Part shown: piece after piece, positions 1 to 64,000 of the stretch
How positions within the stretch are numbered: position 1 is the first letter of the stretch
Layout: the number at the start of each line of letters is the position of its first letter
Source of the DNA: Solirubrobacterales bacterium
GTDB lineage: Bacteria; Actinomycetota; Thermoleophilia; Solirubrobacterales; Solirubrobacteraceae
NCBI GenBank assembly: GCA_027451345.1
Contig: DAIDJO010000095.1
Span: 1 to 64,000 of the forward strand
DNA length: 64,000 bases
Direction of reading: 5' to 3'
Notes under the pieces: model-generated
Told to the model about the DNA's origin: nothing
The model's input: the letters and a program-made list of their open reading frames with translations, nothing else
Database searches by the model: none
Made by a program: the position numbers and the translations under genes

Positions 1-1040
1 GCGTAGAAGACGCTCTGCCCCTCGTAGTCCTCCAGGCCGGCCACGGGGAGCCGGCGATACATCGCCCCGGTGGCGAGCAGCACGGCCCGCGCCTCGATGC
101 AGTGCTCCTCCTCCATCCGCACGACGTGGCGCCCCTCCCCCGGCTCGAGCGCGATCGCTCGGTACGGCGTCGCCGTGCGGGCGGCGAACTTGCGCGCCTG
201 GGCGATCGCGCGCATCGACAGCTCGGCGCCGCTGATGCCGGCCGGGAAACCGAGGTAGTTCTCGATCCGCCGCGAGGTGCCCGCCTGGCCGCCGAGCGAG
301 CCGGCCTCGATCACGAGCGTGTCGAGCCCCTCGGAGGCGCCGTACACGGCGGCGCCGAGCCCGGCGGGACCGGCCCCGACGACGAGCAGGTCGACGCTCT
401 CCCGCGGCGCGAGCTCGAGGCCGATCCCGAGCGCCCGGAAGACCTGGCCGGGCGTCGGTCCCCAGAGGTCCTCGCCGCCGGGGAGGCGCACGAGCGGCAG
501 CGGCTCCCCGCCGAGGGCCTCGACGATCGCCCGCGCCCCGGGGTCGCGCTCGACGTCCCGGAAGTCGAACGGCAACCGGGCATGGCGCACCCACTCGACG
601 AGCGCCCGGGTCTCCTCCATCGACCATGGGCCGAGGATCTCGACCCCGATGCCGTCGACCTCCTGCAGCACCTCGCGCCGCGCGATGAACGTGCTGATGA
701 TCAGCTCCGCGAGCGGCTCGTCGTCGGCCATCAGCTCGCGCAGCGCCTCGCGTTCGACGGCGATGTAGCGCATCGGCGCCGTGACCACCGCGGTGAGGTA
801 CACGGTCTGTCCGGAGAGCAGGTTGATCTCGCCGAGGAAGCCACCGGCCCCGTGGCGGATGATCTCGTTCCCGTCGGCGTCGGTCACCGCGGCCTCACCC
901 TCGAGGATCGCGATCAGCGGGTAGCGGGCGTCCCCCACCCGGTAGAGGACGTCTCCGACGGCGGCGGTGCGCTCCTCGCCGCGAGCGCGGAGCCGGTCGA
1001 ACTGGGCGGGTGAGAGGACCGGCCGTGTCGGGGCGCTCAT
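1..1040 (-). CDS. Cyclic nucleotide-binding domain/thioredoxin reductase-like FAD oxidoreductase (3' end outside window)
   Basis: Partial gene, absent from the ORF track because it has no stop inside the window; I translated 346 residues by hand. Residues about 10-130 form a cNMP-binding (CRP-type) beta-roll with the pattern GEINLLSGQ. Residues about 135-210 resemble a glutaredoxin-like insert. From about 217 a thioredoxin-reductase FAD domain starts with VVGAGPAGLGAAVYGASEG and continues with GSLGGQAGTSRRIENY and a second LLATGA motif. The redox CxxC, if present, would lie beyond the left edge. By family it is a soluble NAD(P)H-dependent disulfide or quinone reductase whose sensor domain may bind a nucleotide. 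ATG start overlaps the upstream zinc-finger gene by ATGA, so the two are co-transcribed. Confidence 0.85.
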   Translation of the reverse strand, partial: MSAPTRPVLSPAQFDRLRARGEERTAAVGDVLYRVGDARYPLIAILEGEAAVTDADGNEIIRHGAGGFLGEINLLSGQTVYLTAVVTAPMRYIAVEREALRELMADDEPLAELIISTFIARREVLQEVDGIGVEILGPWSMEETRALVEWVRHARLPFDFRDVERDPGARAIVEALGGEPLPLVRLPGGEDLWGPTPGQVFRALGIGLELAPRESVDLLVVGAGPAGLGAAVYGASEGLDTLVIEAGSLGGQAGTSRRIENYLGFPAGISGAELSMRAIAQARKFAARTATPYRAIALEPGEGRHVVRMEEEHCIEARAVLLATGAMYRRLPVAGLEDYEGQSVFY

Positions 1041-1351
1041 GCCGCCAGCGGGGACGGCGGGATCCGCGTCTGCCCCCGGATCTCGGGGATGAGCAGGCCG
1101 ACCTCATCGACGAAGCAGAAGCTCCACTCCTCGCCGGGCTCGAGTGAGCGGATGAGCGGATGAGCGTCCCCTCGCGCGTGCCGGCTGGCGTGCTGCCCGG
1201 GCGAGGAGTCGCAGCATCCGACGTGCCCACAGGTCAGGCAGATCCGCAGATGCAGCCATTTGCCGCCGTCCCGCAGACAGTCCTCGCACCCCTCCACGGA
1301 CTCCGGCAGTTCGGTGATCGCAATCTGATCGAGGTGTGAGCACGAGGCCAT
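1037..1351 (-). CDS. UBP-type zinc finger domain protein
   Basis: 104 aa, almost entirely a ZnF-UBP fold. Cys/His ligands are visible in order: CSHL near the start, CEDCL, CLTCGHVGCCDSS, HASRHA and HPLIRS. In eukaryotes this fold binds ubiquitin C-termini; in bacteria, which lack ubiquitin, its partner is unknown. The start is preceded by AGGAG 8 nt upstream. The stop overlaps the start of the cNMP/TrxR-like flavoprotein (ATGA), so the zinc finger is the first gene of a two-gene operon and its partner may be that reductase. Confidence 0.85.
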   Translation of the reverse strand: MASCSHLDQIAITELPESVEGCEDCLRDGGKWLHLRICLTCGHVGCCDSSPGQHASRHARGDAHPLIRSLEPGEEWSFCFVDEVGLLIPEIRGQTRIPPSPLAA

Positions 1352-1414
1352 CGATCGGTCTCCTCAGGTCGGGTGGTTACAGCATGACGAACCCGTCAAA
1401 CTGGCCCGCAGACG

Positions 1415-2662
1415 ATGGCCGAGATCGACGTTCCCGAGCCGTTTCACTCCCGCGCGGTCGCGCTCGACCGCGCGGATCGCCTCGCCGCCCTCCGGGACGA
1501 GTTCCTCCCCGCCGAGGGCGTGATCGCCTACCTCGACGGCAACTCCCTCGGACGGCCGCTGCGGGTGACGGCCGAGCGGACCGCCGCGTTCATCCGCGAG
1601 GTCTGGGGGACCCGCCTGATCCGGGCCTGGGAGGAGGGCTGGATGGATCTGCCGACCGTCGTCGGTGACCGGATCGCCCGCCACGCCCTCGGCGCGGCCG
1701 CGGGCCAGACGGTGGTCGGCGATTCGACCACGGTGCTGCTCTACAAGCTGCTGCGCGCCGCCGTCGAGGCGCGCCCGGGACGCGACGTGATCATCGCCGA
1801 CACCCACAATTTCCCGTCCGATCGCTTTGTCGTCGACGCGGTCGCCCGCGAGTGCGGGCTCGAGGTCCGCTGGCTGGAGCCCGATCCGCGCGGCGCGGTC
1901 ACCCCCGCCGAGCTCCGCGCGGCGCTCGACGAGCGGGTCGCCGTGGTCGAGCTCAGTCACGTCGCCTACCGGTCGGGCGCGATCGCCGACCTGGCGGAGG
2001 TCACCCGCGCCGCCCACGCCGTGGGCGCGCTGGCGCTCTGGGACCTCTGTCACTCGACGGGCGTCGTCGAGCTCGCGCTCGACGACGACGCGGTCGATCT
2101 CGCCGTCGGCTGTACGTACAAGTACCTGAACGGCGGCCCCGGGGCGCCCGCCTTCGCCTACGTCGCCGCGCGGCTGCAGGACGTGCTGCGCCAACCGATC
2201 GAGGGCTGGATGGGTGCCGCGGACCCGTTCGCGATGGGGCCGGTGTACGAGCCGGCGCCGGGGATCCGGCGCGTGATCAGCGGGACGCCGCCGGTCGTGG
2301 GCATGCTCCCGGTGAGCGACATGCTCGCGCTGCTCTCGACCACGGACATGCGGGCGGTGCGGGAGAAGTCCTCGGCGCTCACCGCGTTCGCGATCGCCTT
2401 CGCCGATGAGCGACTCGCCCGCTTCGGTGTCACGCTCGCCTCCCCGCGGGAGCCGGAGCGCCGCGGCGGCCACGTGATGCTCGAGCATCCCGCGGCGGCC
2501 GCGCTCGTCGCCGAGCTGTGGGAGCTCGGCGTGATCCCGGACTTCCGGCCGCCGGACGGGCTGCGGATCGGGCTCTCACCGCTCTCGACGAGCTTCCTCG
2601 AGGTGGCCGAGGGCCTCGCCGTCCTCGAGCGGCTGCTCACCCGCCGGCATGGCCACAACTGA
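1415..2662 (+). CDS. kynU: Kynureninase
   Basis: 415 aa PLP-dependent fold type I enzyme (aminotransferase class V family) that hydrolyses L-kynurenine to anthranilate plus alanine in tryptophan degradation. Kynureninase hallmarks are present: YLDGNSLGRPL near residue 40, SHVAYRSGAI, WDLCHSTGVVEL (usual WDLAHSAG) and the Schiff-base lysine K236 in YKYLNGGPGAPAF. Length matches the family (about 400-420). No tryptophan dioxygenase or formamidase is nearby, so its pathway partners must lie elsewhere. It is transcribed divergently from the zinc-finger gene across a 63-bp gap. Position 1415 is the first in-frame ATG ahead of the conserved region. Confidence 0.93.
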   Translation: MAEIDVPEPFHSRAVALDRADRLAALRDEFLPAEGVIAYLDGNSLGRPLRVTAERTAAFIREVWGTRLIRAWEEGWMDLPTVVGDRIARHALGAAAGQTVVGDSTTVLLYKLLRAAVEARPGRDVIIADTHNFPSDRFVVDAVARECGLEVRWLEPDPRGAVTPAELRAALDERVAVVELSHVAYRSGAIADLAEVTRAAHAVGALALWDLCHSTGVVELALDDDAVDLAVGCTYKYLNGGPGAPAFAYVAARLQDVLRQPIEGWMGAADPFAMGPVYEPAPGIRRVISGTPPVVGMLPVSDMLALLSTTDMRAVREKSSALTAFAIAFADERLARFGVTLASPREPERRGGHVMLEHPAAAALVAELWELGVIPDFRPPDGLRIGLSPLSTSFLEVAEGLAVLERLLTRRHGHN

Positions 2663-2806
2663 CCTGCCCGGCCTGGGCGCGGCCGAGCCACGGGGCACCG
2701 GCGGCGGCGACGCCGCTGTGTCGGCACGCCGCTCGCAGGGACCGTCCGCTTCACGGCCCGCTCCGCCCGGATGCGCGCGACGCTGTCCGGGGGACGCTCG
2801 GTCTGC

Positions 2807-3370
2807 CTACGCTCGCGCGAGCGCCCGCAGCCGCTCGACCCCGTCCTGGACGGCGTCCTCGAAGCGCTGATCGGCGTCGCGCTGCCATCGCTCGAACGCG
2901 AAACGGAACACCGCGATGCCCGCGTCGGCGGTGAGCCGGGCGGCCGAATCCTCGACGCCTCGCCGGCGCAGCGCATCGGCGAGCACGGCCGCGAGCGTGG
3001 CCAGCTTGATCAGCTCGCGCTCCTGCAGCTCCGGGTTGGCCTCGATCACCGATCGGCGCTTGAGCGAGTGCGGGCGGCGCTCGGCGTCGAAGATCGCGTC
3101 GGCCGCCCGCAGGCCGTTGGCGATCGCCTCGATCGGGGTCGCCGACGCGGGTGCATCGTCGACCCCGCCGACGATCAGCCGTTGCAGCTCCTCGGAGCCT
3201 CGGAAGAGCACCTCGCGCTTGTCGGCGAAGTGGCGGAAGAAGGTGCGCTCGGTGAGACCGGCGCGCTCGGCGATCTCGGCGACCGTCGTCTGCTCGTACC
3301 CGCGCTGCCCGAAGAGCTCGAGCGCGGCCTGCTGCAGACGCCCGGCCGCGTCCGGTTCCCAACGGCCCAT
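2807..3370 (-). CDS. TetR family transcriptional regulator
   Basis: 187 aa from the chosen start. Helix-turn-helix at residues about 25-50 (TTVAEIAERAGLTERTFFRHF), followed by a helical ligand-binding domain without clear family assignment. The ORF track opens 13 codons earlier at 3409. I prefer ATG 3370 because a TAGGAT -10-like box lies 10 nt upstream (3386-3381), which fits the leaderless pattern seen elsewhere in the window, and because TetR proteins usually begin this close to the HTH. It faces the SDR gene divergently across a strong palindrome, so it probably represses that gene and itself. Confidence 0.88.
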   Translation of the reverse strand: MGRWEPDAAGRLQQAALELFGQRGYEQTTVAEIAERAGLTERTFFRHFADKREVLFRGSEELQRLIVGGVDDAPASATPIEAIANGLRAADAIFDAERRPHSLKRRSVIEANPELQERELIKLATLAAVLADALRRRGVEDSAARLTADAGIAVFRFAFERWQRDADQRFEDAVQDGVERLRALARA

Positions 3371-3420
3371 GACCCATCCGATCCTAGCAGCCATGACAGT
3401 TGCTGCCATCGCGTGCTAGC

Positions 3421-3443
3421 CTGATGACAGTCAATGACATCAG
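3421..3443. promoter_or_regulatory. Probable TetR operator (23-bp near-palindrome)
   Basis: Arms CTGATGACAGT and ATGACATCAG around a central C pair at 9 of 11 positions, including CTGATG/CATCAG at the ends. It lies in the divergent region between the TetR gene and the SDR gene, 49 bp before the SDR start. Size and symmetry are typical for TetR dimers. No second full copy was seen in the window. Confidence 0.6.
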
Positions 3444-3491
3444 CGTCGGCGCGGACCACCGGCGGCGCACCATTCCCAGGAGGACTTCAAC

Positions 3492-4409
3492 ATGCGCGTA
3501 TTCGTCACGGGCGCTTCCGGCTGGATCGGATCGGCCGTCGTTCCCGAGCTTCTCGCCCACGGCCACCAGGTCCTCGGACTGGCCCGGTCAGACGCCGCCG
3601 CCGAGCGCGTCACCGCCTCCGGGGGGGAGGTGCTGCGCGGCGACGTCCAGGACCTCGAGATTCTGCGGGCGGGCGCCGAGCAGGCTGACGCCGTCATCCA
3701 CCTCGCCTTCCGCCACGACATCGCGTGGACCGGCCACTTCGAAGAGGCTGCCGCATCCGATCGCCGAGCGATCGCCACGTTCGGGGAGGTGCTCGCCGAC
3801 ACCGGCCGGCCGCTCGCCATCGCCTCCGGCGTCGCCGGACTGACGCCGGGCCGGGCCGCGACCGAGCGGGATCACCCCGACGACCAGGTGAGCCCCCGCG
3901 CCGCCTCCGAGCGTGCCCTGCTCGCGCTCGCCGATCGCGGCGTGCGGTCGATGAGCGTGCGCTTCGCGCCGACCGTGCACGGCGCCGGCGACCATGGGTT
4001 CATCGCCCAGATCATCGAAGCGGGTCTCAGGCATGGCGCCGCCGGGTATCTCGGCGACGGCGCCAACCGCTGGCCCGCCGTGCACCGCGGCGACGCTGCC
4101 CGGCTCGTGCGCATCGCCATCGAGCGGGCGCCCGCTGGCTCAGTCCTCCACGCCGTGGCCGAGGAGGGCGTGCCGATGCGGGACATCGCCGCGGCGATCG
4201 GGCGGCGCTTCGCGCTGCCGACGGCCGCGATCTCGGCCGATGAGGCGCAGGCGCGCTTCGGCTTCATCGGCCGGTTCGTCGCTCTCGACATGCCCGCCTC
4301 GAGCGCGGCCACGCGGGAACTGCTCGGCTGGGAGCCCGTGGGCCCCACCCTGATCGAGGACATCATGACCGGCGCCTATGCAGGCGGCGCCGCTCCGCAA
4401 CAGCGATGA
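3492..4409 (+). CDS. NAD-dependent epimerase/dehydratase (extended SDR)
   Basis: 305 aa. N-terminal Rossmann motif VTGASGWIGSAV (GxxGxxG) at residues 4-16, and DAVIHLAF at about 65. The canonical YxxxK is not evident: around residues 130-140 the sequence reads SPRAASERALLALADRG, so the family resembles the YxxxK-less NAD(P)-binding SDRs of actinobacteria. AGGAGG-type SD ends 7-8 nt before the ATG. Substrate unknown. The divergent TetR gene and shared palindrome suggest inducible expression, perhaps in detoxification of a small ketone or aldehyde (inference). Confidence 0.85.
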   Translation: MRVFVTGASGWIGSAVVPELLAHGHQVLGLARSDAAAERVTASGGEVLRGDVQDLEILRAGAEQADAVIHLAFRHDIAWTGHFEEAAASDRRAIATFGEVLADTGRPLAIASGVAGLTPGRAATERDHPDDQVSPRAASERALLALADRGVRSMSVRFAPTVHGAGDHGFIAQIIEAGLRHGAAGYLGDGANRWPAVHRGDAARLVRIAIERAPAGSVLHAVAEEGVPMRDIAAAIGRRFALPTAAISADEAQARFGFIGRFVALDMPASSAATRELLGWEPVGPTLIEDIMTGAYAGGAAPQQR

Positions 4410-4434
4410 CGGTCGGGCCGAGCCGGAGCGCCGA

Positions 4435-5931
4435 TCAGCCGCGGAAGGTGAGAATCGCCGCGGTCGCGGGAGCTACTGTGACCGCATAGGCGCCGGAGTG
4501 CGGAGCGACCGTGTGCGTGACGGGGGAGCCGCTCAGCTGCCCCGTCTGCTCTGAGAGCGTCCGGCCGCCGAGCGTCACTCCGCCCGTGGCGGCCAGGCCG
4601 CCGGCTCCGCCGCTGAGCGTCTCGAGGGTGCCGGGCCCGGTCCCACCCCGGATGGCCACCGCACGCGGCCCGGTGCCGACGTTGGTGATGACGACGTGCG
4701 TCTGCCCCTGCGGGGTCCGGTCGGCCCAGGCGAGCAGCCCGCCCGGCAGCCCTCCGATCCGCAGCATCCTCGAGCCGGGCGGGGTGAGCTCCGCGAAGGC
4801 GACCAGTCCGTAGTACTCGGGTTGCACCTGGACCCGCCAGCCGGCGGAGGTGTGGGTCGTCTGGATCAGGTTCTGAGCGGTGAACGGCCGGCTCTGGATG
4901 TTGACGCCGTTGATACCGGCCTGCGCGTACAGGGGCAGGATGTTCAGCGCCCAGAGCGCGGGACCGAGCGTGTTGGTGACGCCCGGCTGGCCGCCGCAGG
5001 TGATCGAGTTCATCTCGTCGACCCGCAGGCCGACCCCGTGCCGGCGGGCGAGGCTCTCCCATGTGGCGAGTCCCGAGGCGAGCGTCTGCAGGGACTGCGG
5101 CGCGAACAGCTCGCTCTCCTGTGGCGGCGCCGCCGCGCAGCGGGTCGACTTCAGCGGGTAGGTGTGCACCGTCAGGAGCGCCAACCGGCGCGTCCCGGCC
5201 AGGAACGCGCCGACGTAGGGCAGCGAGTCGAGGCTCGTGTACCCGGGGCCGGCCAGCCGCACGGAGGGGAGCGAGCTGGCGATCTGGTTCCACTGCGAGG
5301 CCATGTCGAGCAGCGTGTAGCTCTTGGGCCGCCCGCGCACCGCGATCCCGGCCGGGGTGTGGTAGAAGGGAAAATGGGAGTACAGCTCGGGCTCGTTGCC
5401 GAGCTCGAAGGTGAGCGGCTGGTGGCTGAGCGCGTGACCGATGCCGCGCACCTCCGCCTGGTCGATGCGGACGTTCGACGCCTCCATGTTGAGGCCGACG
5501 ATCACGTGCGCGTGCAGATCGGCGGCCAGCCGGGCGGTGACCGCAGCCCAGGTCGGGGTGATGGTGAAGCGCACCCACGGCGGCTGCTTCATCCCCGGGA
5601 TCGGCCACCAGCTCCAGTCGGTGCTGTCGCCGCCGATGCGCAGGCTGAAGCCGCCCTCGGGCGCGAGGTTGAGCAGCGTCTGCTCGAAGGCGCGATCGGG
5701 CTGCTTGGGGTTGGTGCCGACCTCCTGCTCGACGTTCCAGTACTCCGTCGCCAGCCCGACGAAGCCGGCCGGCACGGGCGGACCGACGGGCTGCCCGGTC
5801 ACGGTCGCGGTGACCGGCGCGACGGCCGCCCGAGCCCGGCGGTCCGGGACTCCGACGAGGGCCAGAGCCGCGACGAGGACGCCGGCCACCAGAGCGAGAA
5901 GCCGCGCGGGAGGGTTCAGCCGGAGCGACAT
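4435..5931 (-). CDS. Secreted GH79-like glycoside hydrolase
   Basis: 498 aa. Signal peptide at residues 1-35 (LLALVAGVLVAALALVG core, ending near RARA). The mature part is a (beta/alpha)8 barrel plus a C-terminal beta domain. SLRIGGDSTDWSWW is typical of GH79 (beta-glucuronidase/heparanase family). ELGNEPELY supplies the probable acid/base E180 and RVDEMNSITCGG the probable nucleophile E306. The C-terminal third (about 380-498) looks like the family's beta-sandwich. It would act outside the cell on glucuronide-containing glycans. Convergent with the SDR gene (25 bp apart); the LacI gene lies directly upstream on the same strand. GH39- or GH30-like enzymes are alternatives. Confidence 0.72.
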   Translation of the reverse strand: MSLRLNPPARLLALVAGVLVAALALVGVPDRRARAAVAPVTATVTGQPVGPPVPAGFVGLATEYWNVEQEVGTNPKQPDRAFEQTLLNLAPEGGFSLRIGGDSTDWSWWPIPGMKQPPWVRFTITPTWAAVTARLAADLHAHVIVGLNMEASNVRIDQAEVRGIGHALSHQPLTFELGNEPELYSHFPFYHTPAGIAVRGRPKSYTLLDMASQWNQIASSLPSVRLAGPGYTSLDSLPYVGAFLAGTRRLALLTVHTYPLKSTRCAAAPPQESELFAPQSLQTLASGLATWESLARRHGVGLRVDEMNSITCGGQPGVTNTLGPALWALNILPLYAQAGINGVNIQSRPFTAQNLIQTTHTSAGWRVQVQPEYYGLVAFAELTPPGSRMLRIGGLPGGLLAWADRTPQGQTHVVITNVGTGPRAVAIRGGTGPGTLETLSGGAGGLAATGGVTLGGRTLSEQTGQLSGSPVTHTVAPHSGAYAVTVAPATAAILTFRG

Positions 5932-5977
5932 GCGAGCGACAGGATAGGCGAGGGCGGCGGCGGCGGAGCCGGTCGCC

Positions 5978-7120
5978 TCACCCGGCGGCGAGGGCGGAAC
6001 GCCGGCGGGTGGAGCTCCGGGCGACGAGGCGGGTGGGGACGGTGATCTGCGGGTCGGCCGGCGCCCGGCCCTCCACCACCTCGATCAGCAGCTCGGCGGC
6101 CCGACGGCCGATCTGATCCGGGTACAGGTTGAGCCCGGTGAGGCGTGGGCTCGTCGGCTCATCGCCGGAGCCGGTGGCGCTCACCGCGAGCAGCAGGTCC
6201 TCGGGCACGGCGATCCCGAGCGTGCGGGCGGCCATGAGCGCCCCGACCCCGATCCGGTCATACGTGGCGTAGATGGCATCCGGGCGGTCGCTCGAGGCGA
6301 GCAGGTCGAGCGCCGCGGCGTAGCCGGCGTTCTCGGTGAGCTCGGCGCCGACCTGGGTGACGCACGGCGCCATCGCGTGGCGCTCGCACCACTCCCGGTA
6401 GGTCGATTCGACGTCGATGTTGTAGGACATGCGCGCCGGGTTGGCCAGCAGCGCGATCCGCCGGGCGCCGCGCCGGGCGAAGTGGTCGAGCACGGAGCGG
6501 ACCCCCGCGCGGTGATCGTTGTCCACCCAGGGGATGGCGTCCTCGACGCCGAGGCTCCGGCCCGTCGAGACCAGCGGGGTCCCCGCGTCGAGCAGCCGGC
6601 GGACGACCGGGTCCTCGGCGACGGGGTCGACGACGAGCGCGCCGTCGAGGGGCAGGGCGCCGATCGCCGCGCCCGGCTCGGCGGCCGTGAGGACGAGGGC
6701 ATAGCCCGCCCGCAACGCCGCCATGCTGGCGGCCATCATCAGCTGGGTGAAGTAGGTGAAGTCCGAGAAGCGCACCACCGACGGGTCCGTCTCGGAGATG
6801 AACAGCCCAAGCAGTCCGCTGCGGCCGCCTCCGAGGCTGCGGGCCGCCATGCTCGGCCGGTACCCGAGGCGCTCAGCCACCCGCCGGACGTGATCACGGG
6901 TCTCCTGCGGCAGCCGGCCCTTGTCGTTGAGCGCGTGCGAGACCGTCGTCACGGACACCCCGGCCGCCTCGGCGACCTCGCGGATGCCGACGCGTCCGTT
7001 GCCGACGCGGCCGCTGCCGATCCGGCCGTCGGCGACCGGGTCGTCGGCGCCGCCGCGGGTGGCGCCGCCGCGGGTGGCGCCGCCGCGGTTGCTCCCCTCT
7101 CCTGTGCTCCTGCCGGTCAC
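5978..7120 (-). CDS. LacI family transcriptional regulator with repeat-rich N-terminal extension
   Basis: 380 aa. LacI HTH at residues about 46-70 (IREVAEAAGVSVTTVSHALND), hinge helix RPSMAARSL, then a periplasmic-binding-protein-like sensor domain. LacI proteins normally start about 5 residues before the HTH. Here the only usable in-frame start (GTG 7120) gives a 45-residue Gly/Arg-rich leader encoded by 15-bp tandem repeats. Divergent from the ureohydrolase operon, whose promoter carries two copies of a LacI-style box, so it most likely represses that operon. It could also control the downstream GH79-like gene. Confidence 0.9.
   Translation of the reverse strand: MTGRSTGEGSNRGGATRGGATRGGADDPVADGRIGSGRVGNGRVGIREVAEAAGVSVTTVSHALNDKGRLPQETRDHVRRVAERLGYRPSMAARSLGGGRSGLLGLFISETDPSVVRFSDFTYFTQLMMAASMAALRAGYALVLTAAEPGAAIGALPLDGALVVDPVAEDPVVRRLLDAGTPLVSTGRSLGVEDAIPWVDNDHRAGVRSVLDHFARRGARRIALLANPARMSYNIDVESTYREWCERHAMAPCVTQVGAELTENAGYAAALDLLASSDRPDAIYATYDRIGVGALMAARTLGIAVPEDLLLAVSATGSGDEPTSPRLTGLNLYPDQIGRRAAELLIEVVEGRAPADPQITVPTRLVARSSTRRRSALAAG
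7046..7090. repeat. 15-bp tandem repeat x3 inside the LacI gene
   Basis: Three near-identical copies of GGCGCCGCCGCGGGT, encoding RGGAT on the minus strand. It is followed in the gene by more diverged 15-mers encoding RIGSG/RVGNG/RVGI. Copy number could vary by slippage without changing frame. Confidence 0.85.
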
Positions 7121-7145
7121 GGGCGGAAGCTTAGGCGGCGACGAC

Positions 7146-7174
7146 TTGACATGCCAAAGCGTTTTCGCTTAAGT
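7146..7174 (+). promoter_or_regulatory. Sigma-70-type promoter of the ureohydrolase operon
   Basis: TTGACA (7146-7151), 17-bp spacer, TTAAGT (7169-7174). The -35 is a perfect match and the -10 is weak. The first LacI-type box (7156-7165) lies inside the spacer, so repressor binding would exclude RNA polymerase. Position gives a leader of about 40 nt before the GTG at 7220. Confidence 0.65.
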
Positions 7175-7205
7175 TCGCCGCGAGGGCCTGAAAAAGCGTT
7201 TTTTC
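7156..7205. promoter_or_regulatory. Two LacI-type operator boxes
   Basis: The decamer AAAGCGTTTT occurs at 7156-7165 and again at 7193-7202, centres 37 bp apart. The second is embedded in GAAAAAGCGTTTTTTC (7190-7205), a palindrome around central CG, as is typical of LacI/PurR operators. Box 1 sits in the promoter spacer and box 2 just downstream of the expected transcription start. Confidence 0.7.
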
Positions 7206-7219
7206 ACCGAGGAGGAAGA

Positions 7220-8197
7220 GTGTCGACGATGCCCCAGAGCGACCCGACGATGTGGAGCAGCTTGCTGCACTCCGGTCTGGTCGGCTCCTTCATGCGCCTG
7301 CCCCACGTCGCGCCCGAGGCCGCCGCGCTCCGCGACGCGCAGGCTCGCGCCGCCATCTACGGGATCCCCTTCGACGCCACCAACATCAGCCGAACCGGCG
7401 CCAACTACGGGCCGCGCGGCATCCGCGAGGTGTCCTGCCAGTTCCTCACCTACAACGCCACGCTCGACTTCGACCTGGTCGAGGCGCTCAATCCGGTCGA
7501 CTGCGGTGACTGCGACATCATCCTGGCCAACGCCGAGCGCACCTTCGCCAACGCGCAGCGCGACATCGGCGCGATCCTCGACGCCGACGCCCTGCCGGTC
7601 ACCTTCGGGGGCGACCACTCGATCACGATCCCCGCGGTCCGGGCCGTGCGCGAGCGCGTGAGCGACCCGGGCCTCGTGCTGATCGACATGCACCTCGACA
7701 CCGCGCCCGACGTGGGCGGCGAGGAGCTCAATCACTGCTGCCCGATCACCCGAGCCGTCGACGCCGGCTTCGACCCGACGAGGATCGCCCTCGTCGGCAT
7801 CTCGGGCTGGATGAACCCCAAGACCGAGATCGCGTACTGCCGTGAGCGCGGTATCCGCGTCATCTGGCTCGAGGACATCTGGGAGCATGGCACCGCCTGG
7901 GCCGTCGACCAGGCCCTCGAGGTCGCGGGAGCCGGGAACGGCACCTATCTCTCCTTCGATGTCGACTCGCTCGACGCTGCGTACGCGCCCGGCACGTGCT
8001 GCCCGTCGCCCGGAGGCCTGACGACGCGCGAGGCGATCGAGCTCGTGCGCGGCGTCTCGCGGCCGGGTCTGGTCGGGGTGGACGTCGTCGAGGCCGCGCC
8101 GAGCCTCGACGGCACGCCGACCACGTCCCTGATCGCCGGCCGGATCGCGCTGGAGGCCATGGCCTTCCACGCCGGCGCCGGATCCACCCATTCGTGA
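7220..8197 (+). CDS. Ureohydrolase (agmatinase/guanidino-acid hydrolase family)
   Basis: 325 aa from GTG 7220. AGGAGG lies 4 nt before this GTG; the in-frame ATG 7229 is the alternative. Dinuclear metal site motifs of the arginase/agmatinase family are all present: GGDHSI, DMHLD and SFDVDSLD, followed by APGTCCPSPGG. The family hydrolyses a guanidino group to urea plus an amine using Mn (or Ni). Substrate is not readable from sequence: agmatine, guanidinobutyrate, formiminoglutamate or guanidine itself are possible. First gene of an operon with an APC permease (13 bp gap) and a phosphoesterase, so the imported substrate is likely a small cationic nitrogen compound used as a nitrogen source. 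Confidence 0.85.
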   Translation: MSTMPQSDPTMWSSLLHSGLVGSFMRLPHVAPEAAALRDAQARAAIYGIPFDATNISRTGANYGPRGIREVSCQFLTYNATLDFDLVEALNPVDCGDCDIILANAERTFANAQRDIGAILDADALPVTFGGDHSITIPAVRAVRERVSDPGLVLIDMHLDTAPDVGGEELNHCCPITRAVDAGFDPTRIALVGISGWMNPKTEIAYCRERGIRVIWLEDIWEHGTAWAVDQALEVAGAGNGTYLSFDVDSLDAAYAPGTCCPSPGGLTTREAIELVRGVSRPGLVGVDVVEAAPSLDGTPTTSLIAGRIALEAMAFHAGAGSTHS

Positions 8198-8210
8198 GGA
8201 GGAGCAGGAG

Positions 8211-9845
8211 ATGACGACACAACCGTCCACGAGCCAGCCCTCGGCGCCCGCGCCCGGGCTGTTCACCCGCAAGGCGACCGGCCTCGTCCGCGAGGGTCGC
8301 ACCCGGGACGCGCTCTTCTACAACCTGCTGTGGTCGAGCGTCGCCCTGACCTTCGCCTTCTACTGGCTCTTCGCCGCCTTCTACCCCGGGTCCAACGCCC
8401 TGATCACCTTCCTGATCGCCGCCGCGCTCGGGCTGCCGGGCGCGTTCCTGTACGCGATGCTCAGCCAGCTGATGCCGCGGACCGGGGGTGACTACGTGTT
8501 CAACAGCCGCTCGCTGCACCCGGCGATCGGCTTCGCCGGGAACTTCTCCTACTCGTTCTGGCTCGCCGTCGTCATCGGCGTGTACACGACGTACATCGCC
8601 TCGTACGGCTTCGGGGCGTTCGGCCGGATGATGGCCGGCTTCGGCGCCGGATCGGGCTGGCTGTCCTTCGGCAACTGGTTCTCCACGCACTGGGGCCTGT
8701 TCATCACAGGGACGGTCGTCCTCATCCTCTCCGCCGTGATGTTCGCGGTCGGCGGCGTCCGGCTCTTCTTCCGGATCCAGGCCGCCTGCTTCGCGCTGTT
8801 CATGATCGGCGCGGTGCTCGTGCCGGCCGTGGTCGGCCTCGTCGGCAGCCACGCCGGCTTCCTCGCGCACTTCAACAGCTACGCGCAGCACCTCGGGACC
8901 CGGAACGCGGTGGCGGCGCTCGTCGCCTCCTCGAACAAGGCCGGCTTCACGCATCCGGCGTTCAGCTGGGCCCTGACGCTGCGGGCCATCTCCGTCTTCT
9001 GGTTCATCTTCGGCTTCATCTTCTCGAGCAACTACTTCGCGGGCGAGATCCGGCTGCAGAAGCGCACCCACATCTACTCGATGCCGGGCGCCGTCCTGCT
9101 CGCGGTGATCGTGCTGCTGATCATGGTCCCGACCTTCGACCACATCATCGGGTACGACTTCAGCGCCCGGCTCGGCCTCGCCAGCCCCGCCGCCTACGGC
9201 TTTGCCGGCGGAGCACCGGCCTACCCTGAGCTCATCGGGATCGCGGCCAACAGCCCCGTCATCGGCATCATCGCCATCCTCGGCTTCACGATCGGCCTCG
9301 TCGTGTGGCTGCCCCAGACGCTGCTGCTCGTCAGCCGCAACATGTTCGCCTGGTCCTTCGACCGAGTGATGCCCGACAAGCTCTCCTCGGTGGACTCCCG
9401 CTCCGCCTCCCCGCTGTGGGCGATCGGCACGATGCTCGTCCTGTCGATCGCGAGCACCGCCATCTACTCGTTCACCACCTGGTTCAGCTCGCTCTCGGCG
9501 CTGCTCGGCCTGACGCTGCCGCTGCTCGTCACGGCGGTCTCCGGCATCCTCCTGCCGTATCGCCGCCGCGACCTCGTGGAGAACTCCCCGTACAGCCGCC
9601 GGGTCGCCGGCGTGCCGCTGCTGACGCTCGTCGGCGGTCTGGCGCTGATCGGCTTCAGCTGTGCGGTCGCGGTGCTGCTCTGGGATCCGGGGTCGGGCGC
9701 CAGCCTCCAGGACAACCCCGGCAAGCTCGAGCTCGCCGTGATCGTCTACGCCGTGGGGGTCGCCATCTGGTTCATCGCGCGGGCGGTCCGGCGCAACCAG
9801 GGCATCGACATCGACCTCTCCTACCGCGAACTGCCGGCGGCCTGA
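8211..9845 (+). CDS. APC superfamily amino acid/polyamine permease
   Basis: 544 aa integral membrane protein with about 12 hydrophobic segments beginning near residue 45 and a short cytosolic N-terminus. AGGAG lies 5-10 nt before the ATG. The TM1-2 region (LPGAFLYAMLSQLMPRTGGDYVFNSR) has the APC pattern of a polar GGDY loop. Proton- or sodium-coupled uptake of an amino acid or amine is expected. Its place after the ureohydrolase suggests it imports that enzyme's substrate. Confidence 0.88.
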   Translation: MTTQPSTSQPSAPAPGLFTRKATGLVREGRTRDALFYNLLWSSVALTFAFYWLFAAFYPGSNALITFLIAAALGLPGAFLYAMLSQLMPRTGGDYVFNSRSLHPAIGFAGNFSYSFWLAVVIGVYTTYIASYGFGAFGRMMAGFGAGSGWLSFGNWFSTHWGLFITGTVVLILSAVMFAVGGVRLFFRIQAACFALFMIGAVLVPAVVGLVGSHAGFLAHFNSYAQHLGTRNAVAALVASSNKAGFTHPAFSWALTLRAISVFWFIFGFIFSSNYFAGEIRLQKRTHIYSMPGAVLLAVIVLLIMVPTFDHIIGYDFSARLGLASPAAYGFAGGAPAYPELIGIAANSPVIGIIAILGFTIGLVVWLPQTLLLVSRNMFAWSFDRVMPDKLSSVDSRSASPLWAIGTMLVLSIASTAIYSFTTWFSSLSALLGLTLPLLVTAVSGILLPYRRRDLVENSPYSRRVAGVPLLTLVGGLALIGFSCAVAVLLWDPGSGASLQDNPGKLELAVIVYAVGVAIWFIARAVRRNQGIDIDLSYRELPAA

Positions 9846-9846
9846 G

Positions 9847-10824
9847 GTGCCGTTCCTGCGCCGCAGAGGGGGTGACGCGGACGGTGCGACCGTCCGCGTC
9901 TACTACGCCTCCGACATCCACGGCTCCGATGTGCTGTGGCGGAAGTTCCTGAACGCCGCGCAGGCGTACAACGTCTCCGTGCTGATCATGGGCGGCGACC
10001 TCACCGGCAAGGTCGTCGTCCCGCTCGTCGAGCACGCCGACGGCTACCACGTCGAGCTCTTCGGGGTCAGCACGGTGGTCGGCCCCGATGAGCTTGAGGA
10101 GACGGAGAACCGGATCCGGGCCAACGGGATGTACCCGCACCGCATGAGCCCGGAGGAGGTCTCCCGGGTGGCGAGCCTCGACGAGGACGCGAAGGAGGCA
10201 TGGTTCGCCGACGTCATGCGGGTCACGTTCGGTCGGTGGCTCGCCCTGGCCGATGATCGCCTGAGCCCGGAGACCCGGTGCTTCGTGATGCCCGGCAACG
10301 ACGACCCGGAGGGCGTCGACCGGGCGATCGAGGAGGCGGTGAAGGTCGAGGCGTGCGACGACCGCGTCGTCGAGTTCGCCGGCCACACGATGATCTCACT
10401 CGGGTACGCGAACCGCACCCCGTTCGACTCCCCCCGGGAGCTCGACGAGGACGAGCTGCTGCGCCGGATCAGCCGCCTGGCCGACGAGGCGGGGGACATG
10501 TCGCGCTGTATCTTCAACCTGCACGTGCCGCCGTACAACTCCTCGCTCGACACGGCCCCCGCCCTCACCGACGACCTCGAGGTGATCATGTCGGGCTCGG
10601 CGCCGAAGATGATCCCCGTCGGCTCAACCGCGGTGCGCGAGGCGATCGAGCGCTACCAGCCGCTGCTGGCCCTGCACGGGCACGTCCATGAGAGCGCGGG
10701 AGCCACCCGGATCGGACGCACCCTGTGCATCAACCCGGGCAGCGACTACCACACGGGCCGCATCTCGGGCTGCCTCATCCAGCTGCGGCCCGACAAGGTC
10801 GTGCACCAGTTCGTCGCGGGCTGA
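9847..10824 (+). CDS. Calcineurin-like metallophosphoesterase
   Basis: 325 aa, GTG start one base after the permease stop. The family motifs are ordered correctly: YASDIHGSD (DxH), MGGDLTGK (GDxx), MPGNDD (GNHD variant), NLHVPPYNSS and ALHGHVHES (GHxH), ending with INPGSDY. All metal ligands appear to be in place. Substrate unknown; the family includes phosphodiesterases acting on nucleotides and protein phosphatases. Co-transcription with a guanidino hydrolase and permease is not an arrangement I recognise. Confidence 0.87.
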   Translation: MPFLRRRGGDADGATVRVYYASDIHGSDVLWRKFLNAAQAYNVSVLIMGGDLTGKVVVPLVEHADGYHVELFGVSTVVGPDELEETENRIRANGMYPHRMSPEEVSRVASLDEDAKEAWFADVMRVTFGRWLALADDRLSPETRCFVMPGNDDPEGVDRAIEEAVKVEACDDRVVEFAGHTMISLGYANRTPFDSPRELDEDELLRRISRLADEAGDMSRCIFNLHVPPYNSSLDTAPALTDDLEVIMSGSAPKMIPVGSTAVREAIERYQPLLALHGHVHESAGATRIGRTLCINPGSDYHTGRISGCLIQLRPDKVVHQFVAG

Positions 10825-10827
10825 GGC

Positions 10828-11289
10828 CTATTCGGGCGCGCTCGGCCGGCTGCGGCCCAGCACGATCATCGTCCGGGTCGCGATCACCTTCGGACCGCGC
10901 CCCTGCCCCCGGCGGATGCGGTCGACGACGTTCTTGAGATGCTCGAGGTCCCTGACCCGGACGTGCGCGAGCGCGTCGGGATCGCCGGCGAGCGTGTAGG
11001 ACTGGACGAGCTCGGGCAGGTCGACGACGGCGTTGTCCACGTCGCTCACCTGCAGGCCGGGGGCGAACCGAAGCTCGATGAACGCCTCGATCTGCTCACC
11101 CAGCTGCCGCTCGTCCAGGGTCAGCGTGTAGCCCTGGATCACGCCGCTGGCCTCGAGGCGCTCGATCCGCCGCCGCACCGCCGGCGCGGAGAGTCCGGCG
11201 AGCCGGCCGACCTCGCTGGCCGACCGCCGGGCGTCCGACCGCAGCAGAGCGACGATCCGTTGGTCGGTTGCGTCGAGTTCGCCGCGCAC
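10828..11289 (-). CDS. Lrp/AsnC family transcriptional regulator
   Basis: 153 aa from GTG 11289. HTH at about 12-55 (DQRIVALLRSDARRSASEVGRLAGLSAPAVRRRIERLE), then an AsnC/RAM ligand domain (VQSYTLAGDPDALAHVRVRDLEHL). The ORF track uses TTG 11298; I prefer GTG 11289 because CATAAT lies 8 nt upstream of it, a leaderless arrangement. It is divergent from the E1/E2 operon. An 8-bp-armed inverted repeat overlapping its own promoter suggests autoregulation and control of the dehydrogenase genes in response to an amino acid. Confidence 0.9.
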   Translation of the reverse strand: MRGELDATDQRIVALLRSDARRSASEVGRLAGLSAPAVRRRIERLEASGVIQGYTLTLDERQLGEQIEAFIELRFAPGLQVSDVDNAVVDLPELVQSYTLAGDPDALAHVRVRDLEHLKNVVDRIRRGQGRGPKVIATRTMIVLGRSRPSAPE

Positions 11290-11301
11290 GGCTTTCAATT
11301 A

Positions 11302-11328
11302 TGAACGCGCTTCCCGCTTTCGCGTTCA
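11302..11328. promoter_or_regulatory. Inverted repeat, candidate Lrp/AsnC operator
   Basis: TGAACGCG and CGCGTTCA form perfect 8-bp arms separated by 11 bp. It abuts the CATAAT -10 box of the Lrp gene (11303-11298) and lies 64 bp ahead of the E1 start. A further GAACGTCG-like half site follows at about 11334. Confidence 0.55.
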
Positions 11329-11391
11329 CCATCGAACGTCGCCTGGCGCCAAGCCTTGTCATCCCGGGATCCGCCGTTTGACAATGCGCTC

Positions 11392-13722
11392 GTGACGCTC
11401 GCGGAACCCGACATCGACGTCCGGACGCTCGAGGCCGTGCAGGACCGCGTCCTGTGGCTGGCGACGTCCATCATCCACCACGCCAACAAGGTGCGGTCGA
11501 CACCGTCGGGCGTGAAGGTCGGCGGGCATCAGGCCTCATCGGCCTCGATGGTCTCGATCATGACGGCGCTCTGGTTCGCCCACCTCGACGCGCGGGATCG
11601 CGTGTCGGTCAAGCCGCACGCCTCCCCCGTCCTGCACGCGATCGAGTACCTGCTGGGCCAGCTCGACCCGAGGTACCTCACCACGCTGCGGGAGTTCGGT
11701 GGGCTGCAGAGCTACCCGTCCCGCCTGAAGGACCCCGTTCCGGCCGACTTCTCCACCGGGTCGGTCGGGATCGGCGCGACGGCGACCATCTGGAGCGCGG
11801 TGGCCCACCGGTACGTGGCCGGACACTTCGACGTCGCCCGGGGCGGCCGACAGGTCGCCCTCGTCGGCGACGCCGAGCTCGACGAGGGCGCGATCTGGGA
11901 GACCGTCGTGGATCCGGTTGTCGCGCGGCTCGGCGAGGTGCTCTGGATCGTCGACCTCAACCGCCAGTCACTGGACCGGATCGTCCCGGACATGGCGGTG
12001 GGGCGGATCGAGGCGATGTTCCAGGCCGCCGGCTGGCACACGGTGACGGTGAAGTACGGCCGCTGGCTGCGTGAGCTCTTCGAGCGCGACGGCGGCGAGG
12101 CCCTGCGCCGGCGCATCGACCACATGCCCAACGAGGAGTACCAGCGCCTGCTGCGCTCGTCCCCGGCCGAGCTGCGGGAGCGGCTGCCGGGCAGCGGCCG
12201 AGGCAGCCGCGAACTGAAGACGCTCGTCGGCCATCTCGACGACGACGAGCTCTCGCGCGCGATCCGGGATCTCGGGGGCCACGATCTGCTCGATCTGCTC
12301 ACGGCGCTGGCGGAGACCGATACGGTGGCCGACCGGCCGTCCGTCATCTTCGCCGACACGATCAAGGCGTGGCGACTGGCGACGCAAGGCCACCCGGCGA
12401 ACCACTCCGCGCTGCTCTCGCACCGTCAGTGGGAGGAGCTCGCCGCCGTCACCGGCGCCGACCCGGCCGACCCCTGGGCGCTCTTCTCCCCCGGCACCCG
12501 CGAGGCGGAGTTCTGCGCCGCCGCCGCCGAGCGCCTGCGCCGCGAGCCGACGCCGCTGCGCCCGACCCCGGCCGTCCCGCCCCAGCTCGGCCGCGACCAC
12601 GTCGGGACCGGCTCGACGCAGCAGGCCTTCGGGCGCTTCTTCGTCGACCTCGCCCACGGCGCGCCCGAGCTCGCCGCCCACGTCGTCACCGTCAGCCCGG
12701 ACGTCGCCTCCTCCACCAACCTCGGCGGGTGGATCAACCGCGTCGGCATCTGGCACCTCGGGGAGCGCATCGACTGGTTCGCCGACGACTCCGACACGCT
12801 CGTGCGCTGGCGCGAGACCGAGCACGGACAGCACATCGAGCTCGGCATCGCGGAGGGTAACCTCGTCGGACTGCTCGGTGAGCTCGGACTGACCTGGTCG
12901 CGCGACGGGCAGGCGCTGCTGCCGATCGGGACGATGTACGACCCGTTCGTCAACCGCGCGCTCGAACCGTGGTCGTTCGGGATCTACGCGGGCGGGCAGT
13001 CGATCCTCGTCGGCACCCCGTCCGGCGTCACCCTCGCTCCCGAGGGCGGGGCGCACCAGTCGATCATCACCCCGTCCGTCGGGCTCGAGCAGCCCCGCTG
13101 CACCGCCTGGGAGCCCGCCTTCGCCCAGGACCTGGAATGGACGCTGCTGCACGCGCTCGGCCAGCTCGGCCGTCCGGATGGCACCGCCGCGTACTTCCGG
13201 CTGAGCACGCGGCCGATCCCCCAGGAGCTCGCCGCGGTGCCCGATGATCCGGCGTGGCGCGAGGAGCGCCGCCGGCAGGCGCTCGCCGGCGGCTACCGGC
13301 TGCGCAGCGCCCGCGACCGGCCGGCGGTGACGCTCGTGGGGGTCGGAGCGCTGATGCCGGAGGTGATCGCCGCCGCCGATGCGCTGGCCTGCGCCGGCAT
13401 CGGCAGTGATGTCGTGTGCCTCACCTCCCCCGACCTGGTGTTCCGCGCCTGGCAGGCGAGCCAGGGGCTCGGGACGGGGTCAAGCGAGGTCCTCGACGTT
13501 CTGTTCCCCGTCGAGCGGCGCGCCCCGATCATCACCGTGCAGGACGGCCACCCGCACACCCTGAGCTTCCTGGGCGCGATCCGGTACGTCCCCGTGGCCT
13601 GCCTCGGCGTGACCGACTTCGGCCAGTCCGGCGACGTGGATGATCTCTACCGGTATTTCGGGATCGACACCGAGACCATCGTCAGCGCAGCGATCGACCT
13701 GATGGGAGAGGGCCAGCCGTGA
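11392..13722 (+). CDS. AceE-like 2-oxoacid dehydrogenase E1 component (transketolase-type)
   Basis: 776 aa from GTG 11392 (track start TTG 11356 has no support; TTGACA at 11378 would overlap its coding part). Homodimeric pyruvate dehydrogenase E1 layout: N-terminal TPP domain with GGHQASSASMV, FSTGSVGIG and VGDAELDEGAIWE...NRQS, central pyrimidine-binding domain (LGEL..GIAEGNLVG) and C-terminal transketolase domain. It is about 110-150 residues shorter than classical AceE, so it belongs to a shorter AceE-like branch. Substrate could be pyruvate or another 2-oxoacid. GTGA overlap with the E2 gene. No E3 is in the window. Confidence 0.82.
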   Translation: MTLAEPDIDVRTLEAVQDRVLWLATSIIHHANKVRSTPSGVKVGGHQASSASMVSIMTALWFAHLDARDRVSVKPHASPVLHAIEYLLGQLDPRYLTTLREFGGLQSYPSRLKDPVPADFSTGSVGIGATATIWSAVAHRYVAGHFDVARGGRQVALVGDAELDEGAIWETVVDPVVARLGEVLWIVDLNRQSLDRIVPDMAVGRIEAMFQAAGWHTVTVKYGRWLRELFERDGGEALRRRIDHMPNEEYQRLLRSSPAELRERLPGSGRGSRELKTLVGHLDDDELSRAIRDLGGHDLLDLLTALAETDTVADRPSVIFADTIKAWRLATQGHPANHSALLSHRQWEELAAVTGADPADPWALFSPGTREAEFCAAAAERLRREPTPLRPTPAVPPQLGRDHVGTGSTQQAFGRFFVDLAHGAPELAAHVVTVSPDVASSTNLGGWINRVGIWHLGERIDWFADDSDTLVRWRETEHGQHIELGIAEGNLVGLLGELGLTWSRDGQALLPIGTMYDPFVNRALEPWSFGIYAGGQSILVGTPSGVTLAPEGGAHQSIITPSVGLEQPRCTAWEPAFAQDLEWTLLHALGQLGRPDGTAAYFRLSTRPIPQELAAVPDDPAWREERRRQALAGGYRLRSARDRPAVTLVGVGALMPEVIAAADALACAGIGSDVVCLTSPDLVFRAWQASQGLGTGSSEVLDVLFPVERRAPIITVQDGHPHTLSFLGAIRYVPVACLGVTDFGQSGDVDDLYRYFGIDTETIVSAAIDLMGEGQP

Positions 13723-15122
13723 CCGACATCCTGATGCCGAAGCTCTCCGACTCGATGGAGCGCGGCACGATCATCTCGTGGTTCAAGGCCGATGGTGAGA
13801 CGGTCCGAGCCGGCGAGGAGCTGCTCGAGATCGAGACCGACAAGTCCACCGCCCCCTACGAAGCCGAGGCCGACGGCGTCCTCGAGGTCCTCGCGCCCGT
13901 CGGAGCCACCGTCGAGGTGGGTGAGGTCATCGCGCGTCTGGGCGCCGCGGGGGCCGCACTCGCCGAGGAGCCCGTGCTCGAGGAGGAGGCCGCGGTGGCC
14001 GAGGAGCTCGCACTCGACGAGGCGCCCGCGTCGGCCGGGGGTCCCGCACTCGAGGCGCCCGCGTCGGCCGGAGGTCCCGCACTCGAGGAGGAACCCGTGC
14101 TCGACGAGGAGCTCGCGCTGACCGCGGGTGCCGTTCCCGCCGGCGGGGGCTCGCCCCTTGCCGATGGGCCGGACCGCCGTGCCGGCCAGCCGACGCCGCT
14201 CGCCCGCCGCGTTGCGGCCGCGCACGGCGTGGCGCTCGAGACGGTCACCGGGAGTGGGCCGCTCGGACGGATCACCCGCGCTGACGTCCTGCGCACCGCC
14301 GGGATCACGGACGTGCCCGGCGCCGCCCAGCCCGGCTGGGGATCGCCCCCTCGCCTCTCCCCCAACTCCGCCCTCGGGTCCGGCGTCCCCCACCCACCGA
14401 CCCCCAACGGGTCGGTCGCCTCCGCGGCGAGCGCCGGCACGCATCGCCAGGAGCTCTCCCGTCTGCAGCAGCTGATCGCGCGGCGCATGGTGGAGGCGAA
14501 GGCCACCGTCCCCCATTTCCAGGTCCAGACCGAGGTGATGATGGATGCGGCCCTCGAGCACCGCGCCCAGCTGAAACGGGTGGCCCGTGAGGGGGACCGG
14601 GTCCCGTCCGTGAACGACCTGATCGTCAAGGCGTGCGCGCTCGCGCTGCGGTCCCACCCCCTCGCCAACGGCTCGTACCGGGACGACGGCTTCGAGCTGC
14701 ACGAGCGCATCAACATCGGCGTCGCGGTGGCGGCCGAGGGGGCACTCGTCGTGCCGACCGTGTTCGACGCCGCGACGAAGTCCCTCGGGGAGATCGCCGC
14801 CGAGGTGGCGCGCCTCGCCGCTCGGGTCCGCGCCGGGACGATCACCCCGGCCGAGCTCGACGGCGGCACGTTCACGGTCTCGAACCTCGGCATGTTCGGG
14901 ATGACCGCCATCACCCCCGTCATCAACCCGCCGCAGGCGGCGATCCTCGGCGTCGGAGCGATCCGTCCGACGCTCGCCCGGGTGGACGGAGCCATCATCG
15001 AGCGCTCGTTGCTGACCCTCACCCTCTCCTGTGATCACCGGATCCTGTACGGCGCCGACGCCGCCCGCTTCCTGGCGGAGATCCGGGAGCTGCTCGAGAC
15101 GCCGCTGCGCCTCGCCCTGTAG
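13719..15122 (+). CDS. Dihydrolipoamide acyltransferase (E2) of 2-oxoacid dehydrogenase complex
   Basis: 467 aa. Lipoyl domain at 1-80 with K42 in EIETDKST. Ala/Glu-rich flexible linker at about 85-150 with tandem 11-residue repeats. E3-binding domain at about 160-195 (TPLARRVAAAHGVALETVTGSGPLGRI). Catalytic CAT domain at about 240-467 ending in LSCDHRILYGADAARFL. The catalytic His is kept, but the usual HRxxDG aspartate is Tyr, as in plastid/cyanobacterial-type E2s. GTG start overlaps the E1 stop, so E1 and E2 are made together and form one complex. Confidence 0.9.
   Translation: MTDILMPKLSDSMERGTIISWFKADGETVRAGEELLEIETDKSTAPYEAEADGVLEVLAPVGATVEVGEVIARLGAAGAALAEEPVLEEEAAVAEELALDEAPASAGGPALEAPASAGGPALEEEPVLDEELALTAGAVPAGGGSPLADGPDRRAGQPTPLARRVAAAHGVALETVTGSGPLGRITRADVLRTAGITDVPGAAQPGWGSPPRLSPNSALGSGVPHPPTPNGSVASAASAGTHRQELSRLQQLIARRMVEAKATVPHFQVQTEVMMDAALEHRAQLKRVAREGDRVPSVNDLIVKACALALRSHPLANGSYRDDGFELHERINIGVAVAAEGALVVPTVFDAATKSLGEIAAEVARLAARVRAGTITPAELDGGTFTVSNLGMFGMTAITPVINPPQAAILGVGAIRPTLARVDGAIIERSLLTLTLSCDHRILYGADAARFLAEIRELLETPLRLAL
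14022..14087. repeat. 33-bp tandem duplication in the E2 linker
   Basis: Two 33-bp units starting GCGCCCGCGTCGGCCGG, one mismatch apart, encode APASAGGPALE twice. Such in-frame duplications lengthen the swinging-arm linker without harming the fold. Confidence 0.9.
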
Positions 15123-15130
15123 CGCCCGAC

Positions 15131-15136
15131 GATAAT
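15131..15136 (+). promoter_or_regulatory. -10 box of a leaderless transcript
   Basis: GATAAT ends 6 nt before the GTG of the lipoate ligase-like gene, leaving no room for a ribosome binding site. No good -35 is seen. It lies 9 bp after the E2 stop, so the ligase gene may have its own promoter as well as read-through. Confidence 0.5.
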
Positions 15137-15142
15137 TCGGCC

Positions 15143-15799
15143 GTGGAGTGGCTACGCGTCGGCGACCGGCTCGAGCCGCAGGAGGAGCTCGCCCTCACCA
15201 CGTCGCTGCTCGAGCAGGTGGCCCGCGGTGAGCGGGGACGCACACTGCGCGCCTGCCGACCGGCGCCGACGGTGGCCTTCGGACGGCTCGACGCTCGGCG
15301 ACCCGGCTTCGACTCGGCGCGCGCGCGCGCCGAGTCGCACGGCCTCATGCCGGTCATTCGCGCCGCCGGCGGACACGCCGTGGCCTATGACGAGGGCTCC
15401 ATCGTCGTCCAGCTGTTGCACCCCGAGCCGACGTGGCCGACCCCGATCGAGCGGCGCTACGCCGAGCTGACGGAGCTGCTCGTCGCCACGCTCGAGCGCG
15501 TCGGCGTGCCGGTCGAGGTCGGTGAGCTGCCGGACGAGTACTGCGCGGGCCGCTTCAGCCTGCACCTGCCCGATGGACCGAAGGTCGCCGGCCTGGCTCA
15601 GCGGGCGCTCCGACGGGCGTCGATGACCGCGGCGATCGTCGTCGTGGAGGCCTCGGACGCCCTGCGTCAGGCGGTGATCGAGATCTACGCCGCGCTCGAG
15701 CTGCCGCTCGACCCCGCCACCGTCGGCGGGATCCGGGACCGCCACCCGGAGGCCACGCCCGAGGCGGTGATCGACGCGCTGATGGTGGCGAGTCACTGA
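15143..15799 (+). CDS. Lipoate-protein ligase A family protein
   Basis: 218 aa of the BPL/LplA/LipB fold. Seen: RAAGGHAVAYDEGSIVVQ, matching the RRxxGGGxVxHxxG signature, and KVAGLAQR, matching the KIxGxAQ motif that carries the essential lysine. It lacks the C-terminal accessory domain of E. coli LplA, so it may be a transferase (octanoyl/lipoyl amidotransferase, LipM/LipL-like) rather than an ATP-dependent ligase. Position after E1/E2 suggests that it modifies K42 of the E2 lipoyl domain. Leaderless GTG start. Confidence 0.83.
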   Translation: MEWLRVGDRLEPQEELALTTSLLEQVARGERGRTLRACRPAPTVAFGRLDARRPGFDSARARAESHGLMPVIRAAGGHAVAYDEGSIVVQLLHPEPTWPTPIERRYAELTELLVATLERVGVPVEVGELPDEYCAGRFSLHLPDGPKVAGLAQRALRRASMTAAIVVVEASDALRQAVIEIYAALELPLDPATVGGIRDRHPEATPEAVIDALMVASH

Positions 15800-15833
15800 G
15801 CACCCTCGGTGCGCCCGAGCGCGGTGGACCGAG

Positions 15834-15893
15834 GCGCCCCGGTTGCCCGACGCGCCCCCGTTGCCCGACGCACCCCGGTTGCCCGAAGCGCCC
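15834..15893. repeat. 18-bp tandem repeat, 3.3 copies, between convergent genes
   Basis: Unit GCGCCCCGGTTGCCCGAC repeated at 15834, 15852 and 15870 with one or two changes each, then a partial unit. It fills most of the 104-bp gap between the lipoate ligase and GlcD-type stops. No terminator hairpin was found here. Confidence 0.85.
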
Positions 15894-15903
15894 TGAACGC
15901 CGC

Positions 15904-17268
15904 TTACGCGGGCCGCGGCTCCTTCTTGCCGGGGTTGAAGAGCCCCTTCGGATCGAGCGCGCGCTTCACCGCCTCGTGCGCCGCGACCGCCGGCTCCGAC
16001 CACTGACCGAGCAGCTGCCCGCCCTTCAGCAGGCCGATGCCGTGCTCGCCGCTCACGGTTCCGCCGAGCTCGCGCGCCAGGTCGAACAGCGCGGTGGCGG
16101 CCGCCTCGGCCCGGCGGGCCTCCTCGCGGTCGCCCGGGTCGAAGAGATAGGAGACGTGAAGGTTGCCGTCGCCGGCATGACCCCAGGAGGTGGCCTCCAC
16201 GCGGTGGGCCTCGCCGATCTCGAGCGACCGGGTGATCGCGTCCTCGAGGCGGTCGAGCGGCACGGCGATGTCCTCGGCGAGCTTCTCGCCCTTGGCGGCC
16301 CGCACCGCGAGCGAGACGCCACCCCGCCAGCGCCAGAGCACCTTCGGGTCCTGGGCGGCGGCGGTGTCGCCGAGCGCCTCGAGCAGCTCGTCGCGCTCGT
16401 GCTCGCTCTCGGCCTCACAGATCACCATGAACGCCACGTCGCGCGCGTCCAGGAACGGTGGCGGCGCATAGGCCAGGCAGGTGCCCTGCAGGTACTCGAT
16501 GGTGGCCGGCACCACGCCCGAGCCGAGCGCGGCCTCGATCGCCCGCACCCCATCGGGGATCGAGCTGTACGTGGCGGCCACCGGGATCGCCATGGGGGGC
16601 GCCGGCACCAGCCGCAGCCAGGCCGCCGTGATCACGCCGAGCGTGCCCTCGCTGCCGATCAGCAGCGACCGCAGGTCATAGCCGGCGACGTCCTTGCGCA
16701 CGGGACCGCCGAAGGTGGCGAGCTCCCCCGGCGCGATCACGGCCTCGACACCGGTCACCCACCGTGAGGTGACGCCGTACTTGAACGCGTGCGGGCCGCC
16801 CGCGTTCGTGGCGAGGTTGCCGCCGATCTGCGACTGCTCGGGCGCGCCGGGGTCGGGTGGGAAGAGCAGCCCGTTCTCCCGCGCCAGCCGCTGCACCGTC
16901 GCGGTCGTCACGCCCGCCTCGACCTCCATCCGCCAGAGCAGTGGATCGAACGAGCGCACCCGGTTGAGCCGCTCGAGCGACACGGCCACCGACGGTCGCG
17001 GGTCGATCGGGACGATCCCGCCCGAATAGCCGCTCGCCCCGCCGACCGGCACGATCGGGACGTCCTGCGCGTATGCCCAGGCGACGACCTCCCGCACCTC
17101 CTCGGCGCTCGCCGGCTTCACCATCACCGGCGCCCGACCGCCGACGCCGCTCGCGTCGCTCAGCCAGACGTCCCGCTCGACGTTCGCCTCCCCCACGAGC
17201 CGCGCGCAGGCCTCAACAAGGAGGTCGGTCACCGCCGCTCGCCGTCCACCGCCCGCTGCGTCGCTCAT
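15904..17268 (-). CDS. FAD-linked oxidase, GlcD/D-lactate dehydrogenase type
   Basis: 454 aa VAO/PCMH-family flavoprotein. FAD-binding PP loop PVGGASGYSGG at about 75, SQIGGNLATNAGG, VRKDVAGYDLRSLLIGSEGTLG, then the C-terminal cap with HAGDGNLHVSYLF (metal-binding His) and the GEHGIG motif near 420. Family members oxidise D-2-hydroxy acids such as D-lactate or glycolate and pass electrons to quinone or cytochrome. It stands alone, divergent from the rhamnose/lactate operon by 0.4 kb. With LutABC nearby it could handle the D-isomer of lactate (inference). No GlcE/GlcF partner is adjacent. Confidence 0.88.
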   Translation of the reverse strand: MSDAAGGGRRAAVTDLLVEACARLVGEANVERDVWLSDASGVGGRAPVMVKPASAEEVREVVAWAYAQDVPIVPVGGASGYSGGIVPIDPRPSVAVSLERLNRVRSFDPLLWRMEVEAGVTTATVQRLARENGLLFPPDPGAPEQSQIGGNLATNAGGPHAFKYGVTSRWVTGVEAVIAPGELATFGGPVRKDVAGYDLRSLLIGSEGTLGVITAAWLRLVPAPPMAIPVAATYSSIPDGVRAIEAALGSGVVPATIEYLQGTCLAYAPPPFLDARDVAFMVICEAESEHERDELLEALGDTAAAQDPKVLWRWRGGVSLAVRAAKGEKLAEDIAVPLDRLEDAITRSLEIGEAHRVEATSWGHAGDGNLHVSYLFDPGDREEARRAEAAATALFDLARELGGTVSGEHGIGLLKGGQLLGQWSEPAVAAHEAVKRALDPKGLFNPGKKEPRPA

Positions 17269-17554
17269 CCGGTCAAGCGTGCCACGTCATCGACCCCCGC
17301 GGCTCGTCATGCTGCCTTGACCACGCCCTGCCGCTGACCGCCCCGACCCACCAGACTGCGGGGTCACCGCGTCGGAGACCGGAAGCGATGGGAGTTCTGT
17401 GCAGAAATCTGCGTATTTCGCCCTACATCTCGGGTTCGAGGGGTCGGCGGGGCGCTCACCACGCCAGGCCCGCGGCCGTGAACCCGCCACTCCCGCTCAG
17501 CGTCACCCACCGCGCCACCCACGCACGGACCGACAACGTTGTGCTGTTTGCCTC
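17269..17554. other. Intergenic region upstream of the rhamnose operon
   Basis: No credible gene: the short ORFs here are low-complexity and unsupported. The only structure seen is GCAGA-AA-TCTGC at 17401-17412, a short palindrome that could be a regulator site for either flanking promoter. The distal part leads into the rhamnose operon promoter. Confidence 0.5.
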
Positions 17555-17584
17555 TTGACCTGGTCGGACGTGGTTGGTTATGGT
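17555..17584 (+). promoter_or_regulatory. Promoter of the rhamnose operon
   Basis: TTGACC (17555-17560), 18-bp spacer, TATGGT (17579-17584). It is followed by the inverted repeat at 17602-17618, about 12 bp after the expected start of transcription. Leader about 80 nt to the first gene. Confidence 0.55.
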
Positions 17585-17601
17585 TGTTCACGCGCGTTTG
17601 G

Positions 17602-17618
17602 GTGGTCGTTTTGACCAC
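17602..17618. promoter_or_regulatory. Candidate DeoR-type operator of the rhamnose operon
   Basis: Perfect inverted repeat GTGGTC-GTTTT-GACCAC just downstream of the promoter. The position suits repression by the DeoR protein encoded as last gene of the operon. No second copy was found by eye. Confidence 0.55.
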
Positions 17619-17674
17619 AACCGCGCGCTAAGGCGCGGATAGTGGACAACCGGGTTGAGGGACCCGTCGAACAG

Positions 17675-19246
17675 ATGGAGGGGAGGGTGCAGGTGTCGGA
17701 CGGCCGCTCGGCGGATGGGACGAAGGAGCAGCAGACGGAGTTTGATGCGGAGCCGATCCTCGGCGTCTCCCACGTGACGAAGTCCTTCGGCGCCGTCGCC
17801 GCGATCTCCGACGCATCGATCTCCCTTCATCGGGGCGAAGCCCACGGTCTGGTCGGTGAGAACGGCGCCGGCAAGTCAACGCTCGTGAAGATGCTGGCCG
17901 GCGTGCACCAGCCCGACAGCGGCCAGATCACGATCGATGGCGTCCCCGTGACCCTAGGTAGCCCGGCCGCCGCGCGCGACGCCGGCATCGCCGTGATCTA
18001 CCAGGAGCCCACGATGTTCCCGGACCTGAGCGTCGCGGAGAACGTCTTCATGGGCCGGATGCCGAGGCAGAGCGGGGGCCGGCTAGACCGCGACAGCATG
18101 CGGCGACAGGTCATCACGGTGCTCGAGATGCTGGACGTCCGGCTCGATCCCGACCGCGCAGCGCGCGGCCTGTCGATCGCAGACCAGCAGATTGCCGAGA
18201 TCGCCAAGGCGCTGACCCTCGACGCGCGCGTCCTGGTGATGGACGAGCCGACCGCGGCGCTCTCCGCCGCCGAGGTCGAGCGTCTCGCGCGCGTGATCGA
18301 GACGCTCCGTGCACGCGACGCGGCCGTGCTCTTCATCTCCCACCGACTCGATGAGATCTTCAACATCTGTCAGCGCGTCACCGTGATGCGAGACGGACGA
18401 TCGGTCCTCGCGCGGCCCGCCGGCGATCTGACGAGCGACGAGCTCGTGCGGGCGATGGTCGGGCGCGACGTCGAACATCGTCAGCTGACGCGGGGCGCGA
18501 TCGGTGACGTGGTCCTCTCCGTCGACCGCCTCACCCAGGAGGGCAACTTCGTCGACATCAGCTTCGAGCTCCGCGCCGGGGAGATCGTCGGACTCGGGGG
18601 CCTCGTCGGGGCCGGCCGCACGGAGATCGCCCAGGCCATCTTCGGGATCGAACGCTACGACGCCGGCTCGGTGACCGTCGCCGGTCAGCCCCTGAAGAAG
18701 GGGTCCCCCAGCGCCGCGATGCAGGCCGGGATCGCCCTCGTTCCCGAGGATCGCCGCCAGCACGGGCTCGTCATGGACGAGTCGATCGAGCGCAACGTCC
18801 TGCTCGCCTCCCTCGCGAGCGTGACTCGCCGCGGGCTGATCGCCGGCGAGCTCGCCCGCGAGACATCGAAAACCTGGCTCGACCGCCTGCAGGTGAAGTA
18901 CGGACGGCTCTCGGACCCGGTGACCACGCTCTCCGGCGGCAACCAGCAGAAGGTCGTCCTCGCCAAGTGGCTGCGCCGGAACCCGCGGGTGATCATCGTC
19001 GACGAACCGACCCGCGGCATCGACGTCGGTACCAAGGCGGAGGTCCATCGCTTGCTCGAGGAGCTCGCCGAGCAGGGGGTTGCCGTGCTGGTGATCTCCT
19101 CCGAGCTCCCCGAACTGCTGCTCCTCGCCGACCGGATCCTGGTCATCCGCGAGGGCCGCCTCGTGCGGGAGATCCCACGCGCCGCGGCGAGCGAGGAGAG
19201 CGTCATCGCCGCCGCAGCGGGCGCCTACACGGAGCAGGCGGCATGA
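17675..19246 (+). CDS. rhaT: Rhamnose ABC transporter ATP-binding protein (two ABC domains)
   Basis: 523 aa, RbsA/CUT2 type with two nucleotide-binding domains. First: Walker A GENGAGKSTLVK, signature region LSIADQQIAEIAKAL, Walker B VLVMDEPTAAL. Second: degenerate P-loop GLVGAGRTEIAQ, LSGGNQQKVVLAKWL, VIIVDEPTRGID. Energises sugar import at the inner membrane face. Start uncertain: ATG 17675 is used; GTG 17693 has a better SD (GGAGGGG) and GTG 17642 is the longest option. Overlaps the first permease by ATGA. Rhamnose is inferred from the downstream enzymes. Confidence 0.88.
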   Translation: MEGRVQVSDGRSADGTKEQQTEFDAEPILGVSHVTKSFGAVAAISDASISLHRGEAHGLVGENGAGKSTLVKMLAGVHQPDSGQITIDGVPVTLGSPAAARDAGIAVIYQEPTMFPDLSVAENVFMGRMPRQSGGRLDRDSMRRQVITVLEMLDVRLDPDRAARGLSIADQQIAEIAKALTLDARVLVMDEPTAALSAAEVERLARVIETLRARDAAVLFISHRLDEIFNICQRVTVMRDGRSVLARPAGDLTSDELVRAMVGRDVEHRQLTRGAIGDVVLSVDRLTQEGNFVDISFELRAGEIVGLGGLVGAGRTEIAQAIFGIERYDAGSVTVAGQPLKKGSPSAAMQAGIALVPEDRRQHGLVMDESIERNVLLASLASVTRRGLIAGELARETSKTWLDRLQVKYGRLSDPVTTLSGGNQQKVVLAKWLRRNPRVIIVDEPTRGIDVGTKAEVHRLLEELAEQGVAVLVISSELPELLLLADRILVIREGRLVREIPRAAASEESVIAAAAGAYTEQAA

Positions 19247-20298
19247 CGGCGACCGACACCGACGCCACGGTGATCACACCGCAGGCCCCGGCCGCGCGGG
19301 AGCATCGCCTCGCCGCGACGATCGCGCGCTTCCGCCCCGGGGTGATCGCCCTGGTGATCCTCGTCATCTTCGGACTCACGACGATCCGCAACGCGAACTT
19401 CGCCACCGGGGCGAGCATCCAGGCGATCCTCTCAATCGCCGCCGTCTACATGCTGCTGGCGATCGGCGAGGCCATGGTGATCATCACCCGCAATGTCGAT
19501 CTGTCGATCGGCTCGACCCTCGGCCTCTCCGCCTTCGCCGTGGGCGAACTGTTCACCCACGACCCGCACACCTCGATCGCCGTCGCCTTCCTCGTCGGCA
19601 TCGGCATCGGCGCGGCCTGCGGAGCACTCATCGGCGTGATCACCACACTGATCCGGGTGCCGAGCCTGGTCGTGACGCTGGCCGCGCTCTACGTGATCCG
19701 CGGTTTTGTCAACATCATCGGCAGCGGTATCCAGATCGAGCCGAGCGTCTTCCCACAGAGCCTCGTCACGTTCGGCTATTCGACGGTCATCGGCATCCCG
19801 TGGATGTTCCTGATCGTCGTCGCGGTCGCACTCGCCGCCGCCTACTGGATGTACGCCTACCCCGCCGGTCGTGAGCTCTACGCGATCGGGTCCAATCCAG
19901 CCGCGGCCGCGCTCGCCGGTATCCCCACCACGCTCCGCGTCTTCACCGTGTTCGTGATCAGCGGCGCGCTCGCCGGGCTCGGCGGCGTGCTCTTCGACGC
20001 CCAGGTGGCCACGGTCAACTCGACCGCCGGCACCGGTTATGAGCTGATCGTCGTCACCGCCGTGGTCGTCGGCGGCGTGGCGATCTTCGGCGGCAGCGGC
20101 AGCGTCATCGGCGCTGTCCTCGGCGCGATCCTCCTGCAGGTCATCAACCAGGCGCTCGTCGCCGCCCGCATCTCCTCCTTCTGGGACCAGGCCATCGCCG
20201 GGGCACTGCTCCTCGCCGCCATCTCCTTCGATCGGCTGCTCGCCGTGCGGGCCGCCCGTGCCCTCGTGGCCGAGAAGGGCGTCAGCTATGTCGAGTGA
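19243..20298 (+). CDS. rhaP: Rhamnose ABC transporter permease 1
   Basis: 351 aa RbsC-family permease. About 8-10 hydrophobic helices starting near residue 30. Contains the CUT2 permease pattern NVDLSIGSTLGLSAF in the second helix pair and GGVAIFGGSGSVIGAVLGA near the end. The ORF track start (18967) reads through the upstream gene; ATG 19243 overlaps its TGA. Forms the membrane channel with the second permease. Confidence 0.9.
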   Translation: MTATDTDATVITPQAPAAREHRLAATIARFRPGVIALVILVIFGLTTIRNANFATGASIQAILSIAAVYMLLAIGEAMVIITRNVDLSIGSTLGLSAFAVGELFTHDPHTSIAVAFLVGIGIGAACGALIGVITTLIRVPSLVVTLAALYVIRGFVNIIGSGIQIEPSVFPQSLVTFGYSTVIGIPWMFLIVVAVALAAAYWMYAYPAGRELYAIGSNPAAAALAGIPTTLRVFTVFVISGALAGLGGVLFDAQVATVNSTAGTGYELIVVTAVVVGGVAIFGGSGSVIGAVLGAILLQVINQALVAARISSFWDQAIAGALLLAAISFDRLLAVRAARALVAEKGVSYVE

Positions 20299-21307
20299 GT
20301 CGAGGGGACGAGTCCGGGCGCGCGGACTCGTGCGCTGGGAATCGGCGCTCGTGGTGATCCTCATCGCCGTCGTCCTCTTCGGCGTGGCCGAGAGCTCGAC
20401 CTTCTGGTCGACCACCACGATCTTCTTCGGCGGGCTCGACATCGGCCAGGTGGCGATCATGGCCCTGCCGATGACGATGATCATCCTCACTGGGGAGATC
20501 GATCTCTCGGTGGCGTCGATGCTCGGCCTCGGCTGCGCCGTCTTCGGCTACGCCTTCGAGCACCACACCGGGGTTGTCGGCGCCATGCTGATCGCCCTTG
20601 CCGTGGGCGCGATCGGCGGAGCCCTGAACGGGTTCCTCGTCGCCCGCGTGGGACTGCCCTCGATCGCCGTGACGATCGGGACGCTCACGATGTTCCGCGG
20701 GATCGCGGAGATCCTGCTCGGCCAGAGCGAGGTGAGCGGCTTCCCACCGTCGCTCGAGCAGATCGGCATCGCTCCGATCTTCCTGCACCTCGCCTACCCG
20801 TTCTTCTTCTTCCTCGTCCTCGCCGCGATTTACGGCGTGGTGGTGCACCGCACGGCCTTCGGCCGGTCGCTGTACGCCATCGGCCTGAATACCGAGGCGG
20901 CCTTCTTCGCGGGGATCCGCGTCAGGCGCACGAAGTTCCTGCTCTACGTCGTCTCCGGCGTGATCTGTGCCGCCACCGGAATCATCTACTCCCTGCAAGC
21001 GGCCTCCGCGATCTACACGGCCGGCACGGGACTCGAGCTGAACGTCGTCGCCGTCGTGCTGTTCGGCGGGATCTCGATCTTCGGCGGCCGTGGGTCGGTC
21101 ATCGGGGTCGTGCTGTCGGTGATCATCGTCGGCCTCACCGAGGTCGCCTTCACGACAATCAACATCAGCTCGCAGGAGCAACAGGTGATCTTCGGTGGCC
21201 TGCTGCTGCTGAGCGTTGTGGTCCCCAACGTCGGCGAGGTCCGCAATCGGATCCGCGGCCGCGTGCGGCGCGCCGCCCCTCCCGTCTCCGCCGGGGGTGG
21301 CCTATGA
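20288..21307 (+). CDS. rhaQ: Rhamnose ABC transporter permease 2
   Basis: 339 aa RbsC-family permease paralogous to its neighbour: GEIDLSVASMLGLG and GGISIFGGRGSVIGVVLS occupy the equivalent places. ATG 20288 (MSSESRG) overlaps the previous gene by 11 bp; the track start 20258 is too far upstream. The heteromeric P/Q pair is typical of rhamnose-type CUT2 systems. Confidence 0.9.
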   Translation: MSSESRGRVRARGLVRWESALVVILIAVVLFGVAESSTFWSTTTIFFGGLDIGQVAIMALPMTMIILTGEIDLSVASMLGLGCAVFGYAFEHHTGVVGAMLIALAVGAIGGALNGFLVARVGLPSIAVTIGTLTMFRGIAEILLGQSEVSGFPPSLEQIGIAPIFLHLAYPFFFFLVLAAIYGVVVHRTAFGRSLYAIGLNTEAAFFAGIRVRRTKFLLYVVSGVICAATGIIYSLQAASAIYTAGTGLELNVVAVVLFGGISIFGGRGSVIGVVLSVIIVGLTEVAFTTINISSQEQQVIFGGLLLLSVVVPNVGEVRNRIRGRVRRAAPPVSAGGGL

Positions 21308-21350
21308 GTCTTCGAGTTCGCTGCGATCTCTCACTGCGCAGCCTCGAGTC

Positions 21351-21381
21351 GGCACCCGGATGCCAGTGGCCTCCGGGTGCC
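21351..21381 (+). terminator. Intercistronic hairpin before the substrate-binding protein gene
   Basis: GGCACCCGG / CCGGGTGCC form a perfect 9-bp stem with a 13-nt loop in the 108-bp gap between permease 2 and the binding-protein gene. No T-tract follows. It is probably an RNA-stabilising or processing stem rather than a full terminator. Confidence 0.6.
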
Positions 21382-21415
21382 GAGGGGTACGTCCAATCAA
21401 ACGAAGGAGAGGTCA

Positions 21416-22453
21416 GTGAGATTCTCTACCCGTAACTACGCGCGCGCGGCCGTGGGTCTGGCGGCCGGGCTCAGCCTGGCCGTCGGCGGCACGGCGTTGG
21501 CGTCGACTCACCACAGCATCAAGAAGGGACTGCTCGTCTACGCGATCCCGAAGGACACGGTCAACCCGTACGAGGTGATCGCGGACAACGGCATCAAGAA
21601 GGCCCTCGGTCAGCTCGGCGGCAAGGTCGTCGTCTCGAGCGGAACCCAGGACACCGCCGCAGCGCAGCAGCCCGGCATCCAGGCGGCCATCCAGGCCCAC
21701 GCCAACGCGATCATCATCGCAGCCGATGACCCAAGCGCCCTCTGCCCGCAGCTCGCCCAGGCGCAGGCAGCCGGCATCAAGGTGATCTCGTTCGACTCCG
21801 ACGTCACCTGCAAGAACCACCTGTTCATCAACCAGGCGAACACCAAGCAGATCGGTGCCAGTGAGGTCGACCTGCTGGGCAAGGAGATCGGCTACAAGGG
21901 CCAGATCGCGATCCTCTCGGCGGTCTCGACCGCGACCAACCAGAACGCCTGGATCAAGTACATGAAGCTCGAGCTGAAGAAGAAGAAGTACCGCGGCATG
22001 AAGCTCGTCAAGATCGTCTACGGCAACGATGATCCGACCACGTCGCTCACCGTGCTCCAGGGTCTGCTCTCCGCCTACCCGCACCTGCGCGGGATCATCT
22101 CCCCGACGACCGTCGGCATCTCGACCGCGGCCCAGTATCTCGATACGCACAAGTCGCTGCTCAAGCACCTGACGCTGACCGGCCTCGGCCTGCCGTCGCA
22201 GATGAGGAAGTACGTGCTTGACGGCACCGTGAAGGAGTTCGAGCTGTGGAACCCGGCCAACCTCGGGTACCTCGCCGGCTACGCCGCCGCCAACCTCGCC
22301 TCCGGCACGCCGCTGAAGGCCGGGGCAACGTTCTCGGCCGGAAAGCTCGGCAAGTACAAGATCCTGCCGCCCGCCGGCGGGGTCGGACTGTCCGTGGTCC
22401 TCGGGCCGCCGACCGTCTTCAACAAGGCCAACATCCGGAAGTTCAACTTCTAG
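21416..22453 (+). CDS. rhaS: Rhamnose ABC transporter substrate-binding protein
   Basis: 345 aa, GTG start with AAGGAGAGG 5 nt upstream. Sec signal peptide (ARAAVGLAAGLSLAVGGTALA) with cleavage before STHH; no lipobox Cys, so it is not an obvious lipoprotein. The mature part is a type I periplasmic binding fold: LLVYAIPKDTVNPY, IIIAADDPSALCPQL, VISFDSDVTC. More Lys-rich (KKKKYRG) than neighbouring proteins. Extracellular sugar capture for the adjacent importer. Flanked by RNA hairpins on both sides. Confidence 0.88.
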   Translation: MRFSTRNYARAAVGLAAGLSLAVGGTALASTHHSIKKGLLVYAIPKDTVNPYEVIADNGIKKALGQLGGKVVVSSGTQDTAAAQQPGIQAAIQAHANAIIIAADDPSALCPQLAQAQAAGIKVISFDSDVTCKNHLFINQANTKQIGASEVDLLGKEIGYKGQIAILSAVSTATNQNAWIKYMKLELKKKKYRGMKLVKIVYGNDDPTTSLTVLQGLLSAYPHLRGIISPTTVGISTAAQYLDTHKSLLKHLTLTGLGLPSQMRKYVLDGTVKEFELWNPANLGYLAGYAAANLASGTPLKAGATFSAGKLGKYKILPPAGGVGLSVVLGPPTVFNKANIRKFNF

Positions 22454-22460
22454 ACACCTT

Positions 22461-22502
22461 CCCACTGGCTCCCCGGTCCCGCTGGACCGGGGAGCCAGTG
22501 GG
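22461..22502 (+). terminator. Strong hairpin after the binding-protein gene
   Basis: Perfect 19-bp stem (CCCACTGGCTCCCCGGTCC and its complement) with a 4-nt CGCT loop, 7 bp after the stop, followed by CCCCTTCTCCTCT. It is an intrinsic terminator or attenuator. Only 25 bp separate it from the next gene, with no visible promoter, so downstream genes need partial read-through or processing. Confidence 0.85.
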
Positions 22503-22527
22503 CCCCTTCTCCTCTGATCCTCCACCG

Positions 22528-23976
22528 ATGACCGACCAGACCACCCGTGAGCTCTTCCTCGAGCCGTCCGTGTCCGCCCGCCGAGTGCGGCCCGCCATCG
22601 GGCTCGTGGCCGGCGGCCTGGGCGCATACTGGCCGCAGTTCCCGGACCTGCTCCCCACCCTCCAGCGCTCCGCGCGCACCGTGGCGGAGCGGCTGCGTGG
22701 CTTCGATGCCGACATCACCGATGCGGGCTTCATCTCGGACCCGACCGAGGCGGCGACCGCGGCGGAGCGGCTGCGGCTGGCCGGCTGTGACCTCGTCGTC
22801 ATGTTCATGACGACGTACATGACCTCCGACATGGTGGTCCCGATCGCCCAGCGCGCAGGCGCGCCGGTGCTGCTGCTCAACCTGCAGCCGAGCGAGGCGA
22901 TGGACCACGCGAACTTCGATACCGGGAAGTGGCTCGCCTACTGCGGGGCCTGCCCGCTGCCCGAGGTGGCGAGCGCCTTCGAGCGCTGCGGCATCCCGTT
23001 CCGCTCCGTCTCCGGGTACCTGGCCGACGAGCGGGCGTGGGCGCGCATCGAGCGCTGGGTACGGGCCGCCGCGGTCCGGCGCGTCCTGCGCAGCGGCCGG
23101 CACGGGCTGATGGGCCACCTGTATCCCGGAATGCTCGACGTCGCCACCGACGTGACCCTCGTGCCCGCCAACCTCGGCGGGCACGTGGAGATCCTCGAGT
23201 TCGACGACCTGCGGGTGCGGGTCGCCGGTGTCTCCGACGACGCGGTCGACGCCCAGCTCGAGCGCGTCCGCGAGATGTTCGAGCTCGACGGCTCGGTCGA
23301 GGCCGACGACCTCAGCTGGGCGGCGCGCGTCGCCCTCGGACTCGGCGAGCTCGTGCGCGATTTCCGGCTCGATTCGCTCGCCTACTACCACCGCGGCCTC
23401 GAGGGTGAGCTGCACGAACGACTCGGGGCGGGCATGATCCTCGGCGCCTCCCTGCTCACCGCCGCCCATGTGCCCGCCTGCGGTGAGTACGAGCTGCGCG
23501 CCTCGCTGGCGATGCTGATCATGGACCGGCTCGGCGCCGGCGGGTCGTTCACGGAGATCCAGGCGCTCAACTTCACCGACGGCGTCGTCGAGATGGGACA
23601 CGACGGGCCGGCCCACGTCGGCATCTCGGAGCGTCGGCCGCTGCTGCGGGGGCTGGGCGTCTACCACGGCAAGCGCGGGTACGGGGTCTCGGTCGAGTTC
23701 GATGTCGCCCACGGGCCGGTCACCGCGCTCGGGCTCACGCAGATGCGTGACGGCCGCTACCGCATGGTCGTCTCCGAGGGCACCGTCGTCGGGGGACCGC
23801 TGCTGGAGATCGGGAACACGACCTCCCGGGTGGACTTCGGGCGTGATCCCGGCGAGTGGTGCGACGCCTGGGCGGCGACGGCCGTCAACCATCATTGGGC
23901 GCTCGGCACCGGCCATCGCGCCGCCGATCTGCGGGCGGTCGCCGAGCTGCTCGACCTGGAGCTCGTGGTCGTATGA
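22528..23976 (+). CDS. L-fucose/L-arabinose isomerase family protein
   Basis: 482 aa. An N-terminal Rossmann-like part (IGLVAGGLGAYWPQFPDL, then LVVMFMTTYMTSDMV) and a C-terminal catalytic half (ALNFTDGVVEMGHDGPAHV, HHWALGTGHR) match the FucI/AraA isomerase superfamily, which interconverts aldoses and ketoses with Mn. The last His-rich segment and E/D-rich centre are compatible with metal binding. It is surprising here because a separate L-rhamnose isomerase (rhaI) is 1.8 kb downstream. It may isomerise a different deoxy- or pentose sugar, or have another role. The stop overlaps rhaM (ATGA). Confidence 0.75.
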   Translation: MTDQTTRELFLEPSVSARRVRPAIGLVAGGLGAYWPQFPDLLPTLQRSARTVAERLRGFDADITDAGFISDPTEAATAAERLRLAGCDLVVMFMTTYMTSDMVVPIAQRAGAPVLLLNLQPSEAMDHANFDTGKWLAYCGACPLPEVASAFERCGIPFRSVSGYLADERAWARIERWVRAAAVRRVLRSGRHGLMGHLYPGMLDVATDVTLVPANLGGHVEILEFDDLRVRVAGVSDDAVDAQLERVREMFELDGSVEADDLSWAARVALGLGELVRDFRLDSLAYYHRGLEGELHERLGAGMILGASLLTAAHVPACGEYELRASLAMLIMDRLGAGGSFTEIQALNFTDGVVEMGHDGPAHVGISERRPLLRGLGVYHGKRGYGVSVEFDVAHGPVTALGLTQMRDGRYRMVVSEGTVVGGPLLEIGNTTSRVDFGRDPGEWCDAWAATAVNHHWALGTGHRAADLRAVAELLDLELVVV

Positions 23977-24296
23977 GCTCCGTGCAACGGGTCTGTTTCG
24001 TCATGCGGGTGCGCCCGGAGGCGATGGAGGAATACCGGCGCCGACACGCCGAGGTGTGGCCGGACATGCTCGAGGCGCTGCGCCGCACCGGCTGGCGCAA
24101 CTACTCGCTGTTCGCCTCCGGCGACGGGATGGTGATCGGCTACGTCGAGACCGACGACTTCCAGGCGGCGCTCGACGCGATGCAGGAGGAGCCGGTGAAC
24201 GCGCGCTGGCAGACCGAGATGGCGCCGATGTTCGAGGTCCAGGCCGCTCCGGACACCAGCCTCGTCCGACTCGAGGAGATCTTCCACCTTGAGTGA
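23973..24296 (+). CDS. rhaM: L-rhamnose mutarotase
   Basis: 107 aa, the usual RhaM length. Sequence starts CFVMRVRPEAMEEY and contains YRRRHAEVWPDM, carrying the Tyr and His of the mutarotase active site; it ends with LEEIFHLE like E. coli RhaM. Interconverts alpha and beta L-rhamnose so that the isomerase gets its anomer. ATG 23973 overlaps the preceding gene, and the end overlaps rhaB by 8 bp. Confidence 0.93.
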   Translation: MSSVQRVCFVMRVRPEAMEEYRRRHAEVWPDMLEALRRTGWRNYSLFASGDGMVIGYVETDDFQAALDAMQEEPVNARWQTEMAPMFEVQAAPDTSLVRLEEIFHLE

Positions 24297-25794
24297 CCCG
24301 CGCGCCACCTACGCCGCCGCCGATCTCGGCGCCGAGTCGGGCCGGGTCATCCTCGGCCACCTCGGTGACGGGACGCTGACGCTCGAGGAGGTCCACCGCT
24401 TCCCCAACACGCCCGTCACCCTGCCCGATGGGATCCACTGGAACCTGCTCACCCTGTTCGAGCAGATCCGTCACGGCCTCGAACTGGCGGTCACCGGGCG
24501 TGGCGGGCTCGACGGAATCGGGGTCGACGCCTGGGGCGTCGACTACGGCCTGCTCGACGGCGAGCACCGCCTGCTCGGGATCCCCTACCACTACCGTGAC
24601 GCCCGGACCGACGGGATGATCGAGCTGGCGGAGCGGCGGCTCGCCCCGGAGGCGCGCTACGCCCGCACCGGCATCCAGACGATGCCAATCAACACCGTCT
24701 TCCAGCTGCTGGCCGAGCGCGACAGTCCAGCGCTCGCCGCGGCCGAGCGCATCGCCCTGATCCCGGACCTCATCGGCCTGTGGCTGACGGGGGAGCTCGT
24801 CAACGAGTCGACGATCGCCTCCACGACCGGGCTGCTCGACGCCCGCACCGGCGGTTGGGCGCGAGACACGGCCGACGCGCTCGGGCTGCCCGGACGGATC
24901 TTCGCGGGGCCGACCGTCGAGCCCGGCTCGGCGCTCGGGACGGTGCGCGACGAGCTCGAGAGCCTGGGTGGCCTGCCCGTCTGGAACGTCGCCGCCCACG
25001 ACACCGCCTCCGCGTTCGTCGCCGCGCCGGTGAGCTCGCCCCACGCCGCGATCCTCTCCTCGGGCACCTGGTCGCTGCTCGGGGTCGAGGTCGATGCCCC
25101 GGTGCTCGACCGTGCCGCACTCGCCGCGAACCTCACCAACGAGCGCGGTCTCGGAGGGACGATCCGACTGCTGCGCAACGTGATGGGGCTGTGGCTCGTA
25201 CAGGAGTGCCGCCGCCGGTGGTCTGAGCAGGGACTCGACCTCGACTACACCGAGCTGGGCCGACTGGCCGGGGACGCCGGCGAGGCCGACCCGCTCTTCG
25301 ACCCCGACCATCCGGATCTCCTGCACCGGGGCGACATGCCGTCACGGATCGCACGGCTCTGCGCCGCGGCGGGCCAGCCGGCGCCGGCCGATCCCGGCCA
25401 GGTCGTGCGCTCGATCCTGCTGTCCCTCGCCTGCAAGTACCACGTCGTGCTGCGCCGGCTGGAGGGCGTCAGCGGCCGAAGCTTCGACGTGATCCACGTC
25501 ATCGGCGGTGGCGCGCGCAACCGGGTGCTCTGCCAGCTCACCGCCGACATCACCGGCCTGCCCGTGGTCGCCGGGCCCGTGGAGGCCACCGCACTCGGAA
25601 ACATCCTCGTCCAGGCCCAGGCCTCCGGGCAGCTCGGGTCGTTGCGCGAGATGCGCGCTCTCGTCACCTCGGCCTGCGCCCTCGAGCGCTTCGAACCGTC
25701 CGCCGACGGGCGGGCCGGCGCCGTCTTCGAACGGTTCCTCGCCGTCACCGGCCTGAGCCCTGCCCTCCCCGAACCGACCCTCGCCCGAACATGA
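24289..25794 (+). CDS. rhaB: Rhamnulokinase
   Basis: 501 aa FGGY-family carbohydrate kinase. N-terminal phosphate loop AADLGAESGRVILG at 5-18, LPDGIHWNLLTLFEQI, GVDAWGVDYGLLDG (catalytic Asp), WSLLGVE, and the C-terminal ATP motif IHVIGGGARNRVLCQLTAD. Phosphorylates L-rhamnulose to rhamnulose-1-phosphate in the cytosol. TTG start at 24289 inside the end of rhaM; no in-frame ATG or GTG is nearer the conserved region. Confidence 0.93.
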   Translation: MSDPRATYAAADLGAESGRVILGHLGDGTLTLEEVHRFPNTPVTLPDGIHWNLLTLFEQIRHGLELAVTGRGGLDGIGVDAWGVDYGLLDGEHRLLGIPYHYRDARTDGMIELAERRLAPEARYARTGIQTMPINTVFQLLAERDSPALAAAERIALIPDLIGLWLTGELVNESTIASTTGLLDARTGGWARDTADALGLPGRIFAGPTVEPGSALGTVRDELESLGGLPVWNVAAHDTASAFVAAPVSSPHAAILSSGTWSLLGVEVDAPVLDRAALAANLTNERGLGGTIRLLRNVMGLWLVQECRRRWSEQGLDLDYTELGRLAGDAGEADPLFDPDHPDLLHRGDMPSRIARLCAAAGQPAPADPGQVVRSILLSLACKYHVVLRRLEGVSGRSFDVIHVIGGGARNRVLCQLTADITGLPVVAGPVEATALGNILVQAQASGQLGSLREMRALVTSACALERFEPSADGRAGAVFERFLAVTGLSPALPEPTLART

Positions 25795-26948
25795 ACCCAA
25801 CCCAGACCCTCACCGACGCCCTCGCCGAGCTCAGCATCGAGACCCCCTCGTGGGGCTACGGCGACTCCGGTACCCGCTTCGCCGTCTTCCCTCAGCCGGG
25901 CCGGCCCCGCGACGTCCACGAGCGGCTGCAGGACGCGGCCGAGGTGCACCGGCTGACCGGCTCGGCGCCACGCGTGGCCCTGCACTTCCCCTGGGACGCC
26001 ACCGACGACTACGCCGCCCTGCGCGCCCACGCCGAGTCACTCGGGCTCGGGATCGGCGCCGTGAATCCGAACCTGTTCCAGGATCCCAGGTACAAACTCG
26101 GATCGGTGACACACCCGGACCCGGCGGTGCGCCGCGCCGCCACCGACCACCTCCTCGAGTGCGTCGAGATCGCCACCGCCCTCGGCTCCACCGCGCAGTC
26201 GCTGTGGCTCGCCGACGGCACCAACTACGCCGGGCAGGACGACCTGATGGCCCGCCGTGGCCGCCTGCTCGGCTGCCTGCACGAGGTCTACACCGCACTG
26301 CCGGAGGAGCAGGAGCTGCTCGTCGAGTACAAACCGTTCGAACCGGCCTTCTACGCGACCGACATCCCGGACTGGGGCTCGGCGGTGCTCATCTGCCACG
26401 AGCTCGGCCCGCGGGCGCGGGTGCTCGTCGACTTCGGTCACCACCTGCACGGCACCAACGTCGAGCAGATCGTCGCGCAGCTCGCCGCCGTCGGCCGTCT
26501 CGGCGGCTTCCACTTCAACAACCGCAAGTACGCCGATGACGACCTGATCGTTGGCTCGACCAACCCGTTCGAGCTGTTCCTCGTCTTCTGCGAGCTGATC
26601 GGATCCGGGCAGCCGCTCCCGCGGCTGACGATCGATCAATCCCACAACGTCGAGAACAAGGTCGAGGCGATGCTGCTGAGCGTCGTCAACCTGCAGGAGG
26701 CGTACGCCAAGGCGCTCCTCGTCGACCGGGAGGTCCTGGCGCACCGCCAGCGGGAGGGCGACGTGCTGGGCGCCCACGAGGTGCTGCTCGACGCCTACGC
26801 CTCCGATGTCCGCCCCCTCTGCGCCGCCGCCCGAACCGCTCGGGGGGCCTCCGCGAACCCCCTGGAGGAGTTCCGCGCCTCCGGCTACACCGAGCGCCGG
26901 GCGGCCGAGCGTCAATCTGGAACCACCACTGTGAAAGGCCTGTCATGA
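25791..26948 (+). CDS. rhaI: L-rhamnose isomerase
   Basis: 385 aa TIM-barrel isomerase of the Pseudomonas-stutzeri-like RhaI group rather than E. coli RhaA. Metal and substrate residues are visible in VALHFPWDATDDY, VEYKPFEPAFYATDIPDW (Glu), VLVDFGHHLHGTN (Asp, His), GFHFNNRKYADDD and LTIDQSHNVENK. Converts L-rhamnose to L-rhamnulose. Overlaps rhaB by ATGA upstream and the aldolase/dehydrogenase gene downstream. Confidence 0.93.
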   Translation: MNPTQTLTDALAELSIETPSWGYGDSGTRFAVFPQPGRPRDVHERLQDAAEVHRLTGSAPRVALHFPWDATDDYAALRAHAESLGLGIGAVNPNLFQDPRYKLGSVTHPDPAVRRAATDHLLECVEIATALGSTAQSLWLADGTNYAGQDDLMARRGRLLGCLHEVYTALPEEQELLVEYKPFEPAFYATDIPDWGSAVLICHELGPRARVLVDFGHHLHGTNVEQIVAQLAAVGRLGGFHFNNRKYADDDLIVGSTNPFELFLVFCELIGSGQPLPRLTIDQSHNVENKVEAMLLSVVNLQEAYAKALLVDREVLAHRQREGDVLGAHEVLLDAYASDVRPLCAAARTARGASANPLEEFRASGYTERRAAERQSGTTTVKGLS

Positions 26949-29032
26949 GCGTGACCACCCGAATCGTGAACCCGATCCCGAACGAGTGGGACGACGCCGC
27001 CGCGGCGCAGGCGACCACGACCCTGCAGCAGGTCGTGTTCGCCTCCCATCTGCTCGGGGGCAACCGCGCCCTGGCGAACTTCGGAGGCGGCAACACCTCG
27101 GCCAAGGGCGCCACGGTGGACCATGTCGGCCGTGAGATCTCCTCCATCTGGGTGAAGGGGTCGGGCAGCGACCTCGCCACCATGTCGGACCGCGACTTCA
27201 CGCCGCTGCGCCTCGAGGAGGTGCTGCCGCTGTTCGAGCGCGACGAGATGAGCGACGAGGAGATGGTCGCCCACCTCGCCCGCTGCCAGATCGATCCGGC
27301 CGCACCGCGCTCCTCGATCGAGACGCTGTTGCATGCGTTCATCCCGGCCGCCCACGTCCACCACACGCACCCCGACGCGATCAACGTCCTGGCCTGCTCG
27401 GCGGACGGGCGAGAGCTCATCCACGAGTGCTTCGGCGACGCCGCGGCCTGGGTCGAGTACATCCGTCCGGGCTTCACCCTGGCCAAGCAGGTCGGTGCCG
27501 CCGTGCGCGAGAACCCGGAACTCGGGCTCGTCGTGCTCGGCAAGCACGGGCTCGTCGTGTGGGGGGACACGGCCCGGGAGGCCTACGAGCGCACCGTCGC
27601 CATCTGCAATCAGGCGGCTGACTTCGTCAACGCGCGCGCGGCCGGTGCGGTCCGCTTCGGCGGCCCGGGGACGGGTGGGCGGCTCGACGCCGACCAGCGC
27701 CGAGCGACGCTGCAGGCGATCCTTCCGACCCTGCGCGGCGCCGTCTCCTCGCAGACGGCGAAGATCCTCCTCACCGATCTGTCCGAGTCCGCCTGTGAGT
27801 TCGTCGACTCGGCGCAGGCCGGATCACTCACCGGGATCGGCGCGGCCTGCCCGGACCACCTCGTCCACACCAAGCGCCTGCCCCTGTGGGTCCCCTATGA
27901 CCCGGCAGCGGACGACCTGCACGTGCTGCGACGCCGCATCGTCGAGGGCGCCGCGCGCTACCGGGAGGAATACCGCGCGTATTTCGAGCAACACGCCGCC
28001 GCGGGCGACATGATGGCCGACCCCGACGCGCGCGTGGTTCTCATCCAGAACGTCGGGCTGGTGGCGGTCGCTCCGACGCTGAAGAACGCCCGCATCTCCC
28101 GCGACCTCTACCACCGGGCGATCGAGGTGATGGCGGGCGCCGGCGCGGTGTCGCAGTTCGTCTCGCTGACGGCAGCCGAGAGCTTCGCCATCGAGTACTG
28201 GCCGCTCGAGCTCTACAAGCTGTCGCTCGCCCCGAAGCCGGGCGAGCTGCAGGGGAAGGTCGCCCTCGTCACGGGCGCCGCCGGCGGCATCGGCCACGCG
28301 ATCCTGCGGACGCTCGCGGCCGCGGGTGCGGCGGTGGTGGGCTTCGACATCGACGCGGACGGCGCCGCGCAGGCGGTCGCCGAGTTCGGCGACCTCGGCG
28401 TCGCCGTCTCCGGCGACGTCACCGACGAGTCGGCGGTGGGCGACGCCTACGCAGCGGCGGTGGCCGCCTTCGGCGGCGTGGACATCGTCGTCTCCAACGC
28501 GGGCATCGCCTCGAGCGCTCCGGTGAGCGAGACGACCCTCGCCGAGTGGAACCGCAACCAGAGTGTGCTGTCCACCGGCTACTTCCTCGTCGCGCGCGAG
28601 GCGTTCCGCATGCTCGAGGCCCAGGGCATCGGGGGCTCGATCGTCTTCGTCGCGTCGAAGAACTCGCTCGTCGCGGGGCCGAACGCCTCCGCCTACTCGA
28701 CGGCCAAGGCGGCCGAGCTCCACCTCGCCCGCTGCCTGGCGGCGGAGGGGGGCGCGGCGTCGATCCGGGTCAACACCGTCAACCCCGACGCGGTGCTCCA
28801 GGGCTCGCGGATCTGGGACTCGAGCTGGCGCACGGAGCGCGCGGAGGCGTACGGCATCGATCCCGAGCAGCTCGAAGAGCATTACCGTAAGCGGACCGTG
28901 CTCGGCGTCAACGTCACCCCCGAAGACATTGCCAGCGCCGTGCTCCACTTCGCCTCGACGGCACGCTCGGGCAAGAGCACCGGCAACCTCCTGAACGTCG
29001 ACGGCGGCGTGCCCGCCGCCTTCCCCAGGTAG
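26945..29032 (+). CDS. rhaEW: Bifunctional rhamnulose-1-phosphate aldolase/L-lactaldehyde dehydrogenase
   Basis: 695 aa fusion. Residues about 20-400 are a class II aldolase/adducin domain with NFGGGNTSAKG and the zinc site HVHHTHPDAIN. Residues about 430-695 are a short-chain dehydrogenase with TGAAGGIGHAIL (cofactor loop), SNAG and the catalytic YSTAKAAEL (YxxxK). Splits rhamnulose-1-phosphate into DHAP and L-lactaldehyde and oxidises the latter to L-lactate, so it feeds the lutABC genes that follow 13 bp later. Confidence 0.93.
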   Translation: MSVTTRIVNPIPNEWDDAAAAQATTTLQQVVFASHLLGGNRALANFGGGNTSAKGATVDHVGREISSIWVKGSGSDLATMSDRDFTPLRLEEVLPLFERDEMSDEEMVAHLARCQIDPAAPRSSIETLLHAFIPAAHVHHTHPDAINVLACSADGRELIHECFGDAAAWVEYIRPGFTLAKQVGAAVRENPELGLVVLGKHGLVVWGDTAREAYERTVAICNQAADFVNARAAGAVRFGGPGTGGRLDADQRRATLQAILPTLRGAVSSQTAKILLTDLSESACEFVDSAQAGSLTGIGAACPDHLVHTKRLPLWVPYDPAADDLHVLRRRIVEGAARYREEYRAYFEQHAAAGDMMADPDARVVLIQNVGLVAVAPTLKNARISRDLYHRAIEVMAGAGAVSQFVSLTAAESFAIEYWPLELYKLSLAPKPGELQGKVALVTGAAGGIGHAILRTLAAAGAAVVGFDIDADGAAQAVAEFGDLGVAVSGDVTDESAVGDAYAAAVAAFGGVDIVVSNAGIASSAPVSETTLAEWNRNQSVLSTGYFLVAREAFRMLEAQGIGGSIVFVASKNSLVAGPNASAYSTAKAAELHLARCLAAEGGAASIRVNTVNPDAVLQGSRIWDSSWRTERAEAYGIDPEQLEEHYRKRTVLGVNVTPEDIASAVLHFASTARSGKSTGNLLNVDGGVPAAFPR

Positions 29033-29045
29033 GCCCGGCGGTGGA

Positions 29046-29801
29046 ATGAGGATCGCGCTCTTCATCACCTGCCTCGGAGACACCCTGTTTCCGAGGACGG
29101 GCCAGGCGACGGTCGCGATCCTCGAGCGCCTCGGTCACGCCGTGCGGTTCCCCGCCGGCCAGACGTGCTGCGGCCAGATGCACGTCAACTCCGGCTACGC
29201 GGCGCAGGCGACGGGGCTGCTCGAGCGCTTCGTTCGCGTCTTCGGAGACGACGGCGTCGACGCCGTTGTCTCCCCGTCCGGGTCGTGCGCGGCGATGGTT
29301 CGCCACCACTACCCCCGGCTCGCCGAGGAGGCGGGCGATGCCGGGTTGCGGGAGGCGGTGGCAAGCCTGGCCCCGCGGGTCTTCGAGCTCTCCGATTTCC
29401 TCGTCGGTGAGCTCGGCGTCGAGGATGTCGGCGCGTACTTCCCCCACCGTGTCACCTACCACCCGAGCTGCCACGCGACGCGGGTGCTGCAGGTGGGCGA
29501 CGCACCGCTGCGACTGCTGCGTCGGGTACGCGGGATCGACCTGCAGGAGCTGCCCGAGGCGGCCGCCTGCTGCGGCTTCGGGGGCACGTTCGCCGTCAAG
29601 AACGCGGACGTGTCCGCGGCGATGCTGACCGACAAGATGGAGGCGATCCTCGGCACCGGGGCGGAGGTCTGCACGGCGCTCGACAGCTCGTGCCTGATGC
29701 ACATCGGCGGCGGCCTGCAGCGGCAGCGCAGCGGCGTCCGCACGCTGCACCTGGCCGAGATCCTCGCCTCGACCGACGCCGGGGGCCCCGCGCATGCCTG
29801 A
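29046..29801 (+). CDS. lutA: L-lactate utilisation protein LutA (Fe-S subunit)
   Basis: 251 aa with two CCG (DUF3400/GlpC-like) cysteine-rich domains: FPAGQTCCGQMHVNSGY and YHPSCHATRVL..AACCGFGGTFAVKN. Same layout as LutA/YkgE. With LutB and LutC it oxidises L-lactate to pyruvate and passes electrons to the respiratory chain. Ends overlapping lutB by 8 bp. Confidence 0.92.
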   Translation: MRIALFITCLGDTLFPRTGQATVAILERLGHAVRFPAGQTCCGQMHVNSGYAAQATGLLERFVRVFGDDGVDAVVSPSGSCAAMVRHHYPRLAEEAGDAGLREAVASLAPRVFELSDFLVGELGVEDVGAYFPHRVTYHPSCHATRVLQVGDAPLRLLRRVRGIDLQELPEAAACCGFGGTFAVKNADVSAAMLTDKMEAILGTGAEVCTALDSSCLMHIGGGLQRQRSGVRTLHLAEILASTDAGGPAHA

Positions 29802-31215
29802 CACCGGCTTTCCCGCCGCGGCGCGCACCGCGCTTGCGGACACACAGCTGCGGCGCAACCTGCACGTGGCCACCCACACGATTCGCGACAAGCGCCTGCG
29901 CGCGGTCGCCGAAGTGCCGGACTGGGAGGAGCTGCGCGAGGCCGGCCGCCGGATCAAGCAGCACGCGATGCGCCACCTCGACGAGCATCTGGAGACGCTC
30001 GAGGCCGCCGTCCAGCGCGCCGGTGGCACCGTCCATTGGGCGGCCGACGCGACGGCGGCCAACCGCATCGTCGCCGACCTGATCGCCGCCACCGGCGAGC
30101 GCGAGGTGGTGAAGGTCAAGTCGATCCTCACGGACGAGATCCGGTTGAACGACGCCCTGCGGGCGCGGGGCATCACCGCCCACGAAACCGACCTCGCCGA
30201 GCTCATCAACCAGCTGAGCGGGGACACCGCCTCGCACATCCTCGTGCCCGCCATCCACCGCAACCGGGCGGAGATCGGCGAGCTGTTCCGCCGCCACCTG
30301 CCCGACGCGGGGGACCTGAGCGACGACCCGCGCGCGCTCGCGGGCGCGGCGCGGGCCTACCTCCGCGACCTGTTCCTCGCCTCCCGCGTCGCGGTGAGCG
30401 GGGCGAACTTCGCGATCGCCGAGACCGGGACGGTCGGCGTGGTCGAGTCCGAGGGCAACGGCCGCATGTGCCTGACACTGCCAGACACGCTGATCACCGT
30501 CATGGGCATCGAGAAGGTGCTGCCGCGCCTGGCCGACCTCGAGGTCATGCTGCAGCTGCTCCCCCGCTCCTCCACGGCGGAGCGGATGAACCCGTACACC
30601 TCGCTGTGGACCGGGGTGACCCCGGGGGACGGACCCCGTGCCTTCCATCTCGTGCTCCTCGACGGCGGCCGCACGAATGCGCTGCGCGACACGACCGGGC
30701 GCCAGGCTCTGCACTGCATCCGCTGCTCGGCCTGCCTGAACGTCTGCCCGGTCTACGAGCGCACCGGCGGGCACGCCTACGGCTCGGTGTACCCCGGACC
30801 GATCGGGGCCATCCTGACCCCGCAGCTGACCGATCTGCACGGCGGCCGCACCCTGCCCTGGGCCTCGTCGCTGTGCGGCGCCTGTTACGAGGTCTGCCCG
30901 GTGAAGATCGATATTCCGACGGTGCTCATCCACCTCCGCGGCCGGATCGTGGCCGGCGGACAGGCGGCCCCGAGGATGGAGGACCGCGCCGAACACGCCG
31001 GGATGCGAGCCGCGGCGGCGACGTTCCGGCGACCGTGGCTCTACCGTCTCGCGCAGCGCGTGGGCCTGCCCGTCGCCCGACGGTTGGTGCGCCACGAGCG
31101 CCTCATGGCCGCCCTGCCCGGCCCGCTCGGACGCTGGGGGGCGGTGCGTGATCTCCCCGCTCCGCCGGCCGAGACCTTCCGCGACTGGTGGCGCGGGCGG
31201 GAGGAGACGCCGTGA
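29794..31215 (+). CDS. lutB: L-lactate utilisation protein LutB (4Fe-4S)
   Basis: 473 aa, family-typical length. N-terminal LUD domain (ATAANRIVADLIAATGEREVVKVKS) and a ferredoxin part with two clusters: CIRCSACLNVCPVY and CGACYEVCPVKIDIP near residues 310-370. Electron-transfer core of the lactate-oxidising complex. Overlaps lutA, and its stop overlaps the lutC GTG (GTGA). Confidence 0.93.
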   Translation: MPDTGFPAAARTALADTQLRRNLHVATHTIRDKRLRAVAEVPDWEELREAGRRIKQHAMRHLDEHLETLEAAVQRAGGTVHWAADATAANRIVADLIAATGEREVVKVKSILTDEIRLNDALRARGITAHETDLAELINQLSGDTASHILVPAIHRNRAEIGELFRRHLPDAGDLSDDPRALAGAARAYLRDLFLASRVAVSGANFAIAETGTVGVVESEGNGRMCLTLPDTLITVMGIEKVLPRLADLEVMLQLLPRSSTAERMNPYTSLWTGVTPGDGPRAFHLVLLDGGRTNALRDTTGRQALHCIRCSACLNVCPVYERTGGHAYGSVYPGPIGAILTPQLTDLHGGRTLPWASSLCGACYEVCPVKIDIPTVLIHLRGRIVAGGQAAPRMEDRAEHAGMRAAAATFRRPWLYRLAQRVGLPVARRLVRHERLMAALPGPLGRWGAVRDLPAPPAETFRDWWRGREETP

Positions 31216-31916
31216 GCGACCGCGCACTGGTCCTCGGCCGCATCCGCAGCGCGCTGGCCGACGTCCCGGCGGACGAGCCCTCAGCGTGGTCGTGGGCCGA
31301 GGACCCGGACCCGGCCGCGGCCTACCGTCGTGGTCGCCGCGACGAGGACCGGGCCGTCCTGGTCGAGCGCTTCCTCGAGCGCTGCGGGGAGTATTCGGCG
31401 ACGGTGCAGCGCTGCGAGGAGCCCTCGCTGGTGGCGGCGCTCACCGCCATCTGCGAGCGTCATGCCGTCCGGACCCTCCTCGTCCCCCCGGGCTTCGACG
31501 AGCATCGGCTGCCGCCGGACCTCGCGATCGAACGCGATGATCCACCGCTCTCGGTCGAGCGACTCGATATCGGCGACGCTGTGCTCACCGGCTGCGCCGT
31601 GGCGATCGCCGAGACCGGCACGATCGTCCTCGACGGCGGGCCCGGGCAGGGCCGCCGGGCGCTCAGCCTCCTTCCCGACCTGCACGTCGTCATCGTCGAC
31701 GCGGACCGGATCGTGAGCGGGGTGCCCGAGGGGGTCGACGCACTCGCCGCGGCCGTGACCGAGCGCCGCCCGCTCACGCTCATCTCCGGCCCGTCGGCGA
31801 CCTCCGACATCGAGCTGACCCGGGTGGAGGGCGTGCACGGCCCCCGGCGGCTCGAGGTTCTCGTCGTCGCGCCGTCCGGCGAGGATCCATACTGGGCCGC
31901 AGCGGAGCGAGGGTGA
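31212..31916 (+). CDS. lutC: L-lactate utilisation protein LutC (LUD domain)
   Basis: 234 aa LUD/YkgG-type protein; GCAVAIAETGTIVLDGGPGQGRRALSLLPDLHVVIV is the conserved LutC region. GTG 31212 is chosen because it overlaps the lutB stop; the track's 31188 start lies within lutB. The third subunit of the lactate oxidation system, required for activity in studied members. Confidence 0.9.
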   Translation: MSDRALVLGRIRSALADVPADEPSAWSWAEDPDPAAAYRRGRRDEDRAVLVERFLERCGEYSATVQRCEEPSLVAALTAICERHAVRTLLVPPGFDEHRLPPDLAIERDDPPLSVERLDIGDAVLTGCAVAIAETGTIVLDGGPGQGRRALSLLPDLHVVIVDADRIVSGVPEGVDALAAAVTERRPLTLISGPSATSDIELTRVEGVHGPRRLEVLVVAPSGEDPYWAAAERG

Positions 31917-32743
31917 TGAGCAGACGAGACGCAACTCAGCGCGAGCCGATGCTCGCCGAGGCACGCCGGGCGGCGATCGCCGACATGCTCCGCGCCGCCG
32001 GGTCGGTCACCGTGGGCGAGGTGCAGGAGCAGCTCGGCGTCTCCCCGATGACCGCGCGGCGCGACCTGGCCGAGCTGTCACGGCGCGGGCTGGCACACCG
32101 CACCCACGGCGGCGCGGTGGTGCCGTCGATCTCCGTCCACGAGGACTCGTTCACCCAGCGTCTGGAGACCGAGACGAGCGCCAAACGCCTGCTGGCGGAT
32201 GCCGCGGTCGAACTCCTCGCTCAGCGGGACGCCGTCTTCCTCGACTCCTCGACCTCGAGCTATTTCGTCGCCCGGCGGATCCTCGATCTCGGCTTCGAGA
32301 TCACGATCGTCACCAACAGCCTGCCGATCGCCCAGCTCGTCGCCGCCCAGGCGCCCCCCAACATCGAGCTCGTGTGCGTGGGCGGGCTGCTGCGCACCCT
32401 GAGCCAATCCTTCGTCGGGCCGCACGCGATCCGCACGATCGAGGGCCATTTCACCGACCACGCCTTCTTCAGCATCAAGGCGGTGATGGAGAACGGCCAG
32501 CTCGCCGACGTCGACCCGCTCGAGGCGGAGGTCAAGCGGGCGATGATCGCCCACGCCAACCAGGCCGTGCTGCTGATCGACCACACGAAGCTCACCACGC
32601 GAGGGCTGAACGCCATCGGCCCCGTCTCCGATGTCTCGCTCGTCCTCGCCCACGGCGCGGGTCCCTCCGACCTGCGTCGGTTCCAGGCGCTCGGTGTTCC
32701 GGTCCGGGTGGCGAGCGAGCGCCTCGGGGCGTCGCTGAACTGA
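31916..32743 (+). CDS. DeoR family transcriptional regulator
   Basis: 275 aa. N-terminal DeoR winged helix at about 20-75 (IADMLRAAGSVTVGEVQEQLGVSPMTARRDLAELSRRGLAHRTHGGAV) and a DeoR C-terminal sensor domain (AVFLDSSTSSYFVARRIL, LLIDHTKLTTRGLNAIG). DeoR sensors usually bind a phosphorylated sugar, here plausibly rhamnulose-1-phosphate or DHAP. Last gene of the rhamnose operon, overlapping lutC, so it is probably an autoregulated repressor acting at the inverted repeat at 17602. GTG 31913 is the alternative start. Confidence 0.9.
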   Translation: MSRRDATQREPMLAEARRAAIADMLRAAGSVTVGEVQEQLGVSPMTARRDLAELSRRGLAHRTHGGAVVPSISVHEDSFTQRLETETSAKRLLADAAVELLAQRDAVFLDSSTSSYFVARRILDLGFEITIVTNSLPIAQLVAAQAPPNIELVCVGGLLRTLSQSFVGPHAIRTIEGHFTDHAFFSIKAVMENGQLADVDPLEAEVKRAMIAHANQAVLLIDHTKLTTRGLNAIGPVSDVSLVLAHGAGPSDLRRFQALGVPVRVASERLGASLN

Positions 32744-32883
32744 GCGGCGCCCGCCATGCGCAGGACGGCTGACCGTCTCTCGGTGTTGCCGGGCCACCGT
32801 TCGGCGCGCAGAACAGCCGCGAGCGGGGTAGTGGCGCCTCAACTTCCGCATGGATGGCGGATCACCGAAGGAGGCGCGGGGAA

Positions 32884-33636
32884 ATGGGATGGAAGCTGGT
32901 TGATCGCGTGACCGGCCTGGTCGCGACACCGCTGGTGCTCGCCGCGCTGCTGCCGGCACAGGCGTCGGCCGCCTCGGGGCCGACCGACACGAGTCCGCCG
33001 GTCGTCTCGACCGCATCCGGGCAGCCGCCGGCGGTGGGCGACACGCTCACGGTCACCTCCGGGACGTGGAGCGGGAGCCCGACGCCACAGGTCTACGCCT
33101 ACACGTGGTGGGACTGCACGCCGGGCGGCGGCTCGGGCACCGATTGCACGGAGATTGCCGCGGCGGGCTCGGACTCGACGACGTACACGCTCACGGCGGC
33201 CGATGTCGGCCGGCAGGTGCAGGTCGACGTCTACGTGGACAACGGCGAGCACGCCTCCGCGTGGAGCAACCTCACGGCGACCGTCGCGGCGACGCCGACG
33301 CTGCTCGGGGCACCGCAGGTGCTTGGCGCCGCGCGCGCCGGCGCCACCCTGCGTGCCGCGCCCGGGACCTGGGCGGGCACCCCGACCGCCTACCGCTATT
33401 CGTGGTGGGCCTGTCCACCCCATCGGGCGTGCACCCTGATCCCGGAGGCCCCTTCGAGTCGTCTCAGCGTCCGCGGCGCCGAGGTCGGCAACCGGATCGA
33501 GGTGCAGGTGGTGGCGTCCAATGCCGCCGGCGCGAGTCGGCCGGCGCGGTCGGCGGCCACGGCGCCGGTGCCCGCCCGGCGCCGCTCGAGGCGGCTGATG
33601 CGTCCGCATCGGCGCCCGTCCCTGTTGCTGTTCTGA
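32884..33636 (+). CDS. Secreted protein with two Ig-like repeats
   Basis: 250 aa from ATG 32884, with AAGGAGG 9 nt upstream. Signal peptide LVATPLVLAALLPAQASA. Two related about 90-residue modules: PAVGDTLTVTSGTWSGSPTPQVYAYTWWDC and RAGATLRAAPGTWAGTPTAYRYSWWACP, each with a Trp-Trp/Ala-Cys core and a probable internal disulfide. The Arg-rich tail RRRSRRLMRPHRR could bind the cell wall or be cytosolic. No enzymatic motif and no anchor seen. The same modules are common in surface proteins of some actinobacteria. Function unknown. Confidence 0.7.
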   Translation: MGWKLVDRVTGLVATPLVLAALLPAQASAASGPTDTSPPVVSTASGQPPAVGDTLTVTSGTWSGSPTPQVYAYTWWDCTPGGGSGTDCTEIAAAGSDSTTYTLTAADVGRQVQVDVYVDNGEHASAWSNLTATVAATPTLLGAPQVLGAARAGATLRAAPGTWAGTPTAYRYSWWACPPHRACTLIPEAPSSRLSVRGAEVGNRIEVQVVASNAAGASRPARSAATAPVPARRRSRRLMRPHRRPSLLLF

Positions 33637-33670
33637 CGCCGTCGGGGGTGCGCCGCTAGCATCCCGCGCC

Positions 33671-34273
33671 GTGAGCGCAACCTCTCCCGCGGTGCGTGAG
33701 GGTCTCCTGCGCCGCGGGCTCCGGCTCGAGTATCTGACCCTGAGCTGGAACGTGGTGGGGGTCGTGGTTCTCGCCCTGACGGCGGCGGCCTCCGGCTCGG
33801 TGGCACTCGCCGGATTCGGCGTCGACTCCCTGATCGAGATTGTCGCCTCGAGCGTCGTCGTCTGGGAGCTGCGGGGCGAGGAGGGGTCGCGGCGCGAGCG
33901 GATCGCCCTGCGCATCATCGCGGTGGCCTTCGGCGTGCTCGCCCTCTACATCGCCATGCAGGCGACCGTGACGCTGGCGGGCGGCGCACGTCCCCACCGT
34001 TCGACGCTCGGCGTGGCCTGGCTCGCCGTCACCGTCGCCGCGATGTGGCTGCTCGCGTACGGCAAGCACCGCACCGGCGACGCGCTGCAGAACCGGGTCC
34101 TGATGACCGAGGCGCGGGTGACGGTGATCGACGGCGCGCTCGCGGCCACCGTGCTCGTCGGTGTGGCGCTGAACGCCGCGCTCGGCTGGTGGTGGGCAGA
34201 CCCGCTCTCCTCGCTCGTCATCCTCGTCTACGGCGTGCGCGAGGCGCGGCACGCCTGGGGCGAGGCGGCCTGA
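33671..34273 (+). CDS. Cation efflux (CDF-like) membrane protein
   Basis: 200 aa with six predicted membrane helices and no C-terminal cytoplasmic domain. GSVALAGFGVDSLIEIVASSVVVWEL resembles the metal-site helix of cation diffusion facilitators (DSLxE in place of HxxxD), and ADPLSSLVILVYGVREA matches the second site region. It may export a divalent metal; the altered site makes the substrate uncertain. GTG start is leaderless, with TAGCAT 8 nt upstream. Confidence 0.75.
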   Translation: MSATSPAVREGLLRRGLRLEYLTLSWNVVGVVVLALTAAASGSVALAGFGVDSLIEIVASSVVVWELRGEEGSRRERIALRIIAVAFGVLALYIAMQATVTLAGGARPHRSTLGVAWLAVTVAAMWLLAYGKHRTGDALQNRVLMTEARVTVIDGALAATVLVGVALNAALGWWWADPLSSLVILVYGVREARHAWGEAA

Positions 34274-34294
34274 CGGACGCGAGGCCGCCGCGCG

Positions 34295-34843
34295 ATGGTC
34301 GCCAAGCTCATCGCGCTCGTGCTCCCGCTCGGGCTCGACACCTTCGCCGTCTGCTGTGCCCTGGGCCTGGCCGGCATCCCGGCGGCCCGCCGGGGACGGA
34401 TCTCCCTGATCATGGTCGTCTTCGAGGCGGGGATGCCGCTCGTCGGCGTGGCGATCGGAGCCCCGCTCGGACACGCGATCGGCGGCGACGCCGCGTACCT
34501 CGCCATCGGGGTGCTCGCCCTGTTCGGCGGCTACACGCTCCTCACCGATGAGGATGAGGAGCGGGCCGGGGGCCTGCTCGACGCGTCCGGTTGGGCGCTC
34601 CTGGCCCTCGGGCTGAGCGTCAGTCTCGACGAGCTCGCCGTCGGCTTCGCCCTCGGGCTGCTCCGCCTTCCCGTCGGGATCGTGATCGCGGCTATCGCCG
34701 CCCAGACCGTGGCCGTCTCGCAGCTCGGGCTGGGCTTCGGTGCGCGCCTCGGGGAGCGGGCGCGGGAGCGCGCCGAACAACTCGCCGGGCTCACTCTCGT
34801 CGGGCTCGCCGCCGTGCTCCTCGCCGAGCGGCTCCTCGCCTGA
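34295..34843 (+). CDS. MntP-like putative manganese efflux protein
   Basis: 182 aa, six hydrophobic helices in two related halves: LPLGLDTFAVCCALGL and LGLSVSLDELAVGFALGLL. The duplicated (S/L)D-x-(F/L)AV motif is the signature of the MntP/DUF204 family, which exports Mn(II). It follows the CDF-like gene by 21 bp, so a metal-homeostasis pair is likely. No yybP-ykoY-type leader was recognised. Confidence 0.72.
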   Translation: MVAKLIALVLPLGLDTFAVCCALGLAGIPAARRGRISLIMVVFEAGMPLVGVAIGAPLGHAIGGDAAYLAIGVLALFGGYTLLTDEDEERAGGLLDASGWALLALGLSVSLDELAVGFALGLLRLPVGIVIAAIAAQTVAVSQLGLGFGARLGERARERAEQLAGLTLVGLAAVLLAERLLA

Positions 34844-34882
34844 CACCCGCGTGACCATGAATAGACGACGGCGACTTTGGCT

Positions 34883-35404
34883 ATGTACCAGGTTGTGGCT
34901 GTACCTGACACCCATGAGCGACTGCTCAACCTCCTCGAGGAGCACGGCGCGCAGTACCGGCTGATCGACCATCGGCCGGAGGGCCGCACCGTCATCGCCA
35001 GCGAGCTGAGGGGCCATTCGCTGCGCGAGGCGGCCAAATGCATCGTCCTGCGAGTCACCGCCGGCAAGCGGGCGTCCCGCTATGTGCTCGCCGTCGTGCC
35101 CGGGAACCGACGCGTCGACGTCGAGGCGGTCAAATCGCTCTTCGGTGCCACCTCGGTCGGGTTCGCCCAGCGTGAGATCGCGGAGCGGCTGGCCGGCTCG
35201 GTCTCCGGCAGCGTCCTGCCGTTCTCCCTGCACCCCGAGCTCGCGCTCGTCGTCGACCCCGAGGTCCTCGACGTCCCGATGCTCTACTTCAACGCGGCAC
35301 GCCTGGACCGCTCGATCGGGCTGCGCGCCGAGGACTACGCACGGATCGCCCGGCCGCGGGTGGCGCCGATCGCGCTGCGCGAGGCGCCCGCCCTCGCCGC
35401 CTGA
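34883..35404 (+). CDS. YbaK/ProX-type aminoacyl-tRNA deacylase
   Basis: 173 aa. YbaK/EbsC fold: VIASELRGHSLREAAKCIVLRV carries the conserved K in the AAKCIVLR segment, RYVLAVVPGNRRVD, and SVLPFSLHPELALVVDPEVL near the end (usual GSVxPxG). The family clears mischarged Cys- or Ala-tRNA(Pro) in trans. ATG 34883 is preferred over the track's TTG 34877. Convergent with the DAB operon (15 bp). Confidence 0.85.
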   Translation: MYQVVAVPDTHERLLNLLEEHGAQYRLIDHRPEGRTVIASELRGHSLREAAKCIVLRVTAGKRASRYVLAVVPGNRRVDVEAVKSLFGATSVGFAQREIAERLAGSVSGSVLPFSLHPELALVVDPEVLDVPMLYFNAARLDRSIGLRAEDYARIARPRVAPIALREAPALAA

Positions 35405-35419
35405 GCGATCCCGCCGCCC

Positions 35420-35791
35420 TCAGCGGAAGTACTCCGGCCGGCTCACGTAGGTGTCGGAGACGAACATCACGCCGGAGCGCTCCTCGAACAGCTCGCGCAG
35501 ACCGGCGAGGACCGCCTCGGCCCGCGCGTCGGGCATCACCGCGATGAGCAGGGAGAGCGTGTCGGTGTCGTTGAAGAGCAGTCGGCCGTGGTGGTAGCCG
35601 TGATGCCCGAATCCGGAGACCCCGGAGAGGCTCGTGTAGCCGGTCACCCCGGCGTGGCGCAGCAGGTTGGCCACCAGCGACGTGTCCGCGCTGCGAACCA
35701 CGACCTCGACCTTCGTCATGCGCGTGAGCCCGTCGCGCGCCGCGGGCTCCTGTCCCGTGACGCCACCGGCGTCGGATCGATTCGTGCTCAT
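35420..35791 (-). CDS. PII-like signalling protein of the DAB operon
   Basis: 123 aa from ATG 35791 (MSTNRSD), overlapping the dabA stop (ATGA). The core MTKVEVVVRSADTSLVANLLRHAGVTGYTSLSGVSGFGHHGYHHG has the PII beta-alpha-beta fold with a His-rich loop where classical PII has its T-loop, and ends VMFVSDTYVSRPEYFR. PII-like genes occur in known dabAB loci. It likely senses a nucleotide or bicarbonate and regulates the transporter (inference). Confidence 0.75.
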   Translation of the reverse strand: MSTNRSDAGGVTGQEPAARDGLTRMTKVEVVVRSADTSLVANLLRHAGVTGYTSLSGVSGFGHHGYHHGRLLFNDTDTLSLLIAVMPDARAEAVLAGLRELFEERSGVMFVSDTYVSRPEYFR

Positions 35792-38583
35792 GTGTTCGTC
35801 TCCCGTGTGTGGATGGTGGCGGGGTGCCAGGGCGCCCAGTCTCCGGCCGGCGTGCGCCGCACCCACGGCCGGTCGGCCTCGTCACGGACGACCAGCGCGA
35901 CCCACTCGCCGTCGAGATAGTGCCGGAGCAGGTCGTTGCGCTCGACGAGCCGCCGCACGCGCTCCAGGGGCGCCTGGACGGCGTACAGCGCTCGCATCGG
36001 CTCGTGATGGAGCTCCGGCCCCGCTGCCACCGACTGCCACGGCAGCCCGAGCCGCAGGTCGCCGGCGTGCCCCTGCAGGACGCCGATGGTGCCGATCACG
36101 TTGTGCAGCGTCTTGTCCCCCGCTCCGAGCACCTCCGGGTCGGTCGTCGAGAAGTAGTACTGGGCGTTGATCCACTGGATGACGAGGCCCGGAGCGGTGA
36201 GGATCGTCTCCAGCGCCGTCCCGTCCGGATCGGCGCGCCAGTCATAGGAGTGCAGGAAGGTTCGGCATTCGAGGTCGAGCCCCGAGACCATCTCCCCCGG
36301 GCCGACGATGAAGGCGGCGTGACGGGCGAGTCCCCACTCGGGCCGGATCTGGGCCCAGTCTCGGGCGCGGCGCCGGGGGTGGTCGGCGCCGGGAAGGCGG
36401 GCCGCGCGCTCGAGCGCGAGCGCGCGGCCCGCGCGGTCCAGGGCGTCCTGCAGCGTGGCGACGTCATCCCGATGGCTTGCCGGGATCAGGTGGTGGTCGA
36501 GGATGCGGACCCGGTCGGTCGCCGTGTCGTGCTCGGCGGCCAGGAACCAGGTGTCCGGAGGGATCGCGATCCCGCGCCCGGCGAGGGCCTCGCGCAGGTC
36601 GGCTCGGTTGAGCAGCGCGCAGGCGATGCGGGCGTTCGGGCCGCCGCGCTGGCCACCGCAGGCGCCGCAGTCGAGCGCGGCCTCGTACGCGTTGTTCTCG
36701 GTGGCGGACCCGTGCCCGGTGATGAGCACCAGGCGGGCGAACTGCTCGACGAGGCCGAAGGAGCGCAGGGCGAACTCCGCCCAGTCGAGCTGCTCGGCGG
36801 GGTCGTAGCCCAGTGAGGTGGCCCGTGCCACGCGTCGGGCGTGGCCCTCGGCGCCGAGATCGAGCGCGTCGGCGAGCGACGGCTCCTCGCCCGCGAGGGC
36901 GCAGCGGCGCAGGCGCTCGCTCTCCGCCTCGGAGAGCCCGGGCCGCGCGAGATGGGCGCGGATCGCCTGGCGCTCGGCGGCGGCGACGATCGCCTCCGCC
37001 TCGACGGGCCCGGGGGCGTGCGCGACCGGCTCGGTGCGACGGGCCAGGGCGGCCGCGGCGAGGTGAGCGCGAGCTGTCCCGTAGCCCTCCGGGAGGACGG
37101 TCTTCAGCAGGGCGAGTGGCCCGGCCAGCCAGCCCCCCGCCTCGGCGAGCGCGAAGGGCGCGGCCAGGTCGTCCTTGGCGGCGTGAAAGGCGCCGTTGAC
37201 CGCCGCGGCGCGGCGCTCGGCGAGGATGCTCCGTGCCGCGTCGACCTCCTCCCCCGGCGAGACGCGCTCGCTCACCGACTTGGTCGGGGTGAGCGGCACC
37301 GGGCAGAGCCTCGCCCCGTGCGCGGAGTGCAGGGCGTGGTAGCGGATGACCAGCTGGTAGAAGCCGGCGAACCCGAACGTTCGGATGTTCCCCTGGGCCT
37401 CGAGGTGGCGACGCAGGCCCTCGGACCGCGCATCGATGCAGAACACCGCCTGGGCCGCAGGACGCGTCGGTGGGGTGGGCGGCGCGGGTCGACCCAGCGT
37501 CGCGAGCAGCTGATCCCGGTAGTGCCACTCGTAGGCGTCGAGCCAGACCCAGCCATACGCCGACTCCGGCAGGAGCGCGAGCAGGGCGACGAGTCCCGCC
37601 AGCTGCTCGGGCTCTGCGTCGGCCTGTCCCAGTGACGCCGCCAACCCGGACGCCAACCGGGACGGGTCCTCACCGGTCGCCGGCTCGGCCCCCGCGTGCG
37701 CCTCAACGAGCGCGCGGAGCGCCGCGACACCGTCGGGGAGCCGGCGACCGGCGGCCTGCTCGACGAGCGCGGCCTCGTAGGTCAGCCGAAGCGCGAGCAG
37801 GTCGCAGAGGTCGGCCGGGTGCGGGGCCTGGTCGGCGTGCTCCTCGCGCCATTTGATGTGGCTGCCGAACCCGGGCAGCCGGGCGAGCTGCGCCCGCAGC
37901 TCGCCCGTTTGCTCCGGAGATGGGATGCGGAGCCGCGCGAGGGCGGAGAGGATCGCGTCCTCCGGGCGCTCGGGCAGCTCGGCGAAGCGTCGGCGCTCGA
38001 CCCCGAGACGCCGCAGGGCCGGGTCGTGGGGCACGAGGGCGCGCCAGACCGCATACAGCCCGGCCTCGCGGCCGGGCATCGGCACCGCCGCGCCGGTCGT
38101 GTCGCAGAAGGCGGCACACCACTTCGCCACCTGTTCGTCGACGACTGGTGCCACCGCCGTGTCGAGGAGCCGGTCGCACCACTCCCCCGCGCCGCGCGGG
38201 ACGGTGCGCGGTGATGGCTCGTCGGTTCGGTGCAGGAGGGCGGCCCGCAGCGCGGCAACCGGGTTGAGCCGCCCCCCACCGAGGATGATGTCCGGATGCT
38301 CGGCGAGGGTGGGGACGCGGCGCCGCAGCGCCGCGTCCAGGTCGGCGTCGGTGATCCGCCCGGCCGCGTACCAGCCGTGGAACTGCGCGAGGGCCGGGCG
38401 CCCCCGCACGCCGAGCAGCGGCCCGGCGAGCGCGACCGCGTCCTCGAACGGCCGGTCCTCCAGGTCTCCGAGTGGGTTGACGGCGACGAAGGTCTCGAGC
38501 GGCCAGGTCGCGTGCAGGATCCGCGCTGCCGCACCGATCTGCGCCCGCAGACGGGAGCGCTCGGCGTCGGTTGGCGGGGTCAT
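35788..38583 (-). CDS. dabA: DabA, inorganic carbon uptake subunit (DUF2309, beta-CA-like)
   Basis: 931 aa from ATG 38583 (MTPPTDAER); the track's longer start lies inside dabB. The zinc/active site of the carbonic-anhydrase-like domain is intact: C382 and D384 in FCIDARSE, H624 in GHGSATENN and C639 in DCGACGG, with the 15-residue His-Cys spacing of characterised DabA. Peripheral cytoplasmic subunit that converts CO2 to bicarbonate, driven by the ion gradient through DabB. Translation is coupled to dabB by ATGA. Confidence 0.93.
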   Translation of the reverse strand: MTPPTDAERSRLRAQIGAAARILHATWPLETFVAVNPLGDLEDRPFEDAVALAGPLLGVRGRPALAQFHGWYAAGRITDADLDAALRRRVPTLAEHPDIILGGGRLNPVAALRAALLHRTDEPSPRTVPRGAGEWCDRLLDTAVAPVVDEQVAKWCAAFCDTTGAAVPMPGREAGLYAVWRALVPHDPALRRLGVERRRFAELPERPEDAILSALARLRIPSPEQTGELRAQLARLPGFGSHIKWREEHADQAPHPADLCDLLALRLTYEAALVEQAAGRRLPDGVAALRALVEAHAGAEPATGEDPSRLASGLAASLGQADAEPEQLAGLVALLALLPESAYGWVWLDAYEWHYRDQLLATLGRPAPPTPPTRPAAQAVFCIDARSEGLRRHLEAQGNIRTFGFAGFYQLVIRYHALHSAHGARLCPVPLTPTKSVSERVSPGEEVDAARSILAERRAAAVNGAFHAAKDDLAAPFALAEAGGWLAGPLALLKTVLPEGYGTARAHLAAAALARRTEPVAHAPGPVEAEAIVAAAERQAIRAHLARPGLSEAESERLRRCALAGEEPSLADALDLGAEGHARRVARATSLGYDPAEQLDWAEFALRSFGLVEQFARLVLITGHGSATENNAYEAALDCGACGGQRGGPNARIACALLNRADLREALAGRGIAIPPDTWFLAAEHDTATDRVRILDHHLIPASHRDDVATLQDALDRAGRALALERAARLPGADHPRRRARDWAQIRPEWGLARHAAFIVGPGEMVSGLDLECRTFLHSYDWRADPDGTALETILTAPGLVIQWINAQYYFSTTDPEVLGAGDKTLHNVIGTIGVLQGHAGDLRLGLPWQSVAAGPELHHEPMRALYAVQAPLERVRRLVERNDLLRHYLDGEWVALVVRDEADRPWVRRTPAGDWAPWHPATIHTRETNT

Positions 38584-40187
38584 GCTCTCACCTGCTCGCG
38601 GGGCCGCAGGACCGGCAGCGGGAGCGCGACCCGGCGCCCGCCCGCCGCTCGAGGGATCGGCGCCGAGCGCGGACCACCGACGTGGCCGGCATCGAGCGCA
38701 CGGACGTAGAGCTCGGCGCGTGCCCACTCGACGCGCCGTGCCATCACGAGCCACACCGCCATCCCCCCGACCGGCAGCAGGCCGAGCCAGGGGCTCACGG
38801 CGGCACGGACGCCGTGCACCGCGGGGGCGAGGAAGGCATCGGCACCGGCGATCAGGCCGGCGTAGGCCAGGCAGGCGCCGCCGAGGACGAGCAGACCGCC
38901 CGCGGCGCGCCCCGGCGTCGCCCGCAGCCAGCCGTGGGCCAGGAGGGCGCCGGTGGCCCAGGCGAAGGCGAAGAGCACCACTGCCCCCGGGTGGGCGAGC
39001 GCACCCGAGGCGAACGTGGCGAGCGCGAGGGCGAGGGCGGCGCCCGGGACGAGCGCCGCGGCGAACGCCCGGGCCGTGCCGGTCCAGCGCACACCGGCGG
39101 GAGCGGGCGCCGGCACGACCCGCCGGCGCTTGTCGTTGTGGACGACCGAGTCCGCCCCGAGGAAGAGCGTCGCCTTGTAGAGCCCGTGCCCCGCGAGGTG
39201 GAAGATGGCCGCCGCGGGCACGCCGAGGCCGCAGGCCATCACCATGAAGCCCATCTGGCCCATCGTCGAATGGGCGAGCGCACCCTTGACGTCGGGTTTG
39301 GCGAGCATCAGCACCGTGCCGTACAGCGCCGTGGCGCCGCCGACCGTGAAGGCGAGGTAGGTGGCCGCCGGCGTGGCGCCGAAGAGCGGCGCGAAGCGTA
39401 CGAGCAGGAAGCCTCCGGCGTTGACCAGGCCGGCGTGCAGGAAGGCCGAGACCGGCGTCGGGGCGGCAAGTGTGGCGGGCAGCCAGCGCTGCAGGGGCAG
39501 CTGTGCGGAGCGTCCCATCGCCGCCACCACGATCAGGCAGGCCACGATGGTGCCCGCGCCGATGCCGAGCACGTGGTGGCGGCCGAGGGCGAGCGTGGCG
39601 GCGTGCAGCCGCCGCAGGTCGAGATCACCGACCGTGCACCAGGCGAGCACTCCGGCGGCGAGGAGCGCGCAGTCGCCGACTGCGAAGGCGGCGGCGGTGC
39701 GGCGCAGCCCGAGCCGGGCGGCCGGGAGATCGCGCCGCTGCGCGAGCAGGCGGAGCAGCCCGATCCCACTGAACAGCCAGGCGGCGATCAGGCCGCTGAG
39801 CGTCGCGGCGCAGACGAGCGCGCAGACCGCCGCGGTCGTCACCCCGAACCAGGCGATCAGCCGGGCCTGGCGTGGGTCGCCGGAGAGGTAGCGGCTGGCG
39901 AAGAGCTGCACCATCAGGCTGACGGTGAGGACGAGCAGGAGCATCACCACCGACAACCGGTCGGCGTAGAGCCCGAGCGTCGCGTCGCCCGCGGAGTTGG
40001 TGAGGACCGCCGATACGGGCCCGGCGCTGAGGATGTGCACCGTGACGAGAACGGTGAGCGCGAGGGCCACCGCGGCGAAGCCCGCCCCGACGCGTCCGGC
40101 GCCGTCCTCCAGTCGCGGGCCGGAGGCGGCGCAGAGGAGGCCGCCGATCATCGGCAGCGCCACGATGGCGAGGATCAGGGCGCTCAT
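38580..40187 (-). CDS. dabB: DabB, membrane subunit of the DAB complex (NuoL/MrpA-like)
   Basis: 535 aa from ATG 40187, about 13-14 hydrophobic helices, proton-conducting antiporter (Pfam Proton_antipo_M) family. Seen: LPLQRWLPATLAAPTPVSAFLHAGLVNAGGFLLVR and AHSTMGQMGFMVMACGLG, the core of NuoL-type channels, plus HLAGHGLYKATLFLGADSV. Provides the ion flow that drives DabA. Not a complex I gene: no other nuo genes are present and dabA follows by ATGA overlap. Confidence 0.92.
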   Translation of the reverse strand: MSALILAIVALPMIGGLLCAASGPRLEDGAGRVGAGFAAVALALTVLVTVHILSAGPVSAVLTNSAGDATLGLYADRLSVVMLLLVLTVSLMVQLFASRYLSGDPRQARLIAWFGVTTAAVCALVCAATLSGLIAAWLFSGIGLLRLLAQRRDLPAARLGLRRTAAAFAVGDCALLAAGVLAWCTVGDLDLRRLHAATLALGRHHVLGIGAGTIVACLIVVAAMGRSAQLPLQRWLPATLAAPTPVSAFLHAGLVNAGGFLLVRFAPLFGATPAATYLAFTVGGATALYGTVLMLAKPDVKGALAHSTMGQMGFMVMACGLGVPAAAIFHLAGHGLYKATLFLGADSVVHNDKRRRVVPAPAPAGVRWTGTARAFAAALVPGAALALALATFASGALAHPGAVVLFAFAWATGALLAHGWLRATPGRAAGGLLVLGGACLAYAGLIAGADAFLAPAVHGVRAAVSPWLGLLPVGGMAVWLVMARRVEWARAELYVRALDAGHVGGPRSAPIPRAAGGRRVALPLPVLRPREQVRA

Positions 40188-40233
40188 GGTCGTCCCCCGC
40201 ATGGAGAGGAACTGCGGGCACGCCGCCTCACCA

Positions 40234-40608
40234 TCAGTGGACTCCCTCCAGGCAGTGCGCAGGCAGCGCGCGGCCGTCGAAGCCCCCGAGCCGCCGAAGG
40301 ATGTAGGGGTCGTGAACGATGCAGTAGAGCGAGCGCCCGCGGCTGAGCTCGGCGCGGATGTGCTCGGCCACCTCGTTGGCCGCCGTGCTGCGTCCGGCCG
40401 CGGAGGTGACATCGATCAGGATGTCCGGCGGTGGCGAGGCGAACCGGTGCGCCCAGGGTCCGAGCACGAGCGGGCGGGGGTCGTCGACCCGCTCGCCGAG
40501 GCCGGTCCGTGGCGTCCCGGCCTGCTCCTCCTCCCCCGCCGACTCCGCGAGGCGCTCCTCCCTCCAGTGCCGCTCGTCCGTCACGGCGTCCGATCGCTGA
40601 CCTGACAT
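40234..40608 (-). CDS. Small hypothetical protein, first gene of the DAB operon
   Basis: 124 aa from ATG 40608, with GGAGG about 7 nt upstream. The N-terminal 45 residues are charged and probably disordered (RHWREERLAESAGEEEQ). The C-terminal 75 look folded: PDILIDVTSAAGRSTAANEVAEHIRAELSRGRSLYCIVHDPYILRRLGGFDG. I recognise no family. It lies between the operon promoter and dabB (46 bp gap), so it may be an accessory or regulatory part of the carbon uptake system. Confidence 0.65.
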   Translation of the reverse strand: MSGQRSDAVTDERHWREERLAESAGEEEQAGTPRTGLGERVDDPRPLVLGPWAHRFASPPPDILIDVTSAAGRSTAANEVAEHIRAELSRGRSLYCIVHDPYILRRLGGFDGRALPAHCLEGVH

Positions 40609-40644
40609 TACGTTCCTCCGTTCGCGAGCCACTTAACGTGATTC

Positions 40645-40674
40645 ACAATAGGCGAATTCCAAAACGTCTGTCAA
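40645..40674 (-). promoter_or_regulatory. Sigma-70-type promoter of the DAB operon
   Basis: On the minus strand TTGACA (40674-40669), 18-bp spacer, TATTGT (40650-40645). It overlaps an imperfect palindrome ATTC-N9-GAAT (40641-40657) that covers the -10, a plausible operator for the divergent winged-helix gene. Leader about 30 nt to the ATG at 40608. Confidence 0.7.
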
Positions 40675-40713
40675 GGGGTAGGAATCAACGATCCCTCGTC
40701 GTACCCTGTGGCG

Positions 40714-41025
40714 ATGGCCGAGTGGACGTTCCTCACCAACCACGCCCACGTCCTGCTCTGCGTCGCGCGCGATCCCGGGGTGCGGCTGCGCGACGTGGCC
40801 GCGACCGTCGGGATCACCGAGCGGGCGGCGCAGAAGATCGTCGCCGACCTGGTGGAGGCGGGCTATCTGGAGCGTGAGCGCGAGGGGCGGCGCAACCGGT
40901 ACCGCCTGAACACCGATCTCCCTCTCCGCCACCCGATGGACCGCGAGCATCCGGTCGGGGAGATCATCGAGGTCTTCACGGGCGTCGAGCCCACCGGCCA
41001 CCCGGCTGAGCGGCCCGCTGTGTGA
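40714..41025 (+). CDS. Winged-helix (MarR-like) regulator divergent from the DAB operon
   Basis: 103 aa. Single winged HTH: NHAHVLLCVARDPGVRLRDVAATVGITERAAQKIVADLVEAGYLERE, then the wing GRRNRYRLN. No separate ligand domain. ATG 40714 is leaderless with TACCCT 6 nt upstream. Divergent placement 105 bp from the first DAB gene suggests that it controls carbon uptake, possibly through the palindrome on that promoter. Confidence 0.8.
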   Translation: MAEWTFLTNHAHVLLCVARDPGVRLRDVAATVGITERAAQKIVADLVEAGYLEREREGRRNRYRLNTDLPLRHPMDREHPVGEIIEVFTGVEPTGHPAERPAV

Positions 41026-41178
41026 ACGCCCTCGGCACCGACGGTGCGCAGCGTGACGCCGGTGTCCGGGCCGCCGATCGTGCAGTCCGACGCTCGCTGC
41101 AGGTTCAGATCCTTGATTGCTCAGCCCAATGACGCGCCCAGGCAATCGCCCATCCGTGGCGCCGCGCCGGCTCGACGG

Positions 41179-41805
41179 CTACGGATCGACCGGGGCGCGA
41201 GGAGCGCCGAACAGCAGGTCGACGTAGCCGTCGGCGATCTCCGCCGGGGAGAGTCGCCCGCGCGGGCGGTACCACTGCGCGGTGTGGTTGACCATGCCGA
41301 GCAGGGCGGCGAGGGCGAGACGCTCGTCGGCGACTCCGAGGCGACCGGCGGCGTGCAATGGCGCGATCAGGCCCTCCAGCATCTGCTCGAACCGCTTGCG
41401 GTCCTCGCGGATGCGCCGCCAGCGGGCACCGCGCTCGATGACATGGCGTTCCTGCTGGAAGACGAGCATGTGATCGCGGTGCTCGGTCACGTGCTCGACC
41501 CAGAGCCGCACGAGCGCACGCAGCTGCGCGTCGGGCTCCGCCGCCTCGGCGAGCAGCACCCGGGCGCGCTCGAGCAGCGGACCCATCAGCTGGTCGCAGA
41601 TCAGCTCGAGCAGCTGCTCCTTGCTGCCCACGTAGTGGTAGATGCCACCGGCGGCGAGATCGATCGATGCGGCCAGCTCCTGGATCGTCGTCTGGTCGTA
41701 GCCGCGGTGGGCGAAGACCCGGGCGGCCGCGCGCACCACCGCGTCCTGCCGGCGGTCGTAGCGCTCGCGCAGGCGGGGACGGGTCGGTCGGGTGGTGGCG
41801 GCCAC
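41179..41805 (-). CDS. TetR family regulator of the adjacent acyl-CoA operon
   Basis: 208 aa. HTH at about 25-60 (AARVFAHRGYDQTTIQELAASIDLAAGGIYHYVGSKEQLLE), with a FadR/KstR2-like C-terminal domain (WRRIREDRKRFEQMLEGLI, NHTAQWYRPRGRLSP). GTG start is leaderless: TAGCAT ends 6 nt upstream on the minus strand. It is divergent from the acyl-CoA dehydrogenase gene by 87 bp. Related TetR proteins bind acyl-CoA esters, which fits control of the operon. Confidence 0.9.
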   Translation of the reverse strand: MAATTRPTRPRLRERYDRRQDAVVRAAARVFAHRGYDQTTIQELAASIDLAAGGIYHYVGSKEQLLELICDQLMGPLLERARVLLAEAAEPDAQLRALVRLWVEHVTEHRDHMLVFQQERHVIERGARWRRIREDRKRFEQMLEGLIAPLHAAGRLGVADERLALAALLGMVNHTAQWYRPRGRLSPAEIADGYVDLLFGAPRAPVDP

Positions 41806-41892
41806 AGCACGATGCTAGCCGAACAGTGAACATCGCCTCGGTTTCCGTACCAATCTCCGTTCTTCGAATGGCTGTTCTGATAATGTCTGCCC

Positions 41893-43026
41893 ATGATCTT
41901 CGAACTCCCCGACGAGACCCGCCTGCTCCAGCGCACGGTGCGCGAGTTCGCCCAGAGCGAGGTGGCCCCCGCCGCCGAACACCTCGACGCCACCAAGTCC
42001 TTCCCCTATGAGATCGTCGCCCAGATGGGCGAGCTCGGCTGGATGGGGATCCCCTTTCCCGAGGAGGTCGGCGGCGCGGGCGGCACGACCCTGCAGTACG
42101 CGATCGCCGTCGAGGAGCTCACCCGCGTCGACTCGAGCGTCGCCATCACCCTGTGCGCCCACACATCGCTCGGCGTGCAGCCGATCTACCTCTTCGGCTC
42201 GGAGGCCCAGAGGGAGCGCTACCTCCCCGACCTGTGCGCGGGTCGCAAGCTCGGAGCCTTCGGACTGACGGAGCCGGGCGCCGGCTCCGACGCGGGCAAC
42301 ACGCTCACCCGTGCGCGCCTGCACGACGGCGAGTGGGTGATCGATGGCGCCAAACAGTTCATCACCAACGCCGGGACGACGATCTCGGGCCACGTGGCCA
42401 TCACCGCGCGGACGGGGCAGGACGAGATCTCGAACCTGATCGTGGAGAACGGCACCCCCGGGTACGAGCAGGGCGAGCCGTACCGCAAGATGGGCTGGCA
42501 TGCCTCCGACACGCGCCCGCTCACCTTCGAGAACTGCCGTGTCCCCGAGGAGAACCTGCTCGGCCCGCGCGGCAACGGCTTCAGGCAGTTCCTGAAGGTG
42601 CTCGACATCGGCCGCATCGGCGTGGCCGCCATGGGCGTGGGTCTCGCACAGGGCGCGCTCGACCAGGCCATCGCCTACGCGAAGGAACGTCAGGCCTTCG
42701 GTCAGAGCATCGGCAAGTTCCAGGCGATCCAGATCAAGCTCGCCGACATGGCGACCGAGATCGAGGCGGCCCGGCTGCTCGTCTACAAGGCCGCGTGGCT
42801 GAAGGACGAGGGCCGCGACTTCTCGCTCACCGCGGCCCAGGCGAAGCTGAAGACCGGCCGGCTCGCGGTGCGCTGCGCCGATGAGGCGGTCCAGATCCAC
42901 GGCGGCTACGGGTACATCGAGGAGTACCCGATCTGCCGCTTCTACCGGGACGCGAAGATCCTCACGATCGGCGAAGGGACCGACGAGATCCAGCAGATGG
43001 TCATCGCCCGGAGCCTCACGGCATGA
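41893..43026 (+). CDS. Acyl-CoA dehydrogenase
   Basis: 377 aa FAD enzyme of the ACAD family: FGLTEPGAGSDAGN (FAD/substrate), YRKMGWHASDTRPLTF, QIHGGYGYIEEYPICRFYRDAK. The catalytic base is E361 in IGEGTDEIQ, the position used by short- and medium-chain ACADs. Isovaleryl-CoA dehydrogenases instead use a Glu in the RExFG segment; here that position is Gln267 (ERQAFGQ). The operon context says isovaleryl-CoA, the active site says otherwise. Leaderless: GATAAT at 41879-41884, ATG 9 nt later. Confidence 0.88.
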   Translation: MIFELPDETRLLQRTVREFAQSEVAPAAEHLDATKSFPYEIVAQMGELGWMGIPFPEEVGGAGGTTLQYAIAVEELTRVDSSVAITLCAHTSLGVQPIYLFGSEAQRERYLPDLCAGRKLGAFGLTEPGAGSDAGNTLTRARLHDGEWVIDGAKQFITNAGTTISGHVAITARTGQDEISNLIVENGTPGYEQGEPYRKMGWHASDTRPLTFENCRVPEENLLGPRGNGFRQFLKVLDIGRIGVAAMGVGLAQGALDQAIAYAKERQAFGQSIGKFQAIQIKLADMATEIEAARLLVYKAAWLKDEGRDFSLTAAQAKLKTGRLAVRCADEAVQIHGGYGYIEEYPICRFYRDAKILTIGEGTDEIQQMVIARSLTA

Positions 43027-43952
43027 CGGACGCGCTCCCGGACACGGTGTGCATCCGGGAGGTCGGGCCACGCGACGGCTTCCAGAACGAGCCCGAGGTG
43101 ATCCCGACCGACGCGAAGGTGCGGCTGATCGACCGGCTGGCGCGCACCGGTCTGCGCCGCCTCGAGGTCACCTCGTTCGTGCGGCCCGACGTGATCCCCC
43201 AGCTCGCCGACGCGACCGAGGTGCTGCGGCGGATCGACGTCCCCCCCGGCATCGCGGTGACCGTGCTCATCCCCAACGAGCGCGGGTTCGAGCTCGCGCT
43301 GCCCCTGCGCGAGCACTTCAGCGAGATCAACGGCTTCCTGAGCGCCTCCGAGACCCACAACCGCCACAACGTCAACCGCACGGTGGCGGAGTCGCTCACC
43401 GGGCTCGAGCGGGTGATCGGGCGCGCCCGCGAGGAGGGACTGCGGGCCGAGGGGGTGATCTCGACCGCCTTCGGCTGCCCGTACGAGGGCGAGGTCCCCG
43501 CCGAGCGGGTGCTCGCCATCGCCCGGCGGCTGGTCGAGGCCGGGGCGCAGGAGATCGCCTTCGGTGACACGACCGGGATGGCCAACCCCCGCCAGGTGAG
43601 CGCGTTCTTCGCTCAGGCGCGGGAGGCGCTCGGGCCGGCGGTCGAGCTGACGGCGCACTTCCACAACACGCGCGGCCAGGGCCTCGCCAACGTGCTCGCG
43701 GCGCTGCAGGCGGGCTGCGCGTCGTACGAGTCGAGCTTCGGCGAGCTCGGCGGCTGCCCCGTGCCCCCCGGGGCGACGGGGAACATCGCGACCGAGGACC
43801 TCGTCTCGATGCTCGAGGAGATGGGGATCGCCACCGGCGTCGATCTCGACGCGCTGCTCGCCGCGGCCGCGGCCGTCCGCGAGGTGCTCGGCCGGCCGCT
43901 CGGCTCCCACACCCTCACCGCCGGGCCGGTGAACTGGCACCGCAGCGCATGA
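43023..43952 (+). CDS. liuE: Hydroxymethylglutaryl-CoA lyase
   Basis: 309 aa TIM-barrel lyase. REVGPRDGFQNEP (metal-binding Asp) at about 12, SASETHNRHNVNRT, FGCPYEGEVP, HFHNTRGQGLAN (HxH metal site) and the catalytic cysteine loop GGCPVPPGATGN near 240. Cleaves HMG-CoA to acetyl-CoA and acetoacetate, the last step of leucine breakdown. ATGA overlaps with the genes on both sides. Confidence 0.93.
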   Translation: MTDALPDTVCIREVGPRDGFQNEPEVIPTDAKVRLIDRLARTGLRRLEVTSFVRPDVIPQLADATEVLRRIDVPPGIAVTVLIPNERGFELALPLREHFSEINGFLSASETHNRHNVNRTVAESLTGLERVIGRAREEGLRAEGVISTAFGCPYEGEVPAERVLAIARRLVEAGAQEIAFGDTTGMANPRQVSAFFAQAREALGPAVELTAHFHNTRGQGLANVLAALQAGCASYESSFGELGGCPVPPGATGNIATEDLVSMLEEMGIATGVDLDALLAAAAAVREVLGRPLGSHTLTAGPVNWHRSA

Positions 43953-45825
43953 TCGGCCCGGTCCTGATCGCCAACCGCGGGGAGATCGCGGTTCGCGTCG
44001 CTCGCACCGCCCACGCGAACGGATTGCCCGTGGTGGCGATCCACACCCCCGCCGACGCGGGCGCGCTGCACGTCGAGGTGGCCGACAGCGCCGTGATGGT
44101 CCCCTCCTACCTCGACATCGATGCGGTGATCGACGCCGCGCAGCGGGCCGGCGCGCGCTCGGTCCACCCCGGGTACGGGTTCCTCTCCGAGAACGCCCGC
44201 TTCGCCCAGGCCGTCGCCGACGCCGGCCTGACCTGGATCGGGCCGCCCCCCGAGGCGATCGCGCTGATGGGGGACAAGGCCCGAGCCAAGCGGTTCGCGC
44301 GCGAGGCGGGCGTGCCCGTCGTCCCCGGCCTGGAGGCCGATGACCTCGATCTGGAGGACCTGCGCGGGTTCTGCGCCGAGCACGGCTTTCCCGTCGTGAT
44401 CAAGGCGCTCGCCGGCGGCGGCGGCAAGGGCATGCGCGTCGTGCGGGCGGCCGAGGAGCTCGACGCCTCCCTCGACGCGGCACGACGGGAGGCGACGGCC
44501 GCCTTCGGCGACGGGCGCGTGCTCATCGAACGCTACCTCGAGCGCCCGCGCCACATCGAGGTGCAGGTGCTCGCCGACCGCCACGGCAACGTCATCCACC
44601 TCGGCGAGCGCGAGTGCTCGCTGCAGCGCCGCCATCAGAAGGTCGTCGAGGAGGCCCCCTCACCGGTGATCGACGCGGAGCGCCGCGCCCGGATGGGGCA
44701 GGCCGCGATCGCGCTGGCGCGACGCTGCGGGTATGAGAGCGCCGGCACGATCGAGTTCATCACCCCCGCCGACGGGCACGAGTTCTTCTTCCTCGAGATG
44801 AACACGCGACTGCAGGTCGAGCACCCGGTGACCGAGCTCGTCTACGGGGTCGACCTCGTCCAGGAGCAGTTGCGGGTCGCCGCCGGACGGCCCCTCACCC
44901 TCGACCAGGCCGCGCTCGTCCCGCGCGGGCACGCCGTCGAGGCGCGACTGTACGCGGAGGACCCGAGCCACGGCTTTCTCCCCTCGACCGGGCTGATCCG
45001 CGCCTATCGCGAGCCGGTGGACGCCGGGGTGCGGGTCGATTCCGGGGTCCGGCAGGGGACCGAGGTGGGGACCGCATATGACCCGATGCTCGCGAAGGTG
45101 ATCGCCCACGGGCCCGACCGTGAGACGGCGCTCCAGCGCCTCGACCGCGCGCTCGCCACGTTCGATCTCGTCGGGGTGAGCACGAACGCCGCCTTCACCC
45201 GCGCGCTGATCGCGCGCGATGACGTCCGGGCCGGGGAGCAGGACACCGGGCTGCTCGAGCGTGTGCTCGCCGAGCTCGACAGCGCCCCGCCGGCGGACCT
45301 CGTCCCCGCCGCGATGCTCGCCGCCGCCGGGACCAGCCGCCCGGCCGGGCCCTGGCGGCGCGCGCTCGCCGACCGCCCGGAGGCGCGGGTGGGCGACGGG
45401 CGGGTCCGCCTCGGCGACGTCGCCTGGGACGCGGCGATCCGGTGGGATGCGGGCCAGCGGGCCCGCATCACGCTCGACGGGATCGAGCGACGTTACGCCG
45501 TGGTGGTGAGCGAGGAATGCGTGTGGATCGCGCGAGACGGCCACCACCTCGCCGTGCGCACCGCGGTCCCCGCGCGCTCGGAGGGCGGTGTCCTGCACGG
45601 GTCACTCGAGGCGCCGATGCCGGGCACCGTCCTGCTCGTCGAGGTGGCCGACGGCGAGGCGGTGCAGCCGGGCGACCTGCTGCTCGTGCTCGAATCGATG
45701 AAGATGGAACTCTCGATCACGGCGCCGCACGCGGGCGTCGTCGCCGGCCTGTCGCTGCAGCCGGGCGACCGGGTGGCGCTCGGTCAGCCGCTCGTGGCGA
45801 TCCTCGACCCGGAGGAGGAGACGCG

Positions 45826-45829
<4 letters not shown>
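43949..45829 (+). CDS. liuD: Biotin-dependent acyl-CoA carboxylase alpha subunit (methylcrotonyl-CoA type)
   Basis: 626 aa. Biotin carboxylase domain at 1-450 with [10 protein letters not shown], the ATP-grasp loop [29 protein letters not shown] linker/BT domain at 450-545, and a BCCP domain at the C-terminus with K585 in [10 protein letters not shown] as the biotinylation site. Carboxylates biotin with bicarbonate and ATP. Its substrate is set by the beta subunit encoded next (ATGA overlap). Biotin synthesis genes lie 8 kb downstream. Confidence 0.92.
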
Positions 45830-47355
<1,526 letters not shown>

Positions 47356-47376
47356 GGCCCAGGAGGCCCGAGAGAC

Positions 47377-48165
47377 ATGAACGACGACGCACCCGTCCGC
47401 TACGAGTCCACCGGCGCGGGAATCGTGACCATCACGATGGACGATCCGGACACCCGCAACGCGCTGTCCGACGCGATGCTCGACGCGCTGATCGTCGCCC
47501 TGGAGCGGGCGCGGGACGACGAGGGCGTGCGCTGCGTCGTGCTCGCCTCGAGCCACGCCACGGTGTTCAGCTCGGGCGGGGACCTCGGCGGGTTCGCCGC
47601 GGAGGTGCCGCTCGCCCACAAGCACCTCGCCACCGAGCGGTTCCCCCGCCTGTTCACGCTGATCGGCTCGCTCGGCAAGCCGACCGTCTGCGCGGCGCGC
47701 GGCCACGTGCTGGCCGGCGCGCTCGGCCTGGCGCTCGCCTGCGACCTCGTCGTCGCCTCCGACCGGGCCACGTTCGGCACGCCCGAGATCAACGTCGGCG
47801 TCTTCCCGTTCATGATCATGGCGCTCATCTACCGCAACGTCGGGCGCAAGAAGACCAACGAGCTGCTTCTGCTCGGGGAGCGGATCGACGCCCACGAGGC
47901 GGCGAGGATCGGGATCGTCAACCGGGTCGTGCCCGACGACGGCTTCGATGCCGCCGTCGCCGACTGGGCGGGACGGCTCGCCGCGAAGTCCCCCCTGCTG
48001 ATGCGGCTCGGCAAGGACGCGATGTTCCGTCAGCAGGACATGGCGCTCGCCGACGCGCTCGACTTCCTGCACGCGCAGCTGACGCTCGCCTTCGCCACCG
48101 AGGACATCCGGGAGGGCGTGCAGGCCTTCTTCGAGAAGCGCGAACCGGTCTGGCGCGGCCGTTGA
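47377..48165 (+). CDS. Enoyl-CoA hydratase/isomerase family protein
   Basis: 262 aa crotonase fold. Oxyanion segment SSHATVFSSGGDLGGF at about 60, and ARGHVLAGALGLALACDLVVASDRATFGTPEINVGVFP. The second catalytic Glu (PEINVG) is kept, but the first (GGGxELA in hydratases) is Gly in GALGLALACD. By position it should be the methylglutaconyl-CoA hydratase of the leucine pathway; the missing Glu leaves that open. Last gene of the operon, 21 bp after the beta subunit. Confidence 0.85.
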   Translation: MNDDAPVRYESTGAGIVTITMDDPDTRNALSDAMLDALIVALERARDDEGVRCVVLASSHATVFSSGGDLGGFAAEVPLAHKHLATERFPRLFTLIGSLGKPTVCAARGHVLAGALGLALACDLVVASDRATFGTPEINVGVFPFMIMALIYRNVGRKKTNELLLLGERIDAHEAARIGIVNRVVPDDGFDAAVADWAGRLAAKSPLLMRLGKDAMFRQQDMALADALDFLHAQLTLAFATEDIREGVQAFFEKREPVWRGR

Positions 48166-48189
48166 GCGGCGGGTCCCGTTGGTGTGGCG

Positions 48190-48627
48190 ATGCGGCTGAG
48201 TGATGAGGAGGCCCTCGCCCGGCTGAGGGCGCACGACCACGGCGTCCTCTGCACCGTGCACCCGGAGCGCGGCGTCGACGTCATCCCGGTCGTCTACGTC
48301 ATCGATCCCGACGGATACGTCGCGATGCCGATCGACCGCGTCAAGCCGAAGCTCGCCCCCCGCCTACAGCGCGAGCGCAACCTCGAGCGCGATCCACGGG
48401 CCGCGCTGCTCGCCGATCGGTGGGACGCGAGCGACTGGACGAAGCTCTGGTGGGTACGGGCGCAGCTGCGGCACGAGCCCGACCCCGGCGAGCGCGAGCC
48501 GGCGCTTGCCGCGGACTTGGCCGCGCGCTACCCCCAGTACGGGGGCGAGGCCCCGTTCGTGCGGCTGCTCGTGCTGCGGATCGTCGGGCTCACCGGGTGG
48601 GCGGGGACCGAGGACGCCGCGAGCTGA
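48190..48627 (+). CDS. PPOX-class F420-dependent oxidoreductase-like protein
   Basis: 145 aa split-barrel flavin/F420-binding fold (FDOR-B like, Rv0121 group). Seen: RLRAHDHGVLCTVHPERGVDVIPVVYVID, PIDRVKPKLAP, RNLERDPRAALLADRWDASDWTKLWWVRA. Arg/Lys spacing after PIDRVK matches the cofactor phosphate site. Reduces an unknown substrate with F420H2. ATG 48190 is preferred over GTG 48184. It may follow the acyl-CoA operon by read-through (24 bp gap). Confidence 0.8.
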   Translation: MRLSDEEALARLRAHDHGVLCTVHPERGVDVIPVVYVIDPDGYVAMPIDRVKPKLAPRLQRERNLERDPRAALLADRWDASDWTKLWWVRAQLRHEPDPGEREPALAADLAARYPQYGGEAPFVRLLVLRIVGLTGWAGTEDAAS

Positions 48628-48650
48628 GCGGCTCGCCGACACGTTCTGGC

Positions 48651-49019
48651 CTACCCGGAGAACTCTCCCTCGGGTGAGATCCGCACGACGGTTCTGACCC
48701 CCGCTTCACCGAGCACGGCGAGGAACCGTGGGGTGATCGCGACCGGTCCGTCCACCTCGATCCGCGCGGGATGATCGACGAGGTGACGCAGCACCGTGGG
48801 CAGGTGGGGTCCACCGCGCGCCACCGAGACCTCGAAGACCTCATCGCGCTGGTCAAAGGCGAGGGCCTGCAGGGCCATCCGCGTCGCCTCCCGGCGCGTG
48901 ATCGTCACCTCCTCCTGAGGGTCGGTGACCTCGATCGTGACGGGGGCGTTGTACAGCTCGATGGTGAGCCGCTCAAGGTATGCTGCCCAGCTGTCACGCG
49001 GCAGTTCTCGCGTAACCAT
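48651..49019 (-). CDS. DUF5335-like small protein
   Basis: 122 aa, soluble, no signal peptide. Opens RELPRDSWAAYLERLT, followed by ITRREATRMALQALAFDQRDEVFEVSVARGGPHLPTVLRHLVDHPARIEVDG. The layout (RxIPRxxW start and a HLxHxIxxP-type line in the centre) resembles DUF5335 proteins common in actinobacteria and cyanobacteria. Function unknown. Stands alone, convergent with the PPOX gene and divergent from the Kor operon. Confidence 0.65.
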   Translation of the reverse strand: MVTRELPRDSWAAYLERLTIELYNAPVTIEVTDPQEEVTITRREATRMALQALAFDQRDEVFEVSVARGGPHLPTVLRHLVDHPARIEVDGPVAITPRFLAVLGEAGVRTVVRISPEGEFSG

Positions 49020-49047
49020 CTCTGTCCCTCCCGCCTCGGTTGTGCCC

Positions 49048-49071
49048 GTCAGGTTCTGCCTGTCAGGTTCT
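49048..49071. repeat. 10-bp direct repeat ahead of the Kor operon
   Basis: GTCAGGTTCT occurs at 49048-49057 and 49062-49071, a 14-bp period, followed by TTGTTAAC. It lies in the 171-bp gap between the DUF5335 and GltD-like genes. Could be a direct-repeat regulator site or -35 region; nothing else was seen in the gap. Confidence 0.5.
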
Positions 49072-49190
49072 TGTTAACGGAGTCGGAGGACCGCGTACAG
49101 CGCGATTCCGTGCAGCTCCGTCGGCGGTAACCCGCAGCTCCGATCAGCACTCCTGCGGATGCCCGGAGCGGCCGCGCGTGCGACGTTGCA

Positions 49191-50561
49191 GTGGACAGGT
49201 CAGCGGCCGTGTTCCAGACTCGCGTCACAGATTCCGGCTTCCCCATTCCTCCGGCTCTCACCGAGGAGCTGAGGCCGGCGCTGACCGCTCGGCAGGTCCG
49301 GGCTGAGGCCGAGCGATGCCTGCTCTGCGGCGTGCCCGAGGCGCCGGCCCCGTGCGTCGTCGCATGCCCGGCCGACGTCGACATACCGGCCTTCATCGAG
49401 TCGCTCGCCGGCGATGACCCCGACAGCGCGGCGACGACGGTCTTTGCGGCCAACCTGTTGAGCGGGACCTGCGCGCGCTGCTGCCCGGTGGAGGTGCTCT
49501 GTGAGGCGGGATGCGTGCTCAGTCGGGAGGCTCGACGACCGATCGAGATCGGGGCGTTGCACCGCTATGCCGCCGACTGGGGCCTTGCCCGGCCGCCGGC
49601 CAGGCGTGCGCCGGTGAGCCGGCGCGACGAGCGCGTCGCCGTGATCGGGGCGGGCCCCGGCGGCCTCGCCTGCGCCGGCGAGCTGGCCGCGAGCGGCTTC
49701 GCGGTGACCGTCTACGAGGCGCGCGGCGAGCCCGGGGGGCTCGTGCGCCGAGCCATCGCGCCCTACCGCCAGCTGAACGAGCCGCTGCCCGCCGAGACCC
49801 AGATGATCGCCGAGCTCGGCGCCGAGCTTCGCTTCGGCCACCCGATCGAGAGCGCGGAGGCCCTGCACGCCCTCGAGGCAGAGTGCGAGGCGATCGTGCT
49901 GGCCGTGGGCATGGGCGCAGACGTCACGGTCGACTATCCCGGGGACCACCTGCCCGGGGTGTGGACCTCGCTGCACTTCATCGAGCAGGTGAAGGCGGGG
50001 CGGGTCACCGACATCGGCCAGCGGGTGCTGGTCATCGGTGGGGGCAACACCGCCGTCGACGTCGCTCGCATCGCGGTCCGCCTCGGGGCGGGTGAGGTGA
50101 CCATGGTCTACCGTCGCGGGGAGGCGCAGATGCCCGCCTACGCCCACGAGGTCGCCGAGGCCAAGGCGGAGGGCGTGCGCCTCGAGGTGCTGACCGATGC
50201 GCTGCGGTTCCTCGGCACGGACCGACTCACCGGGGTCGAGCTGCGGCGCACCCGACTGCAGCCCGACGGCGGCGGCAGGCCGCGACCCCAGGCGCTCGAG
50301 GGCACCGAGTTCGTGATGCCCGCGGACACCGCGATCACCGCGATCGGCCAGCAGCCGCGCCGCGAGCTGCTCAGCTGGGTGGACGGGCTGGTGCTGCGCA
50401 ACGGCCTTCCCGAGGTGGACCCTGCCAGCGGGCGCACCGCCAATCCGAAGTACTACGCGGGCGGGGATGTCGTCAACGGCGGGGACACCGTCGTCGAGGC
50501 GGTTCGCTGGGGCAAGCTGATCGCGGGAGCGATCGCACAGCGAGCGGAGAGACGGCCATGA
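49191..50561 (+). CDS. GltD-like FAD/NAD(P) oxidoreductase with N-terminal Fe-S domain
   Basis: 456 aa. The N-terminal Fer4_20 domain has ERCLLCGVPEAPAPCVVACPADVDIP and CARCCPVEVLCEAGC, enough Cys for two 4Fe-4S clusters. FAD Rossmann at about 152 (VIGAGPGGLACAGELAASGF), NAD(P) Rossmann at about 280 (LVIGGGNTAVDVARIA), and C-terminal YYAGGDVVNGGDTVVEAV. Related to glutamate synthase small subunit, NfnB and the dihydropyrimidine dehydrogenase N-terminal part. No GltB or Nfn partner is near; it overlaps korD by ATGA, so it probably moves electrons between NAD(P)H and ferredoxin of the Kor enzyme. GTG 49191 or GTG 49208. Confidence 0.88.
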   Translation: MDRSAAVFQTRVTDSGFPIPPALTEELRPALTARQVRAEAERCLLCGVPEAPAPCVVACPADVDIPAFIESLAGDDPDSAATTVFAANLLSGTCARCCPVEVLCEAGCVLSREARRPIEIGALHRYAADWGLARPPARRAPVSRRDERVAVIGAGPGGLACAGELAASGFAVTVYEARGEPGGLVRRAIAPYRQLNEPLPAETQMIAELGAELRFGHPIESAEALHALEAECEAIVLAVGMGADVTVDYPGDHLPGVWTSLHFIEQVKAGRVTDIGQRVLVIGGGNTAVDVARIAVRLGAGEVTMVYRRGEAQMPAYAHEVAEAKAEGVRLEVLTDALRFLGTDRLTGVELRRTRLQPDGGGRPRPQALEGTEFVMPADTAITAIGQQPRRELLSWVDGLVLRNGLPEVDPASGRTANPKYYAGGDVVNGGDTVVEAVRWGKLIAGAIAQRAERRP

Positions 50562-50812
50562 GCACGCCGTCCGCCGCCGCACGTCCCGTCAAGGATCTCG
50601 AGCCGAGACGGTACCGCCACGGCGATGCCGTGCTGACCACCTACCGGGGCTGGTGCAAGGGCTGTGACCTCTGCATCAGGTCATGCCCGTCCGGGATCCT
50701 CGCCCTGGCCGATGATGACCGGATCGAGGTCACGGACATCTCGCGCTGCATCTTCTGCGGGATCTGCGTGGTTCGCTGCCCCGACTTCGTCTTCGAGCTC
50801 GACCGCAACTGA
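50558..50812 (+). CDS. korD: 2-oxoacid:ferredoxin oxidoreductase delta subunit (2x4Fe-4S ferredoxin)
   Basis: 84 aa with two 4Fe-4S motifs: CKGCDLCIRSCPSG and CIFCGICVVRCPDF. Matches KorD of four-subunit 2-oxoglutarate oxidoreductases. It relays electrons from the TPP subunits to external ferredoxin or to the flavoprotein encoded upstream (ATGA overlap). Confidence 0.92.
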   Translation: MSTPSAAARPVKDLEPRRYRHGDAVLTTYRGWCKGCDLCIRSCPSGILALADDDRIEVTDISRCIFCGICVVRCPDFVFELDRN

Positions 50813-50825
50813 AAGCGAGGGCGAC

Positions 50826-51956
50826 GTGCAACAGCTGATTCAGGGCAACGAGGCGTGTGCACTGGGCGCTGTGGCGGCCGGCTGCTCGTTCTTCGCGGGC
50901 TACCCGATCACCCCGTCGAGCGAGATCATGGAATGGATGTCGCGCCTGCTGCCCCCTCGCGGCGGGGTGTTCATCCAGATGGAGGATGAGCTCTCCTCGA
51001 TGGGTGCGGTGATCGGCGCGAGCTGGACCGGGGCGAAGGCGATGACCGCCACCTCGGGCCCCGGGTTCACGCTCATGCAGGAGCACATCGGCTACGCGGC
51101 GATGACCGAGACCCCGTGCGTGATCGTCGACGGGCAGCGCGTCGGGCCGAGCACCGGGATGCCGACGTCCCCCGCCCAGGGGGACGTCATGCAGGCCCGC
51201 TGGGGTTCGCACGGCGACCGGGCCGCGATCGCCCTCACCGCCTCATCGGTGCTGGACACCTACACGATGACGATCGAGGCGTTCAACATGAGCGAGCGCT
51301 ACCGCCTTCCGGTGGTGCTGCTGCTCGACGCCACGCTCGCCCACATGCGGGAGAACGTGATCCTCCCGGACATTCCGATCGTCAACCGGTCGCGACCGGG
51401 GTCGATCGACGACTTCGCTCCGTTCGGCTCACCCGAGTTCCTGCCCCTGGGAGCGGGCGCCCGGTTCACCGTCAGCGGACTGTCGCACGACGAGGCGGGG
51501 CACCAACGGGCCGCGAAGAGTGACGCCGGGGAGCGCCTCACGCGGCGCGCGATCGAGCGGGTCGCCGCGGACGCCGAGCGGATCACGCTCACCCGCCAGG
51601 AGGCGTTGGACGACGCCGAATTGGTCCTGGTCGCCTACGGGATCACCGCCCGGGCGGCACGCGCCGCCGTGCACCAGCTGCGTGCCGAGGGGATTCCGGC
51701 CGGCCTGTTGGAGCTGCAGACGCTGTGGCCGTTTCCCGCTGAGCTGGTCGGCTCCGTGGCCCGCAACGCGCGCGCCGTGGTGGTCGCCGAGCTCAACCTC
51801 GGGCAGGTGGTGACGCTGGTGAGTGCGGTGGCGGGCACGACGCCCGTCCATCACCTGGGCCGGATGGATGGCGCGCTGCTCGAACCGGACGCGATCGCCG
51901 CGGCCGGCCGCACGGCGTTGCACGACGCGGTCCAGGAGGTGGGAGCGGCGCGATGA
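50826..51956 (+). CDS. korA: 2-oxoacid:ferredoxin oxidoreductase alpha subunit
   Basis: 376 aa from GTG 50826 (VQQLIQGNEA); the track start 50664 is within korD. Pyrimidine-binding domain I of OFORs: FFAGYPITPSSEIMEW, QMEDELSSMGAVIGAS, TATSGPGFTLMQEHIGYA, TSPAQGDVMQARWGSHGD. Domain II (ELVLVAYGITARAARAAV) is at the C-terminus. The subunit arrangement points to 2-oxoglutarate, but branched-chain 2-oxoacids cannot be excluded. Confidence 0.92.
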   Translation: MQQLIQGNEACALGAVAAGCSFFAGYPITPSSEIMEWMSRLLPPRGGVFIQMEDELSSMGAVIGASWTGAKAMTATSGPGFTLMQEHIGYAAMTETPCVIVDGQRVGPSTGMPTSPAQGDVMQARWGSHGDRAAIALTASSVLDTYTMTIEAFNMSERYRLPVVLLLDATLAHMRENVILPDIPIVNRSRPGSIDDFAPFGSPEFLPLGAGARFTVSGLSHDEAGHQRAAKSDAGERLTRRAIERVAADAERITLTRQEALDDAELVLVAYGITARAARAAVHQLRAEGIPAGLLELQTLWPFPAELVGSVARNARAVVVAELNLGQVVTLVSAVAGTTPVHHLGRMDGALLEPDAIAAAGRTALHDAVQEVGAAR

Positions 51957-52774
51957 GACACGGAGAGCATCTGCGGGCGTACCTTCGCGAGGAGGCGATG
52001 CCGAACGTCTGGTGTCCGGGCTGTGGCCACGGCAACGTGATGGGAGCGCTGACACGCACCTTCGACCGCATGCAGCTCGACCTCGACGCGACGGTGGTGA
52101 TCGGCGGCATCGGCTGCGCCAGCCGGATGCCGTTCTTTCTCAACACCAACGCCATGCACACGACGCACGGACGCGCCTTGACCTTCGCGACCGGGGTCAA
52201 GCTCGCCCGCCCCGAGTTGACCGTGCTGGCCGTCATGGGTGACGGGGACGCGCTCGCGATCGGGGGCAACCACCTGATCCACGCGTGCCGACGCAACATC
52301 GACGTGACCGCGCTGGTCCTCAATAACGGCATCTACGGGATGACGGGTGGGCAGCTCGCTCCCTCGACGCCGCAGAGCTTCCGCTCAACCACCAGCGCGC
52401 TCGGAAGCATCGAGTCACCGTTCGACACGGTCGAGCTGGCGCTCGCCGCCGGAGCGACGTACGTCGCACGCGCCACGACGTTCGACTTCGACGAGATGCC
52501 CCAGATGATCGAGGCGGCGATCCGCCATCCGGGATTCGCCCTGGTCGAGATCCTCAGCCAGTGCCCGACCTACTTCGGGCGGCTGAACAAGCTCGGCGAC
52601 GGCCGTGCGCTGCTGGACTACGAGAGGGATCACACCGCGCCGCTCGAGGGGATCACGCGGGAGGAACTGGCCGGGCAGCTGCCGATCGGGGTCTTCCGCG
52701 AGGAGATCCGGCCTGAGTACACGCGCCAGTACGCCGCGCTCTGCGACCGGGCCCGGAGGGCGGGCAATGGCTGA
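51953..52774 (+). CDS. korB: 2-oxoacid:ferredoxin oxidoreductase beta subunit
   Basis: 273 aa. N-terminal WCPGCGHGNVMGAL carries cluster Cys residues. TPP/Mg motif VMGDGDALAIGGNHLIHACRRNIDVTALVLNNGIYGMTGGQ (GDG...N-N) at about 95-130. CPTYFGRLNK near 205 supplies a further Cys. ATGA overlap with korA and 8-bp overlap with korC. Confidence 0.93.
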   Translation: MRHGEHLRAYLREEAMPNVWCPGCGHGNVMGALTRTFDRMQLDLDATVVIGGIGCASRMPFFLNTNAMHTTHGRALTFATGVKLARPELTVLAVMGDGDALAIGGNHLIHACRRNIDVTALVLNNGIYGMTGGQLAPSTPQSFRSTTSALGSIESPFDTVELALAAGATYVARATTFDFDEMPQMIEAAIRHPGFALVEILSQCPTYFGRLNKLGDGRALLDYERDHTAPLEGITREELAGQLPIGVFREEIRPEYTRQYAALCDRARRAGNG

Positions 52775-53354
52775 GCTCAACACCCGCAACGGGCAGGTGG
52801 TGGGCTCCGCGCTCGCCACACGGGTGCAGACGGGGATCCGGATCGCGGGCCGCGGCGGGCAGGGCGTCATGCTCGCCGGCCTGCTGGTCGCCCAGGCGGC
52901 GATCGATGACGGGCTCGAGGTCGTCCAGACGCAGAGCTACGGCCCCGAGGCGCGGCTGGGCGCCGCCAAATCCGACGTGATCCTGTCCCATGAGCCCATC
53001 GCCTACCCGGAGATCGGCGCGCCCGACCTCTTCCTCTGCCTCTCCCACGACGCCTTCACGGCCTATGGCCACGACATCGCACCGAACACGCGGCTGATCA
53101 TGGACGCGCGGGCCGCGCGCGGGCTCGACGTCGGCGAGGCGGTTCTGGTCCCCATGGTCGACACCGCCCGTGACTGCGGCGCGATCATCGCCGCCAACAT
53201 CGTCGGTCTCGGCTTCCTCGTGGGCATGACCGACGTGGTCTCCGAGCGGTCACTGCGGCGGGCTCTGGCCGCCCGGGCGCGACCCGAGTCGCTGGAGAGC
53301 AACATGCGCGCGCTGGACGCGGGATTGGCGCTGGCGGCGGAGCGCCGTCTGTAG
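52767..53354 (+). CDS. korC: 2-oxoacid:ferredoxin oxidoreductase gamma subunit
   Basis: 195 aa from ATG 52767, overlapping korB. OFOR gamma domain: IRIAGRGGQGVMLAGLLVAQAA, QTQSYGPEARLGAAKSDVILS, NIVGLGFLVGMTDVV. It completes the D-A-B-C set. CoA-binding-associated subunit of the soluble complex. Confidence 0.92.
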   Translation: MAELNTRNGQVVGSALATRVQTGIRIAGRGGQGVMLAGLLVAQAAIDDGLEVVQTQSYGPEARLGAAKSDVILSHEPIAYPEIGAPDLFLCLSHDAFTAYGHDIAPNTRLIMDARAARGLDVGEAVLVPMVDTARDCGAIIAANIVGLGFLVGMTDVVSERSLRRALAARARPESLESNMRALDAGLALAAERRL

Positions 53355-53534
53355 GCGATTGACCTCAAACGCTGCCGCTCCCGACCGCATCGCGGTTACG
53401 GTGGCCGTTCCGCACAACGAGGGCTCGCCGTGAACGCTGATCTGATCAGGTGCCGGACGATGATGGGACACGCGGCCGCGTCGCGGTTGCATGTCGACGG
53501 GCCGTCACCGCGACTGGCCCTGGGTCGTGGCTGG

Positions 53535-53578
53535 CCGGAGAGCCGCTCTACGGGGCGACCGGCTGGCGGGAAATTGAG
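53535..53578. other. Unidentified intergenic element, copy A
   Basis: Lies in the 259-bp gap between convergent korC and bioD, which otherwise holds no credible gene. Shares blocks CCGGAGA, CTAC, ACCGG, CTGGCGGGA and AAATTGAG, in the same order and strand, with a second site at 59853-59902. See findings. Confidence 0.4.
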
Positions 53579-53613
53579 CGTTGGGAGATCCTGCTGAACG
53601 CCCCTGGCGCAGT

Positions 53614-54369
53614 TCAGCTGAGGGCCTGCGGGTCGGCCGCCAGCCCGGGCAGCCAGCCCGCGGCGTCGCGCCGGAACGCTTCCGGCGCGAGGGCGCCGGC
53701 GCCCGCCGGAACGGCGCCGAGCAGCGGCACCGGGTGGGCGGCGAGGTAGGCGCGGTTGCTGAGCTCGATCGGGTCGGGCTCCTCGGGCCAGGCGCCGATG
53801 ATCGCGCCGTGGATCGGCACTCGCCGCCGCTGGATGGCCTCGAAGGTGAGCTCGCTGTGGTTCAGGGTCCCGAGCGCGGCGCGGCAGACGACGATGGCGG
53901 CCACCGACGTCTCCCCCTGCTCGATCAGCCCCGCCGCCATGTCGGGCAGCGTGTGCCCGGCGCCGTCGAGCTGGACGAGAAGCCCGCCGGCGCCCTCGAC
54001 GAGCAGGTGATCCACCGTCGCCGCGATCCGGCGGATGGTCTCGAGGTGGGTCGCGAGCGGTGGGAGCTCGACCCCCTCCCGCTCTGCGGCGGCCACCGGA
54101 GCCATCGGGTGGAGGAGCCGGATGCCCTCGTGGACGTTCTCGAGCCCGCCGAGCGTGCGGACGACGTCGATGTCACCGCGGCCGTCCTCGAGCCCCGCTT
54201 GCGTCGGCTTGTAGACGGCGACCGTCCGGCCGGCGGCGCGCAGCGCGGCGCCGATCGCGGCCGTGGCGATCGTCTTGCCGACCCCGGTGTCGGTGCCGGT
54301 GACGAAGAGCAGGCGCGGGAGCGGTGCCGGCGGGGCGAGTGGCCCGGCGTCAGAGGGTGGGGCGCCCAT
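53614..54369 (-). CDS. bioD: Dethiobiotin synthetase
   Basis: 251 aa P-loop protein: VTGTDTGVGKTIATAAIG at about 22 (Walker A), KPTQAG with the substrate-binding Lys, VEGAGGLLVQL and NR near 220. Makes the ureido ring of dethiobiotin from DAPA, CO2 and ATP. ATG 54369 overlaps the end of bioF by one base (TGATG), so it depends on translation through bioF and could be affected by the amber codon there. Confidence 0.92.
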   Translation of the reverse strand: MGAPPSDAGPLAPPAPLPRLLFVTGTDTGVGKTIATAAIGAALRAAGRTVAVYKPTQAGLEDGRGDIDVVRTLGGLENVHEGIRLLHPMAPVAAAEREGVELPPLATHLETIRRIAATVDHLLVEGAGGLLVQLDGAGHTLPDMAAGLIEQGETSVAAIVVCRAALGTLNHSELTFEAIQRRRVPIHGAIIGAWPEEPDPIELSNRAYLAAHPVPLLGAVPAGAGALAPEAFRRDAAGWLPGLAADPQALS

Positions 54370-55547
54370 CACGGGCGCCCCGCCAGCGGTCCCACGGCGG
54401 CCGGCGACCGCTCGGCGCCCTCCCGCGCGGTGGCGGCCGCAAGCGCCGCGGCGGCCGCCGCTGCGTCGGGGTCGAGGTCGGCACGGGCGGTCAGGCGCAG
54501 CCGCGAGATGCCGTCCGGCACGCTCGGGGGCCGGAAGCAGCCGACGAGCACGCCCGCGCGCTAGAGCCCGTCGGCGGCCTCGGCGGCCGCCTCGGGGTCG
54601 CCGACCGGGATCGACTGCACCGCGCCGGCGCTCCGGGGGATGTCGGCCGCGGTCGCGATCACCGCCGCGAGCGCGTGAAGCCGCTGCACTCGGTCCGGTT
54701 CATCGAGGATGACGCGGCAGGCGGCGGCCGCCGCAGCGGCGGCGGCCGGAGCGAGGGCGGTATCGAAGAGGAACGTCCGCGCGGTGTTCACCAGGTGCTC
54801 GCGCACGGCGGCGGGACCCAGGACCGCGCCGCCCTGGCTGCCGAGCGCCTTGGAGAGGGTGGCGGTGACGACCACGTGCCCGGCGCCCGCCAGGCCGGCG
54901 GCGTGGACGGCGCCCCGTCCGTCCCCCGCCACGCCGATGCCGTGCGCCTCATCGACGATCAGCAGCGCGTCGTGCCGCGCGCAGAGTGTTGCGGTGGCCG
55001 CCAGGTCGGCGGCGTCGCCGGAGACCGAGTAGACCGACTCGACCGCCACGAGCGCACGGGCCTCGGCGCGCGTGCGCAGCGCCCGCTCGAGCGCGTCGAG
55101 GTCGGCGTGGGGAACGACCTGCACCGGCGAGCGGGAGAGCCGAGCGCCGTCGATCAGCGACGCGTGCACGTGCGCGTCGGTGATGAGCAGCGTCTCGGCG
55201 CTGCCCAGCGCGGTGAGGACGCCGAGGTTCGCCGCGTACCCGCTCGAGAAGACCAGACAGCTCGGTTGGCCGGTGAGCCGGGCCAGCTCGTGCTCGATCT
55301 CCTCGTGCGCCTGCGTCGTGCCGACGACGACGCGCGAGGCGCGGGCACCGGCGCCGAAGCGGGCGAGGGCCGCCGCGGCCGCCTCGCGCAGGCGCGGGTC
55401 GGCGGCCAGGCCAAGGTAGTCGTTGGAGGCGAGATCCAGGAGGTCGGTGCGGCCCGCGGGGCTGCGCTCCGAATCGGTCCGGCGCACCCGGTGGCACCGC
55501 TCGCGCTCGGCCGCCGCCGCCGCCAGCCAGTCCTGCATCGCCCCCAT
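54369..55547 (-). pseudogene. bioF: 8-amino-7-oxononanoate synthase with in-frame amber codon
   Basis: PLP enzyme joining pimeloyl-ACP/CoA and alanine. Conserved parts: LASNDYLGLAADPRL, SGYAANLGVL, VDEAHGIGV, ATLSKALGSQGG (Schiff-base Lys). Reading stops at TAG 54563-54561 (codon 329). The same frame then continues RAGVLVGCFRPPSVPDGISRLRLTARADL, the normal BioF C-terminus, to a TGA at 54371. Total 392 codons is the right family length. So one substitution breaks an otherwise intact gene. The track shows the two halves as 54561..55547 and 54369..54551. Mutation, sequencing error or read-through cannot be told apart here. Confidence 0.88.
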
Positions 55548-56932
55548 CAGCCGTGCACCTCGGCGACCGCGCCGACGATCGCTGCGCCGATCGCCTCGAC
55601 CTCACCGGGCTCGCACACGTACGGCGGCATCGTGTAGACGAGATCCCGGAAGGGACGCACCCAGACACCGCGGGCGAGCGCGGCGCGGGTCACCGCCACC
55701 ACGTCCACCGGCTCGCGCAGCTGCACGACCCCGACGGCGCCGAGGACCCGCACGTCCGCCACCGAGCCGAGCTCCCGCGCCGGCTGCAGCGCGTGAGAGA
55801 GACCGCGGCCGATCGTCCCGACGCGGTCGAGCAGCGCCTCGTCGAGCAGGTCGAGGGACGCACCGGCGACGGCGCAGGCGAGTGGGTTGGCCATGAACGT
55901 CGGACCGTGCAGCAGCGCCGGCTGCGGCGAGGCGGTGATGGCCTCGGCCACCCGGCCGCTGCAGAGCACCGCGGCGAGGGTCATGTATCCGCCCGTCAGC
56001 GCCTTGCCGACGCACATCACATCGGGTGCCACACCGGCCCAGTCGCCGCCGAACCACCGGCCCGTCCGCCCGAAGGCGGTGGCGATCTCATCGGCGATCA
56101 GGAGCAGCCCATGCTCGTCGGCGAGCCGCCGCAGCGCGATGAGACACGCGGGCGGATAGACGTGCATGCCGCCGGCGCCCTGGAGCACCGGCTCGACGAC
56201 GATCGCCGCCAGGGTGTCGGCGTGACGCGCGATCAGCTCCTCCGCCTCGGCGGCCCAACGACGGAGCTCGGCGGAGCCCGGGTCGGCCGGGTCGGCCGGG
56301 TCGGCCGCGTCGGTCGGGTTGCCCAGGTCGGCGAGCGTGCCGCCCGCCGTCGCCGCCGCCGGGGGGCGCGGGAGGAAGAGCTGGTCGGCGACGAGTCCCG
56401 GGAAGAGCGAGTGCATCCCGTCGACCGGGTCGCACAGGCTCATCGCGCCGGTCGTGTCGCCGTGATAGGCGCCGCGCAGCGCGGCGAAGCGCTGGCGCTG
56501 CGGCGCCCCGGCCGCCGCCTGATACTGGACCGCGAGCTTCATCGCGACCTCGACCGACACCGACCCCGAGTCGGCGAAGAACACGTGGCCGAGCGGCCCC
56601 GGCGCCCGCTCGACGAGCCGCTCGGCGAGCGCGACCGCCGGCTCGTGGGTGAGGCCGCCGAACATCACGTGGCTGAAGCGGTCGACCTGTCCGCGCACGG
56701 CCGCGTCGAGGACGGGGTGGCGGTACCCGTGGATCGCACACCACCAGGAGCTCATCGCGTCGATCACCTCGTGGCGCTCCCCGCGCGGGGACTCGAGCGT
56801 CAGCCGCACGCCTCCGGCGGCGAGGACCGCGTAGGGATCCGGCCCGCGCAGCGGCGCGTAGGGATGCCACACCAGGCCGCGGTCACGATCCGTGAGCGAC
56901 CTCACCGTGCGCGCCGGCGCCACGTCACGCAC
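55547..56932 (-). CDS. bioA: Adenosylmethionine-8-amino-7-oxononanoate aminotransferase
   Basis: 461 aa class III aminotransferase. BioA-specific SSWWCAIHGYRHPVLDAA near 62, FADSGSVSVEVAMKLA, YHGDTTGAMSLCDP, DEIATAFGRTGR and the PLP lysine in CVGKALTGGYMTLA. Converts KAPA to DAPA using SAM as amino donor. An extra Asp/Pro/Ala insertion at about 205-218 comes from 9-bp repeats. GTG start, 19 bp after bioB; the stop overlaps the bioF ATG by one base. Confidence 0.94.
   Translation of the reverse strand: MRDVAPARTVRSLTDRDRGLVWHPYAPLRGPDPYAVLAAGGVRLTLESPRGERHEVIDAMSSWWCAIHGYRHPVLDAAVRGQVDRFSHVMFGGLTHEPAVALAERLVERAPGPLGHVFFADSGSVSVEVAMKLAVQYQAAAGAPQRQRFAALRGAYHGDTTGAMSLCDPVDGMHSLFPGLVADQLFLPRPPAAATAGGTLADLGNPTDAADPADPADPGSAELRRWAAEAEELIARHADTLAAIVVEPVLQGAGGMHVYPPACLIALRRLADEHGLLLIADEIATAFGRTGRWFGGDWAGVAPDVMCVGKALTGGYMTLAAVLCSGRVAEAITASPQPALLHGPTFMANPLACAVAGASLDLLDEALLDRVGTIGRGLSHALQPARELGSVADVRVLGAVGVVQLREPVDVVAVTRAALARGVWVRPFRDLVYTMPPYVCEPGEVEAIGAAIVGAVAEVHG
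56280..56315. repeat. 9-bp tandem repeat in bioA
   Basis: GGGTCGGCC x3 at 56280, 56289 and 56298, then a diverged copy. Encodes an Ala-Asp-Pro repeat in a surface insertion that BioA proteins normally lack. Confidence 0.85.
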
Positions 56933-56951
56933 CGCGTCCGCGTGCCGGGGC

Positions 56952-58022
56952 TCACGCGTTGGGCGCGAGCTCGGTGCCGGCGCCCCGCCGCCGCAGCGCC
57001 ACCTCCGGCGTCCGCGCCGCGGCGATCTCCCCGGCGTCGTGCCCGGAGGAGCGCACGCGGAACCCGGCGTCGGCGATCATCTCGAGGTCCGCGGCGGCCG
57101 CCTGCCCCTCGCTCGTCAGATAGTCCCCGAGGAAGAGCGAGTTGGCCAGGTGCAGCGCGACCGGTTGCAGCGAGCGCAGATGCATCTCTCGGCCGCCGGC
57201 CATGCGGATCTCGCGATCCGGGCAGGTGAAGCGGGCGAGCGCGAGGATGCGCAGGCAACGCAGCGGCGTGAGCAGCGAGGTCCCGGCGAGCGGCGTGCCG
57301 TCGAAGGGCATCAGGAAGTTCACCGGGATCGAGTCGCTGTCGAGCTCGCGCAGCGCGAAGAGGGTGTCGATCACCTCGTCGTCGCTCTCCCCCATCCCGA
57401 CGATCAGCCCCGAGCACGGTGACAGACCGGCCTGCTTGGCCCGCTGCACCGTCTGCACGCGGTCGTCATAGGTGTGGGTGCTGCAGATCTCGGCGTAGCG
57501 GGACTCGGCCGTGTTGAGGTTGTGGTTGTACGCGTCCACGCCGGCGGCCTTCAGCATCTCCGCCTGGCCGTCGCGCAGGAGGCCGAGGCAGGCGCACACC
57601 TCGACGTGCGGGTGCTCGGCCTTCAGCTCGTCGACGAGCTCGGCGAACCGCTCGACGTCGCCGGCGCTCGGGCCGCGGCCACTGGCCACCATGCAGATGC
57701 GCGAGGCGCCGCCCTCGATGCCGGCCCGCGCCTGAGCCAGAGCCTCCTCCTGGGGGAGCCAGCGGTACTTCAGGACGTCGGCCTCGGAACCGAGGCGCTG
57801 CGAGCAGTAGCCGCAGTCCTCCGGGCAGAGACCCGATTTCAGGTTGACGAGGTAATTGACCTTCACCCAGTCGCCGAAGTGCTCCCGGCGCAGGCGCGCG
57901 CCCGCGGCGACCAGGTCCATGACCTCCTCGTCGGGGGCGGCGAGGATCGCACGAGCGTCGTTACGGCTCAGCACCGCGCCCCCGAGTTGCTGATCGGCGA
58001 GGTCGTTCCAGTTGGCGGCCAT
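56952..58022 (-). CDS. bioB: Biotin synthase
   Basis: 356 aa radical SAM enzyme from ATG 58022 (MAANWND). SAM cluster motif [15 protein letters not shown] near 70; [12 protein letters not shown] and the [2Fe-2S] ligand region [11 protein letters not shown] follow; [13 protein letters not shown] and the [11 protein letters not shown] Arg near 280 complete it. Inserts sulfur into dethiobiotin. First gene of bioBAFD; it starts 35 bp after the GGDEF gene on the same strand, so its promoter must lie inside that gene or further up. Confidence 0.95.
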
Positions 58023-58057
58023 GTTCTGAAGCCTACCGTCGCGGCCCGATCGGCGGC

Positions 58058-59837
58058 TCACACGCGCGAGCGGGCCCGGCCCTCGCCTACAGCCGTGGGC
58101 CCCGGGACGGTGCCGAACAGCACCGTCCGGTTGCGGCCGCCGCGCTTGGCCTCGTACATGGCGGCGTCCGCCTCGGCGATCAGGCGCTCGCTCGTGCCGC
58201 CGGCGGTGAGCGTGCTGACCCCGGCCGAGACGGTGAGCGGCCCCACGTCGACGAACGGGGCCGAGGCGATCGCGGCTCGGACCTGGTCGGCGGCCGTGAA
58301 GGCGTCCTCACCGTCGGTCTCGGCCAGGATCCAGGCGAACTCCTCCCCGCCGATCCGCGCCACCGTCTCGCTCCGGCGCGCCTGAGCGCTCAGCCGGGCG
58401 CCGAGCTCGTGCAGGACGCGATCGCCCACCGGGTGGCCGTGGATGTCGTTGACGCGCTTGAAGTTGTCGAGGTCGAGCAGGACGAGGCTGAGCGGGCGCC
58501 CGTGGCGCTGCGCCCGGGCGATCTCATTGGCGAGGCTCTGGTCGAACCACTGCCGGTTCGGCAGGCCGGTGACGGCGTCGGTGGTGGCCTGATGGGTCAG
58601 GGTCTGCCACGCCTCGGCGTTGCCGATGGCCAGCTGGACGAGGTCGGCGAAGCTCTCGAGTGGCTCGAGCATCTCCGGTCCGGCCCGGTCCGGGTCGGCC
58701 GAGGCGGTCGCGAGGGCGCCCCACAGGCGTCCGTTGACGCGAATCGGCGCCGCCGCGCCCGCACGCAGGCCACGATCCCGGAACGGCGCCGTCTGCGGGG
58801 GATGCTCCCCGTAGTTGACGGCGGCCGCGCGTCCCGTGCGCAGGACCGCGCCCGTCGCCGTCCGGTCGCCGGGCACGACCGTGACCTGCCCGCCCCCCCT
58901 CCGTCAGCGGGGGGTCGATCGCGAGCAGCCCGGCGGTGCCGCTGGGATCGAAGCGGAAGACCATCGCCATCTCGAGGTTGAAGAGCTTCCGCAGGTGCGC
59001 CGTGACGGAGCCGGCGACGGCGGCCGGCGTGGCGTGGTCGGCGACGAGCCGCGCGACGTCGCGCAGGGCGGCGGCCGTCGCCTCGTTGCGGCGCTGCTCG
59101 GTGATGTCGATGCAGATGACCATCCCGGCGTTGATCGCTCCATCGCTCTCGCGCACCGGCCCCGCGCGGAGGCTGAAGACGCGGTGCCCGATGTCCCGCT
59201 GCCAGGAGACCGACCGGCCCGCCAGCGCCGCGTGGTAGCGCGGCTCGAGCTCGGCCGCCAACGCCGCCGGGAAGGCCTCGTGCAGCATGCGGCCCTCGAG
59301 CGTCTCGCGCGTGTAGCCGAACAGCTCGAGCTCCTCGCCGTCTGCGACGAGGAAGCGCAGGTCGGCATCGAACAGCAGCACGAAGCCACCGGGCACGCTG
59401 CGGACGAGCGCGCGGTAGCGGTCGCTGCTCAGTGCGGCGGCCCGCTCGGCCCGGACCCGCGCGCTGATGTCGGCGACGAGCACGTGGAAGCCGCGCCCCT
59501 CGCCCGCGACGAGGTCCGGCACATACGAGGCCTGCGTGTACCGGGTGGCGCCGCTCGTGTCGACGAGCGTGCGCTGGAACTCCTGAGCCTCGCCGGCGAG
59601 CACCCCCTCGATGTGGGGGAGGTTCCTGGCATAGAGCTCGGGGCCGAGCAGGTCGCGGATGTGCTTGCCGTGCAGCTCCTCCGGGGTCACGCCGAACCAG
59701 TCGACGTACGCCCGGTTGGCGACACGGTTGCGGCACGCTCGATCCCAGTAGGCGACCATCGCTGGAAGATGGTCGATCACCCCCAGCAGCTCGTCCAGCT
59801 CGCCGCGCGGAGCCGATCGCTGCTCGTCAATGGTCAA
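58058..59837 (-). pseudogene. PAS-PAS-GAF-GGDEF diguanylate cyclase, frameshifted
   Basis: Two ORFs form one protein of about 592 aa. The first (TTG 59837) encodes PAS 1 (IDHLPAMVAYWDRACR...GVTPEELHGK), PAS 2 (SVPGGFVLLFDADLRFLVADGEE) and the first part of a GAF domain (FNLEMAMVFRFDPSGT). The frame is lost at a run of seven G (58899-58893). With six G the GAF domain would continue into GDRTATGAVLRTG and the GGDEF domain (TDAVTGLPNRQWFD, LVLLDLDNFKRVND, ARIGGEEFAWIL). The GGEEF active site is intact, so it would make cyclic di-GMP if the frame were restored. Either an indel error or a slippage switch. Confidence 0.85.
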
Positions 59838-59852
59838 GAAAATGGCACCCCA

Positions 59853-59902
59853 CCGGAGACTACCCTTTCACCGGTAATCGCCTGGCGGGATGGGAAATTG
59901 AG
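59853..59902. other. Unidentified intergenic element, copy B
   Basis: Lies just upstream of the GGDEF gene start on its 5' side. Shares ordered blocks CCGGAGA, CTAC, ACCGG, CTGGCGGGA and AAATTGAG with 53535-53578. On the minus strand it includes TAGTCT, a possible -10 for the GGDEF gene. Confidence 0.4.
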
Positions 59903-59912
59903 GCCGCCGCCG

Positions 59913-59938
59913 GGCCGGCGGTCCGCTGACCGCCGGCC
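59913..59938 (-). terminator. Hairpin after the KDG kinase gene
   Basis: GGCCGGCGGTC / GACCGCCGGCC, perfect 11-bp stem with a 4-nt loop, 13 bp beyond the kinase stop on the minus strand. No strong T-run follows. Probable terminator separating the kinase operon from the GGDEF gene. Confidence 0.65.
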
Positions 59939-59950
59939 GGCCTGGCCGGG

Positions 59951-60889
59951 TCAGCGCACCACTGGTTCGACCTGCCCGAGCAGCTCGAGCGACCGGCGGT
60001 CGGGCATGCCCTCCCAGTCGCCCGAGACGGTCACGGCCAGGGCACCGGCCGCGACGGCGGTCGCGAGCCGTCGCTCGACGGGCGCGCCCAGGACCAGCTC
60101 CGCCAGGTACCCGGCGACGAACGCATCGCCGGCGCCAACGGTGTCGAGCACGGCCACGCTCAGCGCCGGGACCTCGTGGGTGGTGTGATCGATCCGGGCC
60201 AGGCAGCCGGCGGCGCCGAGCGTGATGATGACCTGGGTGGGGCCGAGCGCCTCCAGCGCGAGCGCCGATTCCAGGGGGTCGATGGTCCCGGTCACGATCG
60301 CCGCCTCCTGCGCTCCGGCGAACACGACGTCGGACTGGGCCACGGCGGCCGTCAGCGCCGGCGCGGCGGCGGTCTCGTCCCACAGCGCGCGGCGGTAGTT
60401 GAGGTCGAAGCTGACGGTCACGCCCGCCGCCCGTGCCACCGCGACCGCGTGCGCGATGGCCCGGGCGGGGTCATCGCCCAGGGCGAGCGTGATGCCGCTG
60501 GCATGGAAGACGGCGGCGTCCGCGACGAGCGCATCGGGGATGTCGGAGGCACAGAGGTGCGATCCGGCGCTGCCCTGACGGAAGTACTCCACGCGGCCCC
60601 GCTGGGGGGCGGGCCGCCAGCGGATCATCAGTCCGGTCGGCGCCGGATCGGTCGTGGCCGCCGCCTCCACCTGTTCGGCGCGGAGTTCGCGCCTGACCAG
60701 GGCGCCCGCGGCGTCGTCGCCGAGCCGCCCGATCCAGACCGCGGGCACGCCGAGCCGCCGCACCCCGATCGCGACGTTGGACTCCGACCCGCCGATCCCG
60801 AACGCCATCGCCTCTCCGGCCCGCGGGACGCCCGGCGTCGACTGGACGAGCAGTCCCATCGTCTCGCCGGCGGTGACGAGCCCCCTCAC
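59951..60889 (-). CDS. kdgK: PfkB family sugar kinase, probable 2-keto-3-deoxygluconate kinase
   Basis: 312 aa ribokinase fold from GTG 60889, which overlaps the dehydratase TGA (GTGA). Seen: GGSESNVAIGVRRLG near 35 (PfkB signature 1), VSFDLNYRRALW, and the anion hole/catalytic base DTVGAGDAFVAGYLAEL near 240. RPAPQRGRVEYFRQGSAGS matches the KDG kinase substrate region. Phosphorylates KDG to KDPG for aldol cleavage. KDG is the product expected if the upstream enzyme is altronate dehydratase. Confidence 0.85.
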   Translation of the reverse strand: MRGLVTAGETMGLLVQSTPGVPRAGEAMAFGIGGSESNVAIGVRRLGVPAVWIGRLGDDAAGALVRRELRAEQVEAAATTDPAPTGLMIRWRPAPQRGRVEYFRQGSAGSHLCASDIPDALVADAAVFHASGITLALGDDPARAIAHAVAVARAAGVTVSFDLNYRRALWDETAAAPALTAAVAQSDVVFAGAQEAAIVTGTIDPLESALALEALGPTQVIITLGAAGCLARIDHTTHEVPALSVAVLDTVGAGDAFVAGYLAELVLGAPVERRLATAVAAGALAVTVSGDWEGMPDRRSLELLGQVEPVVR

Positions 60890-62523
60890 AGCACGGCTCC
60901 CAGCTGCCACGGCACGAATTCCTCGTCGCCCACGCCGAACTCCTCGCTCTTCGTGCGTCGACCCGAGGCCACGGCGATGATCTCCTCGAACAGCCGCTCG
61001 CCGAGCTCGCTGACCGTCGCGCTGCCGTCGAGCACGGCGCCGCAGTCGACGTCCATGTCATCGCGCATCCGCCTGTAGAGCTCACTGGTCGAGGCGAGTT
61101 TCAGGCTCGGCGCGAGCCGGCAGCCGAAGACCGAGCCCCGCCCGGTGGTGAAGGCGACGATGTTCGCCCCCCCGGCCACGATCCCCGTCACCGACACCGG
61201 GTCGTAGCCGGGCGTGTCCATGAAGACCAGGCCGTGCTCGGTCACGGGCTCGGCGTAGCGGTAGACGGCGCGGAGCGGCGTCGTTCCCCCCTTGGCCACG
61301 GCGCCGAGCGACTTCTCCTCGATCGTCGTGATCCCGCCCGCGCGGTTGCCCGGGGATGGGTTGCTCTGCAGGCTCTCCCCCTGCGCGGCCGTGTAGCGCT
61401 CCCACCAGGCGACCCGGTCGAGCAGCGCCGCTGCCACCTCCGGCGAAGCGGCGCGCCGCGTGAGGAGGTGCTCCGCCCCATGGATCTCCGGTGTCTCCGC
61501 CAGCACCGCGGTGCCTCCGGCCGCCACCAGGCGGTCGACGGCGGCGCCCAGCACGGGGTTGGCGCTCACCCCCGACCAGCTGTCCGAGCCGCCACAGTTG
61601 AGACCCAGGATGAGCGCGGCGAGCGGTAGCGGCGTCCGCCTGCGCTCCAGGTCGGGCAGCAGCTCGCGCACCTGGTGGATTCCTCGCCGGACGGATGCCG
61701 CCGAGCCCCCGAGCTCCTGGATCACGAGCGGCGCCACGAGCCCGAGGCCGTCGGTCAGCTCCGCCATCTGGTTGACCTCGCAGCCGAGACCGACGAGCAC
61801 GACTCCACCGACATTGGGGTGTCGGGCATATCCGGTGAGCGTGCGTCGCAGGAGCGCCAGCCCCTCGCCGTCGGCGGCCAGCCCGCAGCCGGTGCCGTGC
61901 GTGATGGGGAGCACGCCGTCGACCCCCGGGTGCTCCGCGAGGCCGTCGGGCCCCGAGAACGCCGCGGCGATCCGCTTCACCACGGTCGCCGAGCAGTTGA
62001 CGGTGCTGATGATCGCCAGGTGGTTGCGGGTGCCCGCGCGGCCGTCGGAGCGGAGAAAGCCGTCAAAGGTGCGTCCCTGCGCCGTCCCCTGAGGGGATGT
62101 CCATTCGACCGGCGCGTCAACCGGCCCGAAGCGCGAGCCGTCGCCGCCCGCCGGCGAACGGAGGTTGTGCTCGTGCACGTGCTCGCCGGCGCGAATCCCG
62201 CGCGTGGCCAGGCCGATCGGCTGACCGTACTTGCGGACCTCGCTCCCGGCCGGCAGGTCTGTCAGCGCGAGTTTGTGCCCGCGGGGGATCGCCTCACGGA
62301 CGGTGAGGTGCCGGTCACCGACGAGCACCTCCTGGCCGGCCGCGAGGTCGACGCAGGCCAGGCCGACGGGATCGCCCGCCGCGAGCGTGACGACGGCGTC
62401 GTGCGGGCCGGTTGACACGGTCACCGGCTCAACGTCCAACTGGCCCGGGAGGAGCGCAGGGAACGGTGCCCGGTCGCCCGGATCGGTACCATCCGGGCGT
62501 AGGTGAACGGTCTGCGGCCACAC
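60886..62523 (-). CDS. uxaA: UxaA/GarD family sugar-acid dehydratase (altronate dehydratase type)
   Basis: 545 aa. N-terminal SAF domain at about 35-120 (DAVVTLAAGDPVGLACVDLAAGQEVLVGD) fused to the GarD/UxaA catalytic part: GTRNHLAIISTVNCSATVVKRI, THGTGCGLAADGEGL, GLNCGGSDSWSGVSANP and GGITTIEEKSLGAVAKGG. Cys and His in THGTGCG and NCGGSDSWSG likely bind iron. Dehydrates D-altronate (galacturonate pathway) or galactarate. GTG start, with TATGCT at 62555-62550 as a possible -10. Coupled to the kinase. The aldolase and upstream isomerase/reductase are not in the window. Confidence 0.88.
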   Translation of the reverse strand: MWPQTVHLRPDGTDPGDRAPFPALLPGQLDVEPVTVSTGPHDAVVTLAAGDPVGLACVDLAAGQEVLVGDRHLTVREAIPRGHKLALTDLPAGSEVRKYGQPIGLATRGIRAGEHVHEHNLRSPAGGDGSRFGPVDAPVEWTSPQGTAQGRTFDGFLRSDGRAGTRNHLAIISTVNCSATVVKRIAAAFSGPDGLAEHPGVDGVLPITHGTGCGLAADGEGLALLRRTLTGYARHPNVGGVVLVGLGCEVNQMAELTDGLGLVAPLVIQELGGSAASVRRGIHQVRELLPDLERRRTPLPLAALILGLNCGGSDSWSGVSANPVLGAAVDRLVAAGGTAVLAETPEIHGAEHLLTRRAASPEVAAALLDRVAWWERYTAAQGESLQSNPSPGNRAGGITTIEEKSLGAVAKGGTTPLRAVYRYAEPVTEHGLVFMDTPGYDPVSVTGIVAGGANIVAFTTGRGSVFGCRLAPSLKLASTSELYRRMRDDMDVDCGAVLDGSATVSELGERLFEEIIAVASGRRTKSEEFGVGDEEFVPWQLGAVL

Positions 62524-62606
62524 GCTGTGCCAACTCCTGCATCCTGGGGAGCATACCCCCGCGCAGTGTCAGCCCGTGAACCCGGCCGCCGGGTGCATCG
62601 TTGACC

Positions 62607-64000
62607 GTGGAGCGCCCGAACTTCCTGTTGGTGTACACCGACCAGCAGCGCTTCGACGCCCTTGGGGTCAATGGCAACTCGGTCATCCAGACACCGCATA
62701 CGGATGCCCTCGCCCGCACGGGGAGCAACTTCCGGAACATGTACGCCGCCAGCCCGAACTGCATGCCGTCGCGGGCGGCGTTCGCCACGGGCCGCTACCC
62801 CCATGTCAACGGGGTGCGGTGGAATGGCATGCGCCTCCCGGCTCACGAGGTGACCTTCATGCAACGGTTGGCCGATGCCGGATATGACACGGTGCTGTAT
62901 GGCAAGTTGCATCTGTCTCCGCACCAGTCCAGGCGCGGCGATGACCCGACGTTCGGCTTTGGGATCGCCAACATCGCCGAGAATCTCCGTCCCCATGCCC
63001 ACAGCGCGTATCGCGACTGGCTGAGTGCCAACTATCCGGATCATGTGGACGACGCTCGGCTCGTCACCTATGACGACTCCCTGCAGGTGTGGGTCCGCAG
63101 CCTTCCGGCCGAGGCACACTTCTCGTCGTGGGCGGGCAACGAGATGGTGAGCTTTCTCGAGTCGGGTCCGCGAGAGCCATTCTTCGCGACGGTGTCATTC
63201 GTCGACCCGCACCATCCGTTCGCGCCTCCGGAACCCTATGCGTCGATGTACGACCCCGGGGATGTGCCGCAGCCCTCCTACACACCGGGGGAGCTCGATG
63301 ACAAGCCGCCTCACTTCCTGGATGCGCACGTCGGGAAGGTTGACCTCGTGCTGGGGCTGGCGGCGAACCGCAAGGGTGTCGGGAGCCTGCCCCGGACGAG
63401 GGCTGACCTCCGTCAGGTCGACGCGGAGATGTGGGGCCGTCTCGTCGCTCATTACTACGGGATGGTGACTCTGATCGACGATCAGGTCGGACGGGTGATG
63501 GCCGCGCTCGGGGATCTGGCCGATCGCACCGTCGTCATCTTCATGTCCGACCATGGTGAACTGCTGGGCGACCACGGCCTGCTGTTCAAGGGGCCCCACC
63601 ACTATGACTGCCTCCTGCGCGTCCCGACGATCATCCGCGTTCCCGGAGCGCCACCGCGCCAGGTCGACGGACTCGTGGAGCAGATTGACATCACCTCCAC
63701 CATCCTCGAGCTCGCCGGGATCGAACCGGCCGCCGGGATGCAGGGCACCTCGCTCGTGGACACGCTGCTCGGCCACCCGGGGGAGGGCCGTGAATCGGTG
63801 CTGGTCGAGCGGACCGACCTCTACTGGGAGCTCGACATGCGCACCGTGCGCACCGCGCAGTGGAAGCTGACGCATTACGCCGGGCGAGAGTTCGGCGAGC
63901 TGTTCGATCTTGCCAATGACCCGGGTGAACTGGTGAATCGCTGGGACGATCCGGCGTATCGCACGGTCAGGAGTGATCTGGTGAGTCACCTCGTGGACCG
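62607..64000 (+). CDS. Type I sulfatase (5' part, runs off right edge)
   Basis: Partial, 464 residues read by hand; absent from the ORF track for lack of a stop. Metal ligands in VYTDQQRFDALG. The formylglycine site is C52 in SPNCMPSRAAF (CxPSR), so it needs a formylglycine-generating enzyme. GKLHLSPH, SFVDPHHPFAPP, SDHGELLGDHGLLFKGPHHYD and WKLTHY complete the alkaline-phosphatase-like sulfatase core, close to choline-sulfatase or aryl/glycan sulfatases. No signal peptide is seen after GTG 62607, so a cytosolic substrate is likely. Divergent from the uronate genes. Confidence 0.88.
   Translation, partial: MERPNFLLVYTDQQRFDALGVNGNSVIQTPHTDALARTGSNFRNMYAASPNCMPSRAAFATGRYPHVNGVRWNGMRLPAHEVTFMQRLADAGYDTVLYGKLHLSPHQSRRGDDPTFGFGIANIAENLRPHAHSAYRDWLSANYPDHVDDARLVTYDDSLQVWVRSLPAEAHFSSWAGNEMVSFLESGPREPFFATVSFVDPHHPFAPPEPYASMYDPGDVPQPSYTPGELDDKPPHFLDAHVGKVDLVLGLAANRKGVGSLPRTRADLRQVDAEMWGRLVAHYYGMVTLIDDQVGRVMAALGDLADRTVVIFMSDHGELLGDHGLLFKGPHHYDCLLRVPTIIRVPGAPPRQVDGLVEQIDITSTILELAGIEPAAGMQGTSLVDTLLGHPGEGRESVLVERTDLYWELDMRTVRTAQWKLTHYAGREFGELFDLANDPGELVNRWDDPAYRTVRSDLVSHLVD

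Follow-up and report, generated by a model that had tools for sequence, protein, structure and literature searches.

A GltD-like flavoprotein conserved upstream of four-subunit 2-oxoacid oxidoreductases is a predicted NADP+-reducing partner

The window is a stretch of 64,000 nucleotides from a Solirubrobacterales metagenome-assembled genome. Open reading frames and domain profile searches define five intact genes on its forward strand between 49209 and 53354. The first encodes a GltD/NfnB-like iron-sulfur flavoprotein of about 450 amino acids, here called FP (49209..50561, in an open reading frame running from 49191; assigned from its domains and a structural model). It is followed by korD/oorD, encoding an 84-residue ferredoxin with two [4Fe-4S] clusters (50558..50812; open reading frame, domain and NCBIfam profiles), and korA/oorA, encoding a 376-residue alpha subunit with POR_N and PFOR_II domains (50826..51956; profiles and PDB matches). 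The last two genes are korB/oorB, for a 273-residue beta subunit with a TPP_enzyme_C domain (51953..52774; profiles and a PDB match), and korC/oorC, for a 195-residue gamma subunit with a POR domain (52767..53354; domain and NCBIfam profiles). Start and stop codons overlap at three of the four junctions. The FP stop and korD start share an ATGA (50558-50561), as do korA and korB (51953-51956), and the end of korB overlaps korC by 8 nt; korD and korA are separated by a 13 nt gap. These overlaps indicate that the five genes form one translationally coupled operon, in agreement with the first-pass annotation, which had placed a four-subunit Kor and a GltD/NfnB-like flavoprotein overlapping korD in a single operon. 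A GTG at 49209 is a more likely FP start than 49191, because GGACAGG lies upstream of it and the first start codon available to the orthologue in genome G006 falls at the matching residue. The KorA and KorC starts, 50826 and 52767, both fall inside the mechanical reading frames. Third-position GC is 0.87-0.92 in the operon, slightly below the 0.93-0.96 of its neighbours.

The alpha, beta and gamma subunits and a delta subunit with two [4Fe-4S] clusters are all present in the order D-A-B-C, the composition of four-subunit OorDABC enzymes. KorA scores 491 bits against NF006412 (cut-off 411) and matches the structures 1yd7 and 8ys5_A. KorB carries the TPP motif GDG...NN and the cluster cysteines C21, C24, C55 and C204; its top PDB match is 8ys5_C, the beta subunit of 2-oxoglutarate oxidoreductase (E 1.3e-66). 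KorD has eight cysteines (C33, C36, C39, C43, C64, C67, C70 and C74). The best-scoring models for KorB and KorD are OorB and OorD, both under cut-off, and several Kor subunits fall below the NCBIfam equivalog cut-offs for OorB, OorC and OorD. Among solved structures, the nearest are those of 2-oxoacid and 2-oxoglutarate oxidoreductases (1yd7, 8ys5 and 6n2n), although KorA and KorB score below the OorA and OorB equivalog cut-offs. By its sequence, Kor is thus of the OorDABC (2-oxoglutarate) type. Based on the KorA, KorB and KorD profile scores, the closest structures and a gene order shared with H. pylori oorDABC, 2-oxoglutarate is the likeliest predicted substrate.

A 2-oxoglutarate dehydrogenase E1 is encoded in the genome as well, and its C-terminal domain lies at G000:C13:23937-24359 in a frame of 1425 amino acids. 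E1 (PF16870) is present in 21 of 21 genomes tested, the window's genome among them, and we therefore reject the idea that FP-Oor is the sole 2-oxoglutarate-oxidising enzyme. Since E1 is present, 2-oxoglutarate oxidation is not the exclusive task of the operon, and its substrate could differ. One speculation is that the operon serves under particular conditions, for example at low oxygen. Separately, DUF6537, a domain of indolepyruvate-type oxidoreductases, has two matches in the genome (G000:C72:18412-19002 and G000:C52:10798-11439), so further 2-oxoacid oxidoreductases may be encoded there.

We then considered FP itself, with residues counted from 49191. It has the architecture of a GltD-like iron-sulfur flavoprotein: an N-terminal Fer4_20 domain with two clusters (E 1.8e-27), followed by FAD and NAD(P) Rossmann domains (Pyr_redox_2, E 1.1e-29). 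The FAD motif GAGPGG starts at G153 and the NAD(P) motif GGGNTA spans 283-288. These features bear out the earlier description of FP as having Fe-S clusters with FAD and NAD(P) domains. We mapped cluster ligands and a YRR motif (307-309) from the NfnB numbering in PMC7596348. The predicted ligands are C43, C46, C55 and C108 for the distal [4Fe-4S] cluster, and C59, C98, C104 and position 124 for the proximal cluster. The seven predicted ligand cysteines are kept in all 41 FPs that cover the region, as is the non-ligand C94. Across the same 41, 39 have Gln at position 124 and only the window and G006 have His; position 97 is Cys in these two and Val in the others. Gln is also the residue that we take to occupy the proximal-cluster position in dihydropyrimidine dehydrogenase (DPD), and the proximal cluster of the window's lineage may have gained a His ligand. 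The YRR motif is kept in 42 of 42 FPs. In NfnB this motif binds the NADP phosphate, and it separates NADP-specific DsrL-2 from NAD-preferring DsrL-1 (PMC7596348), from which we infer that FP prefers NADP+ over NAD+. An AlphaFold2 model of FP (pLDDT 90) gave NfnB/NfnL, GltD and DPD as top fold matches.

No GltD, NfnB-type or PRK12771 model gives FP a score anywhere near its curated cut-off. It reaches 246 bits against TIGR01318, the small subunit of NADPH glutamate synthase (cut-off 483), and a gltBD-like pair is encoded elsewhere in the genome, on contig C88; FP is therefore not GltD. For PRK12771 it scores 302 bits against 516 (NF009410), with a match that stops before the ferredoxin part. 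Nor is FP assigned to Nfn, as no gene for NfnA (FAD, [2Fe-2S]) adjoins it. The tested flanking genes are an enoyl-CoA hydratase gene and a divergent DUF5335 gene on the 5' side and convergent biotin genes on the 3' side. None of these is NfnA-, GltB- or DPD-like, as the first-pass annotation had stated.

That annotation proposed surveying the gene order, and a flavoprotein not conserved with kor genes would have spoken against its reading. Our survey took in relatives, 397 genomes from the phylum, a scan of genome contigs and, for one Bacillota hit, 154 genomes of its class. From about 44% identity upward, FPs form a distinct clade (SH-aLRT 100), represented by 44 distinct loci. The 29 genomes that carry them bear the label Actinomycetota or Bacillota. 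All 44 lie directly upstream, on the same strand, of either oorDABC (27) or porCDAB (17); in some of the Oor loci (G017, G499, G495 and G504:C69) FP is partial at a contig end. Those FPs just under ~44% identity that we checked had no adjoining kor or por genes. Because every member of the clade has the same neighbours, the pairing of FP with kor/por is not due to chance and is conserved in two bacterial phyla; the result that would have spoken against the earlier reading did not appear.

FP is not tied to one of the two enzymes. A single FP precedes oorDABC and then por genes in four genomes (G494, G535, G540 and G541), and fourteen genomes have separate FP-Oor and FP-Por operons. These arrangements suggest that FP follows 2-oxoacid oxidoreductases as such. 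Nine-gene FP-oorDABC-porCDAB runs headed by a single FP occur at loci L162, L170, L215 and L216, the last of which ends inside porA. In the FP tree, the FP beside porCDAB at locus L078 is sister to the trio from the window's genus, which stands beside Oor, indicating that partners have been exchanged or lost. KorAB from 25 sampled FP-bearing operons forms one clade (support 99), in which the genus trio is sister to, and not nested within, the Bacillota clade. The genomes with the nearest OorDABC outside this clade had no detectable clade FP.

The operon is found in only 3 of the 28 genomes of the window's genus. The survey also upheld the view that Actinobacteria mostly carry another, simpler KorAB. 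This common KorAB is absent from the three FP genomes and present in 15 others, and 10 genomes have neither; with three FP genomes and incomplete assemblies, the pattern is only suggestive of mutual exclusion within the genus.

A parallel arrangement lies outside the FP clade in the window's own genome. On contig C108 (G000:C108; L040 9084-13709, reverse strand), porC-porA-porB is followed by a GltD-like flavoprotein with a PorD-like ferredoxin at its C terminus. This protein scores 715 bits against NF009410 (cut-off 516), with PorD_Arch over residues 655-714, and occupies a separate branch from FP in the GltD-like tree. Loci of this kind are common across the genus and the order. Here a GltD-like module beside Por subunits apparently performs the same trick as FP, although it is fused to the delta ferredoxin and encoded by the last gene and not the first. 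The occurrence of this fusion beside the remaining three subunits gives strong, if circumstantial, support to the proposed contact between FP and KorD. There is also a solved precedent in DPD, where a GltD-like domain touches an 8Fe ferredoxin domain (PMC8097209).

Several known systems resemble this operon. PadEFGHI, the phenylglyoxylate:NAD+ oxidoreductase of Azoarcus/Aromatoleum, combines alpha, beta, gamma and delta subunits with PadH, a GltD-like subunit that carries FAD. As predicted for FP-Kor, PadEFGHI links the oxidation of a 2-oxoacid to a pyridine nucleotide (Hirsch 1998, as cited in PMC5109826), but its core is Por-like, its substrate aromatic and its acceptor NAD+. KorA and KorB score 73.7 and 33.0 bits against PadG and PadI (cut-offs 700), so by these scores FP-Kor does not belong to PadEFGHI. 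The OorDABC and PorCDAB enzymes of H. pylori share the same subunits, in the orders DABC and CDAB, and their electrons end on NADP, as the published title on electron transport to NADP indicates (Hughes 1998, St Maurice 2007, as cited in PMC7084853). According to the same source they use a separate flavodoxin and FqrB, whereas the operon described here opens with the gene for a GltD-like flavoprotein. FP-Kor would thus work like both systems and is a member of neither. DsrL is likewise a GltD-like NAD(P)H:acceptor oxidoreductase that partners a catalytic complex and whose YRR sets NADP use (PMC7596348), but its partner is the sulfite reductase DsrAB and it has a C-terminal ferredoxin domain of its own. 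That study mentions DsrL-like genes linked to pyruvate/ketoisovalerate:ferredoxin oxidoreductase genes and leaves them out. NfnAB and DPD are the closest solved folds, and NfnB shares the YRR, but FP is without an NfnA or a pyrimidine-reducing partner. The available part of a review of GltD-like enzymes (PMC8097209) makes no mention of an FP-Oor system, and a literature search with most subscription papers outside its scope found no functional account of the FP family or of an Oor-FP enzyme.

Taken together, the operon probably encodes an OorDABC-type oxidoreductase, most likely for 2-oxoglutarate, in which a dedicated flavoprotein replaces free ferredoxin or flavodoxin and passes electrons to NADP+. 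KorAB with TPP would decarboxylate the 2-oxoacid and form the acyl-CoA. Two electrons would leave one at a time, from the KorB cluster to the two KorD clusters, and KorD would serve as the bridge to the two N-terminal clusters of FP through the proposed contact. The FAD of FP would then collect both electrons and transfer a hydride to NADP+. The predicted net reaction is 2-oxoglutarate + CoA + NADP+ -> succinyl-CoA + CO2 + NADPH.

The first-pass annotation had offered two directions, direct delivery of electrons to NAD(P)+ or a reverse reaction driven by NADPH. Direct delivery is best supported, given the obligate co-occurrence, the fused analogue in the same genome, the full set of cluster ligands and the YRR motif, and the best reading of FP is as a dedicated NADP+-reducing subunit or partner of Kor. 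The reverse is not supported. The 2-oxoglutarate/succinyl-CoA couple lies near -0.5 V and NADP+/NADPH near -0.32 V under standard conditions, somewhat lower in cells. Oxidation to NADP+ should therefore be favourable, and carboxylation of succinyl-CoA from NADPH alone should not; in addition, none of the flanking genes tested encodes a bifurcating partner of the NfnA kind. Oor-type enzymes can in principle run both ways and the genome has an oxidative E1 as well, but we regard a reductive role as very improbable. A free-standing ferredoxin:NADP+ oxidoreductase, co-transcribed with kor/por and served by free ferredoxin, deserves more weight, though it too is unlikely. Genes that are co-transcribed and co-inherited need not encode a complex, and FP could be diffusible: no FP-KorD fusion was seen in the clade, isolated DsrL has standalone NAD(P)H:acceptor activity (PMC7596348), and H. 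pylori achieves the same with its two separate proteins, as cited in PMC7084853. However, none of the 44 clade loci was found away from kor/por, and the C108 flavoprotein, from a parallel family in this genome, carries the delta ferredoxin as a fusion. Least probable of all is a chance placement beside kor of a subunit that belongs to glutamate synthase, Nfn or DPD. FP has the same domain architecture as these subunits, but the constant neighbours, the low model scores and the separate gltBD-like pair leave this very little room.

Models of Oor and Por normally have them donate electrons to ferredoxin or flavodoxin. If the dedicated NADP+-reducing role of FP is correct, the metabolism of these Actinomycetota and Bacillota would have to be modelled differently, as this step would yield NADPH and not low-potential electrons, and the presence of oorDABC should not be taken as evidence of a reductive TCA cycle. 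In the nine-gene runs, one FP would serve both enzymes and hard-wire CoA-dependent oxidative decarboxylation to NADPH. We give roughly even chances to the broader proposal that the FP family is an exchangeable NADP+ module for 2-oxoglutarate and pyruvate oxidoreductases, making NADPH without free ferredoxin, with a possible His ligand in the window's lineage. The linkage provides a testable prediction for FPs that pipelines would name glutamate synthase small subunit or NAD(P)-dependent oxidoreductase, and, being compact, the operon is a candidate for engineering pyruvate or 2-oxoglutarate oxidation that is linked to NADPH.

The G006 operon is flanked by other genes than the window operon, so FP-korDABC appears to move as a unit. 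A plasmid search returned only matches of up to 41%. On the 3' side of the operon, bioF (54366-55547, reverse strand) contains one in-frame TAG at 54561-54563, with the rest of the C-terminal part in frame beyond it, reflecting either a nonsense mutation or a sequencing error in the metagenome-assembled genome.
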